Positions 1-64,000 of a stretch of DNA of 64,000 nucleotides are shown here, piece after piece. The notes under the pieces were generated by a model. It had not been told where the DNA came from. It saw nothing but the letters and a program-made list of their open reading frames with translations, and did not search any database. The position numbers and the translations under genes are program-made. Numbering within the stretch: position 1 is the first letter of the stretch; each line of letters starts with the position of its first letter. The stretch comes from Tessaracoccus aquimaris. Its GTDB lineage: Bacteria > Actinomycetota > Actinomycetes > Propionibacteriales > Propionibacteriaceae. The DNA lies in contig NZ_CP019606.1 in the NCBI RefSeq assembly GCF_001997345.1, positions 806,001 through 870,000 on the forward strand, written 5' to 3'.

Positions 1-450
1 GCGCTCGGCATGCTCATCGAGGCGGTCGGCATCAACCCCGACGCGGCCCGCATCGCTGGCGTGTGGTCGAGGCTCATCATCTGGATGGTCTACGTCCTGT
101 CCGGCCTGTTCGCGGGCATGGCGGGCATCCTCAGCTCGGCGGACGTGATGGCCGCCGACGCCAACAACGCGGGCATGATGATCGAGATGGACGCCATCCT
201 GGCGGTCGTCATCGGCGGCACCGCACTCTCGGGAGGCAAGTTCTCCCTGAGCGGCACGTTCGTCGGCGTCCTGGTGATCTCCACCCTGACGCTCACCGTC
301 ACGATGCTCGGCATCTCACCGCTCGTCACCCCGCTGTTCAAGGCCATCATCGTGCTGATCGTGATGCTGCTGCAGTCGCCGCGGGCCCGAACCACATTCG
401 AGGCGTGGAGCAGACGCACCGCCTTCAGGAAGAAGGAGGCGGTGGCATGA
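1..450 (+). CDS. Sugar ABC transporter permease, C-terminal part (YtfT-like; runs off the left edge)
   Basis: This is the C-terminal 149 residues of an inner-membrane permease of the ribose/galactofuranose type (BPD_transp_2 family); the N-terminus lies left of the window. The visible part has the family features: a cytoplasmic loop with INPDAARIAGV, where transporters of this group contact the ATPase, then a GMAGIL helix, an EMDAILAVVIGGTALSGG loop and two more hydrophobic helices. The stop overlaps the next permease gene (ATGA), so the two are translationally coupled. Two successive permeases in one operon are the E. coli ytfQRT-yjfF layout (galactofuranose uptake), so a furanose substrate is a reasonable inference. 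The binding protein and ATPase should lie just to the left. Confidence 0.88.
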   Translation, partial: ALGMLIEAVGINPDAARIAGVWSRLIIWMVYVLSGLFAGMAGILSSADVMAADANNAGMMIEMDAILAVVIGGTALSGGKFSLSGTFVGVLVISTLTLTVTMLGISPLVTPLFKAIIVLIVMLLQSPRARTTFEAWSRRTAFRKKEAVA

Positions 451-1439
451 CCACCGATCAGTTGGTCGAAGCGCCGACGCGGCGTCGGCGCGGCCTGGAC
501 GTGAGATATCTCCCGGTGCTCGGCACCCTGACCGTCGTGATCCTGATGGTCGTGATCGGCGGAGCGCTGTACCCGAACTTCCTGACCCCCCGCACGATGG
601 GCAACCTGTTCATCAACAACGCGCACCTGATCGTGCTCGCCGTCGGCATGACGTTCGTGATCATCACGGGCGGCATCGACCTGTCGGTGGGGGCGGTGCT
701 CGCACTGTCGAGCATCATCGTCGCCACGCTGCTGCAGGCGGGCTGGAACATGTGGCTCGTGCTGCCCATCGCGATCGCGGCGGGCACGCTGTTCGGCCTG
801 ATGCACGGCGCGATCATCTACTACTTCCGGGTCCAACCGTTCATCGTCACGCTGGCGGGCATGTTCCTGGCCCGCGGGCTGTGCTTCCTGATCGCCCCGC
901 TGTCGATCCCCATCGCCAACAAGGGGTTCGACCGGTTCGTCGGGTGGCGCATCAAGTTCGGTGACTTCCGGATCACCACAGCCGTCGGCATCGCCCTCAT
1001 CGTCGTGCTCGTCGCCTTCCTGGTGCTGCACTACACCCGCTTCGGCCGCACCGTGTATGCGATCGGCGGGAGCGAGCCGTCGGCGATCATGATGGGCCTC
1101 CCCGTGACGCGCACCAAGATCCTGGCCTACGTGATCAGCGGCACCTGCGCGGGCCTGGGCGGCGTGCTGTTCGCCATGAGCCTCAAGTCCGGGTATGCGC
1201 TGACCGGGGTCGGCATGGAACTCGACGCCATCGCGGCCGTCGTGATCGGAGGCACCCTGCTGACCGGCGGCGCAGGCTTCGTGCTCGGCTCGCTGCTCGG
1301 CGTGCTTGTCCTCGGCCTGATCCAGACCATCATCACGTTCCAGGGAACGCTCAGTTCCTGGTGGACCAAGATCGTGATCGGCGCGCTGCTGCTGATCTTC
1401 GTGGTCCTGCAGCGACTGTTGTCGAGGCGGAGGGCGTAG
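447..1439 (+). CDS. Sugar ABC transporter permease (YjfF-like)
   Basis: Second permease of the same importer, 330 residues, the usual length. The start is ATG at 447, overlapping the upstream stop as ATGA, with AAGGAGG at 433-439. About eight to ten hydrophobic segments are visible. Family motifs are GMTFVIITGGIDLSVGAVLA near residue 70, VYAIGGSEPSAIMMGLPV near 210 and ELDAIAAVVIGGTLLTGGAG near 265. It ends in a basic tail (LLSRRRA) and is the last gene of the operon; the next gene, putA, converges from the other strand 18 bp away. It would pair with the upstream permease as a heterodimer. The exact sugar cannot be read from the sequence. Confidence 0.9.
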   Translation: MTTDQLVEAPTRRRRGLDVRYLPVLGTLTVVILMVVIGGALYPNFLTPRTMGNLFINNAHLIVLAVGMTFVIITGGIDLSVGAVLALSSIIVATLLQAGWNMWLVLPIAIAAGTLFGLMHGAIIYYFRVQPFIVTLAGMFLARGLCFLIAPLSIPIANKGFDRFVGWRIKFGDFRITTAVGIALIVVLVAFLVLHYTRFGRTVYAIGGSEPSAIMMGLPVTRTKILAYVISGTCAGLGGVLFAMSLKSGYALTGVGMELDAIAAVVIGGTLLTGGAGFVLGSLLGVLVLGLIQTIITFQGTLSSWWTKIVIGALLLIFVVLQRLLSRRRA

Positions 1440-1457
1440 CCCGATCGCCGGGCGCGG

Positions 1458-4400
1458 CTAGATGCTGAGGTGTGGCGTCAATGGGCTTGGATGCCCGAAC
1501 CGGTGGTTCGTGACGCACACCGCCTGCTCGCGCAGGTAGGGGAGCATCGCGATCCGACCGGCGGGCAGGCTCGGCCCGTCATAGACCGTCACGGAGATGT
1601 CGCCGCCGAGGGCCGAACGGAGGTCGCGGTCGCCGAGGAACCGGATCCGCCCTGAGGCGGTGCGGTCGAACTCCTCGTCGGTGGCCACGTCCGACGGCAC
1701 GCGCAGCGATTCCAGCACCTCGACGAGACGCTCCGACGGTTCGTCGCGGAACGAGAAGGAGACCTTGCCGCGCGCCGCGACCGAGGCGGAGAGTTCGCGC
1801 AGCACGGACGCCAGGTCGGCGCCCTCGACGCGCACCGTCACGGGGACGCTGCGGTAGCGGAGCACGTTGAGTTCCGAGGCGAGCGCCGACGGGTCGTGGC
1901 TCGCCCAGAATGTGGTGCGCGCGGCGGCCTCGTCTCCGGCCACCACGGCGGCGAACCCGTCGCCGCCCAGGTCGCCGACGCTGCGCACCAGGCGCGCGAG
2001 CGCCGGGTCGGTGGCCTCGGGGCTCACTGCCCTGGTCGGCGCCGGCTCCCACCGGCCGAATGCCGCAAGGTAGTTCGGGCCGCCCGCCTTGGTGGTGGGG
2101 CCGACGACCGAGCGCTTCCATCCGCCGAACGGCTGCCTCCGCACGATGGCGCCGGTGATGGTGCGGTTGACGTAGAGGTTGCCCGCCTGGACCGAGTCGA
2201 TCCAGGTCTGCACGTCGCCCGCCTCCAGGGAGTGGATGCCGGCGGTCAGGCCGTACGCGGTGCCGTTCTGCCAGGCGATCGCCTCATCGAGCGAACCGGC
2301 CTCCATGAGGCCGAGCACCGGGCCGAAGTACTCGACCTGGTGGAACTCGCTTCCGGGGCGCACCCCGGTGCGGATGCCAGGACGCCAGAGCCGCTCGGAG
2401 ATCTGGCGCGGCTTCAGCAGCCACGATTCGCCGGGGCCGAGTTCGGTGAGTCCGCGCAGCAGTTTGTCGCCGGGGAGTTCCGTCAGGGGCCCGAGCTCGG
2501 CGGACGGGTCGCTTGGCCAGGCAAGCGTCAGCGATGCGGCGGCGTCGATCAGTTGGTCGCGGAACCGGCGCGACTTCGCCACCGAGCCGACCAGGATGCC
2601 GAGCGAGGCGGCCGAGCACTTCTGCCCAGCGTGCCCGAACGCGCTGGCCACGAGGTCGGCGGCGGCCAGGTCGAGGTCCGCGGACGGCATCACGACGACG
2701 GCGTTCTTGCCGGAGGTCTCGGCGAGCAGCGGCAGGTCGGGTCGCCAGGAGCGGAACATCTCCGCCGTCTCGGCCGCGCCGGTCAGCACGACCTGCTCGA
2801 TGCGCGCGTCCGTCACCAACGAGCGGCCCAGCGGCCCGTCGTCGACGACGACCAGTTGGGCGACGTCGCGCGGGATGCCAGCGCGCCAGCAGGCCTCCGC
2901 CAGCAGCGCTGCGATCCTCCTGGCTGGCGAGGCGGGCTTGAGGATAACGGCGGACCCGGCGGCCAGCGCGGCGGCGACACCGCCCAGCGGGATCGCGATC
3001 GGGAAGTTCCACGGCGAGGCGACCAGCGTCAGGCGCGGCGGCACGTGCGTCGCCCCGTCGACCTCATCCAGGGCGAGGCCCGCGTAGTAGTGCGCGAAGT
3101 CGCACGCCTCTGACACCTCGACGTCGCCCTGGTCGATCAGCTTTCCGACCTCGTCGGCCGCCGCGGTGATCAACTCTGCGCGGGCCGCCTCCAGTTCGTC
3201 GCCGAGACGGTGCAGGTGACGCGCCCGTTCGGCGGGCGAGAGCGCCGCCCAGGCGTCCCCGGCTGTGACGCCACGGGCGATCGCGGCGTCGACGCCCGCC
3301 TCGTCATCGAGGGTCGCCGCCGCCAGCGTCGCCGCTCCGAGCGTCGGGGCGGGCAGCGCGGCGCGGATCGACTCGGCCCACCGCTGGTTGGTCGTCAGCG
3401 CGGGGTCGGTGTCCTGCGTGTTGGAGAAGGCCGCGCCGATGGGGGAGCGGTGCTGCTCCGCCCAGCCGGTCGGGCGTTGGGGTTCGTGCGCGGCCGCCGC
3501 GCGGAACCGCCGCTCCTCGCGGTCGAGGAACGCGGCATCGGTGCCGAGGTTCGCGGCGCCCGACATGAAGTTCTCGGGGGCGGCGTTCTCCTCGAGGCGG
3601 CGCACCAGGTAGGAGATCGCCGCGTCGTACTCGTCGCGCGGCACCACCGGCACGTACAGGCGGAGGCTGCCCGCCTCGCGCATGATGACGCGCTGCAGCG
3701 GCACCGCCATGCCCGAGAGCATCTCGATGTCGACGGCGTCGGTCACCCCGCGCGCCTTCGCCAACTCCCAGGCCGTGGCGAGCGAAAACACGTTGTGGCT
3801 CGCGACCCCGACGTTGACGCGTGCCGCGCGCTCGGGGACGAGGCAGCGGTCGAGCGCGTCAAGGAACGAGGCGTCGGTGGCCTCCTTGGAGTCGAGCACG
3901 GGCAGTTCCCACCCGTGCAGTTCCGCCTGAACCCGCTCCATGGCGAGGTTCGCGCCCTTGACGAGGCGGACCTTGACGGGGGCGCCTCCCTTGGCCACCC
4001 GCGCCGCAGCGAACTCGTCGATCCGGTCCAGCACCAGGGGCGACTCGCGCAGATAGGTTTGCACCGCGACGCCGGCCCGCAGGCCGAGGAGGTCGGGCTC
4101 CGACAGGAGTCGCTCGAACACGTCGAGGGTCAGGTGCAGGTCGCGGTACTCCTCCATGTCGAGGTTGACGAACTTGCCGGTGCGCGCCGCGAGCGCAAGC
4201 AGGGGCCGAAGCCGCTCGACGGCGTTGTCGACGGCGGCCGCCTCGCCCCAGGGGGCGTGGGCGCCGAGCACGGCGGAGACCTTGATGGAGACGTAGTCGA
4301 TGTCGTCGCGACCCAGCAGCGCCATGGTCGCGTCGAGGCGCCGGGCGGCGTGCTTCTCGCCGAGTACCGCCTCGCCGAGCAGGTTGACGTTGAGGTCGGC

Positions 4401-4823
4401 GCCGCCAGCGGTGAGCCGCTTCAGTGCAGGGCCGAGCGAGCGGCCGACGTCGACGACGAGGTCGCCCACCATCGCGGTGAAGACGCGCCGCACCACGGGA
4501 AGCAGCGGAAGCGGTGCGCGGCCGACGACCTGGCGCAGGCCGATGCGCAGCGGGGCGGGCAGGAAGTCGACGCGCTGCGAGGCGAGCCTGCTGAGCGCGG
4601 CGGCCGCCACCCGAGGATCCTCCGGTCGCAGCACCTGGTCGACGAAGTCGAGGGTGAAGCGCAGCCCGCCCTCGTGGCTGAGCACGTCGGCCAACAGTTT
4701 CGCGGTGCGGGGCTCAGGGAAGGCGCGGCATTCGTCGGCCCAGCGCCTTGCGGTGGCGGCGGCATCGTTGACTGTCTCGCTCAATGGACTGATCGGCATG
4801 GGGGCCATGGTATCTGCGAGCAT
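1458..4823 (-). CDS. putA: Bifunctional proline dehydrogenase / L-glutamate gamma-semialdehyde dehydrogenase (PutA)
   Basis: This enzyme oxidises proline to glutamate in two steps. The FAD proline dehydrogenase barrel lies at about residues 90-440 (VRLVKGANLAMERVQAELHG, VASHNVFSLATAWELA, RLYVPVVPRDEYDAAISYLV, RRLEENAAPENFM). The NAD-dependent aldehyde dehydrogenase domain lies at about 500-950 (ASPWNFPIAIPLGGVAAAL near 603, AETSGKNAVVV near 700, catalytic Cys in HAGQKCSAA near 735, YFGPVLGLME). At 1121 residues it matches the two-domain PutA class and has no N-terminal DNA-binding domain, so it should not repress itself. The last ~160 residues form a C-terminal extension. ATG 4823 is the first in-frame start; Met9 at 4799 is equally possible because neither has a clear ribosome-binding site. 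It stands alone, divergent from pnp. Confidence 0.93.
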   Translation of the reverse strand: MLADTMAPMPISPLSETVNDAAATARRWADECRAFPEPRTAKLLADVLSHEGGLRFTLDFVDQVLRPEDPRVAAAALSRLASQRVDFLPAPLRIGLRQVVGRAPLPLLPVVRRVFTAMVGDLVVDVGRSLGPALKRLTAGGADLNVNLLGEAVLGEKHAARRLDATMALLGRDDIDYVSIKVSAVLGAHAPWGEAAAVDNAVERLRPLLALAARTGKFVNLDMEEYRDLHLTLDVFERLLSEPDLLGLRAGVAVQTYLRESPLVLDRIDEFAAARVAKGGAPVKVRLVKGANLAMERVQAELHGWELPVLDSKEATDASFLDALDRCLVPERAARVNVGVASHNVFSLATAWELAKARGVTDAVDIEMLSGMAVPLQRVIMREAGSLRLYVPVVPRDEYDAAISYLVRRLEENAAPENFMSGAANLGTDAAFLDREERRFRAAAAHEPQRPTGWAEQHRSPIGAAFSNTQDTDPALTTNQRWAESIRAALPAPTLGAATLAAATLDDEAGVDAAIARGVTAGDAWAALSPAERARHLHRLGDELEAARAELITAAADEVGKLIDQGDVEVSEACDFAHYYAGLALDEVDGATHVPPRLTLVASPWNFPIAIPLGGVAAALAAGSAVILKPASPARRIAALLAEACWRAGIPRDVAQLVVVDDGPLGRSLVTDARIEQVVLTGAAETAEMFRSWRPDLPLLAETSGKNAVVVMPSADLDLAAADLVASAFGHAGQKCSAASLGILVGSVAKSRRFRDQLIDAAASLTLAWPSDPSAELGPLTELPGDKLLRGLTELGPGESWLLKPRQISERLWRPGIRTGVRPGSEFHQVEYFGPVLGLMEAGSLDEAIAWQNGTAYGLTAGIHSLEAGDVQTWIDSVQAGNLYVNRTITGAIVRRQPFGGWKRSVVGPTTKAGGPNYLAAFGRWEPAPTRAVSPEATDPALARLVRSVGDLGGDGFAAVVAGDEAAARTTFWASHDPSALASELNVLRYRSVPVTVRVEGADLASVLRELSASVAARGKVSFSFRDEPSERLVEVLESLRVPSDVATDEEFDRTASGRIRFLGDRDLRSALGGDISVTVYDGPSLPAGRIAMLPYLREQAVCVTNHRFGHPSPLTPHLSI

Positions 4824-4900
4824 GCGGCCGATCTTGGGGGGAACCGGTAGGATGGTGGCCGCACAATCACATATCGTTCGTAAGTTTTAGTCCAGCCGCC

Positions 4901-5026
4901 CATAATCCGGTGTCCGTCTGGTCCTCGGTAGTGGTCTTCGGGTGCTCATGCCCCCGCGGATCTCGATCGAAGACCGGCAGATGCGGCGGGGAACAAGTCC
5001 CTGCGCGGGTTGGGCGCACCCAACCG
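4901..5026 (+). promoter_or_regulatory. Structured 5' leader of pnp (candidate Actino-pnp RNA motif)
   Basis: The 217 bp between putA and pnp hold no gene. An 8-bp inverted repeat, GGTCTTCG at 4933-4940 and CGAAGACC at 4968-4975, encloses a 27-nt loop with a smaller possible GGG/CCC helix. CATAAT at 4901-4906 could be a -10 box, which would put the whole hairpin in the transcript; no good -35 is seen. Actinobacterial pnp genes are known to carry a conserved leader called the Actino-pnp motif, probably used for PNPase autoregulation. Assignment to that family is inferred from position and the hairpin, not from an alignment. Confidence 0.5.
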
Positions 5027-5040
5027 AAAGGAGCCTGTCC

Positions 5041-7245
5041 GTGGAAGGACCAGGCATCGAATTCGCTGAGGCCGTCATTGACAACGGCGCACACGGCAAG
5101 CACGTCGTCCGCTTCGAGGCCGGCGCGCTCGCGCAGCAGGCCGACGGCTCGGCCGCGGTCTATCTCGACGGCGACACCATGTTGCTGTCGGCGACGACCG
5201 CTCAGAAGACCCCCCGCGACGCCATCGACTTCTTCCCGCTGACGGTCGACGTCGAGGAGCGCATGTACGCCGCGGGACGCATCCCCGGCTCGTTCTTCCG
5301 TCGCGAAGGCCGCCCGGGCGAGGGCGCGATCCTCGCCTGCCGCCTCATCGACCGCCCGCTTCGCCCCGCGTTCGTCAAGGGCCTCCGCAACGAGGTTCAG
5401 GTCGTCGTGACCGTCCTCGCGCTGAACCCCGACGTCCTGTACGACGTCGTCGCGATCAACGCCGCGTCCATGTCGACGCAGATCGCTGGCCTGCCGTTCT
5501 CCGGCCCGATCGGCGGCGTCCGCGTCGCGCTGATCGACGACCAGTGGGTCGGCTTCCCGACCGTCGAGCAGTCGGCGACTGCCGCGTTCCAGATGGTCGT
5601 CGCGGGCCGCGTGCTCGCCGACGGTGACGTCGCGATCATGATGGTCGAGGCCGGCGGCACCGAGTCCACCTGGGACCTCGTCCGCGCTGGCAAGACCGCC
5701 CCGACCGAAGAGGTCGTCGGCAAGGGCCTCGAGGCCGCCAAGCCGTTCATCAAGGCGCTGTGCGACGCTCAGTCTGAGCTCGCCGCGAAGCTGCCCAAGG
5801 AGACCTACGACTTCCCGGTCTTCCGCGACTACCAGGATGACGTCTTCGATGCCGTCTCTGAGCTCGCCGCCGACAAGGTCGCTGAGGCCATGAAGATCGC
5901 TGGCAAGCAGGACCGCGACGACGCCACCCACGCCATCCGTCAGGACGTCACCGAGCAGCTCACCGAGCGCTTCGGCGACCGCCTGGGCGAGGTCTCCGCC
6001 GCTCTGAAGGCGCTGACCAAGAAGATCGTGCGGCACCGCACCCTCACCGAGGGCGTCCGCATCGACGGCCGTGGCCCCGTCGACATCCGCGAGCTGTCGG
6101 CCGAGGTCGCGATCATCCCCCGCGTGCACGGCTCGGCGCTGTTCCAGCGCGGCGAGACCCAGATCATGGGCGTCTCCACGCTGAACATGCTCGACATGGA
6201 GCAGAAGATCGACACGCTCTCGCCTGAGAAGACGAAGCGTTACATGCACAACTACAACTTCCCGCCGTTCTCCACCGGCGAGACCGGCCGCGTCGGTTCG
6301 CCGAAGCGTCGCGAGATCGGGCACGGCGCACTCGCCGAGCGCGCCCTCGTCCCGGTGCTGCCGAACCGCAGCGAGTTCCCCTACGCGATCCGTCAGGTGT
6401 CCGAGGCCCTCGGCTCCAACGGCTCGACGTCGATGGGTTCGGTGTGCGCCTCCACCCTGTCGCTGCTCAACGCCGGTGTGCCCCTCAAGGCCCCCGTCGC
6501 TGGCATCGCCATGGGCCTGATGTCTGAGGACGTCGACGGCGAGACCAAGTACATCGCGCTGACCGACATCCTTGGCGCCGAGGACGCGCTGGGCGACATG
6601 GACTTCAAGGTCGCGGGCACCCGTGACTTCGTCACCGCCCTGCAGCTCGACACCAAGCTCAACGGCATCCCCGCCATCGAGCTCCAGAAGGCGCTGCTGC
6701 AGGCCCGTGACGCCCGTCACACCCTGCTCGACGTGATGAACGAGGCCATCGACGCTCCCGACGAGATGAGCCCCTACGCGCCGCGGATCATCTCGCTGCG
6801 CGTCCCGGTCGACAAGATCGGCGAGGTGATCGGCCCGAAGGGCAAGATCATCAACCAGATCCAGGACGAGACTGGCGCGAACATCGCGATCGAGGACGAC
6901 GGCACCGTGTACGTGGGTGCGGAGACCGGCGAGGCGGCCGAGGCCGCCGTCGCGCAGATCAACGCGATCGCCAACCCGCACATGCCCGAGCGCGGCGAGC
7001 GCTTCCTCGGCACGATCGTGAAGCTCACCAACTTCGGTGCGTTCGTGTCGCTGATGCCGGGCAAGGACGGCCTGCTGCACATCTCGAAGCTGCGCCCGCT
7101 CGCGGGTGGCCAGCGCGTCGAGAACGTGGAGGACGTCGTCTCGGTCGGCCAGAAGCTCCAGGTCGAGATCTCCGACATCGACGACCGCGGCAAGCTCTCG
7201 CTCGTCCCCGTCGTGGAGGAGACCGAGGAGACCGCCGGGGAGTGA
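5041..7245 (+). CDS. pnp: Polyribonucleotide nucleotidyltransferase (PNPase)
   Basis: A 3'-5' phosphorolytic exoribonuclease, also called GpsI in actinobacteria, acting in mRNA decay. The GTG at 5041 is chosen over an upstream in-frame ATG (4942) because AAAGGAG lies 8 nt before it and the family begins with residues like [12 protein letters not shown]. The chain is 734 residues. It has two RNase PH-like domains (about 10-230 and 325-550; FRREGRPGE and [18 protein letters not shown] mark the phosphate/RNA sites), a KH domain from about 581 ([18 protein letters not shown]) and an S1 domain from about 653 ([20 protein letters not shown]). The gene is monocistronic: it has its own leader and a strong hairpin terminator. 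Confidence 0.97.
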
Positions 7246-7265
7246 CGCGGACTTCCAGGTCCTGA

Positions 7266-7302
7266 AAGAGGGCGCCGAGAGCAATGCTCTCGGCGCCCTC
7301 TT
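7266..7302. terminator. Bidirectional hairpin terminator between pnp and the response regulator gene
   Basis: A 17-bp perfect stem (AAGAGGGCGCCGAGAGC at 7266-7282 with its complement at 7286-7302) closes on an AAT loop. It sits between two convergent genes and lacks a long U tract on either side, so it probably serves both strands. Confidence 0.85.
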
Positions 7303-7317
7303 CGCGTGCCCGGCCAC

Positions 7318-7980
7318 TCAGGTGGAGATCAGCCGGGACTCGTAGGCGAAGATCACCAACTGGACCCGGTTGCTCATCTGGAGCTTGGTCAGCATCGAGC
7401 GCACGTGGCTCTTCACGGTCGCCTCCGAGCAGTACAGCCGCAGCCCCACGTCGACGTTGGACAGCCCGTCTGCGACGGCGCGCAGCACCTCGATCTCGCG
7501 GGCCGACAGCAGGCCGATCCGGTCGTCGCGGACCCTGCGCTGCGCCACGTATCCGCTCACCACCCGGGCGGTGACGGCGGGATCGAGGACCGAGTCGCCC
7601 GCAGCGACCCGACGGATCGCGACGAGCAGCGACTCCGGGTCGGCGTCCTTCAACAGGAACCCGGAGGCGCCTGCCGCCAGCGCACCGGCGAGGTAGTCCT
7701 CGTCGTCGAAGGTGGTCAGCACCAGGCACGCGGGGGAGCCGAGCGTCGGGTCGGCGAGGATGGCAGCGATGGCCTGGATGCCGTCGAGATTGGGCATCCG
7801 CACGTCCATCAACACCACGTCAGGGTGGGTGCGGCGCACCTGCGCGATCGCGGCCTGCCCGTCGCCCGCCTCGCCGACGACCTCGAGGTCGTCCGCGTCG
7901 TCGCAGATCATCCGCAGGCCGTAGCGGATCATGGCCTGGTCGTCGGCGATCACCACGCGAAGCGGTCGGGGTTCGGTCAT
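7318..7980 (-). CDS. LuxR/NarL-family response regulator
   Basis: DNA-binding partner of the kinase encoded immediately upstream. The receiver domain covers about residues 7-125: acidic pair D13-D14, phospho-acceptor D59 in VVLMDVRMP, a Thr in LVLTTFDDED near 90 and Lys111 in GFLLKDADP. The LuxR-type helix-turn-helix is at about 150-215 (LSAREIEVLRAVADGLSN and CSEATVKSHVRSMLTKLQM). At 220 residues it is standard for the NarL/FixJ class. The start overlaps the kinase stop (ATGA at 7977-7980), so the two are translated together. The regulon is not evident: neither neighbouring operon is an obvious target. Confidence 0.95.
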   Translation of the reverse strand: MTEPRPLRVVIADDQAMIRYGLRMICDDADDLEVVGEAGDGQAAIAQVRRTHPDVVLMDVRMPNLDGIQAIAAILADPTLGSPACLVLTTFDDEDYLAGALAAGASGFLLKDADPESLLVAIRRVAAGDSVLDPAVTARVVSGYVAQRRVRDDRIGLLSAREIEVLRAVADGLSNVDVGLRLYCSEATVKSHVRSMLTKLQMSNRVQLVIFAYESRLIST

Positions 7981-9140
7981 GGGGCCCTCCTTTCGGGGAA
8001 CTTGGCAGGGAACTCGGCGAGCACGCGCCAGCCCGGTCCGTGCGGGCCGCAGGACAGCCGCGCCCGCACCCCGTCGGCCCGTTCCTGCATGTGGCGAAGC
8101 CCGTTGCCCTCGCGTCGCTCTCCTGGCAGCCGAGGGCCGGGGTCGGTGATCGTCAACCGCAACGCACCGTCGGGTTGGGTCACCTCGACGCTCGCCTCGC
8201 GCGCCCCGGAGTGCAGCGCGACGTTGGTGAGGGCCTCCTGCGCGATCCGCAGCGCCGCCTGGCGCACGGCGGGCGTCGCCTCGGGGGATGGCTGCGGCAC
8301 CTCGAGGCGGATCGCAAGGCCGCCGCTACGCAACCGCTGCGCGACCCGTTCGAGTGAGGTGCCGAGGTCCTCGGTGGCCTCCTGATCTGCCCGCAGCACC
8401 GAGACCATCGACCGCATCGCCGCCAGCGAGTCCTTGCCCTCCGACACGATCCACTCCAGCGCCTCGGGCGCCTTCTCCGGGCGGGATCGGCTGACGTGCA
8501 GCGCCGCCTGCGCCCGTACCACGATCGCGGTGACGTGGTGCGCGACGATGTCGTGCAGGTCCCGCGAGATCCGGTTCCGCTCCGCCGTGACGGCGCGCTC
8601 GGCCTCGGCGCCCTGCAGCGCGACGAGTTCTGCGTTGCGCTGCTCCAACTGGGCGCGGGTGACCTCCAGGCGGCACATGGTCTGCCCGAGCGCGACCGCG
8701 AAGCAGGTGACGGCGAGCAGTTGGGCCAATTCGGACGGGTCTGGCATGAAGCTCATCGCATACGTGAACAGCAGCAGGGTCGCGAGGATGGCGGCGCCCA
8801 GGGCCACGTACCAGCGCAGCGCCCCGGTGCGGACCACCGCGTAGGCCCCGAGCGCGACGGGCAGGTGATGGACGAGGGTCGGCTCGAAGTCAGGAATTAG
8901 GTACGCGTATGGCCCGAAGGCGAGCAGCGCTGCGACGCCGGGGGAGGCCCTCCGCAGCGCGAGCACGACCCCGAGCGCCACGACGGCCCACAGGTAGCCA
9001 CGCAGCGTCCAGTCGCTCGGATACCACCACCTGGTCTCGGAGAGTGCCCACACGGCGAGGCACCCGAGCGCGCCGACGGCTCCGCCGACCACCGCATCGG
9101 TGATCGCCTGGGATCGGGTGGGGGCAGGCACGTCAAACAC
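7977..9140 (-). CDS. Membrane sensor histidine kinase (HisKA_3 family)
   Basis: 387 residues. The N-terminal ~150 residues form several membrane helices (AVVGGAVGALGCLAVWAL, LWAVVALGVVLAL, YVALGAAILATLLLFTYA) with almost no extracytoplasmic loop, so it probably senses a signal in or at the membrane. A short coiled stretch leads to the HisKA_3 dimerisation box with the phospho-His in ISRDLHDIVAHHVTAIV near residue 197. The HATPase domain follows, with the N box AQEALTNVALHSGA near 300 and the G box GNGLRHMQERADGVRA. It is the first gene of a two-gene operon with the response regulator. In actinobacteria such pairs often answer cell-envelope stress, but nothing here fixes the signal. Confidence 0.93.
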   Translation of the reverse strand: MFDVPAPTRSQAITDAVVGGAVGALGCLAVWALSETRWWYPSDWTLRGYLWAVVALGVVLALRRASPGVAALLAFGPYAYLIPDFEPTLVHHLPVALGAYAVVRTGALRWYVALGAAILATLLLFTYAMSFMPDPSELAQLLAVTCFAVALGQTMCRLEVTRAQLEQRNAELVALQGAEAERAVTAERNRISRDLHDIVAHHVTAIVVRAQAALHVSRSRPEKAPEALEWIVSEGKDSLAAMRSMVSVLRADQEATEDLGTSLERVAQRLRSGGLAIRLEVPQPSPEATPAVRQAALRIAQEALTNVALHSGAREASVEVTQPDGALRLTITDPGPRLPGERREGNGLRHMQERADGVRARLSCGPHGPGWRVLAEFPAKFPERRAP

Positions 9141-9264
9141 TCTAGGGGCCCACGGTCGTGGCGTCGTCCGCCCCAGGGCTGGGATCGCTCTGACCGCGGG
9201 GCTGATGTCGGTGAGGGCCCCCGCCGCGAGGCTGAGGGAGAACTAGCCACAGGAGGACAGAGCC

Positions 9265-9819
9265 ATGTACAGCACGTCGAATCGGCCGCGTGTCTACCGG
9301 AGCAGGGGCAGGCGGCGCCTGCTGGCGGCGCGGTCGATCGCGCTCGGGGTCGTGGCCGCGACCCTTGCGGGGACGGGGTTGCTGATCGGGTCGCGCCTCG
9401 CGGGGTGGGGTCCCGCGCAGCAGGTCGCCCCGGCGAAGGCGACCCCGACGGCGCTCACTCCGGAGATCGTGGCCCGCTTCGACGCCGCAGCCGAGGCCGC
9501 CCGCGCCGACGGCATCGAGTTGGGCATCCGCTCCGGGTGGCGCTCCGCAGAGGAGCAGCGTCGTCTCTACGACGACGCGGTAGCCGAACACGGCGTCGAG
9601 GAGGCGCGGCGGATCGTGCTTCCGCCGGAGCACTCGGCGCACGTGGCAGGGTCGGCGGTCGACATCACGCCCTACGCCGGCGCGACGTGGCTGGAGGCCC
9701 GCGCCGAGGAGTACGGCCTGTGCCGCACCTACGCCAACGAGTGGTGGCACTTCGAGGTCACCGGAGCCGTCGGCGACCGCTGCCCCGACCTCAAGCCGGA
9801 CGCGTCCGTGGACTGGTGA
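9265..9819 (+). CDS. M15-family D-alanyl-D-alanine carboxypeptidase (VanY/DdcY-like), secreted
   Basis: A 184-residue zinc peptidase predicted to trim the D-Ala-D-Ala ends of peptidoglycan stems outside the cell. A basic N-terminus (about 1-22) and one hydrophobic helix (IALGVVAATLAGTGLLIG) form a signal anchor. The catalytic part carries HSAHVAGSAVDI, which supplies the His and Asp zinc ligands, and EWWHFEV, which supplies the Glu base and third His ligand. AGGAGG at 9251-9256 fixes the ATG at 9265. The gene is divergent from the two-component operon across 124 bp, so that system could control it, but no shared site was found. Confidence 0.88.
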   Translation: MYSTSNRPRVYRSRGRRRLLAARSIALGVVAATLAGTGLLIGSRLAGWGPAQQVAPAKATPTALTPEIVARFDAAAEAARADGIELGIRSGWRSAEEQRRLYDDAVAEHGVEEARRIVLPPEHSAHVAGSAVDITPYAGATWLEARAEEYGLCRTYANEWWHFEVTGAVGDRCPDLKPDASVDW

Positions 9820-9828
9820 GCAGCAAGG

Positions 9829-9944
9829 TCAACGTTGTCCCGCGGGCGACGCAATGGGTGGAGGACTCTGCAGTGAATCCATGTTCTCAGCAGATAACAG
9901 TTCGATAAAGAACCGACAACGTTAGCTTGGACCTACCTAGGATC
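9829..9944 (+). promoter_or_regulatory. Two LacI-type operator candidates and -10 box before the sugar ABC operon
   Basis: Two related sequences with the central CG typical of LacI-family operators lie 87 bp apart: GTCAACGTTGTC centred at 9833/9834 and GACAACGTTAGC centred at 9920/9921. Each contains GACAACGTT on one strand. TAGGAT at 9939-9944 is a possible -10 box, placing the second site over the -35 region. No LacI-family gene lies in the window, so the regulator would be encoded elsewhere. Confidence 0.45.
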
Positions 9945-9995
9945 GAAGTGCCGCCGACATCGCGGCGACTGCTACTACCGATCCAAGGGGAACCA

Positions 9996-10964
9996 ATGAA
10001 GATCATCCCGAAGAAGCTCCTGGCAGGCGTCTTCGCGGCCGTCGTGCTGACGACGGCGGCGTGCACCAACGGCGACGAGACCAAGCCGAACGCCGGCGGT
10101 TCTGGCGGGGGAGGTGGCAAGGTCACGAAGGTCGGCCTCATGCTCCAGGACATCTCCAACCCCTTCTTCGCCGCCATGCAGACCGGCATGCAGGAGGAGG
10201 CAAAGGCTCAGGGCTTCGAGGTCAACGTGCAGGACGGACGCCAGGACCTCGGCACCCAGAACGATCAGATCGATGCGTTCATCTCGCAGGGGGTCCAGTT
10301 GATCCTCCTCAACGCCGTCGACAGCGAGGGCATCGGGTCGGCCGTCGCACGGGCGCAGGCCGCAGGCATCGTCGTGGTGGCCGTCGACGTCGACGCGACC
10401 GGTGCCGACGCCGCGGTCACCACCGACAACGTGCTCGCAGGAAAGCAGGCGTGCGAGGCGCTGGTCGCCAAGATCGGCGGCAAGGGCAACATCTTGTTCA
10501 TCGAGGGCACGCCCACCACCGCCCCGCAGGACCGGGTCAAGGGCTGCGAAGAGGTCATCACCGCCAACCCCGACGTCAAGATCGTCGCGCGTCAGGCAGG
10601 CAAGAACGACCGCGCCTCCGGCCTTGCACTTGCTACCGACATGCTGACCGCCAACAAGGACGTCCAGGGCATCTTCGCCATCAACGATCCGGAAGGCCTT
10701 GGAGCCGACCTGGCGATCCAGCAGGCGTCCCGCACCGGCATCACCGTCGTCGGCGTAGACGGCTCGCCCGAGGCGGTGAAGGCTCTGGAGGACCCGAAGT
10801 CCAACTTCTGGGCGACCCCCGCGCAGGACCCCGCTGGCATGGCCAAGAAGGCATACGAGGTCGGTAAGGGCATCGTCGAGGGCAACAAGCCGGCAGAGCG
10901 GATCACGCTCCTCGAGCCGACGCTCGTCACCCGTGACGACGTCAAGGACTACAAGGGCTGGTGA
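9996..10964 (+). CDS. Sugar ABC transporter substrate-binding lipoprotein (RbsB-like)
   Basis: Type-I periplasmic-binding-protein fold, 322 residues, feeding the importer encoded downstream. The ATG at 9996 follows AAGGGG and opens a lipoprotein signal peptide: a basic n-region (MKIIPKK), a hydrophobic core and the lipobox LTTAAC with Cys23 as lipid anchor. A glycine-rich linker follows. Family marks are VGLMLQDISNPFFAAMQTGM, AFISQGVQLILLNAVDSEG and GIFAINDPEGLGADLAIQQA. Residues that normally stack on a pentose or hexose are present in outline, but ribose cannot be told from other monosaccharides or cyclitols. It is the first gene of a four-gene run with the ATPase, permease and perhaps dapB. 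Confidence 0.92.
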   Translation: MKIIPKKLLAGVFAAVVLTTAACTNGDETKPNAGGSGGGGGKVTKVGLMLQDISNPFFAAMQTGMQEEAKAQGFEVNVQDGRQDLGTQNDQIDAFISQGVQLILLNAVDSEGIGSAVARAQAAGIVVVAVDVDATGADAAVTTDNVLAGKQACEALVAKIGGKGNILFIEGTPTTAPQDRVKGCEEVITANPDVKIVARQAGKNDRASGLALATDMLTANKDVQGIFAINDPEGLGADLAIQQASRTGITVVGVDGSPEAVKALEDPKSNFWATPAQDPAGMAKKAYEVGKGIVEGNKPAERITLLEPTLVTRDDVKDYKGW

Positions 10965-10989
10965 GTCCGGTTCTTCGCAGGAGGAGACG

Positions 10990-12525
10990 ATGAGCGCAAT
11001 CGAACCGCTCCTCTCGGTCCAGGGCATCAGCAAGCGGTTCGGCGCCACCCAGGCGTTGAGCAACGTGAGCTTCGATGTCCGGCCGGGAGAGGTGCACGCC
11101 CTGATGGGCGAGAATGGCGCAGGCAAGTCGACGCTGATGAAGATCATCTCGGGCAACTACACCCCGGATGAGGGCGAGATCAGGATCGGCGGGGTTCCTA
11201 CGGTCCTGTCCTCGCCACGCGACGCCATGGCGGCGGGCGTCGGCATCATCCATCAGGAGCTCAACACCCTGCCCGAGATGACCGTCGCCGAGAACCTCGC
11301 AATCGGCAGCGAGCCCGTCAACGGACTCGGGGTCCTCGACCGCCGCAGGATGGTGCGCGAGGCCAGGGAGAAGCTGGACCGGGTCGGGGCGACGAGGATC
11401 GACCCGCGCCGTCCGATCGGCACCCTCAGCGTCGGCATGCAGCAGATGGTGGAGATCGCGAGGGCGGTGGCCGAGGACGTCAAGGTCCTGGTGCTCGACG
11501 AGCCGACGGCTGCGCTGTCGATGTCCGAGTCGGAGCGGCTCTTCGAACTGATCAACGAGATGCGCGACAAGGGCATGGGGCTGATCTACATCTCGCACCG
11601 CATGGAGGAGGTGTGGGAACTCGCGGACCGGGTGACCGTGTTCCGCGACGGGAAACTGGTCGGCACCCGCGAGATGCGCGATCCCGATGTCAAGGTCACC
11701 CCCAACGACATCGTCCGCATGATGGTGGGACGCGACGTCGAGGACCTGTACGGGCACCGCGAGCCGCACACCGGAGGGGTTCGCCTGACGGTGGAGGGGC
11801 TGACCGGGCCGGGGGGCATCGGACCAGTCGACTTCGAGGTGCACGGCGGCGAGATCGTCGGGGTGGCGGGGCTGATCGGGGCCGGACGCACCGAGGTCGC
11901 CCGGCTCATCTACGGGGCCGACCGACGCACCGGGGGCACCGTCGTTCTTGACGACAGGCCTGTCTCTACACGCGACCCCCGGGAGGCCGTCGCCCAGGGC
12001 ATCGGGATGTTGCCCGAGTCGCGCAAGGACCAGGCGCTGTTCCTCGACATGTCGGTGCGTGACAACACGGCCATGTCGACGCTCAAGCAGTTCAGCCCAG
12101 GTGGAGTGATCCAGTTCGCCAAGATGAAACAGGCCGTCGCGGGCGTGTTCGAGAAGCTCCGCGTCAAGGCCGCCTCGCAAATGGTCGACTCGCGCAGCCT
12201 CTCGGGAGGCAACCAGCAGAAACTGGTGCTCGGGCGCCTGATGCTGGAGCATCCGGCGCTGATGATCCTCGACGAGCCGACCCGGGGGGTCGACATCGGT
12301 GCCAAGAGCGAGATCTACCGCATCATCAACGACATCGCGGCCTCAGGAACGGCCGTTCTCGTCATCTCCTCCGACCTGCCGGAGGTGCTCGGCATCAGCG
12401 ACCGCATCCTCGTGATGCGGGGCGGGCAACTGGTCGGCGAACTTGACGGGCCGAGCGCCACCGAGGAGCAGGTCATGGAATTCGCAACCGGCGTGCTCGC
12501 CGACGACACCCCAAGGAACATGTGA
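10990..12525 (+). CDS. Sugar ABC transporter ATP-binding protein (RbsA-like, two ATPase domains)
   Basis: 511 residues containing two fused nucleotide-binding domains. The first has Walker A GENGAGKST near residue 39, the signature LSVGMQQMVEIARA and Walker B VLVLDEPTAAL. The second has the usual degenerate P-loop GLIGAGRTE near 299, the signature LSGGNQQKLVLGRLM and Walker B LMILDEPTRGVDIG. Such a chain powers import by itself, without a separate partner ATPase. The ATG at 10990 is preceded by AGGAGGAG. The stop overlaps the permease start (ATGA at 12522-12525 region). The preference for RbsC-like permeases places it in the CUT2 carbohydrate-uptake class. Confidence 0.95.
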   Translation: MSAIEPLLSVQGISKRFGATQALSNVSFDVRPGEVHALMGENGAGKSTLMKIISGNYTPDEGEIRIGGVPTVLSSPRDAMAAGVGIIHQELNTLPEMTVAENLAIGSEPVNGLGVLDRRRMVREAREKLDRVGATRIDPRRPIGTLSVGMQQMVEIARAVAEDVKVLVLDEPTAALSMSESERLFELINEMRDKGMGLIYISHRMEEVWELADRVTVFRDGKLVGTREMRDPDVKVTPNDIVRMMVGRDVEDLYGHREPHTGGVRLTVEGLTGPGGIGPVDFEVHGGEIVGVAGLIGAGRTEVARLIYGADRRTGGTVVLDDRPVSTRDPREAVAQGIGMLPESRKDQALFLDMSVRDNTAMSTLKQFSPGGVIQFAKMKQAVAGVFEKLRVKAASQMVDSRSLSGGNQQKLVLGRLMLEHPALMILDEPTRGVDIGAKSEIYRIINDIAASGTAVLVISSDLPEVLGISDRILVMRGGQLVGELDGPSATEEQVMEFATGVLADDTPRNM

Positions 12526-13502
12526 TGACCGCTTCAGTTATCGAGCAGCCCCGATCGGGCGCCGCGACCTTCAGTTACTGGTGGGACAAGGTCGGCATCT
12601 TCGCCGTCCTGATCCTGATGTGTGTCGTGATGGCGTTCCTGGCCCCGAACTTCCTGTCGGTGGACAACGCCGTCAACGTAGCGAGGGCCGTATCGATCAA
12701 CGCCATCCTGGCCGCAGGCATGACCATGATCATCCTGACCGGCGGCATCGACCTGTCCGTCGGTTCGACGCTCGCAGTGGCGGGCGTCGCGGGTGTCCTG
12801 CTCGCAACGAGTGGGGCTCCTGGGCCGATCGCGATCCTCGGCGGGATCGCGGCCGGAGCCCTTGCCGGTCTGATCAACGGAGCGTTCGTGGCATGGCTCG
12901 CCCTGCCCGCGTTCATCGTGACGCTCGGGTCGATGACCTATCTGCGTGGCACGGCCTACTCGTTGCTCGACGGTCAACCGCTCGTGGCATCCGACCTCGC
13001 CTACCGTGGCATCGGCAACGGCGCCGTCGCTGGCATCCCGACGCCGGTGGTCGTGATGGTCGTCGTCTACGTGGTCTTCTGGTTCCTGCTGGAACGCACC
13101 CGGTTCGGGCGCCACGTTTACGCAGTCGGCGGCAACATCGAGGCCGCTCGACTGGCAGGCATCAACACCAAACGGGTGCTGCTTCTCGTCTACACCATCG
13201 CGGGTGCTGCCGCGGGCCTGGCGGGCATCATCTTCTCGGCCCGCGTGCTCTCCGCCCAGCCGACGGCGGGCACCAACTACGAGTTGGACGCCATCGCGGC
13301 GGTCGTGCTCGGCGGCACAGCACTGGCCGGTGGTCGAGGGCGCGTGCTCGGCACCCTGGTCGGCGCGCTGATCATCGGCGTGCTCTCCAACGGCCTGGTG
13401 CTGATGAACGTGCCGTTCTTCTACCAGTTGATCATCAAGGGCGTCGTCATCGTGCTCGCCGTGACGCTCGACAGCCTGAGGCAATTCGGCCGGAAGGGGT
13501 GA
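12525..13502 (+). CDS. Sugar ABC transporter permease (RbsC-like)
   Basis: Single membrane permease (325 residues) of the CUT2 importer. ATG 12525 overlaps the ATPase stop; a GTG one codon earlier is the only alternative. About ten hydrophobic helices are visible. Family motifs are GMTMIILTGGIDLSVGSTLA near residue 67, FIVTLGSMTYLRGTAY near 128, VGGNIEAARLAGINTKRV near 205 and ELDAIAAVVLGGTALAGGRG near 255. Because there is only one permease gene, it should act as a homodimer, unlike the paired permeases at 1-1439. The 75-bp gap to dapB has no terminator hairpin, so read-through is likely. Confidence 0.94.
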   Translation: MTASVIEQPRSGAATFSYWWDKVGIFAVLILMCVVMAFLAPNFLSVDNAVNVARAVSINAILAAGMTMIILTGGIDLSVGSTLAVAGVAGVLLATSGAPGPIAILGGIAAGALAGLINGAFVAWLALPAFIVTLGSMTYLRGTAYSLLDGQPLVASDLAYRGIGNGAVAGIPTPVVVMVVVYVVFWFLLERTRFGRHVYAVGGNIEAARLAGINTKRVLLLVYTIAGAAAGLAGIIFSARVLSAQPTAGTNYELDAIAAVVLGGTALAGGRGRVLGTLVGALIIGVLSNGLVLMNVPFFYQLIIKGVVIVLAVTLDSLRQFGRKG

Positions 13503-13576
13503 GCCGTCCGCTCCGCCGCGGCATTGTGCAGTCGACCTGACGCTGGTTGACTGGGCGTTGTGAACGGAGGAGACCA

Positions 13577-14317
13577 ATGAGTGAGATTCAGGTCGGGGTT
13601 TTCGGTGTCAGCGGGCGGATGGGCAGCGAGGTGGTGCACGCCGTCGGGCGGGCCGAGGGCATGACCGTCATCGGCGGTTCCGATCTCGGGGAGCCGAGGG
13701 AGCAGGTCGAGCGCGCCCAGGTCGTCGTCGACTTCACACACCCCGACGCGGTGATGGACAACATCGCCTGGTGCGTCGAGCGCGACATCAACATGGTGAT
13801 CGGCACCACCGGCTTCACGCCGGAGCGCCTCGACCAGGTCAGGGCGCTCGTGGCCGAGCACCCGAAGGTCGGCATCCTGATCGCCTCCAACTTCTCCATC
13901 GGGGCCGTCCTGATGATGCAGTTCGCCGCAAAGGCGGCGCCGTTCTACCCGTCCGTGGAGATCATCGAACTGCACCACCCCAACAAGGCCGACGCGCCTT
14001 CGGGCACCTCGGCGACCACCGCCCGCAAGATCGCGGCGGCGCGCGCAGAGGCCGACATGGGCCCGGTGCCAGACGCGACCGTGCACGACGACGGCGCCCG
14101 CGGCGCGGTCGTCGACGGCATCCACATCCACGGCGTCCGGCTCCAGGGGCTCGTGGCGCACCAGGAGGTGCTGCTCGGCAGCACAGGGGAGACGCTGACC
14201 ATCCGGCACGACTCCTACGACAGGGTCTCGTTCATGCCGGGCGTGGTCGCGGGCGTCCGCTACATCGTGGGACATCCAGGACTGACCCTCGAGATGGAGC
14301 AGGTGCTGGGCGTCTAG
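13577..14317 (+). CDS. dapB: 4-hydroxy-tetrahydrodipicolinate reductase
   Basis: Lysine/diaminopimelate pathway enzyme that reduces the DapA product with NAD(P)H. It is 246 residues, typical for actinobacteria. The N-terminal Rossmann fold begins with VGVFGVSGRMGSEV and the nucleotide loop VVDFTHPDAV. GTTGF, SNFSIGAVLM and the active-site strand ELHHPNKADAPSGTS (catalytic His pair and Lys, then the substrate-binding GT) are intact. The start is ATG 13577, behind CGGAGGAG. It is not next to other lysine genes; it follows a sugar transporter on the same strand, and its last 4 bp overlap the convergent PucR regulator gene. Confidence 0.95.
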   Translation: MSEIQVGVFGVSGRMGSEVVHAVGRAEGMTVIGGSDLGEPREQVERAQVVVDFTHPDAVMDNIAWCVERDINMVIGTTGFTPERLDQVRALVAEHPKVGILIASNFSIGAVLMMQFAAKAAPFYPSVEIIELHHPNKADAPSGTSATTARKIAAARAEADMGPVPDATVHDDGARGAVVDGIHIHGVRLQGLVAHQEVLLGSTGETLTIRHDSYDRVSFMPGVVAGVRYIVGHPGLTLEMEQVLGV

Positions 14318-16119
14318 CCCCGCGAGCGCTCCATCATGAGCGCCCGCAGCGCCAGGTGCAGGTCGAGCCGACCCGCACCCGCCTGCCAGCCCTCGCCCAG
14401 CAGCGTGGCGATCCGGTGCATGCGTTGTCGCAGCGTGTTGGGATGGATGAACAGAGCTGCCGCCGCGGCGGGCAACTGCGGCCCGAACTCCAGCACGGCC
14501 CAAGCAGTGCGCACCAGGTCGGTGCCGTGCCCGGCGTCGTAGTCGACCAACGGGAGCGCGGGCGCCCGCACGCCCCGCGGCAGCGAGCCCGCCTGCTCGG
14601 CCTCGAGCAGGGCGCCGAGCGAGCCGATGGTGTCACCGTCGAGCACCTCACCGCCGAGGAGGCGAAGGCTCGCCAGCGCGGTGTCGGCGCTGCGGTGTGC
14701 CCGCGGAATGTCGCCGAGGTTGCCGTGCACCCGCGACGAGCCGACCTGTGCGTCCGGGTCAGCCGGGGCCAGCGCGGCCCAGACCCGCCGCGCACACGGC
14801 TCGGCCGTCTGCGCCAAGGCGCACAGGTGCCCCCCGTGCTCGGCGACCAGTGCTGGGGCACGCAGCGCCCGTCGGACCACCGGCAGGGCGTCGGGCAGCG
14901 ACGTGCGGATCGCGAGCATCATCAAGGGCTTTCGGGGGTCGACGCCGTGCCTGGTCATCCGAGCGCGCAGGGCGGCACCGGGTTCGGCTCGACCGGAGAT
15001 GCAGTCGTCCAGCAGTTCGTACTGCGAGCGCTGCTCCGCGTCGGCCTCGATCCGGTCGATCAGCGCCGCGAGGCCGAGGTGGACCGCCGCGTGTTCGAGG
15101 GCATCGCGTTCGGCGACCGGGATCGCGGTGTGCACGACGACGGTGCCGTGGTGGCTGCCACCGACCTGGGCCGCGCAGATGGTGGCCTGGCCACCGGGAG
15201 TCGAGACAGGGAAGGGGAGCCCCGACGAGACCGCCGAGGTGATCGCCGCCCTCAGTATCGGGTCGCCCGGATCGTCGTCCGGGGAGAGCACGTCGACGCG
15301 GGCGTCGTAGACGGCCGACAGCAACCCCACGATGCCCGCCTGGTCGCGGGCACCGACGGCCTCCACGAGGCGCCGGTCGAAGTCGAGAAGCGACTGCATC
15401 GCACCCATCCGAGCCCGCCCCGCGTCCTCTCTGGCGCCGAGTTCCTCGAGCGCTGCAGTCACGTGCGCGAGACGGGCGCTGTGGTCGATGGCGACGGCGG
15501 CCTGCCGTGCGATCGCGTCGACAATCTCGCGCGTCTCCGCCGGGTAGTCGACCTGGCGGCGGTCCGCGATCAGCAGCGCGCCCTGGATCCGTCCCTGCAC
15601 GTTCATCGGCACCCCGAGGATCGACTTGACGCCCTCGAGTCGGACGATCGCGTCGATCGGGTCCAGGTGCACGATCGTCGGGTCGTCGACGTAGTCCGAC
15701 GTCGACACCACGGCCATGCCTGTCGCCGCCTTGCCGAGCACCCCGGTGCCGAGCGGCATCCGGATGGTGGCGTACTCCCGTGTCCTGACGCCGTCCGACT
15801 GGCAGATGTAGGTCTCGCCGGTGGCGTGGTCATTGAGACTGACGTAGGCCATGTCGGCGCCGGTCACGGCCCGGGTGCGCTGCGCGATGGCCGCGAGGAC
15901 CTGATCGGGATCGGCGATGCCTGCCAGGTCGGTTGCCGTGTCGTACAGGGTGTCGACCAGCAACCGGGAGCGAGCGGCGGCGGCGCACGTCGCAGCGACT
16001 CGCCGCGCTGAGGCGGCGGCGTCGGGGGAGAGCCCCGCGTCGTCGACGGCTCGCTCCAGGTCGCCGGGAAGGCCACCCTCCAGCGCGCTCAGCAGCCGGG
16101 CAATGGCGAGATCGGTCAT
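14314..16119 (-). CDS. GAF-domain PucR-family transcriptional regulator
   Basis: 601 residues. A GAF sensor domain lies at about 80-235 (AIAQRTRAVTGADMAYVSLN, GVLGKAATGM, ILGVPMNVQGRIQGALLIAD). A middle region of the PucR/CdaR type follows. The C-terminal helix-turn-helix (PucR HTH_30) at about 540-595 contains LFIHPNTLRQRMHRIATLLG. Regulators of this build often activate catabolic genes divergent from them, which is the arrangement here: the lactonase operon starts 113 bp away. A -10-like GAGAAT sits 5 nt before its start codon, inside an inverted repeat, so autoregulation is likely. The ligand is unknown; a lactone or hydroxy-acid is inferred from the neighbours. Confidence 0.9.
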   Translation of the reverse strand: MTDLAIARLLSALEGGLPGDLERAVDDAGLSPDAAASARRVAATCAAAARSRLLVDTLYDTATDLAGIADPDQVLAAIAQRTRAVTGADMAYVSLNDHATGETYICQSDGVRTREYATIRMPLGTGVLGKAATGMAVVSTSDYVDDPTIVHLDPIDAIVRLEGVKSILGVPMNVQGRIQGALLIADRRQVDYPAETREIVDAIARQAAVAIDHSARLAHVTAALEELGAREDAGRARMGAMQSLLDFDRRLVEAVGARDQAGIVGLLSAVYDARVDVLSPDDDPGDPILRAAITSAVSSGLPFPVSTPGGQATICAAQVGGSHHGTVVVHTAIPVAERDALEHAAVHLGLAALIDRIEADAEQRSQYELLDDCISGRAEPGAALRARMTRHGVDPRKPLMMLAIRTSLPDALPVVRRALRAPALVAEHGGHLCALAQTAEPCARRVWAALAPADPDAQVGSSRVHGNLGDIPRAHRSADTALASLRLLGGEVLDGDTIGSLGALLEAEQAGSLPRGVRAPALPLVDYDAGHGTDLVRTAWAVLEFGPQLPAAAAALFIHPNTLRQRMHRIATLLGEGWQAGAGRLDLHLALRALMMERSRG

Positions 16120-16124
16120 GGTCG

Positions 16125-16195
16125 ATTCTCACACGTCGGGCTCGTGAGAATGTGCGATCCAGACATTGAGGAGCGGTGCGACGGCTTCCTAGAGT
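16125..16195 (+). promoter_or_regulatory. Divergent promoter with inverted-repeat operator candidate (PucR regulator / lactonase operon)
   Basis: An 8-bp inverted repeat, ATTCTCAC at 16125-16132 and GTGAGAAT at 16144-16151, has an 11-bp spacer. Its left arm overlaps the presumed -10 box of the leftward regulator gene. For the rightward operon, TTGAGG (16166-16171) and TAGAGT (16190-16195) with an 18-bp spacer make a fair sigma-70 promoter. The repeat then lies just upstream of that -35, a position suited to an activator that also represses itself. Confidence 0.55.
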
Positions 16196-16232
16196 GACGC
16201 CCATCCTTCCAGAGCCGAAAGGAGCCGGATCA

Positions 16233-17048
16233 ATGACTGATCCCATGAAGCTACACATCCTCTCGACCGGCGTGATGGAGTGCGACCACACGTGGTTGCT
16301 GCTCCAGGCCGGCAACACCATCACCGACCGACACCACAAGGACAAGCCTGCGGTGTGGGCCGAGTGCCCCACACACGCCGTCCTGATCGAGACGCCCGCT
16401 GGGCGGATCCTGTGGGACACCGGCGTTCCCCGCGACTGGGAGACGCGCTGGGGGCCGACGGGGTTCCAGGACTTCTTCCCGGTGCAGGAGGACCCTGCCG
16501 GGCCTGGGTACCTCGACACCGCTCTCGCCGACCTGGAACTGACCACCGACGACATCGACGTGCTCGTGCTGTCCCACCTGCACTTCGACCACGCCGCCAA
16601 CGCCCGGATGTTCGACAACGGCAAGACGCGCATCCTCGCCCAGGCCGACGAGATCGAGGGAGTCAAGACCATCGATGGGTACAGCAAGGGCGCCCACATC
16701 GTCTCCGACTTCGAGGGACTTCCGCTGGAGGCGGTGCACGGAGACGCCGAGATCGTGCCAGGTGTCTCGGTGATCTCCACACCCGGCCACACCTGGGGAA
16801 CCATGAGCCTGCAGGTCGACCTGCCCGAGGGTGGCACCAAGATCTTCACCTCCGACGCCGTCTACCTCGGCGCGAGTTGGGGGCCGCCCGCGATCGGCGC
16901 AGGGATCGTCTGGGACTCTGTCCAGTGGCTCGAGTCGGTCGACAAGTTGCGCAGGATCCAGGAGCGCACCGGTGCCGAGATGATCTTCGGGCACGACCCC
17001 GAGCAGCGAAAGTCGCTGACGCTCGCGCCAAACGGCTACTACAACTAG
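16233..17048 (+). CDS. Metallo-beta-lactamase-fold lactonase (AHL-lactonase/BlcC-like family)
   Basis: 271-residue hydrolase predicted to open a lactone ring. The dinuclear-zinc motif [10 protein letters not shown] (HxHxDH) is near residue 112; the further ligands are the His in [11 protein letters not shown], the Asp in FTSDAVY and the His in [16 protein letters not shown] at 16217-16224 supports the ATG at 16233. Proteins of this family include N-acyl-homoserine lactonases and the Agrobacterium gamma-butyrolactonase BlcC. The following alcohol dehydrogenase and succinate-semialdehyde dehydrogenase favour gamma-butyrolactone as the real substrate, because hydrolysis would give 4-hydroxybutyrate. 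It has no signal peptide and should act in the cytoplasm. Confidence 0.85.
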
Positions 17049-17057
17049 GGGCGCGCG

Positions 17058-17450
17058 ATGATCATCTACGACCTGGCATGCACCGCGGGGCACCGCTTCG
17101 AGGCGTGTTTGGGCTCCATGTTCGACCCCAACCCCGACTGCGGGTGCGGGGCGTCCACCTCGCGGGTGCCGAGCAGGCTGAACCTGGGCGGCGCGGCAAA
17201 CGCGGGGCCCGGCCGCGACGACATGCCCACCACCTGGCACGGCACCGGTCAGGGCGATCCCGCAACGCTCAAGGCCTGGCACGGCGCCATGACGAAGAGG
17301 GAACGGCTTGAGGAGAGGTACCCGGAACTCGCGGGTGACCGCCGACCGATCCTGGCGCACGAGGGCGCCTTCGCGGGCCGCCCGCTACGGGCCGGCGACG
17401 ACCTCGTCCCGACGGTCGCCAAGGCGGCGTTCGGCAAGGAGGAATCGTGA
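17058..17450 (+). CDS. FmdB-like zinc-ribbon protein
   Basis: Small 130-residue protein of unknown function. The N-terminus resembles FmdB zinc ribbons: a YDLACTAGHRFEA strand-loop followed by a CGCG pair, with Cys residues at about 8, 16, 27 and 29 that could bind a metal. The rest is polar and ends in a KEES tail. It starts 10 bp after the lactonase stop and its own stop overlaps the dehydrogenase GTG start (GTGA), so it belongs to the operon. FmdB-type proteins are often encoded beside formamidase or amidase genes as accessory or regulatory factors, but their mechanism is unproven. A metal-delivery role for the two zinc enzymes beside it is speculation. Confidence 0.7.
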   Translation: MIIYDLACTAGHRFEACLGSMFDPNPDCGCGASTSRVPSRLNLGGAANAGPGRDDMPTTWHGTGQGDPATLKAWHGAMTKRERLEERYPELAGDRRPILAHEGAFAGRPLRAGDDLVPTVAKAAFGKEES

Positions 17451-18576
17451 GGATCACCGGCGCTGTGCTGGAGGAGATCGGCAGGCCCCGCCCCTACGCG
17501 CAGTCGCGGCCGATCGCCGTCCAGGAGGTCGAACTCGAGCCACCGGGTCCCGGCGAGATCCTCGTCAGGATCGAGGCGGCGGGCATCTGCCACTCTGACC
17601 TGTCCGTGGTCGACGGCAACCGGGTGAGGCCAGTCCCGATGCTGCTCGGGCACGAGTCCGCTGGCATCGTCGAGCAACTCGGGGAGGGCGTCGTCGACGT
17701 CGCGGTCGGCGACCGGGTGGCGATGTGCTTCCTGCCGCGCTGCGAGGAGTGCCAGAACTGCGGCCAGGACGGCAGGCTTCCCTGCACGCCTGGCTCGGCG
17801 GCCAACAACGCAGGTGTCCTGATGGGTGAGCGGATCCTGCTGCACCGCGACGGCCCCGACGGCCCCGAGGAGATCAAACATCACCTGGGGGTCTCGGGGT
17901 TCGCCACCAGGGTGGTCGTCAACCGCGCCTCCGCGGTGCCGGTCGGCAACGACGTGCCGCCCGACATCGCGGCCGTGCTGGGCTGCGCCGTTCTCACCGG
18001 CGGAGGGGCGGTCCTCAATGCGGCCGACCCGCAACCGGGCGACTCGGTGATGATCGTCGGGCTCGGGGAGTGGGTATGGCCGCGCTGCTCACGGCGCTCA
18101 GCCTGGACATCGGCGAGGTGATCGCCGTCGACGCACTCGATTCCAAGCTCGAGCTCGCGAGGCAGTGGGGGGCCGGCGCGGCCTACACGCCGGAGCAGGT
18201 GGCGGAGCAGGGCATCAAGGCCACCCACGTGATCGAGTGCGCGGGGCACCCCCGCGCGTTCGAGACCGCCTTCAAGGCGACCGCCGTCGGAGGCAGGACG
18301 GTCACGATCGGCCTGCCTGCGCCCACCGCGCTCAGCGAGATCTCCCCGCTGACGATCACGGCGGAGGCGCGCACCATCATCGGGTCCTACCTCGGCTCGG
18401 CGGTCCCGGCGCGGGACATCCCTCGCTACGCCGACCTGTGGCGCGAAGGTAAGCTCCCCGTTGAGCGGCTGATCTCCTCGCGGATCCGGCTCGATCAGAT
18501 CAACGAGGCCATGGATCAGCTCGCAGATGGGCTGGCGATCCGCCAGGTGATCATGTTCGACGAGGAGGAAGCATGA
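17447..18576 (+). pseudogene. Zn-dependent alcohol dehydrogenase, frameshifted (probable 4-hydroxybutyrate dehydrogenase)
   Basis: Medium-chain Zn alcohol dehydrogenase read in two frames: 17447 to about 18068, then on to 18576. The first part has the catalytic-zinc region (AGICHSDLSVVDG, LLGHESAGIVE) and a structural-zinc loop with spaced Cys (CEECQNCGQ). The break falls in the nucleotide-binding motif. After ...VMIVGLG the run is GGGG (18065-18068); one more G restores GLGGVGMAALLTALSL, a perfect GxGxxG. The restored protein would have about 376 residues, the family norm, with no other defect. The clean restoration suggests sequence error, or a very recent mutation. The start is GTG 17447; the end overlaps the next gene (ATGA). 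Role inferred from context: 4-hydroxybutyrate to succinate semialdehyde. Confidence 0.85.
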
Positions 18577-20021
18577 ACCGAGAAGACGTCCTGGCGAAGG
18601 TGCCGTTCGGGCAGTTCATCGAGGGGAGTTTCGTCTCCACGGCCGACACCTTCCAGGTGCACGACCCCGCCACCGGCGAGGTGCTCGCGGAGGTCAGCGA
18701 CGCCGGCCCCATGCACGCGAAGGCCGCCCTCGACGCGGCCTGCTGGGTCGCCGACGACTGGGCGGCCACCGAACCGCGCAAACGCGCCGAGATTCTGCGC
18801 CGCGCCTACGAGTTGATCGTGGCACGCGGCGACGAGTTTGCGACCCTCATGACGCTCGAGATGGGCAAGCCGCTCGCCGAGGCGCGCGGCGAGGTGGCCT
18901 ACGGCGCCGAGTTCTTCCGCTGGTTCTCCGAGGAGGCCTGCCGGATCGAGGGGCGCTGGACGACGGCGCCGCTCGGCGGGAACCGGCTGCTCACCATGCA
19001 GCAACCCGTCGGGCCCGTGTACGCGATCACGCCGTGGAACTTCCCCCTCGCGATGGGAACCCGCAAGATCGGCCCCGCGCTGGCCGCGGGCTGCACCGTC
19101 GTCATCAAGCCAGCCAAGCTCACGCCGCTGACGATGCTGTACCTGATGCAGACGCTGAAGGATGCCGGCGTGCCGGACGGCGTCGTCAACTGCGTCACGT
19201 CCTCGAACTCGGCCGCGGTGTCGAAGCCGATCATGGAGGACCCGCGGCTGCGGAAGCTGACGTTCACAGGGTCGACCGAGGTCGGCAGGACGCTGCTGAA
19301 GGAGGCCGCCGACGGAGTGCTTCGCACGTCGATGGAGTTGGGTGGCAACGCCCCATTTGTGGTGCTCGCCGACGCGGACGTCGACCAGGCAGTCGCCGGC
19401 GCGATGCCCGCCAAGTTCCGCAACAACGGCGAGGCGTGCACCGCCGCCAACCGGTTCTACGTGCACGAGTCGATCGTCGAGGAGTTCACGGCCAAGCTCG
19501 TCGCCGAGGTGGAGAAACTGGTCGTGGGGCCGGGCATGGACCAGGCGACCACGCTCGGCCCGCTCATCGACGACGACGCCGTCGCCAAGGTGAAGGAACT
19601 TGTCGACGACGCCGTCGCCAAGGGTGCCAAGGTGCTCACCGGGGGCGCCCCTATCGACGGGGATGGTCACTTCTTCCAGCCGACGGTGCTCGCAGACGTG
19701 CCCCGCACCGCCCGCCTGCTGCGCGAGGAGATCTTCGGCCCGGTCGCACCGATCGTCACGGTCGACACCGACGACGAGGCGATCAAGCTCGCCAACGAGA
19801 CCGAGTTCGGGTTGATGGCCTACGTCTACTCCCGCGACATCTCCCGCGTCGTCACTGCCGCGGAACGCCTCGAGAGCGGCATGGTCGCCGTCAACACGGG
19901 CGTCGTGTCGAATCCGGCGGCGCCTTTCGGAGGGGTCAAGCAGTCCGGCCTCGGCCGCGAGGGCTCGCATGAGGGGCTCGAGGAGTACCTCGAGATCAAG
20001 TACCTGGGGATCGCGCTCTAG
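18573..20021 (+). CDS. NAD(P)-dependent succinate-semialdehyde dehydrogenase (GabD-like)
   Basis: Aldehyde dehydrogenase of 482 residues. The conserved elements are ITPWNFPLAMGTRKIGPALA near residue 150, FTGSTEVGRTLL near 230, the general-base Glu in SMELGGNAPFVVLADADV near 255 and the catalytic Cys in RNNGEACTAANRFYVHE near 289, then EEIFGPVAPIV. The RNNGEACTAANR environment and the C-terminal GREGSHEGLEEYLEIKY are typical of succinate-semialdehyde dehydrogenases. It overlaps the preceding dehydrogenase by 4 bp and is last in the operon. Its product, succinate, enters the TCA cycle, which completes a lactone-to-succinate route. The last 4 bp overlap the convergent GNAT gene. Confidence 0.9.
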   Translation: MNREDVLAKVPFGQFIEGSFVSTADTFQVHDPATGEVLAEVSDAGPMHAKAALDAACWVADDWAATEPRKRAEILRRAYELIVARGDEFATLMTLEMGKPLAEARGEVAYGAEFFRWFSEEACRIEGRWTTAPLGGNRLLTMQQPVGPVYAITPWNFPLAMGTRKIGPALAAGCTVVIKPAKLTPLTMLYLMQTLKDAGVPDGVVNCVTSSNSAAVSKPIMEDPRLRKLTFTGSTEVGRTLLKEAADGVLRTSMELGGNAPFVVLADADVDQAVAGAMPAKFRNNGEACTAANRFYVHESIVEEFTAKLVAEVEKLVVGPGMDQATTLGPLIDDDAVAKVKELVDDAVAKGAKVLTGGAPIDGDGHFFQPTVLADVPRTARLLREEIFGPVAPIVTVDTDDEAIKLANETEFGLMAYVYSRDISRVVTAAERLESGMVAVNTGVVSNPAAPFGGVKQSGLGREGSHEGLEEYLEIKYLGIAL

Positions 20022-20542
20022 GAGATGTCGGTGTGGAGGCGCACCAACTTCACGTGGGTGCCCTCCTCATCGACGGCGACCTCCTGGTGCGCGCCGTCGC
20101 TTGCCCAGCCTCCCGCGACGAGGAACTCCCGCAGGGCGTCGTTGGCCGCGGGAACCCAGATCGTGGCGACCTCATAGCCGTCGGTGCGGAGCGTGTCGAC
20201 CGCCGCGTTGATCAGCCGCGACCCGTGACCCTTGTGGCGCTGCTTCGGGTCGACGATGAACTCGCCGATCGTGCCGGTGCGCTCGCCCGCGTCCGGATCG
20301 CCGCTCGGGCCGGTCACCGCGAAGCCGACCACACCGGGATCGCCGATCGCCACCAGCACCCGGAAGTGGGCGAGAGGTGGCCGCGAGATCGCCTCATGCC
20401 AGGCGCGGCTCGCCTCGTCGGCGCCCGTGGCCTGCACTGCGTTGGAGAGGGACTCGGTCTCCGACCACGCTCGACGCTGGATGCGCGCGAGGTCGACGGC
20501 TTCGGAGGGTAGGGCGAGGCGGACGGTGTCTGAGACGGACAT
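20018..20542 (-). CDS. GNAT-family N-acetyltransferase
   Basis: 174-residue acyl-CoA-dependent acetyltransferase with a single GNAT fold. The acetyl-CoA loop is visible in IGEFIVDPKQRHKGHGSRLI (Q/RxxGxG type, here RHKGHG), followed by the helix NAAVDTLRTDGYEV and WVPAANDALREFLVAGGW. A TACGAT -10-like box lies 6 nt before the ATG at 20542, so the message is probably leaderless. It is divergent from rnj across 30 bp. The substrate cannot be told: it could acetylate an antibiotic, an N-terminus or a small amine. Confidence 0.88.
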   Translation of the reverse strand: MSVSDTVRLALPSEAVDLARIQRRAWSETESLSNAVQATGADEASRAWHEAISRPPLAHFRVLVAIGDPGVVGFAVTGPSGDPDAGERTGTIGEFIVDPKQRHKGHGSRLINAAVDTLRTDGYEVATIWVPAANDALREFLVAGGWASDGAHQEVAVDEEGTHVKLVRLHTDIS

Positions 20543-20572
20543 GCGCCCATCGTATCCATTAGCCTTGGCCCC

Positions 20573-22249
<1,677 letters not shown>

Positions 22250-22255
22250 CCGCGG

Positions 22256-22274
22256 GGGCCGGTTTGACCGGCCC
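22256..22274 (+). terminator. Hairpin after rnj, overlapping the rplU promoter
   Basis: GGGCCGG (22256-22262), loop TTTGA, CCGGCCC (22268-22274): a 7-bp GC stem directly after the rnj stop. There is no U tract. The -35 box of the next promoter (TTGACC, 22264-22269) lies in its loop and right arm. Confidence 0.55.
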
Positions 22275-22340
22275 GCCCACGGCACGTAAAGTAGTCCATC
22301 GGTGCTTTGCCCCTGAATGTTCCTGCATTTGGCTGGGGCA
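22264..22340 (+). promoter_or_regulatory. rplU promoter and structured leader
   Basis: TTGACC (22264-22269), a 17-bp spacer and TAAAGT (22287-22292) form a good sigma-70-type promoter for the L21-L27 operon. The transcript would start near 22299 and leave about 77 nt before the GTG. In it, TGCCCC (22308-22313) can pair with GGGGCA (22335-22340), enclosing a second stem AATG/CATT with a 6-nt loop. L21 genes in other bacteria have autoregulatory leaders; a similar role here is inferred. Confidence 0.55.
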
Positions 22341-22375
22341 CCCATGAACTTATTGAGAACGAAGGTAGGTCAGTC

Positions 22376-22684
22376 GTGTACGCGATTGTGCGCAACGGTG
22401 GTCGTCAGCACAAGGTTGCTGTCGGCGACGTCCTGGACATCGATCTGGTGTCCGAAGAGGTCGGCGGTTCCGTCACCCTGCAGCCGCTGCTGCTGGTCGA
22501 CGGCGACAAGATCACCTCTGATGCCAAGGGCCTCGGCAAGGTGTCCGTCACCGCCGAAGTTCTCGGGATGACCAAGGGCCCGAAGATCCGGATCCTGAAG
22601 TACAAGAACAAGACCGGTTACAAGAAGCGCCAGGGGCACCGTCAGCGGTACACCCAGGTCAAGGTCACCGACATCAAGGCCTGA
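22376..22684 (+). CDS. rplU: 50S ribosomal protein L21
   Basis: 102-residue large-subunit protein that binds 23S rRNA near L20. The GTG at 22376 gives the family start [24 protein letters not shown] at 22366-22369 is a weak ribosome-binding site. Other marks are [20 protein letters not shown] and [19 protein letters not shown] at the C-terminus, the signature of the L21 family. rpmA follows after 12 bp, as in nearly all bacteria. Confidence 0.97.
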
Positions 22685-22696
22685 GGGAGATCAGAC

Positions 22697-22948
22697 ATGG
22701 CACACAAGAAGGGCGCGTCCTCGACGCGCAACGGTCGTGATTCGAACGCTCAGCGCCTCGGCGTGAAGCGCTACGGCGGTCAGCTCGTCGGCGCAGGCGA
22801 GATCATCGTCCGCCAGCGCGGCACCCACTTCCACCCCGGCGACGGCGTCGGCCGTGGCGGCGACGACACGCTGTTCGCGCTCGTCGAGGGTCACGTGGAG
22901 TTCGGCGTCAAGCGCGGTCGTCGCGTCGTCAACATCGTTCCCGCCTGA
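22697..22948 (+). CDS. rpmA: 50S ribosomal protein L27
   Basis: 83 residues, beginning [20 protein letters not shown]. The short N-terminal tail that reaches the peptidyl-transferase centre starts directly at AHKKG, without the cleaved extension found in Firmicutes. [20 protein letters not shown] and [16 protein letters not shown] are standard. It is the second gene of the rplU operon and is followed by a strong terminator. Confidence 0.98.
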
Positions 22949-22978
22949 TCCGAGCGGCAACACACCCACTTCATCACC

Positions 22979-23006
22979 AAGGCTCGCCCCAACGGGGCGG
23001 GCCTTT
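22979..23006 (+). terminator. Rho-independent terminator after rpmA
   Basis: AAGGCTCGCCCC (22979-22990), loop AAC, GGGGCGGGCCTT (22994-23005), with one G-T pair, followed by T. A 12-bp GC-rich stem with a short T tract closes the rplU-rpmA unit. Confidence 0.88.
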
Positions 23007-23052
23007 GTGCTTTCCCAGGATTCTTTCCCCGGACGATAGACTTGGCCGCGCT

Positions 23053-24570
23053 ATGGCTATCCCCTCATTTGTAGACCGCGTCAAGCTGACCGTCCAGGCC
23101 GGTAACGGCGGGCACGGTTGCGCCTCCATCCACCGCGAGAAGTTCAAGCCGCTCGGCGGCCCCGACGGCGGCAACGGCGGCGAGGGCGGGTCCATCATCC
23201 TGCGCGTCGACGACTCGCTGTCGACCCTCGTCGAATACCACCGTCAGTCGGTGCGCAAGGCCACCAACGGCCAGCCGGGTAAGGGCGACTTCCAGCACGG
23301 CGCCCGCGGCGAGACCATCATGCTGCCCGTGCCAGCGGGCACGGTCGTCACCGATGTCGACACCGGCCAGGTGCTTGCCGACCTGACCACCCCGGGGGAC
23401 GAACTCGTCGTCGCGCAGGGCGGCAGGGGAGGCCTCGGCAACGCGGCGCTTGCGACCGCATCCCGCAAGGCCCCAGGCTTCGCGCTGCTCGGCGAAGAGG
23501 GCGACGCGCACCTCATCCAGCTCGAGCTGAAGGTCGTCGCCGACGTCGGCCTCGTCGGCTTCCCGTCCGCGGGCAAGTCCTCGCTCGTCGCCGCGATCTC
23601 CCGCGCCCGGCCCAAGATCGCCGACTACCCGTTCACGACGCTCGTGCCGAACCTCGGCGTCGTGGTGGCGGGCGACGTGACCTACACGGTCGCCGACGTG
23701 CCCGGCCTGATCGAGGGGGCCTCGGAGGGACGCGGCCTCGGCTTCGACTTCCTGCGCCACATCGAGCGCTGCCAGGCCATCGTCCACGTCATCGACCTCG
23801 GCACCTACGAACCGGGCCGCGACCCGGTCGACGACCTCGAGGTCATCGAGGCCGAACTAGAGGCGCACGGTGGCCTCGAGGACCGCGTCCGCCTGATCGC
23901 CCTCAACAAGGTCGACCTCCCCGACGCGCACGAGCTCGCCGAGATCGCCAAGCCGGAACTGGAGCGGTTCGGCTTCCCGATCTTCGTGATCTCCACCAAG
24001 ACCGGCGAGGGGCTCAACGAGCTGAAGTACGCGATGGCCGACATCGTCGCGGCCCGCCGCGCGGCGTTGCCCCCGTCCGAACCGCGCCCCGTGATCCGCC
24101 CGAAGGCCGTCGCGTCGAAGAAGGGCGCCGTGGAGGAGTTCACCATCGTCAAGAAGGGCGACGGCGAGGGCGGCTTCGTCTGGCGCGTCAAGGGCGAGAA
24201 GCCCGAGCGCTGGATCAGGCAGACCGACTTCAACAACGCCGAGGCGGTCGGCTACCTGGCCGACCGGCTCAACCGGATCGGGATCGAGACCAAGCTGCTC
24301 GAGATCGGCGCCCGCCCCGGCGACGCCGTCGCGATCGGAGGGGAGGACGCCGTGGTGTTCGACTTCGCGCCGCAGATCGAGATCGGCGCCGAGATCCTCA
24401 GCCGCCGCGGCGAGGACGTCAGGCAGGAGACCGAGCGGCCCGCCATCACCCGTCGAAAGAAGATGGACGCCGAGTACCACGCCGCGAAGGCCGCGGTCGA
24501 CTGGGCGACCACCGGCGTCACCCCGGCCGACAACGCCCCTCGCGAAGACAAGGGGCCGGATGAGGCCTGA
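23053..24570 (+). CDS. obgE: GTPase ObgE/CgtA
   Basis: Ribosome-associated GTPase of 505 residues used in 50S assembly and stress signalling. The N-terminal Obg domain has the glycine-rich fold ([18 protein letters not shown]). The G domain has G1 [11 protein letters not shown] near residue 170, switch [18 protein letters not shown] and G4 NKVDLPD. A C-terminal OCT domain at about 350-435 ([19 protein letters not shown]) is present, as in many actinobacteria, and an acidic tail follows. ATG 23053 lies 10 nt after TAGACT, a -10-like box, and has no ribosome-binding site, so the transcript is short-leadered or leaderless. The end overlaps proB by 11 bp. Confidence 0.97.
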
Positions 24571-25654
24571 GGTCGAGGGCGCCAAGCGCGTCGTCGTCAA
24601 GGTCGGTTCCTCCTCCCTGACCGACGCCAAGGGGCGCCTCGACCCGGACCGGATCACGCAACTGGCCGAGTTGCTGGCGGCCAGCCACGCGAGGGGCGTC
24701 CGGGTGGTGCTCGTCACCTCCGGAGCCATCGCCGCCGCGCTCGGCCCGCTCGGCCTGCGCAGGCGCCCGCGCGACCTCGAGACGCAGCAGGCGGCGGCCG
24801 CCGTCGGTCAGGGCCTGCTCGTGCGGGCCTACTCCGACGCGTTCGCCACGCACGGCCTGCTGGTGGCCCAACTGCTGCTCACCGTCGAGGACGTGGTGCG
24901 GCCGAGGACCTACCGCAACGCGCTCAACACCATCTCGCGGCTGTTCCGGCTCGGCGTGGTGCCGATTGTCAACGAGAACGACACCGTCGCCACCCACGAG
25001 ATCCGGTTCGGCGACAACGACCGGCTCGCAGCGCTGATCGCCCACCTGGTGCGAGCCGATGCGCTGCTGCTGATGAGCGACGTCGACGGCCTGTACACCG
25101 CCCACCCCGACACACCGGGTGCGCGGCGCATCGACCGCGTCGAGGACATCTCCGAGTTGGACGTCGACACCTCGCGGGTCGGCTCGAAGGTCGGCACCGG
25201 GGGGATGCGCACCAAACTGATCGCGGCAGACATCGCGACGCAGGCGGGCGTCAGCGTCGTGCTCGGCCACGTCGACCACCTTGGGGAGGCGCTCGTCGGA
25301 GACGACGTCGGGACGTTCTTCCCCGCGCGCAAGAAGCGCCGCCCCCGACGCCTGCTGTGGCTGGCGTTCGCGGCGGAGCCACGCGGCTGGGTGCACGTCG
25401 ACGAGGGCGCCCGCAGGGCCCTGACGACCAGGCACGCGTCGCTGCTCGCGGCGGGCGTCACAGAGGTCAGGGGAGCGTTCGCCGAGGGAGAGCCGATCGA
25501 GATCGTCGGACCAGACGGAGAGCCGGTCGGGAGGGGCTTCGTCGGCTACTCCAGCGCCGACCTGGTCCGCGAACTCGGGCACTCGAGCGACGAGGCAGGG
25601 CACCGCAGCCTGCGCCCCGTCGTGCACCGCGACCACATGGTGCTCGCCGACTGA
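24560..25654 (+). CDS. proB: Glutamate 5-kinase
   Basis: First enzyme of proline synthesis; phosphorylates glutamate. 364 residues. The amino-acid-kinase domain starts with [15 protein letters not shown] and contains [33 protein letters not shown] and [35 protein letters not shown] completes the site. A PUA domain occupies about 275-355 ([19 protein letters not shown]). ATG 24560 lies inside the obgE end (11-bp overlap), so translation is coupled. proA lies 705 bp downstream, interrupted by a membrane-protein gene. Confidence 0.96.
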
Positions 25655-25711
25655 GCACGCCTCACCCGGGGCGATTAGCCCGCACGGGTGGGGGCCTCCT
25701 ACGCTGGTCGT

Positions 25712-26308
25712 GTGATTGACGTTTTCGGGTGGGTCGCCGCCGCCATCGGCCTGTCCGCAGGCATCCCTCAACTCCTTCGCATCGTGCGCGCCAGCAGCAG
25801 CCTCGGCGTGTCGATGCGGCTGTGGCAGATCACCGCAGCCACCACCTGCGCTTGGGGCGTGCACGGCTTCCTGATCGGCGCCCCTCAGATGCAGATTCCC
25901 AACGTCATCGGCGCCGCCATGTCGTTCTGGATCCTGATCTTCGTGCTGCGCGACAGGTTGCAGGCGATCCTGCCGCAACTGGTGCTTCCGCTGCTGCTCG
26001 CGGCCGCCCTGGTCGGGGTCGAGGTGATGTTCGGAGCCGTCGTGTTCGGCCTCGTGGTGGTCGTCCCGCAGTTGATCGGCCAGGTCGCCCAACTGCGCTC
26101 GCTGCTGACCACCTCCAACCCGGCGGGCGTCTCGGCGGGATTCCTGGCGATCTTCGTGTTCGGGCAGAGCCTCTGGTTCATCTTCGGGATCGCGTTCAAC
26201 GACTGGGCCCTGATCATCTGCGCGGGCGGCATGGTCGCGATCGCCACCGTCAACCTGATCGTCTGCCTGGTGCGACAGTCGCGCGCCAGGGTGGCGCTGG
26301 CCGTCTGA
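25712..26308 (+). CDS. PQ-loop repeat membrane protein (SWEET/semiSWEET-like)
   Basis: 198-residue integral membrane protein with six or seven hydrophobic helices. Two PQ-loop motifs occur: SAGIPQLLRIVRASSSLGVS near residue 15 and VVVVPQLIGQVAQLRSLLTT near 110, each followed by a Ser/Gly-rich GVS stretch. This internal duplication is the pattern of PQ-loop transporters, which move sugars or amino acids. The GTG at 25712 is only 6 nt after TACGCT, a -10-like box, so the start looks leaderless; an upstream in-frame start at 25688 would lie before that box. Its place between proB and proA makes a proline-related solute possible, but this is a guess. Confidence 0.75.
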   Translation: MIDVFGWVAAAIGLSAGIPQLLRIVRASSSLGVSMRLWQITAATTCAWGVHGFLIGAPQMQIPNVIGAAMSFWILIFVLRDRLQAILPQLVLPLLLAAALVGVEVMFGAVVFGLVVVVPQLIGQVAQLRSLLTTSNPAGVSAGFLAIFVFGQSLWFIFGIAFNDWALIICAGGMVAIATVNLIVCLVRQSRARVALAV

Positions 26309-26359
26309 GGCGCCGGACGAGGGAAGGGCCGCCGCGGCGCGGCCGCTAGAATCCGCCGC

Positions 26360-27601
26360 ATGGAATTCGTCGACCAGGCCGAAGCCGCGCGAGCGGCCTC
26401 CATCGAACTCGCCACCCTCACCCGCGACGCAAAGGACGCGGCGCTGCAGTCGATGGCCGACGCCGTCGCCGCGGCCGAGGCCGACCTGCTCGCGGCGAAC
26501 GCCGTCGACGTCCAGGCCGCCCGCGACGCGGGCACCGACGAGTCGATCGTCGACCGCCTCGCCCTGACCCCCGCGAGGATCGCGGGCATGGTGCAGGGCC
26601 TGCGCGACCTCGCGGCACTTCCCGACCCGATCGGCGACGCGGTACGGGGCTGGCGGCTCGGCAACGGGGTGCGCGTCACGCAGGTGCGCGTCCCCTTCGG
26701 CGTGGTCGGCATCATCTATGAGGCGCGTCCCAACGTCACGGCCGACGCCGCGGGCATCTGCCTGAAGTCCGGCAACGCCGCCCTGCTGCGCGGCTCGTCG
26801 TCCGCGCTGATCACCAACCGCGTCACCGTCGCGGCCCTGCGCCGCGGCCTCGAGGCGGCGGGCATCACCCCCGACGCCGTGCACCTGGTGGAAGGGGGCC
26901 GCGAGATCACGGGCGACATGATGCGGGCCCGCGGGCTCGTCGACGTGCTGATCCCGCGTGGCGGGGCGGGCCTGATCCGCACCGTCGTCGAGGGCTCGAC
27001 AGTCCCCGTGATCGAGACGGGAACCGGCAACTGCCACCTCTACGTCGACGCGGCCGCCGACCTCGACCAGGCCGTCGCGATCCTGCTCAACGCGAAGGTG
27101 CAGCGCCCGTCGGTGTGCAACGCGGCCGAGACGTTGCTGGTGCACCGCGACGTCGCAGAGGCGTTCCTGCCGCGCGCCCTGGCGGCCCTTGCCGGGGCCG
27201 GGGTCACCGTGCACGGCGATGACGCGACCCGCGTCTTCTCCGACGACGTGGTCGCCGCAACCGCCACCGAATACGACGAGGAGTACCTGTCGCTCGACCT
27301 GGCGGCCAAGGTCGTCGGCTCGCTCGAGGAGGCGATGGACCACATCCGCCGCCACACCACGGGACACTCCGAGACCATCATCACGCGCGACCGCGACGTC
27401 GCCGACCGCTTCGTGGCGGGCATCGACGCGGCGGCCGTCCTGGTCAACGCGTCCAGCCGGTTCGTCGACGGCGGCGAGTTCGGCTTCGGTGCCGAGATCG
27501 GTATCTCGACGCAGAAACTGCACGCGCGCGGGCCGATGGGCCTGGTGGAGATGACCAGCTCCAAGTACGTCATCGAGGGCGACGGGCAGGTCCGCGCGTG
27601 A
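26360..27601 (+). CDS. proA: Gamma-glutamyl phosphate reductase
   Basis: Second enzyme of proline synthesis; reduces glutamyl-5-phosphate to the semialdehyde with NADPH. 413 residues. Motifs: [20 protein letters not shown] near residue 112, [47 protein letters not shown], the catalytic Cys in [17 protein letters not shown] near 252, and [20 protein letters not shown] near the end. TAGAAT (26347-26352) lies 7 nt before the ATG, a clear leaderless arrangement and evidence that proA has its own promoter. Confidence 0.97.
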
Positions 27602-27647
27602 GGCAAAGTGCGCGTCGGGGGCGCACTCGTTGCTAGGATCGCGTGCC

Positions 27648-27776
27648 ATGAGCCTTCTTCTGGAGACCGCGCCGCTCGTGCCCAGCTGGGTGATGGGCGC
27701 CATCGTGCTTGGCATCTTGCTGTTCGCCCTGCTGTGGATCGTCGGCATGGGGTCGGGACGCCCGCAGTCGAAGTGA
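27648..27776 (+). CDS. Single-pass membrane peptide between proA and nadD (42 aa)
   Basis: A 42-codon frame with a short polar start, one hydrophobic helix ([20 protein letters not shown]) and a polar basic tail (GSGRPQSK). TAGGAT at 27634-27639 ends 8 nt before its ATG, as in several leaderless genes of this window. Its stop overlaps the GTG start of nadD (GTGA at 27773-27776). The promoter box, the helix and the coupling make it a credible gene. Function unknown. Confidence 0.65.
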
Positions 27777-28441
27777 CCTCCACCGAACTCGCGCTCGCGC
27801 GCGCCGGGCGCAGCCGCCCCTACCGTCTCGGGGTGATGGGCGGCACCTTCGACCCGATCCACCACGGCCACCTGGTCGCCGCCTCCGAGGTGGCAGCCAA
27901 GTTCGGCCTCGACGAGGTGGTCTTCGTCCCGACCGGCGTCCCGTGGCAGAAGCGCGACCGCGACGTCTCGATGGCGGAGGACCGCTACCTGATGACGGTG
28001 ATCGCGACGGCGTCGAACCCGCGCTTCTCCGTCTCCCGCGTCGACATCGACCGGCCGGGCGACACCTACACCGTCGACACGTTGCGCGACCTGCGCGCCG
28101 AGCGAGGCGAGAACACCGAACTGTTCTTCATCACCGGCGCCGACGCGCTGCGTCAGATCCTCACCTGGCGCGGGGCCGAGGAACTGTTCGACCTCGCACA
28201 CTTCGTCGGGGTCACGCGCCCGGGGGTGCCGCTCACCGAGAACGACCTGTCGCACCTGCCGGAGGGCAGCGTCGACCTGCTCGAGGTCCCCGCGCTCGCC
28301 ATCTCGTCCACCGACTGCCGCGACCGCGTCCGCGCGCAGCAGCCCATCTGGTACCTGGTGCCCGACGGCATCGTCCAGTACATCGCCAAGCGCGGGCTGT
28401 ATCCCGCCATCGACTCGAAGGTTCCGCATGACCGTTCCTGA
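27773..28441 (+). CDS. nadD: Nicotinate-nucleotide adenylyltransferase
   Basis: Converts nicotinate mononucleotide to deamido-NAD. 222 residues from the GTG at 27773, chosen for its overlap with the small upstream gene; a later start near 27833 would also leave the fold intact. The adenylyltransferase core shows [19 protein letters not shown] with the HxGH signature, [13 protein letters not shown], the [13 protein letters not shown] strand and the [20 protein letters not shown] motif (SSTxxR) near the end. The last 14 bp overlap rsfS. Confidence 0.95.
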
Positions 28442-28811
28442 TCCCGTCCTGAGCAACGTCCGGGTGGCCGCGCAGGCCGCAGCAGACAAGCTCGCCGACA
28501 ACGTCGTCGCCTTCGACGTGTCGGAGCAACTCACGATCACCGACGTCTTCCTGATCGCCTCCGCGGGCAACGAGCGCCAGGTCGGCGCGATCGTCGACGG
28601 GGTCGAGGAGGCGCTGCTCAAGATCAAGGTCAAGCCGGTCCGCCGCGAGGGCGACCGCGAGAACCGCTGGGTGCTGCTGGACTACATCGACTTCGTCGTG
28701 CACGTGCAGCACACCGAGGAGCGCACGCTCTACAGCCTCGAGCGCCTCTGGAAGGACTGCCCCGAGATTCCACTCGACATCGACGCCCCCGAGCCCTCCG
28801 ACGACGAGTAA
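28428..28811 (+). CDS. rsfS: Ribosomal silencing factor RsfS
   Basis: 127 residues. RsfS binds L14 and blocks subunit joining when nutrients are short. Family motifs: [57 protein letters not shown] and [18 protein letters not shown]. It starts inside nadD and is followed after 4 bp by the phosphatase gene, matching the nadD-rsfS-phosphatase order of Mycobacterium tuberculosis. Confidence 0.96.
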
Positions 28812-28815
28812 GCCA

Positions 28816-29415
28816 GTGGCGCACGACCCGACGACCGACCTGGTGGTGCTGCGGCACGGCCAGACCGACTGGAACGCCGAGCGTCGCTTCCAGGGGCACG
28901 CGGACGTCCCGCTCAACGCCAAGGGCATTGCGCAGGCCGAGGCGACCCACGCCCGGCTGCGCGGCCACCGCTTCGACGCCGTCTACGCCTCTCCGCTGTC
29001 GAGGGCGCTGCGCACGGCCGAGATCGTCGCCCCGAACGCCGAGATCGGGCTCGACCCGCGACTGATGGAGATCGACGTCGGCACCTGGTCGGGGCTGACG
29101 TGGGACGAGATCATCGCCTCGATGCCCGGATACGAGGAGATGTACGCCAACGGCGTCGACTTCCGCCGCTCACCGACGGGCGAGACCCTCGCCGAGGTTG
29201 TCGGGAGGGCGCTTCCCTCCATCGAGGAGATCGCGGCGAACCATCCCGGCCAGACGGTCCTGATCGTCTCGCACGGCCTGCTGCTCAACCGCGTGCTGCA
29301 CGCGCTGCTCGGCCTCAAGGGGCGAGTGCTGGGCGGCCTCGGCAACGCGCACTACTCGACGCTCGGCTTCGACCACGGCGCGTGGCGGTTGCTGTCGCAC
29401 AACGTGGGCGCCTGA
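28816..29415 (+). CDS. Histidine phosphatase family protein (GpgP-like)
   Basis: 199-residue phosphoglycerate-mutase-fold phosphatase. The phospho-His motif is LRHGQTDWNAERRFQGHAD near residue 13; ASPLSRALRTAEI, EIDVGTWSGLTWDEI and the second active-site His in LIVSHGLLLNRVLHALL complete the site. In M. tuberculosis the gene in the same place, directly after rsfS, encodes glucosyl-3-phosphoglycerate phosphatase, used in methylglucose lipopolysaccharide synthesis. The same role is plausible but not proven by sequence; a general phosphatase is the alternative. The start is GTG 28816. Confidence 0.85.
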   Translation: MAHDPTTDLVVLRHGQTDWNAERRFQGHADVPLNAKGIAQAEATHARLRGHRFDAVYASPLSRALRTAEIVAPNAEIGLDPRLMEIDVGTWSGLTWDEIIASMPGYEEMYANGVDFRRSPTGETLAEVVGRALPSIEEIAANHPGQTVLIVSHGLLLNRVLHALLGLKGRVLGGLGNAHYSTLGFDHGAWRLLSHNVGA

Positions 29416-29439
29416 CCTGACTGTCGGGTCAGCGACGCG

Positions 29440-30183
29440 TCATCGGTTCAGCCAGGCGTCGAAGCTGCGTCCGACGATCTCCGCCGTGCCCGGACGTGGG
29501 ACGAGCGCGCCGCTGCGGAAGGCGACCATCACCCCTGGGATGGCCAGCGGAACGGCGAGCATCCCGCGCGGCTTGACGGCCCTCACCATGGTGAGCAGCG
29601 ACAACTCCTCAGGGCCCGCGAGGTCGACCCCGGCGTCGTCGATTTCCCCGACGGCATAGGCGGCCAGGGCGTCGGCGACAGCGATCGGGTCGACCGGTTG
29701 CATGCGCATCGACGGCACCACGGCCAGCGGCCCCCAACTGAGCCTCTCCAGCATCTGCTGCGCGAACATGTGCCACTGGGTCGACGCCACGACGCGGCAG
29801 TCGGGGTTGGCACGCAGGGCGGCGGCCTTCTCCGCGGCCTTCCCCGCGTAGTAGCCGTACGACTGGTTCTGTGGCTCGGAGCAGTTGACGATAGACAGGA
29901 GGACGTGGCGTGCTCCCCACGCGGTTGCGGCCTCTGCGCACTGCCGGGACGCGTCGGAGAAGAATCCGATGGCGGCCGCGGCCTTCGTCGTCGCGATCCC
30001 CGGGGCCTGGATGATGGCGTCGGCTGGCTCGACGGCGTCGAGGAGGCGTTGCCTGGTCAGGTCGAACCCGGTGCTCCTGCTTGCCACCCGTCCGGTGTGT
30101 CCCCGCCTCTCGAGCGACGCGAGGATGTCTCCGCGGAGTCGCCCTCCGCCGACGATCAGAACGTCCATCGACACCTTCGCCAT
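29440..30183 (-). CDS. NAD(P)H-binding, NmrA/SDR-like protein
   Basis: 247 residues with an N-terminal Rossmann motif (VLIVGGGRLRGDILASL, residues 8-24). The pattern is GGGxLxG rather than the usual GxxGxxG. AIIQAPGIATT, VLLSIVNCSEPQNQSYGYY and KAAEKAAALRANPDC follow; the YxxxK-like YYAGK stretch resembles atypical SDRs. The C-terminal third (VDPIAVADALAAYAV) is the typical NmrA-type partner-binding part. It probably acts as a redox-linked epimerase-like enzyme or NAD(P) sensor; no substrate can be named. It lies downstream of the hemA-hemH-hemQ operon on the same strand, 25 bp after hemQ, so it may be cotranscribed. Confidence 0.75.
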   Translation of the reverse strand: MAKVSMDVLIVGGGRLRGDILASLERRGHTGRVASRSTGFDLTRQRLLDAVEPADAIIQAPGIATTKAAAAIGFFSDASRQCAEAATAWGARHVLLSIVNCSEPQNQSYGYYAGKAAEKAAALRANPDCRVVASTQWHMFAQQMLERLSWGPLAVVPSMRMQPVDPIAVADALAAYAVGEIDDAGVDLAGPEELSLLTMVRAVKPRGMLAVPLAIPGVMVAFRSGALVPRPGTAEIVGRSFDAWLNR

Positions 30184-30208
30184 GGCTCAACCATGCACCC
30201 CCGGCGAC

Positions 30209-30928
30209 CTAGACGCGCGGTTGGCGCCCGATCCACTCGGAGAGCTCGACGCGCGGGCCCGTGAAGAACGGCGTCTCCTCGCGCACGTGCAGCCGGGCCT
30301 CGACGCCGCGCTGGTGGCGCATCGCGTCGGTCAGCCGGTGCAGTTCGTCGGCCTCGAACGCCAGGATCCACTCGTAGTCGCCCAGCGCGAACGACGACAG
30401 CGTGGAGGCGACGACGTCGGGGAACTCGCGGCCCGCGACGCCGTGCTCGTAGAGCATCTTGGAGCGGTGCTCGTTGTCGAGGTAGTACCAGTCGTAGCTG
30501 CGCGCGAACGGGTACACCGTCAGCCACGGACGCGGCGCGAAGCCCGCGAAGCAGCTCGGCACGTGCAGCCGGTTGAACTCGGCGGGGCGGTGCACGGCCA
30601 TCACGGACCACACCGGCTCCAGGTAGTCGCCCAGCGCGCTGCGGCGCAGCGCGTGGTAGCCGGCCTGCAGGTCGGCGGGGTCGTTGGCCAGCGTCCAGAC
30701 CATCAGGTCGGCGTCGGCGCGGAAGCCGCCCACGTCGTACCAGCCGCGGATGGTGACGCCGGTGGCCTCGACGTCGGCCTGAGCCGCGGCCAGCGCCTCG
30801 GTGTCGCCCGGCAGCGGGGAGGCGGTCGCGAAGACCGAGTACATGGCATACAGCGGCATCGCGTTGATGGCCTCGAGGTCGACGTCGACCTCGTCGCGCT
30901 CGTCGCGTCCAGGATGCTTGGTCGTCAT
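30209..30928 (-). CDS. hemQ: Coproheme decarboxylase HemQ (chlorite-dismutase fold)
   Basis: Last step of the coproporphyrin-dependent heme pathway: two oxidative decarboxylations of coproheme to heme b. 239 residues. The reactive Tyr is expected in TVYPFARSYDWYYL near residue 145; the proximal heme His is in MLYEHGVAGREFPDVV near 170. SCFAGFAPRPWLTVYP and FALGDYEWILAFEADELHRL are family signatures. The start overlaps the hemH stop (ATGA at 30925-30928). Presence of HemQ rather than an oxygen-independent HemN/HemG route shows that heme is made through coproporphyrin III. Confidence 0.95.
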   Translation of the reverse strand: MTTKHPGRDERDEVDVDLEAINAMPLYAMYSVFATASPLPGDTEALAAAQADVEATGVTIRGWYDVGGFRADADLMVWTLANDPADLQAGYHALRRSALGDYLEPVWSVMAVHRPAEFNRLHVPSCFAGFAPRPWLTVYPFARSYDWYYLDNEHRSKMLYEHGVAGREFPDVVASTLSSFALGDYEWILAFEADELHRLTDAMRHQRGVEARLHVREETPFFTGPRVELSEWIGRQPRV

Positions 30929-31971
30929 CGGGTGGCTCCTTCGGGTCGGGACAGGCAGCAGGCACCGGTGGAGAACCGGCAGATGGTGTCGTCTGGCCGC
31001 TCACCGCGCGCGACGGCGGCGCGCTCGAGCAGCCGGTCGACCAGCAGCGAGGCGAAGCCCGAGTCGGGGCCGACCGTGGCGGCACGGACGTAGGGCAGGC
31101 CGAGGTCCGCGGCGGTCGCGCTCGCCTCGGTGTCGAGATCGTATGCGACCTCCATGTGGTCCGAGATGAAGCCGATGGGGGCCGCGACGACCCCGGCGAC
31201 GCCCTCGCCCTGCACCCCGGCGAGCCGCTCGTTGACGTCGGGCTCGAGCCAAGGGACGTGCGGCGCGCCCGAACGGGAGCAGTAGGTCAAGTCCCAGCCG
31301 AGCTCCTCGCCAAGCTCGCGGGAGGCGAGCGCCGCGACGGCCTCGGCGACCTGAAGGTGCTGCGCGTCGTAGCGCGCGGCGGGCTCTCCGGTGGAGGACG
31401 CCTCGTTCATGGCGATCGGGATGGAGTGGGTGACGAACAGCACTCGGATCGGCGCGTCTCCGACCGTCTCGCGCAGGGTGCCGACGGCGGCCACGAGGGC
31501 GCGGGCGTTGGCCTCTGCGAACTCGGGCGCGTCCCAGAACGGGTCGACCTTGTCGACGCGCAGCGGGCGGCCGTCGGTGGCGCGGACCAGGTCCTCGCAG
31601 TACTGGCGGCAGCTCGAGTAGGACTGGTAGGCCGACGTCGCCAACCCCAGCACCCGCTCGTGCCCGTCGGAGACCAGCCCGTCGACGGTCTCGGCGAACA
31701 GCGGGTGCCAGTTGCGGTTGCCGATCACGACCGGCACCTCGACGCCGCGGGAGGCCAGTTCGGCGCGGACCGCGTCCATGAGCGCCGCGTTCAGCTCGTT
31801 GATAGGGGAGCGGCCGCCGAACAGTTCGTAATGCCCGGAGACCTGCACCAGCCGCTCGTCCGGAATGTTCTTGCCCGCCGTCGCGTTGCGCATGAACGGC
31901 AGCACGTCCGCGGGTTTGTCCGGGCCGCCGTAGGAGGCGAACAGGACCGCCGTGTACGGCGCGATGCTCAC
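30925..31971 (-). CDS. hemH: Coproporphyrin III ferrochelatase
   Basis: Also called CpfC. Inserts Fe(II) into coproporphyrin III. The GTG at 31971 is used because it overlaps the hemA stop (GTGA) and gives the normal start IAPYTAVLFASYGGPDKPADV; the open frame runs further upstream inside hemA. 348 residues. The catalytic His is in VLFVTHSIPIAMNEAS. SYSSCRQYCEDL and a C-terminal TICRFSTGACCLS supply four or more Cys in the positions where actinobacterial ferrochelatases bind a [2Fe-2S] cluster. YCSRSGAPHVPWLEPDV and PIGFISDHMEVAYDLDTEA complete the family pattern. Confidence 0.94.
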   Translation of the reverse strand: MSIAPYTAVLFASYGGPDKPADVLPFMRNATAGKNIPDERLVQVSGHYELFGGRSPINELNAALMDAVRAELASRGVEVPVVIGNRNWHPLFAETVDGLVSDGHERVLGLATSAYQSYSSCRQYCEDLVRATDGRPLRVDKVDPFWDAPEFAEANARALVAAVGTLRETVGDAPIRVLFVTHSIPIAMNEASSTGEPAARYDAQHLQVAEAVAALASRELGEELGWDLTYCSRSGAPHVPWLEPDVNERLAGVQGEGVAGVVAAPIGFISDHMEVAYDLDTEASATAADLGLPYVRAATVGPDSGFASLLVDRLLERAAVARGERPDDTICRFSTGACCLSRPEGATR

Positions 31972-33236
31972 ATCGCCTGCTGCGTCGACGGGATCGTCTC
32001 CAGGTCGCACACCTTCAAATTGGTCACGGGGCATGACTGCTCCTCCAGTTCGGTCGCGTCGATGGGTTCGTCGCCGATGCCGTAGAGCTCGGCCATGGCG
32101 TGCAGGTACTCGTCGGTGCGGCCCCGCTCAGCCGCGAGCTTGGCGCGGGTCGACGGGATGTGCAGCAGCCGTGTAGCGAGCCTGCGCAGCGCGAGGGCGG
32201 CGTCGTCGTGGGTGAGGCTGCGCTGGGGGAGCCGGGCGACCTCGTCCTCGACGAGGCCCATCATGGCCTCGCGCAGGCCGACGACGGCCGGGTCGACCAC
32301 CCTGGCCCGAAGCTTCGTCAACGCGTCCGCGATGCCCTCGTTGACGATGGCCTGCGCCCTGCGGGTGTCCTCCGCGATGCCCGATCCGAGCGAGTCCTGG
32401 ATGGCGGCCAGGTCGACGACCGCGGCCCCCGGGAGCAGCGCGACGGCCGGGTCGACGTCGCGCTTGAGGGAAAGGTCGAGGAAGGCGGCGGGGCCCGTGA
32501 CGTCTTCTGGCCCGATGACGGGGGTGCCGAGTCCTCGGCAGGTGACGACGAGGTCGGCCTGTGCGACCGCTTCCGGGAGCGAGGCGACGTGCCCGATGTC
32601 GTGGCTCGCCGCGAAGTCGGCGCCGCGGCCGCTCGAGGAGTGCACGGCGATGTCGGCGACCCCGCGGTGCCTGAGCGCAGCGACGACCGCCCCTGCATAT
32701 GACCCGGTGCCGACCACCAGCACGGTGGCGCGCTCCCAGTCGGGCAGCGCGATCAGGTCGAGCCCGGCGGCCACAACCGTGCGTCCGGCGCCCTCGAGGC
32801 TCGTCTCCCTGGCGACCCGCCGCGAGGTCTTGAGGGCCTCGTCGACGGCGATCGTGAGGGGAAGCGAGGTGTGCCCGGCGGCCTGCGCCTCCGAGAGCGC
32901 GCGACGCAACTGGCCGGCGATCTCACGCTCACCGACGACCATCGAGTCCAGCCCGGCGGCGACCCGGAAGACGTGCCCGAGGGCCGCCTCTCCAAGGAAG
33001 AGGTCCCAGGCGGGCGCCATGTCGAAGCCCTCGTTGAGCGCAGCGCGCAGGCCGGAGTTGGGGAGGTCGGGCTCGGTGTCGAGCAGCACCTCCACCCTGT
33101 TGCAGGTGCTGAGCACCAGAGCGCCGGTGACGCCGTCGAAGGTGCGCAGCCGGTCGGCCGCCCCGTCGAGCGACGCACTGATGCGCTCCACCTCGGCGAG
33201 GCCCTGGCGGTCGTGCTGAATGGAGAAGATGCGCAT
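31968..33236 (-). CDS. hemA: Glutamyl-tRNA reductase
   Basis: First committed step of C5-pathway tetrapyrrole synthesis: reduces glutamyl-tRNA to glutamate-1-semialdehyde. 422 residues from ATG 33236; GTG 33242 is an alternative. The catalytic Cys is in LVLSTCNRVEVLLDT near residue 45. LGHVFRVAAGLDSMVVGEREI, a Rossmann domain (VLVVGTGSYAGAVVAAL) and the dimerisation helix with LRRLATRLLHIPSTR follow. The Rossmann motif reads GTGSYA rather than the common GAGxMG. It is the first gene of the leftward hemA-hemH-hemQ operon, divergent from hemE. Confidence 0.95.
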   Translation of the reverse strand: MRIFSIQHDRQGLAEVERISASLDGAADRLRTFDGVTGALVLSTCNRVEVLLDTEPDLPNSGLRAALNEGFDMAPAWDLFLGEAALGHVFRVAAGLDSMVVGEREIAGQLRRALSEAQAAGHTSLPLTIAVDEALKTSRRVARETSLEGAGRTVVAAGLDLIALPDWERATVLVVGTGSYAGAVVAALRHRGVADIAVHSSSGRGADFAASHDIGHVASLPEAVAQADLVVTCRGLGTPVIGPEDVTGPAAFLDLSLKRDVDPAVALLPGAAVVDLAAIQDSLGSGIAEDTRRAQAIVNEGIADALTKLRARVVDPAVVGLREAMMGLVEDEVARLPQRSLTHDDAALALRRLATRLLHIPSTRAKLAAERGRTDEYLHAMAELYGIGDEPIDATELEEQSCPVTNLKVCDLETIPSTQQAM

Positions 33237-33241
33237 CGTCA

Positions 33242-33263
33242 CAGTGGTGCTATTCAACCACTG
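33242..33263. promoter_or_regulatory. Inverted repeat in the hemA/hemE divergent promoter region
   Basis: CAGTGGT (33242-33248) and ACCACTG (33257-33263) are perfect complements separated by 8 bp. Only about 56 bp lie between hemA and hemE, so a protein bound here could control both operons. CAGAAT (33277-33282) is a possible -10 for hemE, 10 nt before its ATG. Confidence 0.4.
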
Positions 33264-33292
33264 CCCCTGGGTACGGCAGAATCGGACTCACC

Positions 33293-34299
33293 ATGAGTTC
33301 ACTCCTCACCGCACTGAGCGGCCACCGTCCCGCCCGACTCCCGGTCTGGTTCATGCGCCAGGCCGGCCGATCGCTGCCCGAGTACCTGGAAGCACGCAAA
33401 GGCACCAGCATCCTCGAGGCGTGCCTGAAGCCGGAACTGGCCGCCGAGATCACGCTGCAACCGGTCCGCAGGCACGGGGTCGACGCGGCCATCTTCTTCT
33501 CCGACATCATGACCCCGCTGGTGCTGGCAGGTGTCGACGTCGACATCCAGCCCGGCATCGGTCCCGTGATCGCCGACCCGATCCGCACCGCCTCCGACGT
33601 CGACCGCCTCGTTGCGCACGAGGCGGGCGACCCCTCGGCCATCGCGCAGGCCGTCGGGTTGGTCGTCGCCGAGTTGGGAGACGACACGCCCCTGATCGGC
33701 TTCGCGGGCGCCCCGTTCACGCTCGCCGCTTACCTCGTTGAGGGCCGCGGCTCCCGCGACCACCTCGCCGCGAGGGCCATGATGCACGCCGACCCTGATG
33801 CGTGGGAGCGGTTGCTCGGCTGGTGCGCCGACATCTCCGGGGCGTTCCTCACCGCGCAGGTCGACGCAGGGGCGCGGGCCGTGCAACTGTTCGACTCGTG
33901 GGCAGGGTCGCTGACGCGCGTCGACTACGGCACCCACGTGGCTCCGCACTCCGCCAGGACGCTCGCCGCCGTCGAGGGTCGCGTCCCGCGCATCCACTTC
34001 GGCACCGGGACCAGGCACCTCCTGACCGACATGGCGGCCCTTGGCGTCGAGGCCATGGGCATCGACTACCGCACCCCGTTGGACGAGGCCGCCTGGCTGC
34101 TGCCCGGCATTCCGCTGCAGGGCAACATCGACCCGGCGCTGCTCGCGGCAGGCTGGGACGCGCTGCAGGCCCACGCCACCGACGTCGTCGACCGGGGAAG
34201 GGCGGCGCCAGCGCACGTCGTCAACCTCGGCCACGGCGTGCCCCCACCACCGACCCCGGAGTGCTGACCGAGTTGGTCGCATTCCTGCACCAGCTATGA
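33293..34299 (+). CDS. hemE: Uroporphyrinogen decarboxylase (frameshift near the 3' end)
   Basis: Decarboxylates uroporphyrinogen III to coproporphyrinogen III. Family motifs: PVWFMRQAGRSLPEYLE near residue 18 (substrate-binding Arg), FFSDIMTPL, FAGAPFTLAAYLVEG, VQLFDSWAG and LQGNIDPALL. The frame from 33293 ends early at 34267 with a false tail after NLGHGVPP. The run CCCCC at 34241-34245 needs one more C to read GVPPTTDPGVLTELVAFLHQL and stop at 34299, the usual C-terminus, overlapping hemY (ATGA). The corrected chain has 335 residues. As read, the last ~16 residues are replaced, which may or may not destroy activity; sequence error is the simplest cause. Confidence 0.9.
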
Positions 34300-35579
34300 G
34301 CGCCGTCATCGTCGTCGGGGGCGGCCTCGCGGGCCTGCTCACCGCGTACCGCCTGACCCAGGCGGGGCACAGCGTCGTGGTCCGCGAGGCGGCGCCCCGC
34401 TGGGGAGGCATGATCGCGCCCGTCGAGGTGGCGGGCATGCTCGTCGACTCCGGCGCGGAGGCCTACGCCACGCGCGGCGGCCACGGCCGGGCACTCTGCG
34501 ACGAACTCGGCCTCGAGGTCGCGGCGCCCGAGGGCACGCCCCACGTGTGGTGGTCCAAGCGCGCCTGGCCGATGGCCGACGGGCTGCTGGGCATTCCCGG
34601 CGACCTCGACGACCCGGCGCTCGGCGTGCTCACAGACGCGGAACGCACCCGCTTCGCCGCCGATCTGACCATGGACCCTGCGATCGGTCGCGAGGCGCTC
34701 ACCATCGGCGACCTGGCCCGCATCCGACTGGGGGAGGGGGCGCTGCAGAAGCTGGTCGAGCCCGTCGCGACGGGCATCTACGCGACCGGCGCGGAACACC
34801 TTCCCCTCGCCGCGGTCGCGCCCGGCATCCACGAGGCCATCCAGGCGGAGGGCTCGCTCATCGCGGCGGTCGCCAGCCAGAAGGCCCATCGAGGCTCCGC
34901 GGTCGAGCAGCCCGTCGGCGGGATGTTCCGGCTCATCGAGACGCTGGTGGACCGCGTCGAGGACCTCGGCGCCGACATCCGCGCCGCCGCACCCATCACC
35001 CACCTGCGGCGAAGCGGCCACGGCCTCGCGGCGCACACCCACGACGGCGAGAACCTGGTGGCGGAGCGCATCGTGCTCGCCACCACCGCAGCCGTCTCGG
35101 AGCATCTGCTCCGCGACCTCGGCGTCGTCTTCGTCGCCCCGCCCGTGAACAAGGCCCGTCAGGCGATCCTCGCGCTCGACAACACGGCGCTGCGGGAGCA
35201 CCCGGTCGGCTCCGGCGTGCTGGTGGCCAGCCGCGGCGAGGTCCGCGCCAAGGCCCTGACGCACTACTCGGCGAAGTGGCCCTGGGCGCGCGAGTCGGGC
35301 CTCGAGGTGGTGCGCGTCTCGTACCCCGAGCACGTCTTCCCGACCAGGCAAGAGATCCTGGCCGACGCGTCCAGGCTGACCGGGGTCGCGGTCACCGACT
35401 CGCAGGTCAAGGGCCTCTCCTCCGTCGGTTGGGATGCCATGCCCACCCGGATCGAGGCCGCGAACCGGGACTACCTCGTCGAGGCGGCCGCAGGCGTCGG
35501 CGTCGACCTGGTCGGTGCGTGGCTCGACGGCAATGGCGTCGCGTCCGTGATCGCGGGCACCCGGCGGGTGGTCTCGTGA
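34296..35579 (+). CDS. hemY: Coproporphyrinogen III oxidase / protoporphyrinogen oxidase family flavoprotein (CgoX, HemY)
   Basis: FAD enzyme that oxidises coproporphyrinogen III to coproporphyrin III in the HemQ-type pathway. 427 residues from ATG 34296, coupled to the corrected hemE stop. The N-terminal dinucleotide motif is VIVVGGGLAGLLTAYRL, followed by GGMIAPVEVAGMLVDSGAEA. The C-terminus VDLVGAWLDGNGVASVI is the family's FAD-binding strand. It is shorter than many HemY proteins (about 450-470), mainly in the middle substrate domain. The stop overlaps the hemCD start (GTGA). Confidence 0.92.
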   Translation: MSAVIVVGGGLAGLLTAYRLTQAGHSVVVREAAPRWGGMIAPVEVAGMLVDSGAEAYATRGGHGRALCDELGLEVAAPEGTPHVWWSKRAWPMADGLLGIPGDLDDPALGVLTDAERTRFAADLTMDPAIGREALTIGDLARIRLGEGALQKLVEPVATGIYATGAEHLPLAAVAPGIHEAIQAEGSLIAAVASQKAHRGSAVEQPVGGMFRLIETLVDRVEDLGADIRAAAPITHLRRSGHGLAAHTHDGENLVAERIVLATTAAVSEHLLRDLGVVFVAPPVNKARQAILALDNTALREHPVGSGVLVASRGEVRAKALTHYSAKWPWARESGLEVVRVSYPEHVFPTRQEILADASRLTGVAVTDSQVKGLSSVGWDAMPTRIEAANRDYLVEAAAGVGVDLVGAWLDGNGVASVIAGTRRVVS

Positions 35580-37201
35580 GGCTTCGCCTCGGCACCCGCG
35601 GGTCGGCCCTGGCCGTCGCGCAGTCCGAACAGGTCGCCGAGCGGCTCCGGGCGCTCGGCCACGAGGTGACGCTCGTGCGGGTCAAGACCAGGGGCGACGT
35701 CACGCAGGGCTCGCTCGCCCGCACCGGATCGCTGGGCGTGTTCGCGGCGGAACTACGCACCGCCCTGCTCGATGGGGCGTGCGAGCTCGCCGTCCACTCG
35801 TTGAAGGACCTCCCGGTCGAGCCGGTCGACGGGTTGGCGATCGCCGCGATCCCGGTCAGGGTCGACCCGGGCGACGCACTCTGCGCCCGGGACGGTCTCA
35901 CCTTCGCCGCCCTGCCGCCCGGCGCCCGCGTCGGGACCGGATCGCCGCGCCGCGTCGCGCAGTTGCGGGGGCTGCGACCCGACCTCAGCTACGTCGACGT
36001 GCGCGGCAACGTCGGCACCCGGTTGGCGCGCGTCGCCGAGGGCGACCTGGACGCCGTCGTGCTAGCCGCCGCCGGCCTCGCCCGGCTCGGCCTGTCGGAG
36101 GCAGCCACCGACGCCCTCGACATCCTTCCGGCCCCGGGCCAGGGCGCGCTCGCGCTCGAGTGCCGCGCCGACCGCGCCGATGTCGCACAGGCCCTCGCCG
36201 CGCTCGAGGACCCGGAGACCCGCCTCGCGGTGACCGCGGAGCGGGACCTGCTCGCGGCGCTCGGCGGGGGCTGCGCCGCCCCGATCGCCGCGTTCGGCCG
36301 GTCCGGTCAGTTGGAGGCGGGCGTCTTCGCGCTCGACGGGTCCTCCGCGGTCCGCGCGACGGTCGACCTCGGCGCGGGCGCAGGAAGGGCGGCGGCCGAC
36401 CTGCTGCTGGCCGACGGGGCCGCAGGGGTCGCGGACCTCGCCGCGAACCGCGAGTCGCGCCTGGCCGACCTGCACGACGAGTCGTCTCTGTGGGGCGGAC
36501 CGGAGGTGCTCGCGGGCACCCGGGTGCTGCTACCCCGCCCGGACGGCGCGCTGGCCGACGGCATCCGCGCGGCGGGCGCCGAGGTGGTCGCCGTCCCGCT
36601 GCAACGCACCGTCGCGATCCGGCCGACCGACTGGCCGACGGACGCCGACTGGGTAGCGCTCACCTCGCCCGCGACGCTCGATGTCCTCGACGGGCTTGGG
36701 CTGACGCTTCCGGAGGGCGCCCGGATCGCCGTGGTCGGCTCAGGCACCGCTCGCTCCGCTGTCGCGCACGGGCTCACCGTTGACCGGATGCCAGCAGGCG
36801 GCGTTGGTAGCGCCCGCGCGCTGCTCGACGCCTGGCCGCAGGGCTCGGACCGGATCCTCATTCCCGGCTCCGCGCGGGCCTCCGGGGAACTGGCAAGCGG
36901 GCTGCTGGCCAAGGGCCACGTCGTCACTCCCGTGGATGTGTATACGGTGGAGACGTTGCCGACGGCGCCCGCGGCCGTGAAGGGCGACTACCAGGGCGCG
37001 ATGTTCGACGTCGTGGTGGTCACCTCCGGATCGGTAGCCGAGGCCGTCGACGCGCTGCTCGGCTGGCCCTCCGGGACCAGCGTGGTGGCGCTCGGCGAGC
37101 CGTCTGCGGCCGCGCTGGTGGCGTTGGGTGTGACCCCCGATGCCGTCGCGGCGACGCAGGACGCGGACGGCGTGATCGCCGCCATCGCGACGACGCTGTG
37201 A
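35576..37201 (+). CDS. hemC: HemC-HemD fusion: hydroxymethylbilane synthase / uroporphyrinogen-III synthase
   Basis: A 541-residue fusion. The HemC half (1 to about 300) polymerises four porphobilinogens. It keeps the key features: R/S in RLGTRGSALAVAQ, catalytic Asp78 in HSLKDLP, the SPRR pair, Arg143 and the following RGNVGTRL, and Cys233 in GGGCAAP, which carries the dipyrromethane cofactor. The HemD half (about 315-541) closes the ring to uroporphyrinogen III, with VVAVPLQRTVAI, WVALTSPATLDVLDGL, VVGSGTARSAVAHG and VDVYTVETL as family-like stretches. Fusion would channel the unstable bilane. The start is the GTG at 35576, coupled to hemY. This is the functional copy; compare the gene at 39528. 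Confidence 0.94.
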   Translation: MRLRLGTRGSALAVAQSEQVAERLRALGHEVTLVRVKTRGDVTQGSLARTGSLGVFAAELRTALLDGACELAVHSLKDLPVEPVDGLAIAAIPVRVDPGDALCARDGLTFAALPPGARVGTGSPRRVAQLRGLRPDLSYVDVRGNVGTRLARVAEGDLDAVVLAAAGLARLGLSEAATDALDILPAPGQGALALECRADRADVAQALAALEDPETRLAVTAERDLLAALGGGCAAPIAAFGRSGQLEAGVFALDGSSAVRATVDLGAGAGRAAADLLLADGAAGVADLAANRESRLADLHDESSLWGGPEVLAGTRVLLPRPDGALADGIRAAGAEVVAVPLQRTVAIRPTDWPTDADWVALTSPATLDVLDGLGLTLPEGARIAVVGSGTARSAVAHGLTVDRMPAGGVGSARALLDAWPQGSDRILIPGSARASGELASGLLAKGHVVTPVDVYTVETLPTAPAAVKGDYQGAMFDVVVVTSGSVAEAVDALLGWPSGTSVVALGEPSAAALVALGVTPDAVAATQDADGVIAAIATTL

Positions 37202-37229
37202 TGTTGATGACGCTGTGATGAGGAGAGAG

Positions 37230-38195
37230 ATGCCGAGGATTCGACCGAGGAGGCTGCGCGGCACCCCCGCGATGCGCACCCTGGTGCGCGAGGTCGAGGT
37301 GCGGGGCTCGCAACTGGTCCTCCCGATGTTCGTGGGCGAGCGGTCCGCGACGATCTCGTCGATGCCGGGCGTGCGCCGCCACGACCTCGACTCGCTGCGC
37401 CGCGCCGCGGATTCTGCGGTCGCGGCAGGGGTCGGCGGGCTGATGCTGTTCGGGGTGCCCGACGACGCCGACAAGGACGACGCGGGCGCGCAGGGACTCG
37501 CCCCTGACGGGATCCTGCAGCGCGGCCTCCGGGCGCTGCGCGACGAGGTCGGCGACTCCACCGTCATCATGGCCGACACTTGCCTCGACGAGTTCACCTC
37601 GCACGGCCACTGCGGACTGCTGCTGCCCGACGGCTCCGTCGACAACGACGCCACCGTGACGTCCTACGTCGAGATGGCCATCGCGCAGGCCGAGGCAGGC
37701 GCGCACGTCGTGTCGCCGTCGGGGATGATGGACGGCCAGGTCGCCGCGATCCGGCAGGGGCTCGACGAGGCGGGCCATGACGGCGTCGCGATCCTGGCCT
37801 ATGCGGCCAAGTACGCGTCGTCCTTCTATGGGCCGTTCCGCGAGGCCGTGACCAGTTCGCTGCAAGGCGACCGAAAGAGCTACCAGCAGGATCCGGCCAA
37901 CCGCCGCGAGGGCCTGCGCGAGGCCGTCCTCGACCTGGCCGAGGGCGCCGACATGGTGATGGTCAAGCCCGCCGGCTACTACCTGGACGTGCTCGCGGAT
38001 GTCGCGGCCGTCTCGGACGTGCCCGTGGCTGCGTACCAGGTCTCCGGCGAGTACTCGATGATCGAGGCGGCAGCGGAGCGCGGCTGGATCGACCGGAACC
38101 GGGCCGTCGAGGAGTCCGTCACCGCCATCGTGCGCGCGGGCGCCGACATCGTGTTGACCTACTGGGCCGAGGAGTTGGCTGGATGGCTGAAGTGA
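37230..38195 (+). CDS. hemB: Delta-aminolevulinic acid dehydratase (porphobilinogen synthase)
   Basis: Condenses two aminolevulinates to porphobilinogen. 321 residues. ATG 37230 follows AGGAGAG; in-frame starts at 37215 and 37218 are alternatives. Motifs: the metal-site stretch [18 protein letters not shown] with three Cys/His positions, suggesting a zinc type; [16 protein letters not shown] with the first Schiff-base Lys; and [14 protein letters not shown] with the second. [17 protein letters not shown] is also typical. The end overlaps the hemL start by 13 bp. Confidence 0.95.
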
Positions 38196-39496
38196 CCCAC
38201 AACGGGACAGAGAACGTGACAGACGACCTGTTCGCGCACGCCAGGGAGGTGATCCCCGGTGGGGTGTCCTCACCGGTGCGCGGCTACGGCTCGGTCGGCG
38301 GAACCCCCGTGTTCGTGGCGTCCGCGTCCGGGCCCTACACCACCGGCGTCGACGGCCGTGAGTACGTCGACCTGGTCTGCTCGTGGGGCCCCGCGCTGCT
38401 TGGGCACGCGCACCCCGAGGTGGTCGAGGCGGTGCAGGACGCGGCGTCGCGGGGGCTGTCGTTCGGCGCCCCGACGGCCGCCGAGGTCGAACTGGCCGAT
38501 GTGGTGCGATCCAGGGTGCCGGTCGCCGAGCAGGTTCGGTTCGTGTCGACCGGAACCGAGGCCACCATGACGGCGATCCGGCTGGCGAGGGCGGCGACCG
38601 GGCGCGATGCCATCGTCAAGTTCGCGGGCTGCTATCACGGCCACAGCGACGCCCTGCTCGCCGAGGCGGGCTCCGGAGTCGCGACGCAGGGCCTGCCCGG
38701 CTCCGCTGGCGTCACCAAGGCCGCTGCGGGCGACACCATCGTCGTCGGCTACAACGACCTGGACGCGCTCGAACGGGTCTTCGCGGAGGCGGGGGACCGG
38801 ATCGCGGCCGTCATCACGGAGGCCGCGCCTGCCAACATGGGCGTCGTGGCGCCGCAGCCCGGCTTCAACGCCGCGCTGCGTGACCTGACGGCCCGCCACG
38901 GGGCGCTCCTGATCGTCGACGAGGTGCTGACCGGGTTCCGCGTCAGCCCCGGCGGCTGGCTCGGGCTCGACGGCGGCTACGCGCCGGACCTGGTCACCTT
39001 CGGCAAGGTCATCGGCGGCGGGATGCCGCTCGCGGCGCTCGGCGGCCGCGCCGACCTGATGCAACTGCTTGCCCCCGTCGGACCCGTCTACCAGGCAGGC
39101 ACCCTGTCGGGAAACCCGCTCGCCACCGCGGCTGGGCTCGCCACGCTGCGACTGGCCGACGACGCCGTCTACGCCACCGTCGACGCCCGCTCGCTCGAAC
39201 TGCAGGCAGCGGTCGCCGACGCGCTGACCGCCGCCTCGGTGCCGCACCACATCTCGACGGCGGGCAACCTGTTCTCGGTGTTCTTCCGCGAGGGGCCCGT
39301 CGCGAACTACGCAGACGCCAAGGCCCAGGACCAGGCGGCGTTCGCCCGGTTCTTCCACGCCATGCTCGATTCCGGGGTGGCGCTGCCGCCGTCGGCCTTC
39401 GAGGCATGGTTCCTGTCCGCCGCGCACGACGACGTGGCTATGGGTCGGATTGTCGAGGCTCTTCCGGGGGCCGCGCGGGCGGCCGCGCATTCATGA
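38183..39496 (+). CDS. hemL: Glutamate-1-semialdehyde 2,1-aminomutase
   Basis: PLP enzyme that makes 5-aminolevulinate from the HemA product. 437 residues from ATG 38183, with GAGGAG 8 nt upstream inside hemB; GTG 38216 is a shorter alternative. Motifs: [76 protein letters not shown] and the PLP Lys in [17 protein letters not shown] near residue 275. [18 protein letters not shown] completes the site. It lies on the opposite strand from its partner hemA, at the far end of the divergent locus. Confidence 0.96.
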
Positions 39497-39527
39497 GAAG
39501 CTTGGTCGTCGCAAGAGGGAAGGATCA

Positions 39528-41201
39528 ATGGTGAAGCTTCGATTGGGCACGCGCGGGTCCGCGCTGGCGCTGGCACGCTCCGAAAGGGTTGCCGAGCAGT
39601 TGCGGGGCGCGGGGCATGAGGTCGAGGTCGTGCGTGTTGCGACATCAGGCGCCGACTCGAACCACATGCCCGACGGGTACTCCGTCGTCGTGTTTGCGAA
39701 GGAACTGCGAGAGGCGCTGCGCTCCGCGGAGTGCGACGTCGTCGTCCACTCGATCAAGGACATTCCGCTGACGGACGAGCCGGACGGGCTGACGTTCCCG
39801 GCGGTGCTCGCCCGCGGCGACCATCGCGACGCGCTCGTGACCTTGAAGGGCGTCCCGCTGTCGGCGCTGCCGCGCAAGTCGCGCATCGGTGTCACGTCGC
39901 TGCGGCGGATGGCGCAGTTGCGCGCGCTCCGCCCCGACCTGACGTTCATCGACGTCGGCGGCACGCTTGAGGAGCGGCTGCGCCGTCTCGAGCCGGGCGA
40001 CCTGGACGGCGTCGTGCTGTCGGCCGCCGGCCTGAAGGCGCTCGGCCTCGAGGACCGCGTCTCCGAGTACCTGCCGATCCTGCCCGCGCCCGGCCAGGGC
40101 GCGCTTGCGCTGGAGTGCCGCGCCGACGACACCGACCTGGTCAAGGCGCTCGACGAGTTCGACGACATCGAGACCCGGATCTGCATCGACGCCGAGCGCG
40201 CCGTGCTGACTGGCCTCGGCACCACGTACGTCGCCCCCGTCGGGGCGCTCGCGTCGCGTCGCGGCATCCTCGGCCTCAAGGCGGGCGTGTTCTCCGTCGA
40301 CGGCACCAAGCGCGTCGTGCTGGAGATCGGCCTGCCGACCTCCGAACTGCACGCGCAGCGCACCGGCCACAACGTCGCCCACGCGCTGCTGCAGCGCAAG
40401 GCCGAGCGGTTCTTCTCGCCCGAGGCGATCGCCAACATCGATCTGTCGGAGGAGCACGACGACGAGTCGATCTTCATTGAGAGCGCCGCAGACGACGACC
40501 GCATCCGCGTCCTGCTGCCGCGCCAGGAGGGTCGCCTCGCGCAGACGATGCGCTCCAACGACCTGCGCGTCGACACCGCGACGCTGCAGGAGGCAAAGCT
40601 CGTCAACGCCGACAACATCATGCCGTGGGGCGACTGGGTGGTCATCCCGTCGGCCCAGACGATGTGGGCGCTGCGCGAGCGCGGCTGGGACATCCCCGAC
40701 ACCAAGAAGATCGCAGCCATGGGCAGCACGACCCGCCAGGTCGTCGAGGAGGCCGGCTACAGCGTCGACCTGAGCCCCGAGGGCACCGCAAGCTCGGTCG
40801 CCCTTGTCGACGCGTTCCCCGTCGCCGAAGGCGAGCAGCGGGTCGTGATCGTGTGCGCCGACCAACTCTCCACGAAACTGGAGGACGGCCTGCGGCAGAA
40901 GGGCTACACCGTCGAGCGTTGCGAGATCTACACGATGGCTGACGTCGAGGAGATCTACCCCGAGCTGAAGGAGAAGTGGGACGACGGCGCCTGGGACGCG
41001 ATCCTGCTCAGCCAGCCGTCGCTCGCCGACGCCTACGTGAACCTGCTCGGCCACCGCGACGACGTCTCGGTCCTCGCCTGGGACGAGCCGACCGCCGACG
41101 CCCTCAAGGCCGCCGGGGTGCCCGTCCTGGACGTGGCGATGTCGAAGGATCACTTCGGCGTGGCGGCCCTTGCCCGGACCTTGAAGAAGGGCCGCAGTTA
41201 G
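39528..41201 (+). CDS. Second HemC-HemD-like fusion lacking the dipyrromethane cysteine
   Basis: A 557-residue paralog of the protein encoded at 35576. The first ~320 residues are HemC-like (RLGTRGSALALARSERVAEQ, HSIKDIP with Asp78, SLRRMAQLRALRPDL, ILPAPGQGALALECRADD) and the last ~230 are HemD-like (PWGDWVVIPSAQTMWALRER, DLSPEGTASSVALVDAF). Two features essential in hydroxymethylbilane synthases are lost. The cofactor-bearing Cys is Tyr234 in LGTTYVAP, and the Arg of the RGNVGTRL motif is Gly144 in VGGTLEERL. It therefore should not make hydroxymethylbilane. An active HemD half, a chaperone or scaffold for the true enzyme, or a tetrapyrrole-sensing role are possible. It is last in the heme operon, behind GAGGGAAGG, with a strong terminator after it. 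Confidence 0.85.
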   Translation: MVKLRLGTRGSALALARSERVAEQLRGAGHEVEVVRVATSGADSNHMPDGYSVVVFAKELREALRSAECDVVVHSIKDIPLTDEPDGLTFPAVLARGDHRDALVTLKGVPLSALPRKSRIGVTSLRRMAQLRALRPDLTFIDVGGTLEERLRRLEPGDLDGVVLSAAGLKALGLEDRVSEYLPILPAPGQGALALECRADDTDLVKALDEFDDIETRICIDAERAVLTGLGTTYVAPVGALASRRGILGLKAGVFSVDGTKRVVLEIGLPTSELHAQRTGHNVAHALLQRKAERFFSPEAIANIDLSEEHDDESIFIESAADDDRIRVLLPRQEGRLAQTMRSNDLRVDTATLQEAKLVNADNIMPWGDWVVIPSAQTMWALRERGWDIPDTKKIAAMGSTTRQVVEEAGYSVDLSPEGTASSVALVDAFPVAEGEQRVVIVCADQLSTKLEDGLRQKGYTVERCEIYTMADVEEIYPELKEKWDDGAWDAILLSQPSLADAYVNLLGHRDDVSVLAWDEPTADALKAAGVPVLDVAMSKDHFGVAALARTLKKGRS

Positions 41202-41215
41202 CGGCTTCTGAGCGT

Positions 41216-41253
41216 GAAAATCGGGCCTGGGAACCACCCCAGGCCCGATTTTC
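41216..41253 (+). terminator. Terminator of the hemE-hemCD2 operon
   Basis: A 16-bp perfect stem, GAAAATCGGGCCTGGG (41216-41231) with its complement at 41238-41253, and loop AACCAC. The right arm ends in TTTTC, so it can act as a Rho-independent terminator. Confidence 0.92.
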
Positions 41254-41303
41254 CATGTCAGACGAAGTGCGCTAGAGTTCTTCGAGTCGCCGCAAGACGA
41301 CCT

Positions 41304-41379
41304 GGGGCTATGGCGCAGTTGGTAGCGCGCTTCCATGGCATGGAAGAGGCCAGGGGTTCGAATCCCCTTAGCTCCACCA
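41304..41379 (+). tRNA. tRNA-Ala (anticodon GGC)
   Basis: Complete cloverleaf: acceptor GGGGCTA/TAGCTCC with one G-T pair, D arm GCGC...GCGC region with the GTTGGTA loop, anticodon stem CTTCC/GGAAG around AT-GGC-AT, and a T arm AGGGG-TTCGAAT-CCCCT. The discriminator is A and CCA is encoded (41377-41379). Anticodon GGC reads GCC/GCU alanine codons. The gene stands between the heme operon and an accessory region, a common insertion site for mobile DNA. Confidence 0.97.
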
Positions 41380-41383
41380 GACC

Positions 41384-41425
41384 GAAACAGCCCCCGACAG
41401 GCACACGCCAGTCGGGGGCTGTTTC
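41384..41425 (+). terminator. Terminator after tRNA-Ala
   Basis: GAAACAGCCCCCGAC (41384-41398) pairs perfectly with GTCGGGGGCTGTTTC (41411-41425) across a 12-nt loop; the right arm ends in TTTC. Confidence 0.9.
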
Positions 41426-41497
41426 GTCCTTCCAGAGAGCGGTCTGAGCCGGGTACAGTCGGCGGCAAACTAGGCCGAGGCACAGGGGAGTGCGACG

Positions 41498-42795
41498 ATG
41501 ACGACGATCTCGTTCACATTGGCGGGGCGTCGGTTTGAGCTGTCGCACCAGGACGTGCTTACTAACCTGGCCAAGGCGCGCCCCGACGACATCAGCCAGT
41601 ACTGGGTCGAAGTCGACAGCGATCGCTGGCCGGTCAAGCAGGTCATGTCGCTCGCCACCGGCCTTCGGAACGACGAGTTCCAGTCGCAGAACGCCAGGCG
41701 ACTCCTGCTCAAGCTCGGGTTGGTCGTCGGAAAGGGGAGGGAGAAGATCGCTCCTTCGCCGATCGCCAAGGGCGGTCGTCAGCGGCGGGCTCCCCAACCG
41801 CGACCGGTGCCCGTCCAGGCCGACGTCGTGCTTGTTGGGTGTGTGAAGAGCAAGCTCCCCACGGGGCCGCAGCAAGGGACCTGTACACCTCGGACTACTT
41901 CGGGAAGATGCGGTCATATGCGCTCGCTTCCGGACTGCCCTGGTTCATCCTCTCCGCAGAGCACGGCCTGGTCAGCCCGGACGCTTGGCTGGAGCCCTAC
42001 GACTGCTACCTCCCGGAGATGGGCCGCGAGTACCGAGCCAGATGGGGCACCAAGGTCGCCGAACAGTTGGAGGCCAAGCTTGGTTCGCTCTCAGGTGTGA
42101 CCGTTGATGTGCACGCCGGGTCTGCCTATGTGATGGCTGCACATGAGCCGCTCACGCTGCGCGGGGCTACCGTGTTGGACCAGCTTCAGGGACTGTCCTT
42201 CGGGCACAGGCTCTCCTGGTACGTGAAGCGGGCGGCAGAGCCGGCGCCGATCTCCGAGGTAACAGCCCTGCTTCGGGAACAGCCGAAGGCTCTCACCCCT
42301 GATCGCATCCTTGCGCTGCAGGGGGCGGGCCTTCGGTCTCCGGGTGTATACAGCTGGTGGGTCGATGACTCTGGAGCTCGCGACCTCAGCGATGGGCTCG
42401 GCCATGACATCGAGCCGGGACTCATCTACGCAGGCCTTGCAGGCGCCACGCGCAGCGGCGGGGCTCTGTCGTCCAACACTCTCTGGGGGAGGATCGCGAC
42501 GATGCATCTCGGCAAGCGCCGCGATCTCTCGACCCTGAGGCTCAGCCTCTTCTCGGTGCTGGCTGAGACCTTTGGAGCACAAGCCGTCAGCGAGACCGAG
42601 CTCACACGATGGATGCACGCGCACCTTCGGGTCCTCGCAGTCCCGGTCGCAGACGCGGACTCTCTGGGTGCTCTCGAGTCCGCGGTGCTGGCCGAACTCG
42701 ACCCGCCACTCAACCTGGCGAAGATGCCGAAAACGCCACTCCGAGCCCGGCTCTCCGAGCTACGCAAAGAGCACGCGGCCTCGACCGAGGGCTGA
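41498..42795 (+). pseudogene. DUF6884 protein with GIY-YIG-like C-terminal domain, frameshifted
   Basis: Read in two frames joined near 41857-41866. The N-terminal ~75 residues (FTLAGRRFELSHQDVLTNLA, WPVKQVMSLATGL) resemble the head domain seen before McrA-like nucleases. Then LVGCVKSKL opens a DUF6884 domain that continues in the other frame as ARDLYTSDYFGKMRSYALAS and FILSAEHGLVSPDAWLEPYD. The C-terminal part has GVYSWWVDD, LIYAGLAGA, LWGRI and a downstream Glu/Asn pair, a GIY-YIG-like pattern. One extra C in CCCC (41857-41860) or G in GGGG (41863-41866) restores a 432-residue protein. Function unknown; DNA modification or defence is plausible. It begins the accessory region after tRNA-Ala. 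Confidence 0.75.
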
Positions 42796-42914
42796 GCGCG
42801 CTGGCCATCTGTGCAGGCGGAGCGGCATGGTGTTGGATAAGACAGGTAGTAGAAGGCCAACTGCCGCGGCTCAGGCTCTCTGAACGGGATTGCGCGGCTC
42901 CGAAGGAGGACAAC

Positions 42915-43730
42915 GTGGCGCTGACGCTCGGCCCAATCCTGCACGACGCCGGGATCGATCCATCTGACGTGCTTGTCATCCGGCACGCTTTCACGCGTGA
43001 GCAGGAGGACACCGGGCGCCTCGGGCTACATGCCGACTCCACAGCCGAGGAGATCCTTGCGTACACCGGCCAGCAGTCGGTGAGCCCCCTGGGATTCCCG
43101 GCAAATCCTCCGAGACTCTGGGTCGTCTTCATCAAAGAAGGTGGCGATCGAGCCCGCCTCTGGTCCGTCCTGGAGAACCGTGGAGAGGTCTCGCGCGACG
43201 AAGAGCTTCGCTACTTCGACCTCGCGCACACGCAGCAGCATCTCGCCGATCTGTGGGAGCGGCTCGTAATCGGCTGGCGAGTCCCACGAAGGTGGTTCGT
43301 CAACGGCGCAACGGCAGCGGTCTATCCCGTCGTTGAGATCGCGGACGCCCAGCCGATTCCGTTTCCTGGGTTCGACCGGCTCATCCTCGACTACGTCCAG
43401 CTCCAGGCGGTCATGAGGGAACACCGGTACGCGTCGTGGCGAACAGCTCTCTCGTCAGTTGTCGGCATCTACCTGATCACCGACACCCGAGATGGCAGGC
43501 AGTACGTGGGTAAGGCCGATGGGGCGGAGTCGATCAGCCAGCGGTGGAGAGCGTACGCGGCCAATGGACATGGCGGGAATGTCGAGTTGCGCGGAATGGA
43601 TCCAACAGGCTTCCGCTACTCGGTCCTGAGGGTGTTTGACCCGGCCACGCCGACCAAGGTGGTCGACGCCGCCGAGACTCACTTCAAGCGGGCGCTCGAC
43701 ACCCGTGCGCATGGGCTTAATCGCAACTAG
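42915..43730 (+). CDS. GIY-YIG nuclease family protein
   Basis: 271 residues from the GTG at 42915, behind AAGGAGGA. The N-terminal ~180 residues are unlike anything I recognise (VIRHAFTREQEDTGRLGLHA, PPRLWVVFIKEGGDRARLWS, WRVPRRWFVNG). The C-terminal domain is GIY-YIG: GIYLITDTRDGRQYVGKADG near residue 180, SISQRWRAYAANGHGGNVEL with the conserved Arg, and AAETHFKRALDTRAHGLNRN with the catalytic-type Glu and final Asn. It follows the DUF6884/GIY-YIG gene after 119 bp, so the two may be one unit. Such pairs occur in restriction-like or mobile-element settings, but no methyltransferase is present. Confidence 0.8.
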   Translation: MALTLGPILHDAGIDPSDVLVIRHAFTREQEDTGRLGLHADSTAEEILAYTGQQSVSPLGFPANPPRLWVVFIKEGGDRARLWSVLENRGEVSRDEELRYFDLAHTQQHLADLWERLVIGWRVPRRWFVNGATAAVYPVVEIADAQPIPFPGFDRLILDYVQLQAVMREHRYASWRTALSSVVGIYLITDTRDGRQYVGKADGAESISQRWRAYAANGHGGNVELRGMDPTGFRYSVLRVFDPATPTKVVDAAETHFKRALDTRAHGLNRN

Positions 43731-43927
43731 GCGCAGAGGGCGTCGGCGGCGGATGCGATGAACCGTCGTAGAAGGCGCGAGTGCGCGGACCCCTCGACAG
43801 GCTCGGGGAGCGGGGCGACCGTCCGCAGGAACGTGCCGGTTACCGGGGTGGCTTTCGGCCTCGTTAGGCCGGGATGTCGAGAGAGCGCGCGCCTGATGCC
43901 CCGCGCCGCCGGCCAAGGGCGGGATGG

Positions 43928-45151
43928 CTAGGCGGCGGTGATGGGCGGGCCGAAGTCGAGGTAGCGGGTGTCCAAGGGCCAGCCTCGGATGGGTTGGGCC
44001 TCGGGCGGCGGGTGCGTTGGCGCCGGCGGGTCGTGGGGGAGTGCCGGCCGGATCGGGTGTCCGTAGCGGCCGAGGAAGGTGAGCCCGTCGGGAGTGGTCG
44101 GGGTGCCTTCGATGGTGAAGTTCCCCTGGTGATGTTCGCGGTGGTGGCGCGGGCAGAGCGAGAGCACTGTCTCGATGTCGGTGGCTCCGCCGTCGGCCCA
44201 GTGGGTCAGGTGGTGGTTCTCCAGGAAGCGGGTGGTGGTGCAGCCGGGGTAGCGACAGCCCTGGTCGCGGTCCTCGACGAGTGCCCGGGTGCGGCTCGGG
44301 ACGATGCGCATGGCCCGTCCGACGGAGACCGGGGACGCGTTCTCGAGCCAGACGGGCCGGACGGTGCCCTCGCAGGTTAGTTTCCGGAGCAGGTGGCGGG
44401 GGAGGGCGCCCTGCTTCTTGATCCAACCGCGTCCGTCGGTCTCGAGGTGGACCAGCACCTTGTAGTGGTCGCGTCGGGAGGGGGACTCGACGGCTGTGAG
44501 GGAGCGGGAGGCCATCTCGAGGAGCGCGTCGGCCAGCGTGGCGGTGGCGTCACCCGCGGTGAACAGCGCGTCCTTGGCCTCGCGGAGTGCGGTCTCGACG
44601 AGCGCGCCGTCGAGCGGGTCGGCCTCGAAGTGCAGGCGGAAGCGGCCGTCCTGGGTGCCCATGCTGAGGGTGGGACCGTCATCGATCGCGGTGACTGTGC
44701 CGGAGGGTAGCTCCTCGTCCTGGGTAGGCGCGACATCCTCGGCTGGAAAGTGATAGCGCGGAAGGACTCGGCGCAGTTGCGGGACGGTCGCGGCCTCGAC
44801 GAAGCCGGTGACGGCGTGCGCGTGGCTGAGTGGGACGTGCTTGGCGACGACCGCGAGTTGGTCGACGCTGATGCTGCCCGAGTGGAGACGTCGCTCGAGT
44901 TCGGGGAAGTCGCCTTGGCGGCGGGCGATGGTGACGATCTCGCGGGCGCGGACGGGGGAGAGCGCGCAGCGCAGCATCAGCCAGTGCTCGGGGGAGACGA
45001 TGCCCTCGCCGGCCCAAGCGTTGGTTGCGATGACCTGGGCGGTGAGATCGACGAGTTCGGCGTGGAGTTGCGCGAGCTGACCGGCGAGAAGCTCGGCCCG
45101 GCGGGACGCGACCTCCCACTGCTCGATGCTCGGGTACTCCATCAGGTCCAT
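43928..45151 (-). CDS. DUF222 and HNH endonuclease domain protein
   Basis: 407 residues. A long helical DUF222 region (about 15-290; LAQLHAELVDLTAQVIATN, SPVRAREIVTIARR, SISVDQLAVVAKHVP) is followed by an HNH nuclease motif at about 295-345: CRYPGCTTTRFLENHHLTHW, ADGGATDIETVLSLCPRHH. The zinc Cys pair and the HH...N...H residues are intact. The tail is Pro-rich. A TACGAT box 5 nt before the ATG suggests a leaderless message. This family is multicopy in many actinobacteria (13E12-type repeats) and is often linked to mobile DNA; its biological role is unproven. Confidence 0.9.
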   Translation of the reverse strand: MDLMEYPSIEQWEVASRRAELLAGQLAQLHAELVDLTAQVIATNAWAGEGIVSPEHWLMLRCALSPVRAREIVTIARRQGDFPELERRLHSGSISVDQLAVVAKHVPLSHAHAVTGFVEAATVPQLRRVLPRYHFPAEDVAPTQDEELPSGTVTAIDDGPTLSMGTQDGRFRLHFEADPLDGALVETALREAKDALFTAGDATATLADALLEMASRSLTAVESPSRRDHYKVLVHLETDGRGWIKKQGALPRHLLRKLTCEGTVRPVWLENASPVSVGRAMRIVPSRTRALVEDRDQGCRYPGCTTTRFLENHHLTHWADGGATDIETVLSLCPRHHREHHQGNFTIEGTPTTPDGLTFLGRYGHPIRPALPHDPPAPTHPPPEAQPIRGWPLDTRYLDFGPPITAA

Positions 45152-46251
45152 GCTTAATCGTACACCCGTTCTATTTCGTTGACGAGGGGTTTCCCGGAAA
45201 TCCGCAAACTTCCTGATGCGCGTGAATGCCTCTGAGCTTGGCGGCTGGAGGTGATCGCTCCGAGCCTGCCGAGGGTCCCTTGCCTGTCGGTCGCATGTAG
45301 TCGCCGGGCGATGTGGGTTGCCGACGCTTCGAGTCGGCCCGCGGCCTCAGCCCGGATCAAGGAACGGCGTTGCCCACTGGCGGGCTAGGTCGGTTCCCGG
45401 GTGCGTGGGTGATCTCTCCGCCGGGTCGCAGGGTCGTCTGCCCGGACGAGGCGGAGATGATGCTTAAGGGGTCGCCTAGCGGGCGGCGCCCACTGTGGCC
45501 CGCGTGCGGTGGTTTGGGCTGATCCCAGTCGACCGGACAGGCCAACCGTGCTCGATGAAGATCGGCCCAGCCGCCTGTGCGAGCGATTGGAGCTCTCGAA
45601 TGCCGTGGAGACGGACTGGCAGCCGAACTGGTGCAGCGTCATTTCGTACGCCACCTGTATGTGTTGCCCGCTGAGCCCTTCGCTGGCGATGGCGTGCAGG
45701 CTGCCTGCGCGGTGCTTCTGGCCTCGCAGGGGGACGCGGTGCATGGGTGTCTCGGCCCGCTTCTGTGGTTGTGGAAGAGCGCCAGGCGGGCTTCACCGCG
45801 GCCTTCGGTGTGTGAGTGGTCGCACGTTGGTGTGCGAAGTTGGGGTGGGCCATGAGGCGGCCACGCCACACCGGCGCGGAAGTCCCTTGGCTGAGCCCAG
45901 GGGGCCCGCTGAGTCGCAGCGGTTGGCGAGTTTCGCGGCGGAGAGCATCGACGAGGTTGATGGCACAGGTAGTGCTCGAGCCCGCCTCTGCGGACCTTAG
46001 GGCTATCGCTTCGCGCCGTCTCAAGAGGCGGTGGGGGTTCTGGGGCCCGAAGGAGTCGGTCGTATCAGTTGTAGCCTGATCGGACAATGAGACTCGTCGC
46101 CAGAGAGGTGTGAGCATGGTGTTCAGGCAAGGTGAACGTTGGTCCCCTTCGTTGCTTCGGCGGGGTTCGACGAAGGCGCTTTGCGCGGCCCGCCGCGAAG
46201 GCTCCTCGAGGGAGTTGCCGGAGAGTGTCACTCAGATGATCGAGGATCGGT
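45152..46251. other. Gene-poor stretch of about 1.1 kb
   Basis: No convincing gene was found on either strand. Short open frames exist, but none has a ribosome-binding site, a recognisable domain or the codon pattern of neighbouring genes. The G/C at third positions is less regular than in flanking genes. It may be decayed mobile DNA; I could not identify a transposase remnant or matched terminal repeats. Confidence 0.4.
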
Positions 46252-46512
46252 GTGCAGATGTGGTCTGATGAGGCGGAGGTGAAGGTTGACTATGACCCGA
46301 GCGCGAACGCTGCTGCGATCACCTTCGCCGCTTTCCCCAAGGTGGGGACGCTGACTGACATCCCGGTTTTCGAGAACGGTGAGCTCACAGCGATCCTGAC
46401 CTTTGTTGATGGCAAGTTGATTCAACTTCAGTTGCTTGATGCGCAGACTCAGCTTCCTGCCGAGATGATGCCAAGTCGTCGTCTCCCTGATGATCTGCTG
46501 CCTCCGGAATAG
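46252..46512 (+). CDS. DUF2283-like small protein
   Basis: 86 residues from the GTG at 46252 (ATG 46258 is the alternative). VKVDYDPSANAAAITFAAFP followed by IPVFENGELTAILTFVDGKL resembles DUF2283, a short beta-rich family often encoded beside toxins or in accessory regions. The C-terminal LPAEMMPSRRLPDDLLPPE is polar. Function unknown, and no clear partner gene lies beside it. Confidence 0.6.
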   Translation: MQMWSDEAEVKVDYDPSANAAAITFAAFPKVGTLTDIPVFENGELTAILTFVDGKLIQLQLLDAQTQLPAEMMPSRRLPDDLLPPE

Positions 46513-46761
46513 GGTCTCGGGTCGGACGAATCAGACGCAGATCAGGTCAGTGGAAGCTGTGACGTGGGGGCGTGGCGCCCGGGTCAGGGAGATAGCGAAC
46601 GCTGAAGGGCTTGCCAAGGGTCGACGCCGTCGGCGCAAGGGTCTCTCACATCGGGGTCTGGCTGTGTCACCGCCGGCCGAGGTCGGCCAGCACGCTCTCG
46701 GGCCGCACCATGTGCGGTGGTGGCTTCGGGGGGTTCGTCTTCTGGTCCCGTCGGCTGGCCG

Positions 46762-47592
46762 TCACGAGGTGCCAGTCTCCGGGCGCCGGGCGTCGTCGTC
46801 GGCCGGCGGGACCGCCCTCGATGACAGCAGGGCGCCGATCCGCTCCGCAGTGCGCAGCGTCGCCGCGACGTGGTCGCGGATGTCGCCCAGGTTCTCGCGC
46901 TTGTGCTCGCCGATGCTCACGGAGCCGACCGGGCGACCGAGCATGAACACCGGGGCGGCGACCGCGCGCGTGTTCTTGTCGTACTCGCCCTCCGAGTAGG
47001 CCCACCCGCGCTCGGCGACCTCGATCATCTGCGCCTCGATCGCCGTCGCGTCGTCCGAGGTGAGGTCGCTGAACTTCGCCAAGGGAATCGTGTACATCAG
47101 CGCCTGCCTGGTGGCCGCGTCCAGGGTCGCGAAGTAGGCCTTCGCGGTGGCGCCGGCGTGCGCCGGGTACAGTTCGCCGACCAACGGGTGGTTGCGCATC
47201 GGGCCAGCCCCTCCATCGACGGCGGCGACGCAGCGCACATAGGCGCCGTCGGCCACCGCGAACACCGCCGTCCGTCGCGACTCCACGGCCAGCCAGGCCA
47301 GGAACGGCTCGACCAACTGGGCCATGCCGCCGCGGCGCTCCCACGTCGACGCGATCCGCCACAGCGCAGGCCCGAGGTGGTAGCGACGCGTGGTCGGATC
47401 GGCGTGCAGGAAGCCGCGCTTGGCCAGGGTCGCGAGCAGGCGTTGCGCCGTCGACTTGTCCAGGTCCAGTTCGCGGGCCAGTTCCATCACGCCCCAGTCG
47501 GTGCGGGCGCCGGTGAACGACAGCAGGATGCTCAGCGCGCGGTCGACCGTCTGCAGAGTGCCCGCGCTGCTCTGCCCTGAGGTTGCCGTCAC
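46762..47592 (-). CDS. IclR-family transcriptional regulator
   Basis: 276 residues from the GTG at 47592, behind AAGGAG. The winged helix lies at about 14-75 (LQTVDRALSILLSFTGARTD, ELARELDLDKSTAQRLLATL, RRYHLGPALWRIAS). The C-terminal effector domain spans about 90-260, with AHAGATAKAYFATLDAATRQ, RGWAYSEGEYDKNTRAVAAP and VGSVSIGEHKRENLGDI. IclR proteins bind small carboxylates or related ligands. It is divergent from the peptide ABC operon across 205 bp, which makes it the obvious regulator of that operon. Confidence 0.93.
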   Translation of the reverse strand: MTATSGQSSAGTLQTVDRALSILLSFTGARTDWGVMELARELDLDKSTAQRLLATLAKRGFLHADPTTRRYHLGPALWRIASTWERRGGMAQLVEPFLAWLAVESRRTAVFAVADGAYVRCVAAVDGGAGPMRNHPLVGELYPAHAGATAKAYFATLDAATRQALMYTIPLAKFSDLTSDDATAIEAQMIEVAERGWAYSEGEYDKNTRAVAAPVFMLGRPVGSVSIGEHKRENLGDIRDHVAATLRTAERIGALLSSRAVPPADDDARRPETGTS

Positions 47593-47677
47593 GGATGTCT
47601 CCTTCGACTCGAAAGGGTGCGCCCCCGGCCGCCGCGACCCCGCGACGCACGCCTGAAGGGCGGTTTCTTTTCCCAAG

Positions 47678-47694
47678 TCTCTCATATACAGAGA
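47678..47694. promoter_or_regulatory. Inverted repeat between the IclR gene and the peptide ABC operon
   Basis: TCTCT (47678-47682) and AGAGA (47690-47694) flank CATATAC, an AT-rich 7-bp spacer that includes a possible -10 box. This is the most regulator-like sequence in the 205-bp divergent region and a candidate IclR operator. The repeat is short. Confidence 0.35.
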
Positions 47695-47797
47695 ATGCGT
47701 TGCGCTAGACGGGTTGGAAATCAATAGTTGTGCAATCTCGTCCCCCTGGTCGCCCACCACGCCGAGCGGGGAACCACTGTCCAGCGAAGGAGCAACA

Positions 47798-48805
47798 GTG
47801 CGCACCATTCTCCGGCGGATAGCCGCGATGGTCCCCACCCTGCTGGGCGTCATCGTGTGCATCTTCCTGATCACCCGGGTGCTGCCCGGCGACCCGGCGC
47901 GCACGCTCGCCGGGGAGAACGCGGCGGACAGCGTCGTGGAGAAGCTCCGCGAGCAGATGGGCCTCAACAAGCCCGTCTGGGAACAGTTCGTCGACTACTT
48001 CGCAGGCCTGCTGCGCGGCGACCTCGGCTTCGCCTGGCACACCGGGCGACCCGTCGCGGAGGACTTCGCGCTGCGCTTCCCGGCCACCGTCGAACTCGGT
48101 CTCGCGGCCCTCGCGATCGGCATCCTCGTCGGGGTGCCGCTCGGCATCCTCGGTGCGACCCAGCGAGGCAGGCTCGCCGACCACGCGACCCGCATCATCT
48201 CGCTTCTCGGCGCCTCGATGCCGCTGTTCTGGCTCGGCCTGCTGGTCATCTCGATCTTCTACGGCTCGCTCGGCTGGATGCCAGCGCCGGTCGGACGGAT
48301 CGCCGACACCGTCAACCCTCCGACGACGATCACCGGCTTCTACGTCCTCGACAGCCTCCTCACGGGGGACTCGGTCGCGCTGGCCAGTTCGTTGTCGCAC
48401 CTGATCTGGCCCGCCATGGTGCTCTCGGTAGGCGCCACCGCGATCATCTCGCGAATGACCCGCTCTGCCATGTTGGAGGTGCTGGGCCAGGACTACATCC
48501 GCACCGCTCAGGCCAAGGGCATGGGCCCGGGCAAGGTGGTCGGGGCGCACGCGCTGAAGAACGCAGGCCCGTCGATCGTCACCATCGTCGGCCTCGAACT
48601 GGGGCACCTGCTCGGCGGCGCCGTCATCACAGAGACCATCTTCTCCTGGCCCGGAGTGGGCGGCTACGTCGTGCACTCCATTGAGGCGACCGACTACGCG
48701 CCTGTCCAGGCGATGACGCTGATGGCCGCCGTGATCTACCTCGTGGTCAACCTGCTGGTCGACCTCTTGCAGCCGATCTTCGACCCGAAGGTGCGAAATG
48801 CCTGA
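47798..48805 (+). CDS. Dipeptide/oligopeptide ABC transporter permease (DppB-like)
   Basis: 335-residue permease. The GTG at 47798 follows AAGGAG (47787-47792). The first helix MVPTLLGVIVCIFLITRVLP and PGDPARTLAG are hallmarks of DppB/OppB. The EAA loop is MLEVLGQDYIRTAQAKGMGP and the C-terminus shows ITETIFSWPGVGGYVVHSI. It overlaps the DppC-like gene by 8 bp. Together with two separate ATPase genes and a lipoprotein it forms a five-part importer. Confidence 0.93.
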   Translation: MRTILRRIAAMVPTLLGVIVCIFLITRVLPGDPARTLAGENAADSVVEKLREQMGLNKPVWEQFVDYFAGLLRGDLGFAWHTGRPVAEDFALRFPATVELGLAALAIGILVGVPLGILGATQRGRLADHATRIISLLGASMPLFWLGLLVISIFYGSLGWMPAPVGRIADTVNPPTTITGFYVLDSLLTGDSVALASSLSHLIWPAMVLSVGATAIISRMTRSAMLEVLGQDYIRTAQAKGMGPGKVVGAHALKNAGPSIVTIVGLELGHLLGGAVITETIFSWPGVGGYVVHSIEATDYAPVQAMTLMAAVIYLVVNLLVDLLQPIFDPKVRNA

Positions 48806-49672
48806 CACCGCGGCCCGCGAACGCACCACCGGCACCGGCGCACTGACGCTGCTGCTGCGCAACCCGTCGGCGATGGTCGGCGCCGCGATCATCGCGATCT
48901 GGACGATCGGCGGCCTCGTCACGCTCGTCTGGACGCCGTACCCGCCCAACGCCACCGACGTCGGCCCCCTGCTGCAGCCACCGAGTGCCGCGCACTGGTT
49001 CGGCACCGACAACTACGGCCGCGACCTGCTCTCCCGGGTGCTCGCCGGGGCGCGCGTGTCGCTCTGGACCGGCCTGATCGCCGTGGCAGTCTCGCTCGCG
49101 ATCGGCCTGCCGATCGGCGCGATCGCCGGCTACTTCCGCGGCGCGCTCGGCATGGTCCTGATGCGCCTGATGGACATGCTGCTGTCCTTCCCGTCGCTGC
49201 TGCTCGCCATGGCGCTCGCCGTCGCTCTCGGCCCCGGCCTCTCGTCCGCGATGATCGCCGTCGGCATCGTCGGCATCCCAGAGTTCGCCCGCATCATGTA
49301 CTCCCAGACGGTGTCGCTGCGTGAACGCGAGTTCGTCGAGGCGTCCCGCGCCATCGGGCTGACCGACGCCGTGATCCTGTTCCGCCACATCCTTCCCAAC
49401 GGCCTCGTGCCGATCATGGTGCGCTGCGCGCTGGGGATGGGCTACGCGATCCTGACGGCCGCCGCGCTGAGCTTCATCGGCCTCGGCGCTCAACCCCCGC
49501 TCGCCGAATGGGGCGTGATGATCTCCGACGGACGCGGCTTCATCATCTCCGGCGAATGGTGGATGACCTTCTTCCCCGGCCTCGCGATCGCCTCGTCGAT
49601 CCTCGGCTTCAACCTCCTCGGGACGGTCTCCGCGACATCCTCGACCCCAGGCTGCGCACCTCCGCGCGATGA
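48798..49672 (+). CDS. Dipeptide/oligopeptide ABC transporter permease (DppC-like), frameshifted at the 3' end
   Basis: Second permease subunit. Motifs: PPSAAHWFGTDNYGRDLLSR near residue 58, the EAA loop EFVEASRAIGLTDAVILFRH and SFIGLGAQPPLAEWGVMISD. The reading frame goes wrong after FNLLG. The run GGG at 49620-49622 needs one G to give NLLGDGLRDILDPRLRT, the standard DppC end, with the stop at 49670-49672 (291 residues). Without it the frame runs on into the lipoprotein gene as a spurious 836-residue permease-lipoprotein fusion. Only the last ~20 residues are affected. Confidence 0.88.
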
Positions 49673-49718
49673 CCGACGACTACCCCAAGAGCCCCAGAAA
49701 CCACGAAAGGCCACGCAT

Positions 49719-51308
49719 ATGAACACCAGGATCCGCTTAGCGGGCATCCTCGCTGCGGTAGCGCTGACCGCCGCGGCATGCGCGCCCAGCGCCAACTCCA
49801 ACCCGGAAACCACCGGAAGCGGCGCGGCGGGCGCAGAGTCGCGCCCGCTCACCATCGCCTACTCCGAGGGCGGCAAGACCCTCAACCCGTCCGAGGCCAA
49901 CGACGGCACGAGCGACACCCTGGTGCTGGCCGCCTACGACCAACTCGTCACCTACGGCACGAAGGAGGAGGGAGGAAAGCGGGTCTCCGACACGGCCACC
50001 ATCGCGCCGATGATCGCCTCCGAGTGGAGCGTCGACGACACCAACACCGTCTACACCTTCACCATCCGCGACGACATCACGTTCCAGTCCGGCAAGAAGC
50101 TGACCACCACCGACGTCGTGAAGAGCTTCGAGCACATCGCCTCGTCCGCGTCGGCCAGCTTCCTCTACGGCATGGCGGGCATCAAGTCCGTCGCCGAGGG
50201 TGAGCCAGGCACCGTCGTGATCACCCTCACCTCCCCGAACCACCTGTTCCTGCAGATCCTTCCCATGTACTCGTTCTCGATCATGGACATGGACCTCGTG
50301 GAGAGCAACGGCGGCGCAGAGTGGCTCTCGAAGAACACCGCGGGCTCCGGCCCCTACGTCATCGAGGACTGGGACCCGGCGACCTCGGCCAAGCTGACCC
50401 GCAACGAGGACTACTGGGGCGAGGCCCCGCCCGTCGGCGTCGTCAACATGAAGTTCATCGCCGACGCGTCCAACCGGCTGCAACTGCTCCAGAAGGGCTC
50501 GGTCGACGTCGCTCTGGAGATCGCGCCGAAGGACCTGGAGGGCCTCGACGGCACCGACGGCATCGTCGTCGACTCCCGCCCGAGCAACAAGATCCTGTTC
50601 TTCGCCATGAACTCCAACGTCGCCCCGTTCGACAACCCGAAGGTGCGCCAGGCGATCACCTATGCGGTGCCATACGACAAGCTCATCACCGACGTGATGA
50701 AGGGCCAGGCCAGCCCGCTGCGCTCCGCGGTCGCCAGTTCGACGCCCGGGTTCACCGACGAGGGCTACCAGGCGACCCACGACCTCGACAAGGCAAAGGC
50801 GCTGCTCGTCGAGGCGGGCTATCCCGACGGCTTCGAGTTCGACTTCACCCTCGGCTCCGGCTTCTCCGACTGGAACGACGACGCGGTCCTGATCCAGGCC
50901 GAGCTCGCCAAGATCGGCGTCACCATGAACATCCAGAACATGGCCCGCGCCCAGTTCCTCGAGGCCCTCGCGGGCAAGAACGTGCAGTCCTACATCACCC
51001 GCTGGACGTCCTTCGTCAACGACCCCGGATACCACCTCGGCCTGCTGCTCAGCTCCGGCGGCACCAGCAACTACGCCAACTACAACAACCCGCGCGTCGA
51101 CGAACTGTGGAAGTCGGCCGCCGCCGAACCCGACGTCGACAAGCGCAACGAGATGTACGGCGAGATGCAGCAGTTGATCAGCGCCGACGCGCCATGGGCC
51201 TACCTCTACGAATACAACATCGCCGTCGCACACCGCGACGACATCCAGGGCTACACGTCCTACCCGGACGGTCTCATCCGGTTCTTCCAGTTGAGCACCA
51301 CCAAGTAG
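49719..51308 (+). CDS. Peptide ABC transporter substrate-binding lipoprotein (SBP_bac_5)
   Basis: 529-residue binding protein of the DppA/OppA class. The start is ATG 49719 after GAAAGG. A lipoprotein signal (MNTRIRLAGILAAVALTAAA, then Cys in TAAAC) anchors it to the membrane. PLTIAYSEGGKTLNPSEAND opens the mature fold; SEWSVDDTNTVYTFTIRDDI, TFQSGKKLTTTDVVKSFEHI, GSGPYVIEDWDP and NNPRVDELWKSAAAEPD are typical. The ligand could be a di- or oligopeptide or another amide-linked compound; the neighbouring M20 peptidase supports a peptide-like cargo. Confidence 0.93.
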   Translation: MNTRIRLAGILAAVALTAAACAPSANSNPETTGSGAAGAESRPLTIAYSEGGKTLNPSEANDGTSDTLVLAAYDQLVTYGTKEEGGKRVSDTATIAPMIASEWSVDDTNTVYTFTIRDDITFQSGKKLTTTDVVKSFEHIASSASASFLYGMAGIKSVAEGEPGTVVITLTSPNHLFLQILPMYSFSIMDMDLVESNGGAEWLSKNTAGSGPYVIEDWDPATSAKLTRNEDYWGEAPPVGVVNMKFIADASNRLQLLQKGSVDVALEIAPKDLEGLDGTDGIVVDSRPSNKILFFAMNSNVAPFDNPKVRQAITYAVPYDKLITDVMKGQASPLRSAVASSTPGFTDEGYQATHDLDKAKALLVEAGYPDGFEFDFTLGSGFSDWNDDAVLIQAELAKIGVTMNIQNMARAQFLEALAGKNVQSYITRWTSFVNDPGYHLGLLLSSGGTSNYANYNNPRVDELWKSAAAEPDVDKRNEMYGEMQQLISADAPWAYLYEYNIAVAHRDDIQGYTSYPDGLIRFFQLSTTK

Positions 51309-51345
51309 CACCCACGCAGGCAACACCGACGCGAAAGGCGATCAC

Positions 51346-52626
51346 ATGACCACCCCCCAAGACTGGGAGCAGCGGATCCTTGCGGGCATCGACGAGACGA
51401 GCCACGAACTCCTCGACCTGGCAGGGCTCCTGATCCGCACCCCCAGCGAGAACCCCGACGGTGACTGCACCGACGTAGCTGCGGTCATCGCCGGGCACCT
51501 CGCCGACGCCGGGCTCTCCAACGAGAGCCACGACGCGGGCGACGGGCGGGTCAGCGTGGTCGCCCACTCCGGAACCGTCGGCGAGGGCGAGCGGCACCTC
51601 GTCCTCGCCGGCCACCACGACGTCGTCCCCGTCGGAGACGTCACCAGGTGGAGCTTCCCGCCGTTCGCCGGTGACGTCGTCGACGGATGGCTCCGCGGAC
51701 GCGGCGCCAGCGACATGAAGGCGGGCCTGGCAGGCCTGATCCACGTCTACGTGCTGCTCCACCGGCTCGGCGTTCCGCTCCGCGGTCGGCTGTCGCTGAC
51801 GGCGGTCCCCGACGAGGAGACCGGCGGCGACCGCGGGGCCGACTGGCTGCTCGCCAGGGGTGTCGTCGACGGGGCGACCGGGGCGATCATCGCCGAACCC
51901 TCCGAGAGGGCCCACCCGACCATCGGGCAGAAGGGCAGCAGTTGGTTTCGGCTGACCATCCACGGTCGCCCGGGGCACGGCAGCCTCCAACCGCTGCACG
52001 GCACCAGCGCCAACCTGCTGGCCGCGCGCGCCATCGTCGCGCTGCAACGCCTGTGGGAGCTCACCCCCAACGCTCCCGAGGACGTCCGCCCGCTGATCGA
52101 GAGTTCCAAGCGGTACGCGGAGGAGCGGGAGGGCTTCGGCGCGGGCGTCGGCGAGATCTTCGAGCGCGTCAGCCTCAACATCGGCACCGTCCGGGGCGGC
52201 ACCTCGACCAACGTCGTGGCCGACACCTGCGTCGTCGACTGCGACTCCCGCGTGCCCATCGGGCTCACCCGTGAACAGGTCTTCGACAAGGTCCGGGCGA
52301 TCCTCGCGGAGGAGGGCATCGAGGCCGACGTCGAGCCGCTCGGCTTCGCGAGCGAGGCGAACTGGACGGGCACCGACGACCCCATCGTTGCGACGCTCGT
52401 CGGGGTGCTGCGCGAACTGCACGACCCGGAGGCGGAGGGCGTGCTGCAGTGGGCCTCCTCCGACGCCCGCACCTTCCGCGCCCACCACATCCCGGTGCTG
52501 CAGTACGGGCCCGCAGACCCGCACACCATCCACGGCTTCGACGAGCGCGCCCACGTCGACGACATCGTGCTCGCCGCCAAGGTGTACGCGCTGACCGTCG
52601 TGCGCTACCTCGGCCTCACCGACTGA
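51346..52626 (+). CDS. M20-family metallopeptidase (ArgE/DapE/CPG2-like)
   Basis: 426-residue cytoplasmic dizinc amidohydrolase. Zinc ligands are in VLAGHHDVVPVGD (His, Asp near residue 90), RGRGASDMKAGLAGLIHVY (bridging Asp) and VPDEETGGDRGADWLL (catalytic Glu-Glu). The lid/dimerisation domain begins with GSSWFRLTIHGRPGHGSLQP. It is cotranscribed with the peptide transporter, so it probably cleaves the imported ligand. A specific substrate cannot be assigned; members split N-acyl amino acids, succinyl-diaminopimelate or dipeptides. Confidence 0.9.
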   Translation: MTTPQDWEQRILAGIDETSHELLDLAGLLIRTPSENPDGDCTDVAAVIAGHLADAGLSNESHDAGDGRVSVVAHSGTVGEGERHLVLAGHHDVVPVGDVTRWSFPPFAGDVVDGWLRGRGASDMKAGLAGLIHVYVLLHRLGVPLRGRLSLTAVPDEETGGDRGADWLLARGVVDGATGAIIAEPSERAHPTIGQKGSSWFRLTIHGRPGHGSLQPLHGTSANLLAARAIVALQRLWELTPNAPEDVRPLIESSKRYAEEREGFGAGVGEIFERVSLNIGTVRGGTSTNVVADTCVVDCDSRVPIGLTREQVFDKVRAILAEEGIEADVEPLGFASEANWTGTDDPIVATLVGVLRELHDPEAEGVLQWASSDARTFRAHHIPVLQYGPADPHTIHGFDERAHVDDIVLAAKVYALTVVRYLGLTD

Positions 52627-52643
52627 ACAAGGAGAACTCCCAG

Positions 52644-53585
52644 ATGCTCAACCACGTGCTCGACGTCGTCGATCTGCTCGACTCGCCGACGACCTCCGGC
52701 GAGGCGCTCGCCGACTATCTGCGGGCCCAGGGCGCGCCCGGCGCGGAGATCACGGTCGTCAACGTGCCCGGCAGGGACGACCTCTCCACCGACTTCGTCC
52801 GGGTGCTCGTCCCCGGGCTCCGCGGGGCCGCCGGCGGGGGAGACGCCCCGACGCTCGGCATCATCGGGAGGCTCGGCGGCGCGGGCGCGCGGCCCGAGCG
52901 GCTCGGCTTCGTCTCCGACGGCGACGGCGCGGCCGCCGCGCTGACCGCCGCGGCCAAGTTGCTGCGGATGGCGGCGAGGGGCGACCGGCTCGCGGGCGAC
53001 GTGATCGTCGCAACCCACGTCACCGGCTGGGCGCCCACCGAGCCCCACGACCCGGTGCCGTTCATGGGGTCGCCGGTCGACATGGTCACCATGAACAGCC
53101 ACGAGGTCGACCCGAGGATGGACGCGATCCTCTCGATCGACACCACCAAGGGCAACCGGAGCATCAACCATCGAGGCATCGCGATCTCCCCGACCGTCAA
53201 GCAGGGCTACATCCTCCGGGCGAGCGAGGACCTGATCGCCATGGTCGAGACCGTCACGGGGGTGCCTGCCGTCGTGTTCGCGCTGGCGACCCAGGACATC
53301 ACCCCGTACGGCAACGACCTGCACCACCTCAACTCCATCCTGCAGCCAGCGGTCGCCGCCGCGGTGCCCGTCGTCGGGGTCGCGATCACCACGCAGGTGC
53401 CCGTCGCGGGCTGCGCCACCGGCGCCAGCCACGCCACCGACATCGAACTGGCTGCCAGGCTCGCCGTCGAGACCGCCAAGTACTACGGCACCGGCCAGGT
53501 CGCCTTCTACGACGAGGGCCAGTTCGACCACCTCGTCACGCTCTACGGCGAGGCGACCCATCTGCAGACGCTCGGGGCGGGCTGA
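52644..53585 (+). CDS. DUF1177 family protein
   Basis: 313 residues, start ATG 52644 after AAGGAGAA. It matches the uncharacterised DUF1177 family in stretches such as LGIIGRLGGAGARPERLGFV, VIVATHVTGWAPTEPHDPVP, FMGSPVDMVTMNSHEVDPRM, ILSIDTTKGNR and GCATGASHATDIELAARLAV. The conserved His, Asp and Glu residues suggest a metal- or ligand-binding fold. DUF1177 genes are often found with peptide ABC transporters, M20 peptidases and AroM genes, as here, so it likely acts on the same imported compound. Confidence 0.82.
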   Translation: MLNHVLDVVDLLDSPTTSGEALADYLRAQGAPGAEITVVNVPGRDDLSTDFVRVLVPGLRGAAGGGDAPTLGIIGRLGGAGARPERLGFVSDGDGAAAALTAAAKLLRMAARGDRLAGDVIVATHVTGWAPTEPHDPVPFMGSPVDMVTMNSHEVDPRMDAILSIDTTKGNRSINHRGIAISPTVKQGYILRASEDLIAMVETVTGVPAVVFALATQDITPYGNDLHHLNSILQPAVAAAVPVVGVAITTQVPVAGCATGASHATDIELAARLAVETAKYYGTGQVAFYDEGQFDHLVTLYGEATHLQTLGAG

Positions 53586-53588
53586 GCC

Positions 53589-54428
53589 ATGAGCACGCTG
53601 CTCCGGGTCGAGGACCTGCAGGTTGAGGTGCGTTCGCGACGCGGCACCAGCCTCCCCGTCGACGGGGTCTCGTTCGACATCGCGCGAGGCGAGACGGTCG
53701 GCGTGGTGGGGGAGTCGGGATCGGGCAAGTCGCTGACGGCGATGTCGATCATCCAACTCCTCCCGACGAGGGCCGTCTCGATGGTCGGCGGGCGGATCCT
53801 GCTCGGCAACGAGGACATGGCAGGCTTCAGCCCCAAGCGGATGCGCGAGGTGCGGGGGCGGCGGATCGGCACGATCTTCCAGGAACCGATGACGGCGCTC
53901 AACCCGGCCTTCACGATCGGCTACCAGATCGCCGAGCCTCTCCGACGACACCTGAGGCTGGGGCGCTCCGAGGCGAAGGGCCGCGTCATCGAACTCCTGG
54001 AGATGGTCGGGATCCGACGCGCCGCCGAGATCGCCGCCTCCTACCCGCATCATCTCTCCGGCGGCATGCGGCAGCGCGCGATGATCGCCATCGCGATGTC
54101 GTGCAAGCCCGACCTGCTGATCGCCGACGAGCCGACCACCGCCCTCGACGTGACGACGCAGGCGCAGATCCTCGACCTGATGCAGGACCTGCAGGACCGC
54201 CAGGGCATGGGGATCCTGCTCGTCACGCACGACCTGGGCGTGGTCGCGCAGTCGTGCGACCGGGTCGTCGTGATGCGCCGCGGCGAGGTCGTCGAGAGGC
54301 GCGGAGTCCACGCGCTGTTCGACTCCCCGTCGCACCCCTATACCCGGGCGCTGCTCGAATCGATGCCGACCCGCAACGCCGGCAAGGATCGGCTGCCCGT
54401 CATCTCGGACTCAGGACTGTCGACATGA
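53589..54428 (+). CDS. Peptide ABC transporter ATP-binding protein (DppD-like)
   Basis: 279 residues. Walker [10 protein letters not shown] near residue 41, Q-loop [11 protein letters not shown], signature [13 protein letters not shown], Walker [14 protein letters not shown] and switch His THDLGVV. The C-terminal [12 protein letters not shown] region is the oligo_HPY motif of peptide transporters. It starts 3 bp after the DUF1177 gene and ends overlapping the second ATPase (ATGA), with which it should form a heterodimer. Confidence 0.95.
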
Positions 54429-55273
54429 ATGCACTGCTCAGCGTCAAGGGGCTCGTCAAGGAGTTCCACCGCCGCGGCTCGCGCCGGGGAGCCGAGCCGT
54501 TCCGGGCCGTCGACGACGTGTCCTTCGACCTGGAGGTGGGCCGGACGCTCGCCATCGTCGGCGAGTCAGGCTCCGGCAAGTCGACCACCGGTCGCTGCGT
54601 GCTGCGTCTGATCGAGCCGACCGCAGGCAGCGTCGTCTACGACGGCGTCGACATCACGGCCGCCTCGCCCGCAGAACTGCGCCGCCAGCGTCGCCACATG
54701 CAGATCGTCTTCCAGGACACCTACGCCTCGCTCGACCCGCGCTGGAACGTCGGACGACTGCTTGCGGAGTCGCTGCTCGCCCACGAGAACCTGTCCCGGG
54801 CCGAGATCACCTCCCGCGTCGGCGACATCCTCGAACGGGTCGGCCTGGAGGCCGCGCACGCCGACCGGTACCCGCACGAGTTCTCGGGTGGCCAGCGCCA
54901 GCGCATCGGGATCGCCCGGGCGCTGATGCTGCGGCCCAGGCTGATCGTGTGCGACGAACCCGTCTCCGCGCTCGACGTGTCCGTGCAGGCGCAGGTGCTC
55001 AACCTGATGAAGGACCTGCAGGACGACCTGGGGCTCAGCTACCTGTTCATCTCACACGACATCGCGGTGGTCGAGTTCATGGCCGACGACGTGATCGTGA
55101 TGAACACCGGACGCGTCGTCGAGGCCGGGTCGTGCGGCCAGGTGATCGGCGACCCGCAGGACCCGTACACCCGGGCGTTGATCGCCGCCGTCCCGATCCC
55201 CGACCCGTCCGTCAACGTCAACCGCGCCCAGCGTCGCGCGGTCATCGCCGCAGGCTTGGAGGGACACGCATGA
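54425..55273 (+). CDS. Peptide ABC transporter ATP-binding protein (DppF-like)
   Basis: 282 residues from ATG 54425. Walker [22 protein letters not shown]-loop VFQDTYASLDPRWNVG (the PxxxL-type DppF sequence), signature EFSGGQRQRIGIARALML, Walker B LIVCDEPVSALDVSVQ and FISHDIAVVEFMAD. It couples ATP hydrolysis to the permeases encoded upstream. The stop overlaps the AroM gene (ATGA). Confidence 0.95.
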   Translation: MNALLSVKGLVKEFHRRGSRRGAEPFRAVDDVSFDLEVGRTLAIVGESGSGKSTTGRCVLRLIEPTAGSVVYDGVDITAASPAELRRQRRHMQIVFQDTYASLDPRWNVGRLLAESLLAHENLSRAEITSRVGDILERVGLEAAHADRYPHEFSGGQRQRIGIARALMLRPRLIVCDEPVSALDVSVQAQVLNLMKDLQDDLGLSYLFISHDIAVVEFMADDVIVMNTGRVVEAGSCGQVIGDPQDPYTRALIAAVPIPDPSVNVNRAQRRAVIAAGLEGHA

Positions 55274-55935
55274 GCACCATCGCGCTGGTGACCATCGGGC
55301 AGGCGCCCCGGGTCGACATCTCGGCCGACGTCCTCGACCTGCTCAAGGGGCACCGTGTCATCGAGCACGGCGCCCTCGACGACCTGGACGCCGACCAGAT
55401 CGCGGCGCTCGGCCCCGGAGAGGGCGAGCACACCGTCGTGTCCCGGTTGCGTGACGGATCGTGCGCGACGATGGGGGAGTCCCGGGTCCTTCCGCACGTC
55501 CAGCGGGCGATCGACAGGGCCGTTGGTGAGGGCGCCGACACCGTCCTGCTGATGTGCACGGGGCGGCTTCCGGGGCTGACCTCCACGGTGCAGCTGCACA
55601 CGGCCGAGGACCTGGCCCGGGCGGCGGCGCGCGACCTGGCGCGGCTCTCGCGCCTCGGCGTGGTGGTCCCCGAGTCGTCGCAGCGCGGTCCGATCCGGGA
55701 GAGGTGGCTTGCCGACCACGGCCTCGACGTGATCGTCGTCGATGCGAACCCCTACACGGCGAGCCTCGGGGAACTGGTGGCGGCGGCGATCGTGGCGGGC
55801 GCACAGGGCGCCGATGCGCTGTTCCTGGACTGCGTCGGCTACTCCGAGAGGATGGCGCAGTTGATGTCGACGGCCACCGACCTGCCGGTCTACACCGCGC
55901 GTTCGTTGGCGGTGAGCAGGGTCCTGGACGCCTGA
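55270..55935 (+). CDS. AroM family protein
   Basis: 221 residues. The family start IALVTIGQAPRVDISADVLD is present, followed by HGALDDLDADQIAALGPGEG, LLMCTGRLPGL, LGVVVPESSQ and DALFLDCVGYSERMAQLM. The VTIGQ/TGRLP/DCVGY segments resemble the two-domain fold of Asp/Glu racemases with conserved Cys at CTG and DCVGY; a racemase-like reaction is a possibility only. AroM has no proven function in E. coli. Here it is the last gene of the IclR-controlled peptide operon, overlapping the DppF-like gene. Confidence 0.85.
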   Translation: MSTIALVTIGQAPRVDISADVLDLLKGHRVIEHGALDDLDADQIAALGPGEGEHTVVSRLRDGSCATMGESRVLPHVQRAIDRAVGEGADTVLLMCTGRLPGLTSTVQLHTAEDLARAAARDLARLSRLGVVVPESSQRGPIRERWLADHGLDVIVVDANPYTASLGELVAAAIVAGAQGADALFLDCVGYSERMAQLMSTATDLPVYTARSLAVSRVLDA

Positions 55936-55969
55936 CTGACTTGGCCGTTGCGCCCACGGCGAAGCCGAA

Positions 55970-55998
55970 TTGGCGATATACCCCCGGGGGTATATCGT
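55970..55998 (+). promoter_or_regulatory. CsoR/CstR-type operator inside the thioredoxin operon promoter
   Basis: A perfect 24-bp palindrome at 55974-55997: CGATATACCCCC followed by its reverse complement. This TAT-ACCCCC-GGGGG-TAT form matches known operators of CsoR/CstR-family repressors. TTGGCG (55970-55975) and TATCGT (55993-55998), 17 bp apart, can serve as -35 and -10, so bound repressor would block RNA polymerase. The likely repressor is encoded three genes downstream (58095). Confidence 0.85.
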
Positions 55999-56005
55999 GG
56001 TTGTC

Positions 56006-56389
56006 ATGGCAACCCGAGAAATCACCAAGGACACACTCACTGACACCGTGTCCGACAACGACATCGTCCTGCTCGACTTCTGGGCCGGCTGGTGCCGCCC
56101 ATGCGTCTCCTTCGCCCCCATCTTCGAGAAGGCCTCCGAGAAGCACCCCGACATCGTGTTCGGGAAGGTCGACACCGAGGCGCAGCGCGAACTCGCCGCC
56201 GCCTTCGAGATCACCTCGATCCCCACGCTGATGGCCTTCCGCGAGGGGATCATCGTCTTCGCGCAGCCCGGCGCCCTCCGCGGCCCCGACCTCGAGGAAC
56301 TCATCACCGCCGTCAAGGAACTCGACATGGACGAGGTCCACGCCCAGATCGCGCAGCAGCAACTCGCCGTTGACGGAGCCGACCTGTGA
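56006..56389 (+). CDS. Thioredoxin
   Basis: 127-residue thioredoxin. ATG 56006 gives the usual length; an upstream in-frame start would lie inside the operator. The active site is FWAGWCRPCVSFAPIFE: WCRPC instead of the classical WCGPC. FEITSIPTLMAFREG carries the cis-Pro. An extra C-terminal helix (DMDEVHAQIAQQQLAVDGADL) extends past the fold. The start lies 7 nt after the -10 box, so the transcript is nearly leaderless. In this operon it probably reduces protein or small-molecule persulfides, with the reductase-rhodanese encoded next. Confidence 0.93.
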   Translation: MATREITKDTLTDTVSDNDIVLLDFWAGWCRPCVSFAPIFEKASEKHPDIVFGKVDTEAQRELAAAFEITSIPTLMAFREGIIVFAQPGALRGPDLEELITAVKELDMDEVHAQIAQQQLAVDGADL

Positions 56390-58086
56390 GGCTCGTCGTC
56401 GTCGGAGGAGTCGCGGGTGGCATGAGCGCCGCCGCGCGCGCCAGGCGGCTCGACGAGTCCGCCGAGATCATCGTCCTCGAGCGCGGCGAGCACGTCTCGT
56501 TCGCCAACTGCGGGCTGCCCTACCACGTCGGCGGAGAGATCGTCGACGCAGACAAGTTGCTCGTTCAGACCCCCGCCTCGCTGAAGGCGGCCCTCAATCT
56601 CGACGTCCGCACCGGCCACGATGTCACCGCGATCGACACCGGGCGCCGCGTCGTCAAGGCCAGGACCGCCGACGGCGAGCAGGAGATCGGCTACGACGCG
56701 CTCGTGCTGTCGCCCGGCGCCAAGGCGATCCGCCCCGACATCGAGGGGCTCGACTCGCCGCGCGTGACCACGCTGCGCACCGTCGACGACGCCGTCTCCA
56801 TGAAGTCCTCCGTCGACGATGGTGCCCGCCGGGCGGTCGTGCTCGGCGCCGGGTTCATCGGTCTGGAGGCCGCGGAGGCGCTCGCGATCCGCGGGCTCGA
56901 GACCACCGTCGTGGAACTCGCCCCGCACGTGCTTCCCCCGTTGGAGGCCGAGCTCGCCTACCTCGTCACGCAGGAACTGCGCGCCATGGGCATCACCGTC
57001 AGGGACGGCGTCGCGGCCACCGCCATCGAGCGCGGCGCCGACGAGGACGTGGTCGTGCTGGGTGACGGGACCCGGATCCCCGCAGACCTCATCGTGCTGT
57101 CGGTCGGCGTGCGCCCCGACACCGCCCCGTTCGAGGCCGCTGGCATCGAGTGCGAGCGCGGCGCGATCGTCGTCGACGAGCACGGTCGTACCTCCGCCCC
57201 TGGCGTGTGGGCCGTCGGCGACGCCGTCGTGTCCACCGATGCCGTCACCGGCATCCGACGCCCGGTGCCGCTGGCCGGCCCCGCGAACCGCGCGGGTCGC
57301 CTGGTCGCCGACGACATCGTCCGCCCGGGGTCGGCGCGCCCCATCCCCACGCCTGTCGGCACGGCGATCGTGCGGGTCGGCTCGCTGACCGCCGCGATGA
57401 CGGGCGCCAACCGCGTGGCGCTCGACTCCGCCGGGATCGGCTACCGCACGCTGCACCTGCACCCGAACCAGCACGCCGGCTACTTCCCGGGCGCGAGCCA
57501 GGTGCGGCTGGTGCTGCACATCGCGGCGGGTGACGGCCGGCTGCTCGGCGCCCAGGCCGTCGGCCTCGACGGCGTCGACAAGCGGATCGACGTGCTCGCC
57601 ACCGCGATCCGGGCAGGGATGACCGCTCCCGAACTGATCGACCTGGACCTCGCCTACTCGCCGCCCTACGGCCAGGCCAAGGACGGCGTCAACCTGGCTG
57701 GCATGGTCGCCGCAAACGTGCTCGATGACACGCTCAGGCTGTGGTACGCCGAGGACCTCGACGATGTCGGGGCCGAGGCTCTGATCCTGGACGCGCGTAG
57801 CGTGCAGGAGTACGAGACGGGGCACATCCCCGGATCACTGAACATCGCCCACACCGAACTGCGGGACCGGCTCGACGAGGTCCGCGAGGCTGCGGCAGGT
57901 CGCCCGGTGCGGGTGCTGTGCGCCTCCGGGGTCCGCTCGGCCATCGCACACCGCGTCCTCACCCAGTCCGGCTTCGACTCCGCGTCGCTGTCGGGAGGCA
58001 TCCTCACCCTGAAGGCCGCGCTGGGCGATCGGGCCGACAGCGTCCTGACGAAGTACGACCGGGCCGACACCGTCCTGACGAAGTAG
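56386..58086 (+). CDS. CoA-disulfide reductase-type flavoprotein with C-terminal rhodanese domain
   Basis: 566 residues. The N-terminal ~450 form an FAD/NAD(P) reductase: LVVVGGVAGGMSAAARARRL at the start, the active-site Cys in SFANCGLPYHVGGEI near 43, VVLGAGFIGLEAAEAL for NAD(P) and GVWAVGDAV for FAD. LHPNQHAGYFPGA and SPPYGQAKDG are typical of CoA-disulfide/persulfide reductases. The rhodanese domain (about 465-545) has DARSVQEYETGHIPGSLNI and the catalytic Cys in VRVLCASGVRS. Such fusions reduce CoA persulfide or polysulfide with NADH. The C-terminus carries a tandem 10-residue duplication. It overlaps the thioredoxin gene (GTGA). Confidence 0.93.
   Translation: MRLVVVGGVAGGMSAAARARRLDESAEIIVLERGEHVSFANCGLPYHVGGEIVDADKLLVQTPASLKAALNLDVRTGHDVTAIDTGRRVVKARTADGEQEIGYDALVLSPGAKAIRPDIEGLDSPRVTTLRTVDDAVSMKSSVDDGARRAVVLGAGFIGLEAAEALAIRGLETTVVELAPHVLPPLEAELAYLVTQELRAMGITVRDGVAATAIERGADEDVVVLGDGTRIPADLIVLSVGVRPDTAPFEAAGIECERGAIVVDEHGRTSAPGVWAVGDAVVSTDAVTGIRRPVPLAGPANRAGRLVADDIVRPGSARPIPTPVGTAIVRVGSLTAAMTGANRVALDSAGIGYRTLHLHPNQHAGYFPGASQVRLVLHIAAGDGRLLGAQAVGLDGVDKRIDVLATAIRAGMTAPELIDLDLAYSPPYGQAKDGVNLAGMVAANVLDDTLRLWYAEDLDDVGAEALILDARSVQEYETGHIPGSLNIAHTELRDRLDEVREAAAGRPVRVLCASGVRSAIAHRVLTQSGFDSASLSGGILTLKAALGDRADSVLTKYDRADTVLTK
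58027..58086 (+). repeat. 30-bp tandem duplication at the 3' end of the reductase-rhodanese gene
   Basis: Two adjacent 30-bp units (58027-58056, 58057-58086) differ at three positions and encode DRADSVLTKY and DRADTVLTK followed by the stop. The duplication adds ten residues after the rhodanese domain. Confidence 0.9.
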
Positions 58087-58094
58087 GAGTAGAT

Positions 58095-58370
58095 ATGGCC
58101 ACCACTGACGAGGCCGCGCGCAAGCGGATCCTCAACCGCCTGAAGAGGGCTCGCGGGCAGCTCAACGCCGTCATCGAGTCGGTCGAGGGCGAGGGCTCGT
58201 GCCGCGACGTCGTGACCCAGTTGTCGGCGGTGTCGTCGGCTCTGGATAAGGCGGGCTTCGCGATCATCGCGACGGCGATGCGGGACTGCGTCGTCGACCC
58301 TGAGGGTGTCAACCGCAGCGATGACATCACCACCGAGGAGTTGGAGAAGCTCTTCCTGACCTTGGCCTGA
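58095..58370 (+). CDS. CsoR/RcnR-family repressor, CstR-like
   Basis: 91-residue all-helical repressor. ATG 58095 follows AGGAG at 58085-58089. Family motifs: ILNRLKRARGQLNAVIESVE, then the first sensor Cys in GEGSCRDVVTQLSAVSSALD near residue 37, and the second in IIATAMRDCV near 66. Copper-sensing CsoR proteins have a His four residues before the second Cys; here that position is Ala. Two Cys without the His is the CstR pattern, which senses persulfides by forming a di- or trisulfide. With the sulfur enzymes in the same operon, persulfide sensing is the best inference. It should bind the palindrome at 55974. Confidence 0.88.
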   Translation: MATTDEAARKRILNRLKRARGQLNAVIESVEGEGSCRDVVTQLSAVSSALDKAGFAIIATAMRDCVVDPEGVNRSDDITTEELEKLFLTLA

Positions 58371-58507
58371 ACCACCGGCTCGCCAGTATCCCTGGCGGCC
58401 CCGATCGGCCGGAATGTCCGGTCACGGGCTCCATGAGCCCACCGTCGCAGAGTCGGCGGACCAACCTCATCACCGTTTGAGCATCACCATCTTGAAGGAG
58501 AACCATC

Positions 58508-58672
58508 ATGTGCCGTCCCGTTGCTTGCAGGACCTGCGGAAAGACCACTTGGGCTGGCTGTGGCCAGCACATCGACGCCGTCAAAGCCACGGTGCCCGCG
58601 GGCAAGTGGTGCCCTGGCCACGCTAAGGCGCCCTCGTCCGGTGGACTGCTGGGCAAGATCTTCGGTCGCTGA
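58508..58672 (+). CDS. Small Cys-rich (zinc-ribbon-like) protein
   Basis: A 54-residue protein behind AAGGAG (58495-58500). Residues MCRPVACRTCGKTTWAGCGQ open it; Cys2, Cys7, Cys10, Cys18 and Cys35 with His21 and His38 could form a zinc site (CRTC...CGQH...CPGH). The tail SSGGLLGKIFGR is glycine-rich and basic. The strong ribosome-binding site, clear stop and following terminator make it a real gene. It may be monocistronic. Function unknown; similar short proteins are, to my recollection, widespread in bacteria. Confidence 0.8.
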   Translation: MCRPVACRTCGKTTWAGCGQHIDAVKATVPAGKWCPGHAKAPSSGGLLGKIFGR

Positions 58673-58691
58673 CCTCAGATCGATCATCGTT

Positions 58692-58726
58692 GGAGCCGGG
58701 CGGCGTGGTCGCCCGGCTCCTTCTTC
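58692..58726 (+). terminator. Terminator after the small Cys-rich gene
   Basis: GGAGCCGGGCG (58692-58702), a 7-nt loop and CGCCCGGCTCC (58710-58720), followed by TTCTTC. An 11-bp stem with a T-rich tail. Confidence 0.88.
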
Positions 58727-58730
58727 TTTG

Positions 58731-59506
58731 TTGATTGAGCCGGGTGCGCCGCGCAGCGGCCGCTGCCCGCGTCGAAATCTTCGTGAGATTGCTGGGGACT
58801 TCTTGTGGGGGTGCCGTCAGCCGGTGCGGCTGCTGGTTGAGCTGGGTGCGCCGCGCAGCGGCCGCTGCCCGTGTCGCGTTGATTGAGCCGGGTGCGCCGC
58901 GTAGCGGCCGCTGCCCGTGTCGAAATCTTCGTGAGATCTCCAGGGTCTCGGCCATCATGGCTGGCCTGTCGGTGCGGTCAGCCGGTGCCGGGAGTCGGGC
59001 TGCGTTGTCGTCGGGGGTTGTTCGTCGTGCACGTTCTGGTGCGGGGCGGGTTGCTGAGGCCGCCCGTCTCCCGTCCCCGTCTGCCCGCCTGGGTGGTCGC
59101 GCTGTGGTCGGGTGTTGTGCACCGCGGGTTTCGCGACCGCGGCGCGCGCCGCCCGGTCGCCCCGCGCGGGTCGCGTTGGTCTAGGCGTGAGGCCAGTTCC
59201 TGCCTGGTCGGGGTGGGCGTGCTGCGCGGTCGGGGCGACGTGGGCTCACGGCCGTATTTCCTGTCCGTCGCGTTCGGCTGGTGGCGTGGCCACCCTTGCT
59301 GAATGGTCCGGGTGCGCGTGTCGCGTTGATTGAGCCGGGTGCGCCGCGAAGCGGCCGCCGCCCGCGTCGAAATCCTCGTGAGATCACCAGGGACTTGGGT
59401 CCGCCAGCACCTGACGGGGACTCCGATGCGGTCAGGTGGTGCCGCCTTCCGATGGAGCCGGGTGCGCCGCGCGGCGGCCGCAGCCCGCGTCGAAATCTCT
59501 CGCGAC
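58731..59506 (+). repeat. Interspersed repeat family, five copies
   Basis: A ~60-bp sequence recurs in the same orientation at 58731-58790 (A), 58835-58876 (B, 3' end missing), 58879-58938 (C), 59326-59385 (D) and 59451-59506 (E, 5' end altered). The consensus runs TTGATTGAGCCGGGTGCGCC, then GCGCAGCGGCCGCTGCCCG, then GTCGAAATCTTCGTGAGATC. The middle holds a 14-bp palindrome (GCAGCGGCCGCTGC) in A and B. B and C abut; a short internally deleted piece precedes D at about 59307-59325. Some similarity continues 50-60 bp past A, C and D. No protein is credible across it. The remaining DNA, about 58939-59320, shows no recognisable gene. Confidence 0.85.
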
Positions 59507-59576
59507 CTACCGCCAAGTCGGTCCAGTGCATCTGCGTTCGTTCTATGCACCTCACAGCCCGATTCTGTTCTGCGAG

Positions 59577-59585
59577 TTATCCACA
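59577..59585 (+). promoter_or_regulatory. DnaA-box-like TTATCCACA before lipoprotein copy 1
   Basis: Exact match to the canonical DnaA-box sequence, 76 bp before the lipoprotein start. The flanking bases are shared with the second copy at 60455. Confidence 0.5.
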
Positions 59586-59660
59586 GATTCGGGTCTCTTC
59601 CTGTCAAAGTGCTTGTCGGCTTGGTGTAATGGGTGCTTGTCTCGGCCATGGGGGTGAGGG

Positions 59661-60260
59661 ATGCGGTTCTTGGGTGCGACGGTGGCGGTGCTGCTGCTGG
59701 TGGCTTGCAGTCCGGGTGGCGGGCAGTCGCCGACTCCGGTGAAGTCCAGTGGTGAGGGTCCGTCTCCGTCGATAACGGCCGCTCCCACCCCGTCGCCGAC
59801 ACCGAGCGCGAGTGTGGCGCCGTCGGCTCCTGCCTCTTTCCCGGCGGATCTGCCGACGGGCGATGCTGAGTCGGCTGCCATCATCGAGGGTTGGCAAGCG
59901 TATTGGCGTGTGTATGAGAAGTTCGCTGCCGACCCGTCCCTGACTGACCTCACCGAGACGCAATACGTGACCACAGGTGAGGAGGCCAACGGCATTCTTG
60001 ATGCCATTGCCTCAATTCGTCAGTCCGGCCTTCGCAGTGAAGGAGGCTTTGTGTTTCGCGACATCGTTGTCGACGTCACGGAGGAAGGCAAGGCGAAGCT
60101 CGACTACTGCATCGACCTTGCCTCGGTGCGGGTCGTGCGGGTCGACAGCGGGGAGCCGTTCCCTCGTTCAGGGACCCTTCTTGAACACGCTCGCTTGGAG
60201 CGAGGTCTGGACAACATCTGGAGGGTCGCGCAGATACGCAATGAGCAGGTTCAGTGTTAG
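59661..60260 (+). CDS. Lipoprotein, copy 1 of a duplicated cassette
   Basis: 199-residue secreted lipoprotein. MRFLGATVAVLLLVACSPGG is a lipoprotein signal with Cys16 in LVAC. A Ser/Pro/Thr/Ala-rich linker (about 20-60) spans the wall. The C-terminal domain starts at AAIIEGWQAYWRVYEKFAAD and ends in VQC; it looks like a small NTF2-like or related alpha+beta domain, but I do not recognise a family with certainty. The first 230 nt differ from copy 2 (60541) at one base; after that the proteins diverge. The stop overlaps a truncated partner frame at 60254. Confidence 0.82.
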   Translation: MRFLGATVAVLLLVACSPGGGQSPTPVKSSGEGPSPSITAAPTPSPTPSASVAPSAPASFPADLPTGDAESAAIIEGWQAYWRVYEKFAADPSLTDLTETQYVTTGEEANGILDAIASIRQSGLRSEGGFVFRDIVVDVTEEGKAKLDYCIDLASVRVVRVDSGEPFPRSGTLLEHARLERGLDNIWRVAQIRNEQVQC

Positions 60261-60373
60261 GCAAGCCATGTCTGAAGGTGCTCCTGGGCATTGCGGCAGT
60301 GCTCCTCGCGGGCTGGAAGGGCGCCGCTGAGTTCGCTCAGCCAGACGGACCTGCCCATAGTGCGACCGGGTGA
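60254..60373 (+). pseudogene. Truncated remnant of the secreted partner protein (39 codons)
   Basis: GTG at 60254 overlaps the lipoprotein stop exactly as GTG 61134 does in the second cassette. The frame encodes a signal-peptide-like VLGKPCLKVLLGIAAVLLAG followed by about 19 residues and a stop at 60371-60373. The full-length partner after copy 2 has 314 residues, so this one has lost almost everything after its signal. Could also be a chance short frame. Confidence 0.5.
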
Positions 60374-60454
60374 GTCCGCCGGCCCTGCGCACCGGCGATC
60401 CTCCCCACTCCGCGGTGCTCCAATGTGTCGATCCGGTTCGACCGCAGTATCGAG

Positions 60455-60463
60455 TTATCCACA
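60455..60463 (+). promoter_or_regulatory. DnaA-box-like TTATCCACA before lipoprotein copy 2
   Basis: Second exact match, 78 bp before the start of copy 2. CGAGTTATCCACA and a following ATTCG are common to both sites, so the box was copied with the cassette. Confidence 0.5.
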
Positions 60464-60540
60464 CATTCGCGACTCCAGCTACCCGAATGCTCTTTGACTT
60501 GGTGTAATGGGTGCTTGTCTCGGCCAAGGGAGGTGGGGGG

Positions 60541-61140
60541 ATGCGGTTCTTGGGTGCGACGGTGGCGGTGCTGCTGCTGGTGGCTTGCAGTCCGGGTGGC
60601 GGGCAGTCGCCGACTCCGGTGAAGTCCAGTGGTGAGGGTCCGTCTCCGTCGATAACGGCCGCTCCCACCCCGTCGCCGACACCGAGTGCGAGTGTGGCGC
60701 CGTCGGCTCCTGCCTCTTTCCCGGCGGATCTGCCGACGGGCGATGCTGAGTCGGCTGCCATCATCGAGGGGTGGCAGGCGTATTGGCGTGTGTATGAGAA
60801 ATTCGTCGCCGACCCGTCCTTGACCGAACTGACGGAGACTCAACACGTGACCACAGGGGAGGAGTCCAACGGGATCCTCGCAACAATCGAGCAACTCAGA
60901 GCCGAGGGAATCCGGAGTGAGGGCGGAAGACAATTTCGTGACGTAGCGGTCGACATCGTCGGCTCAGACAACGCAACTATCGCCTACTGCGTCGACTTGT
61001 CCTCGCTACGTGTGTTTGACACAACGACGGGGGACCGCCTCACTCGTTCCGGTGAGCTTCGCGAGAAAGTGACCCTGCGGAAGATGCCGGACCACTCATG
61101 GCGAGTGGAACAGATCCGAAGCGAGTCCACTCAGTGTTGA
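60541..61140 (+). CDS. Lipoprotein, copy 2 of a duplicated cassette
   Basis: 199 residues, the same length as copy 1, with identical signal peptide and linker through residue 76. The C-terminal half differs widely (VADPSLTELTETQHVTTGEE, then AEGIRSEGGRQFRDVAVDIV) though the fold pattern and the final QC are kept. From about 43 bp before the ATG the two copies also share upstream DNA (59620 and 60498 onward). Its stop overlaps the secreted-protein gene by 7 bp. Gene conversion or recombination seems to keep the 5' halves alike while the exposed domain varies. Function unknown. Confidence 0.82.
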   Translation: MRFLGATVAVLLLVACSPGGGQSPTPVKSSGEGPSPSITAAPTPSPTPSASVAPSAPASFPADLPTGDAESAAIIEGWQAYWRVYEKFVADPSLTELTETQHVTTGEESNGILATIEQLRAEGIRSEGGRQFRDVAVDIVGSDNATIAYCVDLSSLRVFDTTTGDRLTRSGELREKVTLRKMPDHSWRVEQIRSESTQC

Positions 61141-62078
61141 GACGGCTGCTCGGAATGCTGCTCGTCAGTGTGATGCTGACCTTTGCTCTTCCTGAGCCCG
61201 CAAGTGCCGAGCTGCCAGGGTGCGTGGTTGTTCAGGTGAGTGGGGAGTGCCGCCTGGGGGTGACGCTACAGGGAACGTCCTCGGCAAGTTCGCCCGGTGA
61301 CTCAGCCGGCGGACAAGGGACGAGTTTGGGTACTGAGGAGGAGGCTTCGGCCCCCAGGCAGTGCAGCCACGACGGGCGGTCGGTCCCGTGCCTGACTGCG
61401 CTCGGGGACTGGAGCGACTCAACAAGCGCTTGGTGCCGGCTTGCTGACCCACAACCTCCACGATCTGATCCGATTTGGGCGGGAAGGGACTCTGGCGCGA
61501 TCTATGCCTGCACGAGGGCGATCTACGGTGACATTGCGAATCCCGGGGAGACGGTGTTGCGGTGGTTGCCTGGTCCTCCGGAGTTGGCTCCGCCTGATCC
61601 GGAGGAGTTGGCGCTGCGGCTTCTTGCTTCGATCGAGTTTGAGGCTCCGGAGATCGGGATGTTTCCCAGAGGCGACTCGACGGAGCGGATGGGTTACGTC
61701 GGCTGGAACGCTTGGATGTGGGCGGCCGTGACATCGGAGGGGCAGTGGGGGCCGATCACGGACTCGATCGCGGAGCGCGGGGTGACCGTGACCCTGACGG
61801 CGACGGTGACCGGCGTGGAGTGGGACATGGGGACCGGTGACGTGGTCTCGTGCGGTCGTGGCACGCCCTGGTCGGAGGCTGCTACAGGCGGTCGCAACGT
61901 CGCGTCGCCCGATTGCGGTTACGTGTATGGCGAGGACGGCCGATACACCGTCGCGGTGACCTCCCGTTGGGCGGTCGACTGGTCAGGCGGCGGAGAGTCG
62001 GGAAGCCTTCCGTTCTCGCTGACCCGTGAGGCGGACGTGCTGATCGGCGAGATGCAGTCGGTCGTCACCCAGCGCTGA
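61134..62078 (+). CDS. Secreted protein of unknown function, partner of lipoprotein copy 2
   Basis: 314 residues from the GTG at 61134, which overlaps the lipoprotein stop. The start gives a signal peptide (VLRRLLGMLLVSVMLTFALP, cut near PASA-E). The mature part has spaced Cys (GCVVVQVSGECRLG, QCSHDGRSVPC, AWCRLAD, ACTRAIYG, VSCGRGTPW, DCGYVYG) likely to form disulfides outside the cell. Near the end, YTVAVTSRWAVDWSGGGESG suggests a beta-sandwich. Lipoprotein plus secreted-protein pairs of this sort are seen in other actinobacteria; the role is unknown, perhaps at the cell surface. Confidence 0.8.
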   Translation: MLRRLLGMLLVSVMLTFALPEPASAELPGCVVVQVSGECRLGVTLQGTSSASSPGDSAGGQGTSLGTEEEASAPRQCSHDGRSVPCLTALGDWSDSTSAWCRLADPQPPRSDPIWAGRDSGAIYACTRAIYGDIANPGETVLRWLPGPPELAPPDPEELALRLLASIEFEAPEIGMFPRGDSTERMGYVGWNAWMWAAVTSEGQWGPITDSIAERGVTVTLTATVTGVEWDMGTGDVVSCGRGTPWSEAATGGRNVASPDCGYVYGEDGRYTVAVTSRWAVDWSGGGESGSLPFSLTREADVLIGEMQSVVTQR

Positions 62079-62118
62079 CCCCCGACCACTTGAGCAACCC
62101 ACCCGAGACCCGGTCCCG

Positions 62119-63132
62119 CTACCCGGCTCCGGCGAGCCAGGCAATCACCTCGGCCGCCGGGCGATCCGGGGCGCTGCGCCATCCCGTGCCCGCCCACAGG
62201 TGGACGCGCTCCGCGTCGCCGGCCGCCGACGCCGCCTTCCGCAGCGGCGAGGTCAGGTGATGCACCGCGGGGTAGGCGTCCGGCGCGTGAGCGTCGTGCC
62301 TGTCGATGAACTCGTTGCGCAGCGCCCGCGCGGGGCGCCCTGTGAACGCCCGGGTCAGCGTCGTCTCCGAGCACCGCGGGTCGGCAAGCGCCGCGCGGTG
62401 CGTCGCCGACGTGCCCGCCTCCGGGGTGCGCAGCAGCAAGGTCCCGACGGCGACCGCCTCGGCTCCGGCGTCCAGTAGTCGACGCACCGCATCCGGGCCG
62501 TCGACCCCGCCCGCTGCGATCACCGGTAGGTCGACCGCCGCGCGCATCTCCCGAACCAGGTCCTCGGTCGCCGTGCCGGGCACCCCGTTCAGGGGGTCGA
62601 AGATCGCGCTGTGCCCGCCCGCTCCGACGCCCTGGGCGACCACGCCGTCCACCCCGACGGCGGACGCCTGCCGCGCCTCGTCGGCGCTGGTCACCGAGGC
62701 AACCACGCGAGACCCGGCCGACCGTAGCGCCGCCACGACCTCGCCCGACGGAAGCCCGAACGTGAACGACACCACGGGCACCGGGTGCGACACCAGGAAG
62801 CCGATCTTCGCGTCCCACCCGTCGTCATCGGCTTCGGGCGGCACGCCGAGCGCGACGCCGAGAGCATCGGCCTCCGGGCGGAGTCGCGCCGCGTAAGCCT
62901 CGACCGCCGCCGGATCGGCAGGCCGGGTCCCGGGCACGAACAGGTTGACGCCGAACCGCTCGCCGCGCAGTGCGTCGATCTCCGCGGCCATCGCCCCGAC
63001 GCTCTTGTAGCCGCCCGCCAGGAACGGAAACCCACCGGCGCCGAGCACGGCGCGGCTCAGCGCCACCGTTGTCGCGCCTCCGGCCATCGGCGCGGCAACC
63101 ACCGGCAACCGCGTCCCCAAGATCCCGTTCAT
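62119..63132 (-). CDS. Nitronate monooxygenase (2-nitropropane dioxygenase family)
   Basis: 337-residue FMN TIM-barrel enzyme that oxidises nitronates such as propionate-3-nitronate to carbonyl compounds and nitrite. ATG 63132 gives LGTRLPVVAAPMAGGATTVA, the family start; the open frame extends upstream inside the next gene. Motifs: GGFPFLAGGYKSVGAMAAEI, FGVNLFVPG, GVDGVVAQGVGAGGHSAIF with the active-site AGGH, PVIAAGGVDGPDAVRRLLDA and AVGTLLLRTPEAG. It overlaps the DUF2332 gene by 4 bp (ATGA), so the two are coupled. Confidence 0.9.
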   Translation of the reverse strand: MNGILGTRLPVVAAPMAGGATTVALSRAVLGAGGFPFLAGGYKSVGAMAAEIDALRGERFGVNLFVPGTRPADPAAVEAYAARLRPEADALGVALGVPPEADDDGWDAKIGFLVSHPVPVVSFTFGLPSGEVVAALRSAGSRVVASVTSADEARQASAVGVDGVVAQGVGAGGHSAIFDPLNGVPGTATEDLVREMRAAVDLPVIAAGGVDGPDAVRRLLDAGAEAVAVGTLLLRTPEAGTSATHRAALADPRCSETTLTRAFTGRPARALRNEFIDRHDAHAPDAYPAVHHLTSPLRKAASAAGDAERVHLWAGTGWRSAPDRPAAEVIAWLAGAG

Positions 63133-63866
63133 CGCACATCCTCTCCGAGCCAGGCCACTTTCGCCCCGCGCTGCCAGCACCGTCCGACGGCGTCGAAGCG
63201 CAGTTGCCCGCCCGACGACACCGCCACTCCAAGGATGCTGTGCCCGGAGGCGGGACGGTCGCCGAACGTGGGAATCGACGGCGCCACGCCCACACCCTCG
63301 ACCGAGACCCACGCGATCCGGCGCTCCCGGGCGAGTGAGGCGACCGCGGCAAGCAGCGCGGCCCGCCGTGACGCCGCCAGCGCGGAGACGGCCCAGGTCG
63401 TCATGACGATGGGTGCCACGCCGGCGGGCAGGGCGGCGACGGCGGAAGGAAGCATCTCGATGGGGTCTCCAGGGACGCTGACGACGTCGTGGCCGGACAG
63501 CAGGTCGACCTGCGCCCTCGCGACCTCCCGCCGCTCAACCGGCGACGATTCGACGGCCAACAACCGATCCGAGGCGGAGCCAAGGTCGAGTGGGGAGCGC
63601 GCCAGGACGATGCGCCGCACCACCGTTGGCAGGGCCGTCGATGGCGGCGCGGCGCGCCTGATGACGTCGGCGGTGATTCGCACCGGCGATCCGGGCGACC
63701 CGAGGCTCACACCCGTGGAGTAGTCGACGCGCGCCAGGTCGACGACCAGGTTCAACCCCGCCGGGCGACTCACATCGATCAGCGCGACCCTGTCGACCCC
63801 CAACCGACGCGCGGCCTCCGCGACCAGCGGCGCCAGGGGTGCGACGCGGCCCAGCTGCTCCTGCAT
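63129..63866 (-). CDS. DUF2332-like protein, short form
   Basis: 245 residues. RVALIDVSRPAGLNLVVDLA resembles the central SAM-methyltransferase-like motif of DUF2332, and RRIAWVSVEGVGVAP near the end fits its C-terminal part. The ~100-residue N-terminal portion common in DUF2332 proteins is missing: an in-frame TAG lies directly upstream of ATG 63866. TAGCGT (minus strand, 63873-63878) lies 6 nt before the ATG, so this short version may have its own leaderless promoter. Function unknown. It is coupled to the nitronate monooxygenase gene. Confidence 0.7.
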   Translation of the reverse strand: MQEQLGRVAPLAPLVAEAARRLGVDRVALIDVSRPAGLNLVVDLARVDYSTGVSLGSPGSPVRITADVIRRAAPPSTALPTVVRRIVLARSPLDLGSASDRLLAVESSPVERREVARAQVDLLSGHDVVSVPGDPIEMLPSAVAALPAGVAPIVMTTWAVSALAASRRAALLAAVASLARERRIAWVSVEGVGVAPSIPTFGDRPASGHSILGVAVSSGGQLRFDAVGRCWQRGAKVAWLGEDVR

Positions 63867-63883
63867 GCCCCGACGCTAGCGCC

Positions 63884-64000
63884 TCACGCCGCCAGGGACT
63901 CCCGGTAGACGTGACTACGGGCGTGCTCGACGGCGGCGTCGAGGTCCTCGAACAGGTGCTTGCCGGTGCGCAGCGAGCCGATCACGCCGACCCTGTCCGC
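63884..64000 (-). CDS. C-terminal end of a probable STAS-domain (SulP-type) protein, runs off the right edge
   Basis: Only the last 38 residues are visible: VGVIGSLRTGKHLFEDLDAA, then VEHARSHVYRESLAA and a stop. The pattern hydrophobic strand - Gly - HLFEDLDAAVEHA matches the end of STAS domains in SulP anion transporters. The rest of the gene lies to the right, so the assignment is provisional. Confidence 0.45.
   Translation of the reverse strand, partial: ADRVGVIGSLRTGKHLFEDLDAAVEHARSHVYRESLAA

Follow-up and report, generated by a model that had tools for sequence, protein, structure and literature searches.

The heme locus and its second HemC-HemD fusion

The window, by which we mean the whole stretch of 64,000 nt analyzed here, is part of a single-contig genome of 3.93 Mb, and its heme locus occupies roughly 30-41 kb of the window. 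The minus strand carries a chlorite-dismutase-type gene, chdC (PF06778), hemH and hemA, and on the plus strand the order is hemE-hemY-CD1-hemB-hemL-CD2, where CD1 and CD2 are both HemC-HemD fusions by their Pfam domains, as an earlier note on this DNA had claimed. The gene hemE was assigned by Pfam (PF01208); hemA, hemH, hemY, hemB and hemL carry the names that we take their translations to indicate. A ribosome-binding-like GGGAAGGA at 39517-39524 precedes the ATG of CD2, which is the last gene of the operon and has a full-length reading frame, in agreement with the earlier description of its position and length. The features used below are:

35576..37201, plus strand: CD1, an intact HemC-HemD fusion of 541 aa, with Cys233, Arg143, the Lys-Asp pair and the conserved arginines present
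37215..38195, plus strand: hemB, presumably, named from its translation
38183..39496, plus strand: hemL, presumably, named from its translation; the gene before CD2, with a gap of 31 bp
39528..41201, plus strand: CD2, a Cys-less HemC-HemD fusion of 557 aa, with ATG start and Pfam HemC and HemD domains
39756..39761, plus strand: Lys77-Asp78 of CD2, the catalytic pair kept (E. coli Lys83-Asp84)
39903..39908, plus strand: Arg126-Arg127 of CD2 within SLRR (124-127), kept (E. coli Arg131-Arg132)
39957..39959, plus strand: Gly144 codon of CD2, column of E. coli Arg149
40227..40229, plus strand: Tyr234 codon of CD2, column of the dipyrromethane-anchoring E. coli Cys242
40488..41198, plus strand: HemD half of CD2 (about residues 321-557)
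core about 41216..41253, plus strand: strong terminator-like hairpin 3' of CD2, with A/T at the stem ends (-39.9 kcal/mol, z -7.75)

The hairpin corresponds to the strong terminator of the earlier note; no classic U-tract follows its stem, and a consensus scan does not list it.

Some further observations concern the surroundings. Downstream of CD2 and the hairpin lies a tRNA-Ala gene (GGC, 41304-41379), followed in the window by DUF6884/GIY-YIG and HNH genes; a related genome (G178, L033 below 6.4 kb) has by eye a recombinase-like gene at the corresponding place, and the tRNA gene looks as if it were an insertion site for mobile DNA. The reading frame of hemE has a short odd tail after NLGHGVPP (34235-34299), unlike the C-terminus conserved in all eight relatives checked; a run of C bases lies at the site, so the frame has probably shifted, either in the genome itself or through a sequencing error. 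The gene at 29440-30183, which adjoins chdC, resembles an NAD(P)-binding reductase by eye and has no Pfam match at E 0.01. Elsewhere in the same genome (G000), a fusion of TP_methylase and HEM4 (PF00590, PF02602; L203 5712-7307, G000:C1 10711-12306) directly after a glutaredoxin-like gene provides a third HemD domain.

Loss of the cofactor anchor

CD2 scores 186.9 bits against PF01379, and both fusions are above the NCBIfam cut-off for hemC (TIGR00212). Residue columns were taken from an alignment with E. coli HemC and 122 proteins and checked in 87 HemC ORFs from the fetched loci with a second MAFFT method; a phmmer comparison with E. coli 1AH5 agrees with both in register. In this register CD1 has Cys233 (codon 36272-36274) and Arg143 (codon 36002-36004) in the columns of Cys242 and Arg149, where CD2 has Tyr234 and Gly144, exactly as first noticed, and Asp78 and the SLRR motif are indeed retained in CD2. 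Apart from Cys242 and Arg149, CD2 is changed relative to E. coli HemC at Asp46, at loop positions 55 and 59, and at Arg176, which we take to be the counterpart of human Arg195; it keeps Arg11, Ser13, Ser81, Lys83, Asp84, Arg131, Arg132, Arg155 (Arg150 in CD2) and Gln198. The overall fold is also preserved: the two halves are predicted with pLDDT 89.9 and 90.1 and match HMBS and HemD structures, the first half having the HMBS fold and the second the fold and profile of HemD.

The copy in the window belongs to a branch with Tyr at the anchor column, CD2A, whose sister branch we call CD2B. Among the best 120 of 4156 matches we compared 60 CD2A clusters (P0003-P0062, one of them the window's own) with 59 CD1-type clusters (P0063-P0122 without P0116, which belongs to the CD2B branch). 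Within this set the anchor is Tyr in 60/60 CD2A clusters and Cys in 59/59 of CD1 type, so that the Cys-to-Tyr change, which the earlier note proposed to look for in other second copies, recurs beyond the window. The columns of Lys83, Asp84, Arg132 (Arg127 of CD2) and Arg155 are each conserved in all 60 CD2A clusters and that of Arg131 in 59. Asp46 is kept in none, and Arg176 is Arg in 25/60. The loss of Arg149 described in the earlier note is true of the window and is common, with Gly in 42/60, but it is not uniform since two of the 60 clusters have Arg.

The cysteines of the window copy are at positions 69, 197, 219, 443 and 465, and none lies in the cofactor loop. Nor is there a Cys in the segment corresponding to E. 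coli 234-250 in any of 22 CD2A or 14 CD2B genome copies, and among the CD2A clusters of the best 120 of 4156 matches there is one in 1/60 (P0044), five residues before its Tyr. A substitute cysteine at the anchor site is rejected, none being present there in clusters or genome copies, and the claim of a lost cofactor site stands. As a separate observation, Cys219 (codon 40182-40184), 15 residues before Tyr234, is present in 46/60 CD2A clusters of the same best 120 of 4156 matches, is mostly Ala in CD1, and recurs in CD2B.

The anchor cysteine is otherwise constant. A scan of one genome per species with the CD2A alignment as query gave 136 loci, and of the best 80 of these 14 are CD2A; the other 66 (L107-L172, from several phyla and including some actinobacteria) all have Cys. 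The same is true of 81/81 proteins outside the genus (P0161-P0241), a count without P0242, where the reading frame fails to align across the cofactor loop. Saturation mutagenesis of human HMBS shows that the cofactor cysteine does not tolerate change and that K98, D99, R149, R150, R173 and R195 generally do not either, and that R167 (E. coli Arg149) and the loop lysines are tolerant (PMC9934555). Mass spectrometry of the human enzyme finds pyrrole chains only on the cofactor cysteine, Cys261 (PMC7907807), and a structural review describes the cysteine as pulling the cofactor past the catalytic Asp (PMC8561815). Going by these three sources, it is the missing cysteine that counts most in CD2; to lack Arg149 and the loop lysines need not be disabling in itself. 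No title or abstract opening that we found reports a Cys-less HemC or a CD2 paralogue, subscription papers being outside the scope of this search.

Distribution and history

We searched 197 Propionibacteriaceae genomes, of which 38, G000 included, belong to the same genus (named Tessaracoccus in most records), and sorted the HemC ORFs of the fetched loci by their residue at the anchor column. In the 38 genomes there are 36 CD1, 22 CD2A and 14 CD2B ORFs. CD2 is present without stops in 36 of the 38, among them several assembled as a single contig; the two without a CD2 match are G190 (87% complete, 440 contigs) and G196 (60% complete), and because both are incomplete the missing match cannot be taken as true absence. 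CD2A occurs under the record names Tessaracoccus bendigoensis, lapidicaptus, massiliensis, oleiagri, caeni and others, and also in records called Propionibacteriaceae, Propionibacterium or Arachnia, and CD2B under T. antarcticus and T. terricola.

The sister branch has lost more of HemC. In all 14 CD2B copies Lys83 is replaced by His or Asn and Asp84 by Arg, Arg155 is also lost in 14/14 (a count sensitive to the alignment used), and the active-site loop is shorter. CD2A and CD2B nevertheless form one clade, with SH-aLRT 99 in a maximum-likelihood tree of 81 fusions, and this clade adjoins the CD1 proteins of its own genus, as it also does in a second tree of 61 fusions. The split between A and B mirrors the split of the genomes seen in CD1. 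Because CD2 is one clade whose division matches that of CD1, we read the history as a probable single duplication at the base of the genus, followed early by the loss of the anchor, and the change of Gln19 to Arg shared by both branches (22/22 CD2A and 13/14 CD2B) agrees with this. The change of the anchor is thus old and genus-wide, which goes beyond what was noticed in the window.

The position of CD2 is less constant than its presence. It follows hemL in 16/22 branch A and 3/14 branch B genomes, and in eight branch B genomes it lies across the heme locus, facing chdC. In nine of the 36 genomes (L034, L051, L053, L055, L057, L058, L070, L072 and L076) the fetched stretch contains no other heme gene, and CD2 is retained even away from the heme operon. 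Clustering of neighbours with a crude gene caller, which covered 35 of the 36 loci (G143 was missed), returned heme genes and general synteny, and no functional partner gene of CD2 was found among these 35. Those of the other recurring neighbours that were inspected presumably reflect, on our reading of their sequences, no shared pathway. A gene like the NAD(P)-binding reductase beside chdC in the window also adjoins CD2 in some branch B genomes.

The HemD half

We scored conservation over the columns that reach a constancy of 85% or more across 30 non-redundant Cys-type fusions, 25 in HemD and 81 in HemC. The mean fraction of the HemD columns kept is 0.82 in CD1, 0.81 in CD2B, 0.71 in CD2A and 0.69 in a second Cys-less family described below (the Thr family); for the HemC columns it is 0.95, 0.50, 0.74 and 0.65 respectively. 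The HEM4 scores are 110.8 bits for CD1, 101.3 for CD2 of the window, 115.3 for P0246 of CD2B and 109.8 for P0134. Judged by these columns, CD2B looks like a HemD protein that carries a dead HemC.

The HemD half of the window's branch is changed as well. In CD1 numbering, CD2A has Thr363 replaced by Pro, Leu428 by Val and Gly507 by Asp, all of which CD1 keeps; two further columns are lost in CD2A and CD1 alike, and the Tyr456 column is kept. Since CD2A has lost conserved positions that CD1 keeps, its HemD half may be dead too.

Selection and evolutionary rates

For dN/dS we used the Nei-Gojobori count on the 22 closest pairs listed per branch, and for rates 20 branch A and 14 branch B genomes in the same alignments, with three measures, i.e., LG+G4 tree length, LG tree length and raw pairwise difference (given in this order throughout), and 100 column bootstraps each. 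G129, where CD1 is cut by the contig end, was left out of both analyses, G194 has no CD1 sequence, and of 20 further stretches fetched G171 and G146 were not used.

With the reservation that such ratios are rough where dS exceeds 1 and that the pairs are not independent, dN/dS in branch A is 0.05-0.39 for HemC2 and 0.09-0.65 for HemD2 (0.07-0.28 and 0.14-0.51 for the two halves of CD1), and in branch B it is 0.04-0.26 and 0.08-0.31 (CD1 0.10-0.26 and 0.12-0.31). By these values purifying selection acts on HemC2 and HemD2 alike in branches A and B. This, together with its presence without stops in nearly all genomes of the genus, upholds the earlier view that the gene is not decaying, and a second copy confined to one genome and broken by frameshifts is not what we see. 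The number of pairs with pN lower in CD2 than in CD1 is 77/190 for HemC and 111/190 for HemD in branch A, and 16/91 and 83/91 in branch B.

The HemD/HemC rate ratio in branch B is 1.55, 1.45 and 1.45 for CD1 compared with 0.97, 0.94 and 0.89 for CD2B; in branch A it is 1.50, 1.58 and 1.49 for CD1 compared with 1.27, 1.31 and 1.22 for CD2A. HemD2/HemD1 is 0.73, 0.80 and 0.85 in branch B (0, 2 and 1 of 100 bootstraps at or above 1) and 0.70, 0.78 and 0.97 in branch A (0, 0 and 33 of 100), and HemC2/HemC1 is 1.16, 1.23 and 1.38 in branch B and 0.82, 0.94 and 1.19 in branch A. Relative to CD1, HemD in branch B has clearly gained constraint at the expense of HemC. In branch A the shift has the same direction, but it is small, and whether HemD2 is slower than HemD1 depends on the measure; a general statement that HemD2 is the slower in both branches holds for B and fails in A by raw difference.

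We also considered simple subfunctionalization, where CD1 keeps the HemC function and CD2 takes over that of HemD, and this is not supported. Genera with a single fusion have HemD/HemC ratios of 1.11, 1.26 and 1.25 (10 genomes) and 1.61, 1.78 and 1.50 (13 genomes), so that CD1 is near one of these controls and above the other, and it keeps the canonical HemD motifs. With the CD1 ratio within reach of the single-fusion controls, no relaxation of HemD1 is demonstrated.

A second Cys-less family

A HemC-like ORF in G048 (L092 3047-5119) led to 38 further Cys-less clusters (P0123-P0160), where the anchor residue is Thr in 35, Ser in one, and Val and Ile in one each, the alignment of the Val and Ile clusters being uncertain. 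All 37 readable clusters retain Asp84, and all 37 have Leu for Arg131. The holders belong to two other genera of Propionibacteriaceae: G006, G030 and G048 in one, and in the other G043 (Thr) and G121 (His), which are more diverged and assigned by best match. Besides the stretch in G048 the loci are L173, L174, L175 and L186. In G048 and G006 the gene lies some kilobases from a putative methyltransferase-HemD-like gene.

A single origin of all Cys-less fusions is rejected: forcing the family together with CD2 lowers the log-likelihood by 32.6 with p-AU 0.006, in a test that held 29 rows together, represented the Thr family by 10 of its 38 clusters and involves long branches. The case for separate origins of CD2 and the Thr family is accordingly strong but not final. 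The anchor cysteine has been treated as a fixture of HemC, and two lineages dropped it and kept the gene, with selection measured by dN/dS for CD2 alone.

What CD2 may do

The observations support the central claim of the earlier note, that CD2 is a maintained paralogue without the cofactor anchor, and they extend it by a sister branch that has lost more of HemC and by the HemD changes in the window's own branch. CD2 is a candidate pseudoenzyme in the sense that a required residue has been lost, the loss is fixed in the lineage, and the gene is kept by purifying selection. With no anchor for the dipyrromethane cofactor in its HemC half, CD2 most likely makes no hydroxymethylbilane. We infer this, and the HemD-type function and docking or channelling discussed below, from the sequences and their evolution.

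The reading that we prefer, tentatively and at a probability of roughly 0.38, is that CD2 has a HemD-type function helped by a HemC half that serves as a non-catalytic module for docking or binding. A bifunctional HemC-HemD gene would have been duplicated once, at the root of the genus, to give CD2, whose HemC half would then have lost the capacity to hold the dipyrromethane cofactor; the fusion would have been retained as a whole while selection shifted toward the HemD half, either another domain of uroporphyrinogen-III synthase type or a relative of one that handles the substrate. The dead HemC domain could sit on holo-CD1 or compete with it, or alternatively hold porphobilinogen or bilane without polymerizing, and as a result the unstable hydroxymethylbilane could reach the HemD site before cyclizing to the wrong isomer. 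We prefer a HemD-type function because it would cover both branches: the HemC fold without an anchor, the persistence of the fusion, and the weight that HemD has gained relative to HemC. The rate data favor a role for the HemD half, clearly so only in the sister branch CD2B. Several observations count against this reading. The invariant Lys77, Asp78, Arg127 and Arg150 of CD2A point to a ligand of the HemC half, a third HemD domain next to those of CD1 and the TP_methylase-HEM4 fusion needs a reason, the genomes where CD2 has no other heme gene in its fetched stretch (9/36) do not fit easily, and by raw difference HemC2 is faster than HemC1 in both branches, with the lower pN in a minority of pairs. 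In the window's own branch, the conserved HemD positions lost from CD2A and the dependence of HemD2/HemD1 on the measure also count against it.

An alternative takes CD2A as a double pseudoenzyme, a sensor or regulator whose cleft would bind porphobilinogen or bilane without turnover and tune CD1 or an early step. We consider this somewhat less likely than the preferred reading; for branch A, where the residues that bind porphobilinogen do not vary and HemD positions have changed, binding or sensing may be nearly as likely as a HemD-type function. CD2B stays under purifying selection with Lys83, Asp84, Arg155 and part of the loop missing, so binding at this site would not be the function common to both branches, and Pfam matches no DNA-binding or signaling domain in CD2.

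A less probable possibility is that CD2 is a structural partner, which in a complex with CD1 would stabilize or inhibit it so that neither half needs a ligand. That both halves are selected in both branches even though the catalytic residues differ, and that confident folds are predicted for both, would be expected in this case. However, such a role leaves the conserved cleft residues of CD2A without explanation, and human HMBS is mostly monomeric (PMC7907807).

The boldest reading, a CD2A that is a live hydroxymethylbilane synthase whose cofactor is attached to Tyr234 or elsewhere, for instance to Cys219, is very unlikely. The invariance of Tyr among the best 120 of 4156 matches, the retention there of Asp78, Lys77 and the Arg pair and the frequency of Cys219 in CD2A where CD1 mostly has Ala would agree with it, as would the tolerance of Arg149 and the loop lysines in the human map (PMC9934555). 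On the other hand, that map has the cysteine and Arg195 as intolerant. The Arg176 column, our presumed equivalent of the latter, often lacks Arg in the CD2A clusters of those best 120 of 4156 matches, and Asp46 always does so for Asp; furthermore, Cys219 is 15 residues away from Tyr234, and CD1 is present to supply the activity. Finally, a decaying duplicate or an assembly artefact, which the lost catalytic residues might suggest, is rejected as next to impossible in view of the 36 of 38 genomes, several in single contigs, that have the gene without stops and at low dN/dS.

Returning to the preferred reading of a HemD-type function with a docking or binding HemC module, we can also ask what it would mean more generally. 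Cys-less HemC-HemD fusions could be recurrent and unrecognized handlers of tetrapyrrole intermediates, in which a dead HemC captures porphobilinogen or bilane or docks, and HemD closes or senses the ring; they would have evolved at least twice in one family and provide channeling or feedback at the branch point of heme, siroheme and B12. This generalization is doubtful as it stands. The two lineages that dropped the anchor and kept the gene offer a natural system for studying how unstable hydroxymethylbilane is handed on and whether the pathway is regulated at that step.

Annotation and comparison with known systems

The NCBIfam hemC model has a cut-off of 164 bits, and CD2 of the window scores 226.9, two other CD2A proteins 214.4 and 212.6, and one Thr-family protein 212.9; the CD2B proteins P0246 (132.6) and P0263 (121.8) are below it. 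Among the matches listed, the CD2A clusters with a source protein name are called hydroxymethylbilane synthase, as are most Thr-family proteins with a source name. By the residue test this name is unjustified for CD2, and for CD2A it is probably wrong, a likely naming error that could mislead metabolic models and predictions of essential genes.

Compared with hydroxymethylbilane synthase, or porphobilinogen deaminase (HemC, HMBS; TIGR00212, PF01379), CD2A differs by Tyr at the anchor, by an Arg149 that is mostly Gly and by the loss of Asp46, and CD2B additionally lacks Lys83 and Asp84. In the comparison with uroporphyrinogen-III synthase (HemD; PF02602), CD2A has Pro for Thr363 and Asp for Gly507 whereas CD2B is as canonical as CD1. 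The Propionibacteriaceae HemC-HemD fusions represented by CD1 have the same domain order as CD2 and a similar length, but CD1 keeps the catalytic residues of HemC, and its HemD varies more relative to HemC than that of CD2 does. The Thr family resembles CD2 as a Cys-less fusion with Asp84 kept and HemD present, and is set apart from it by Leu at Arg131 and by Thr (35/38) where CD2A has Tyr.
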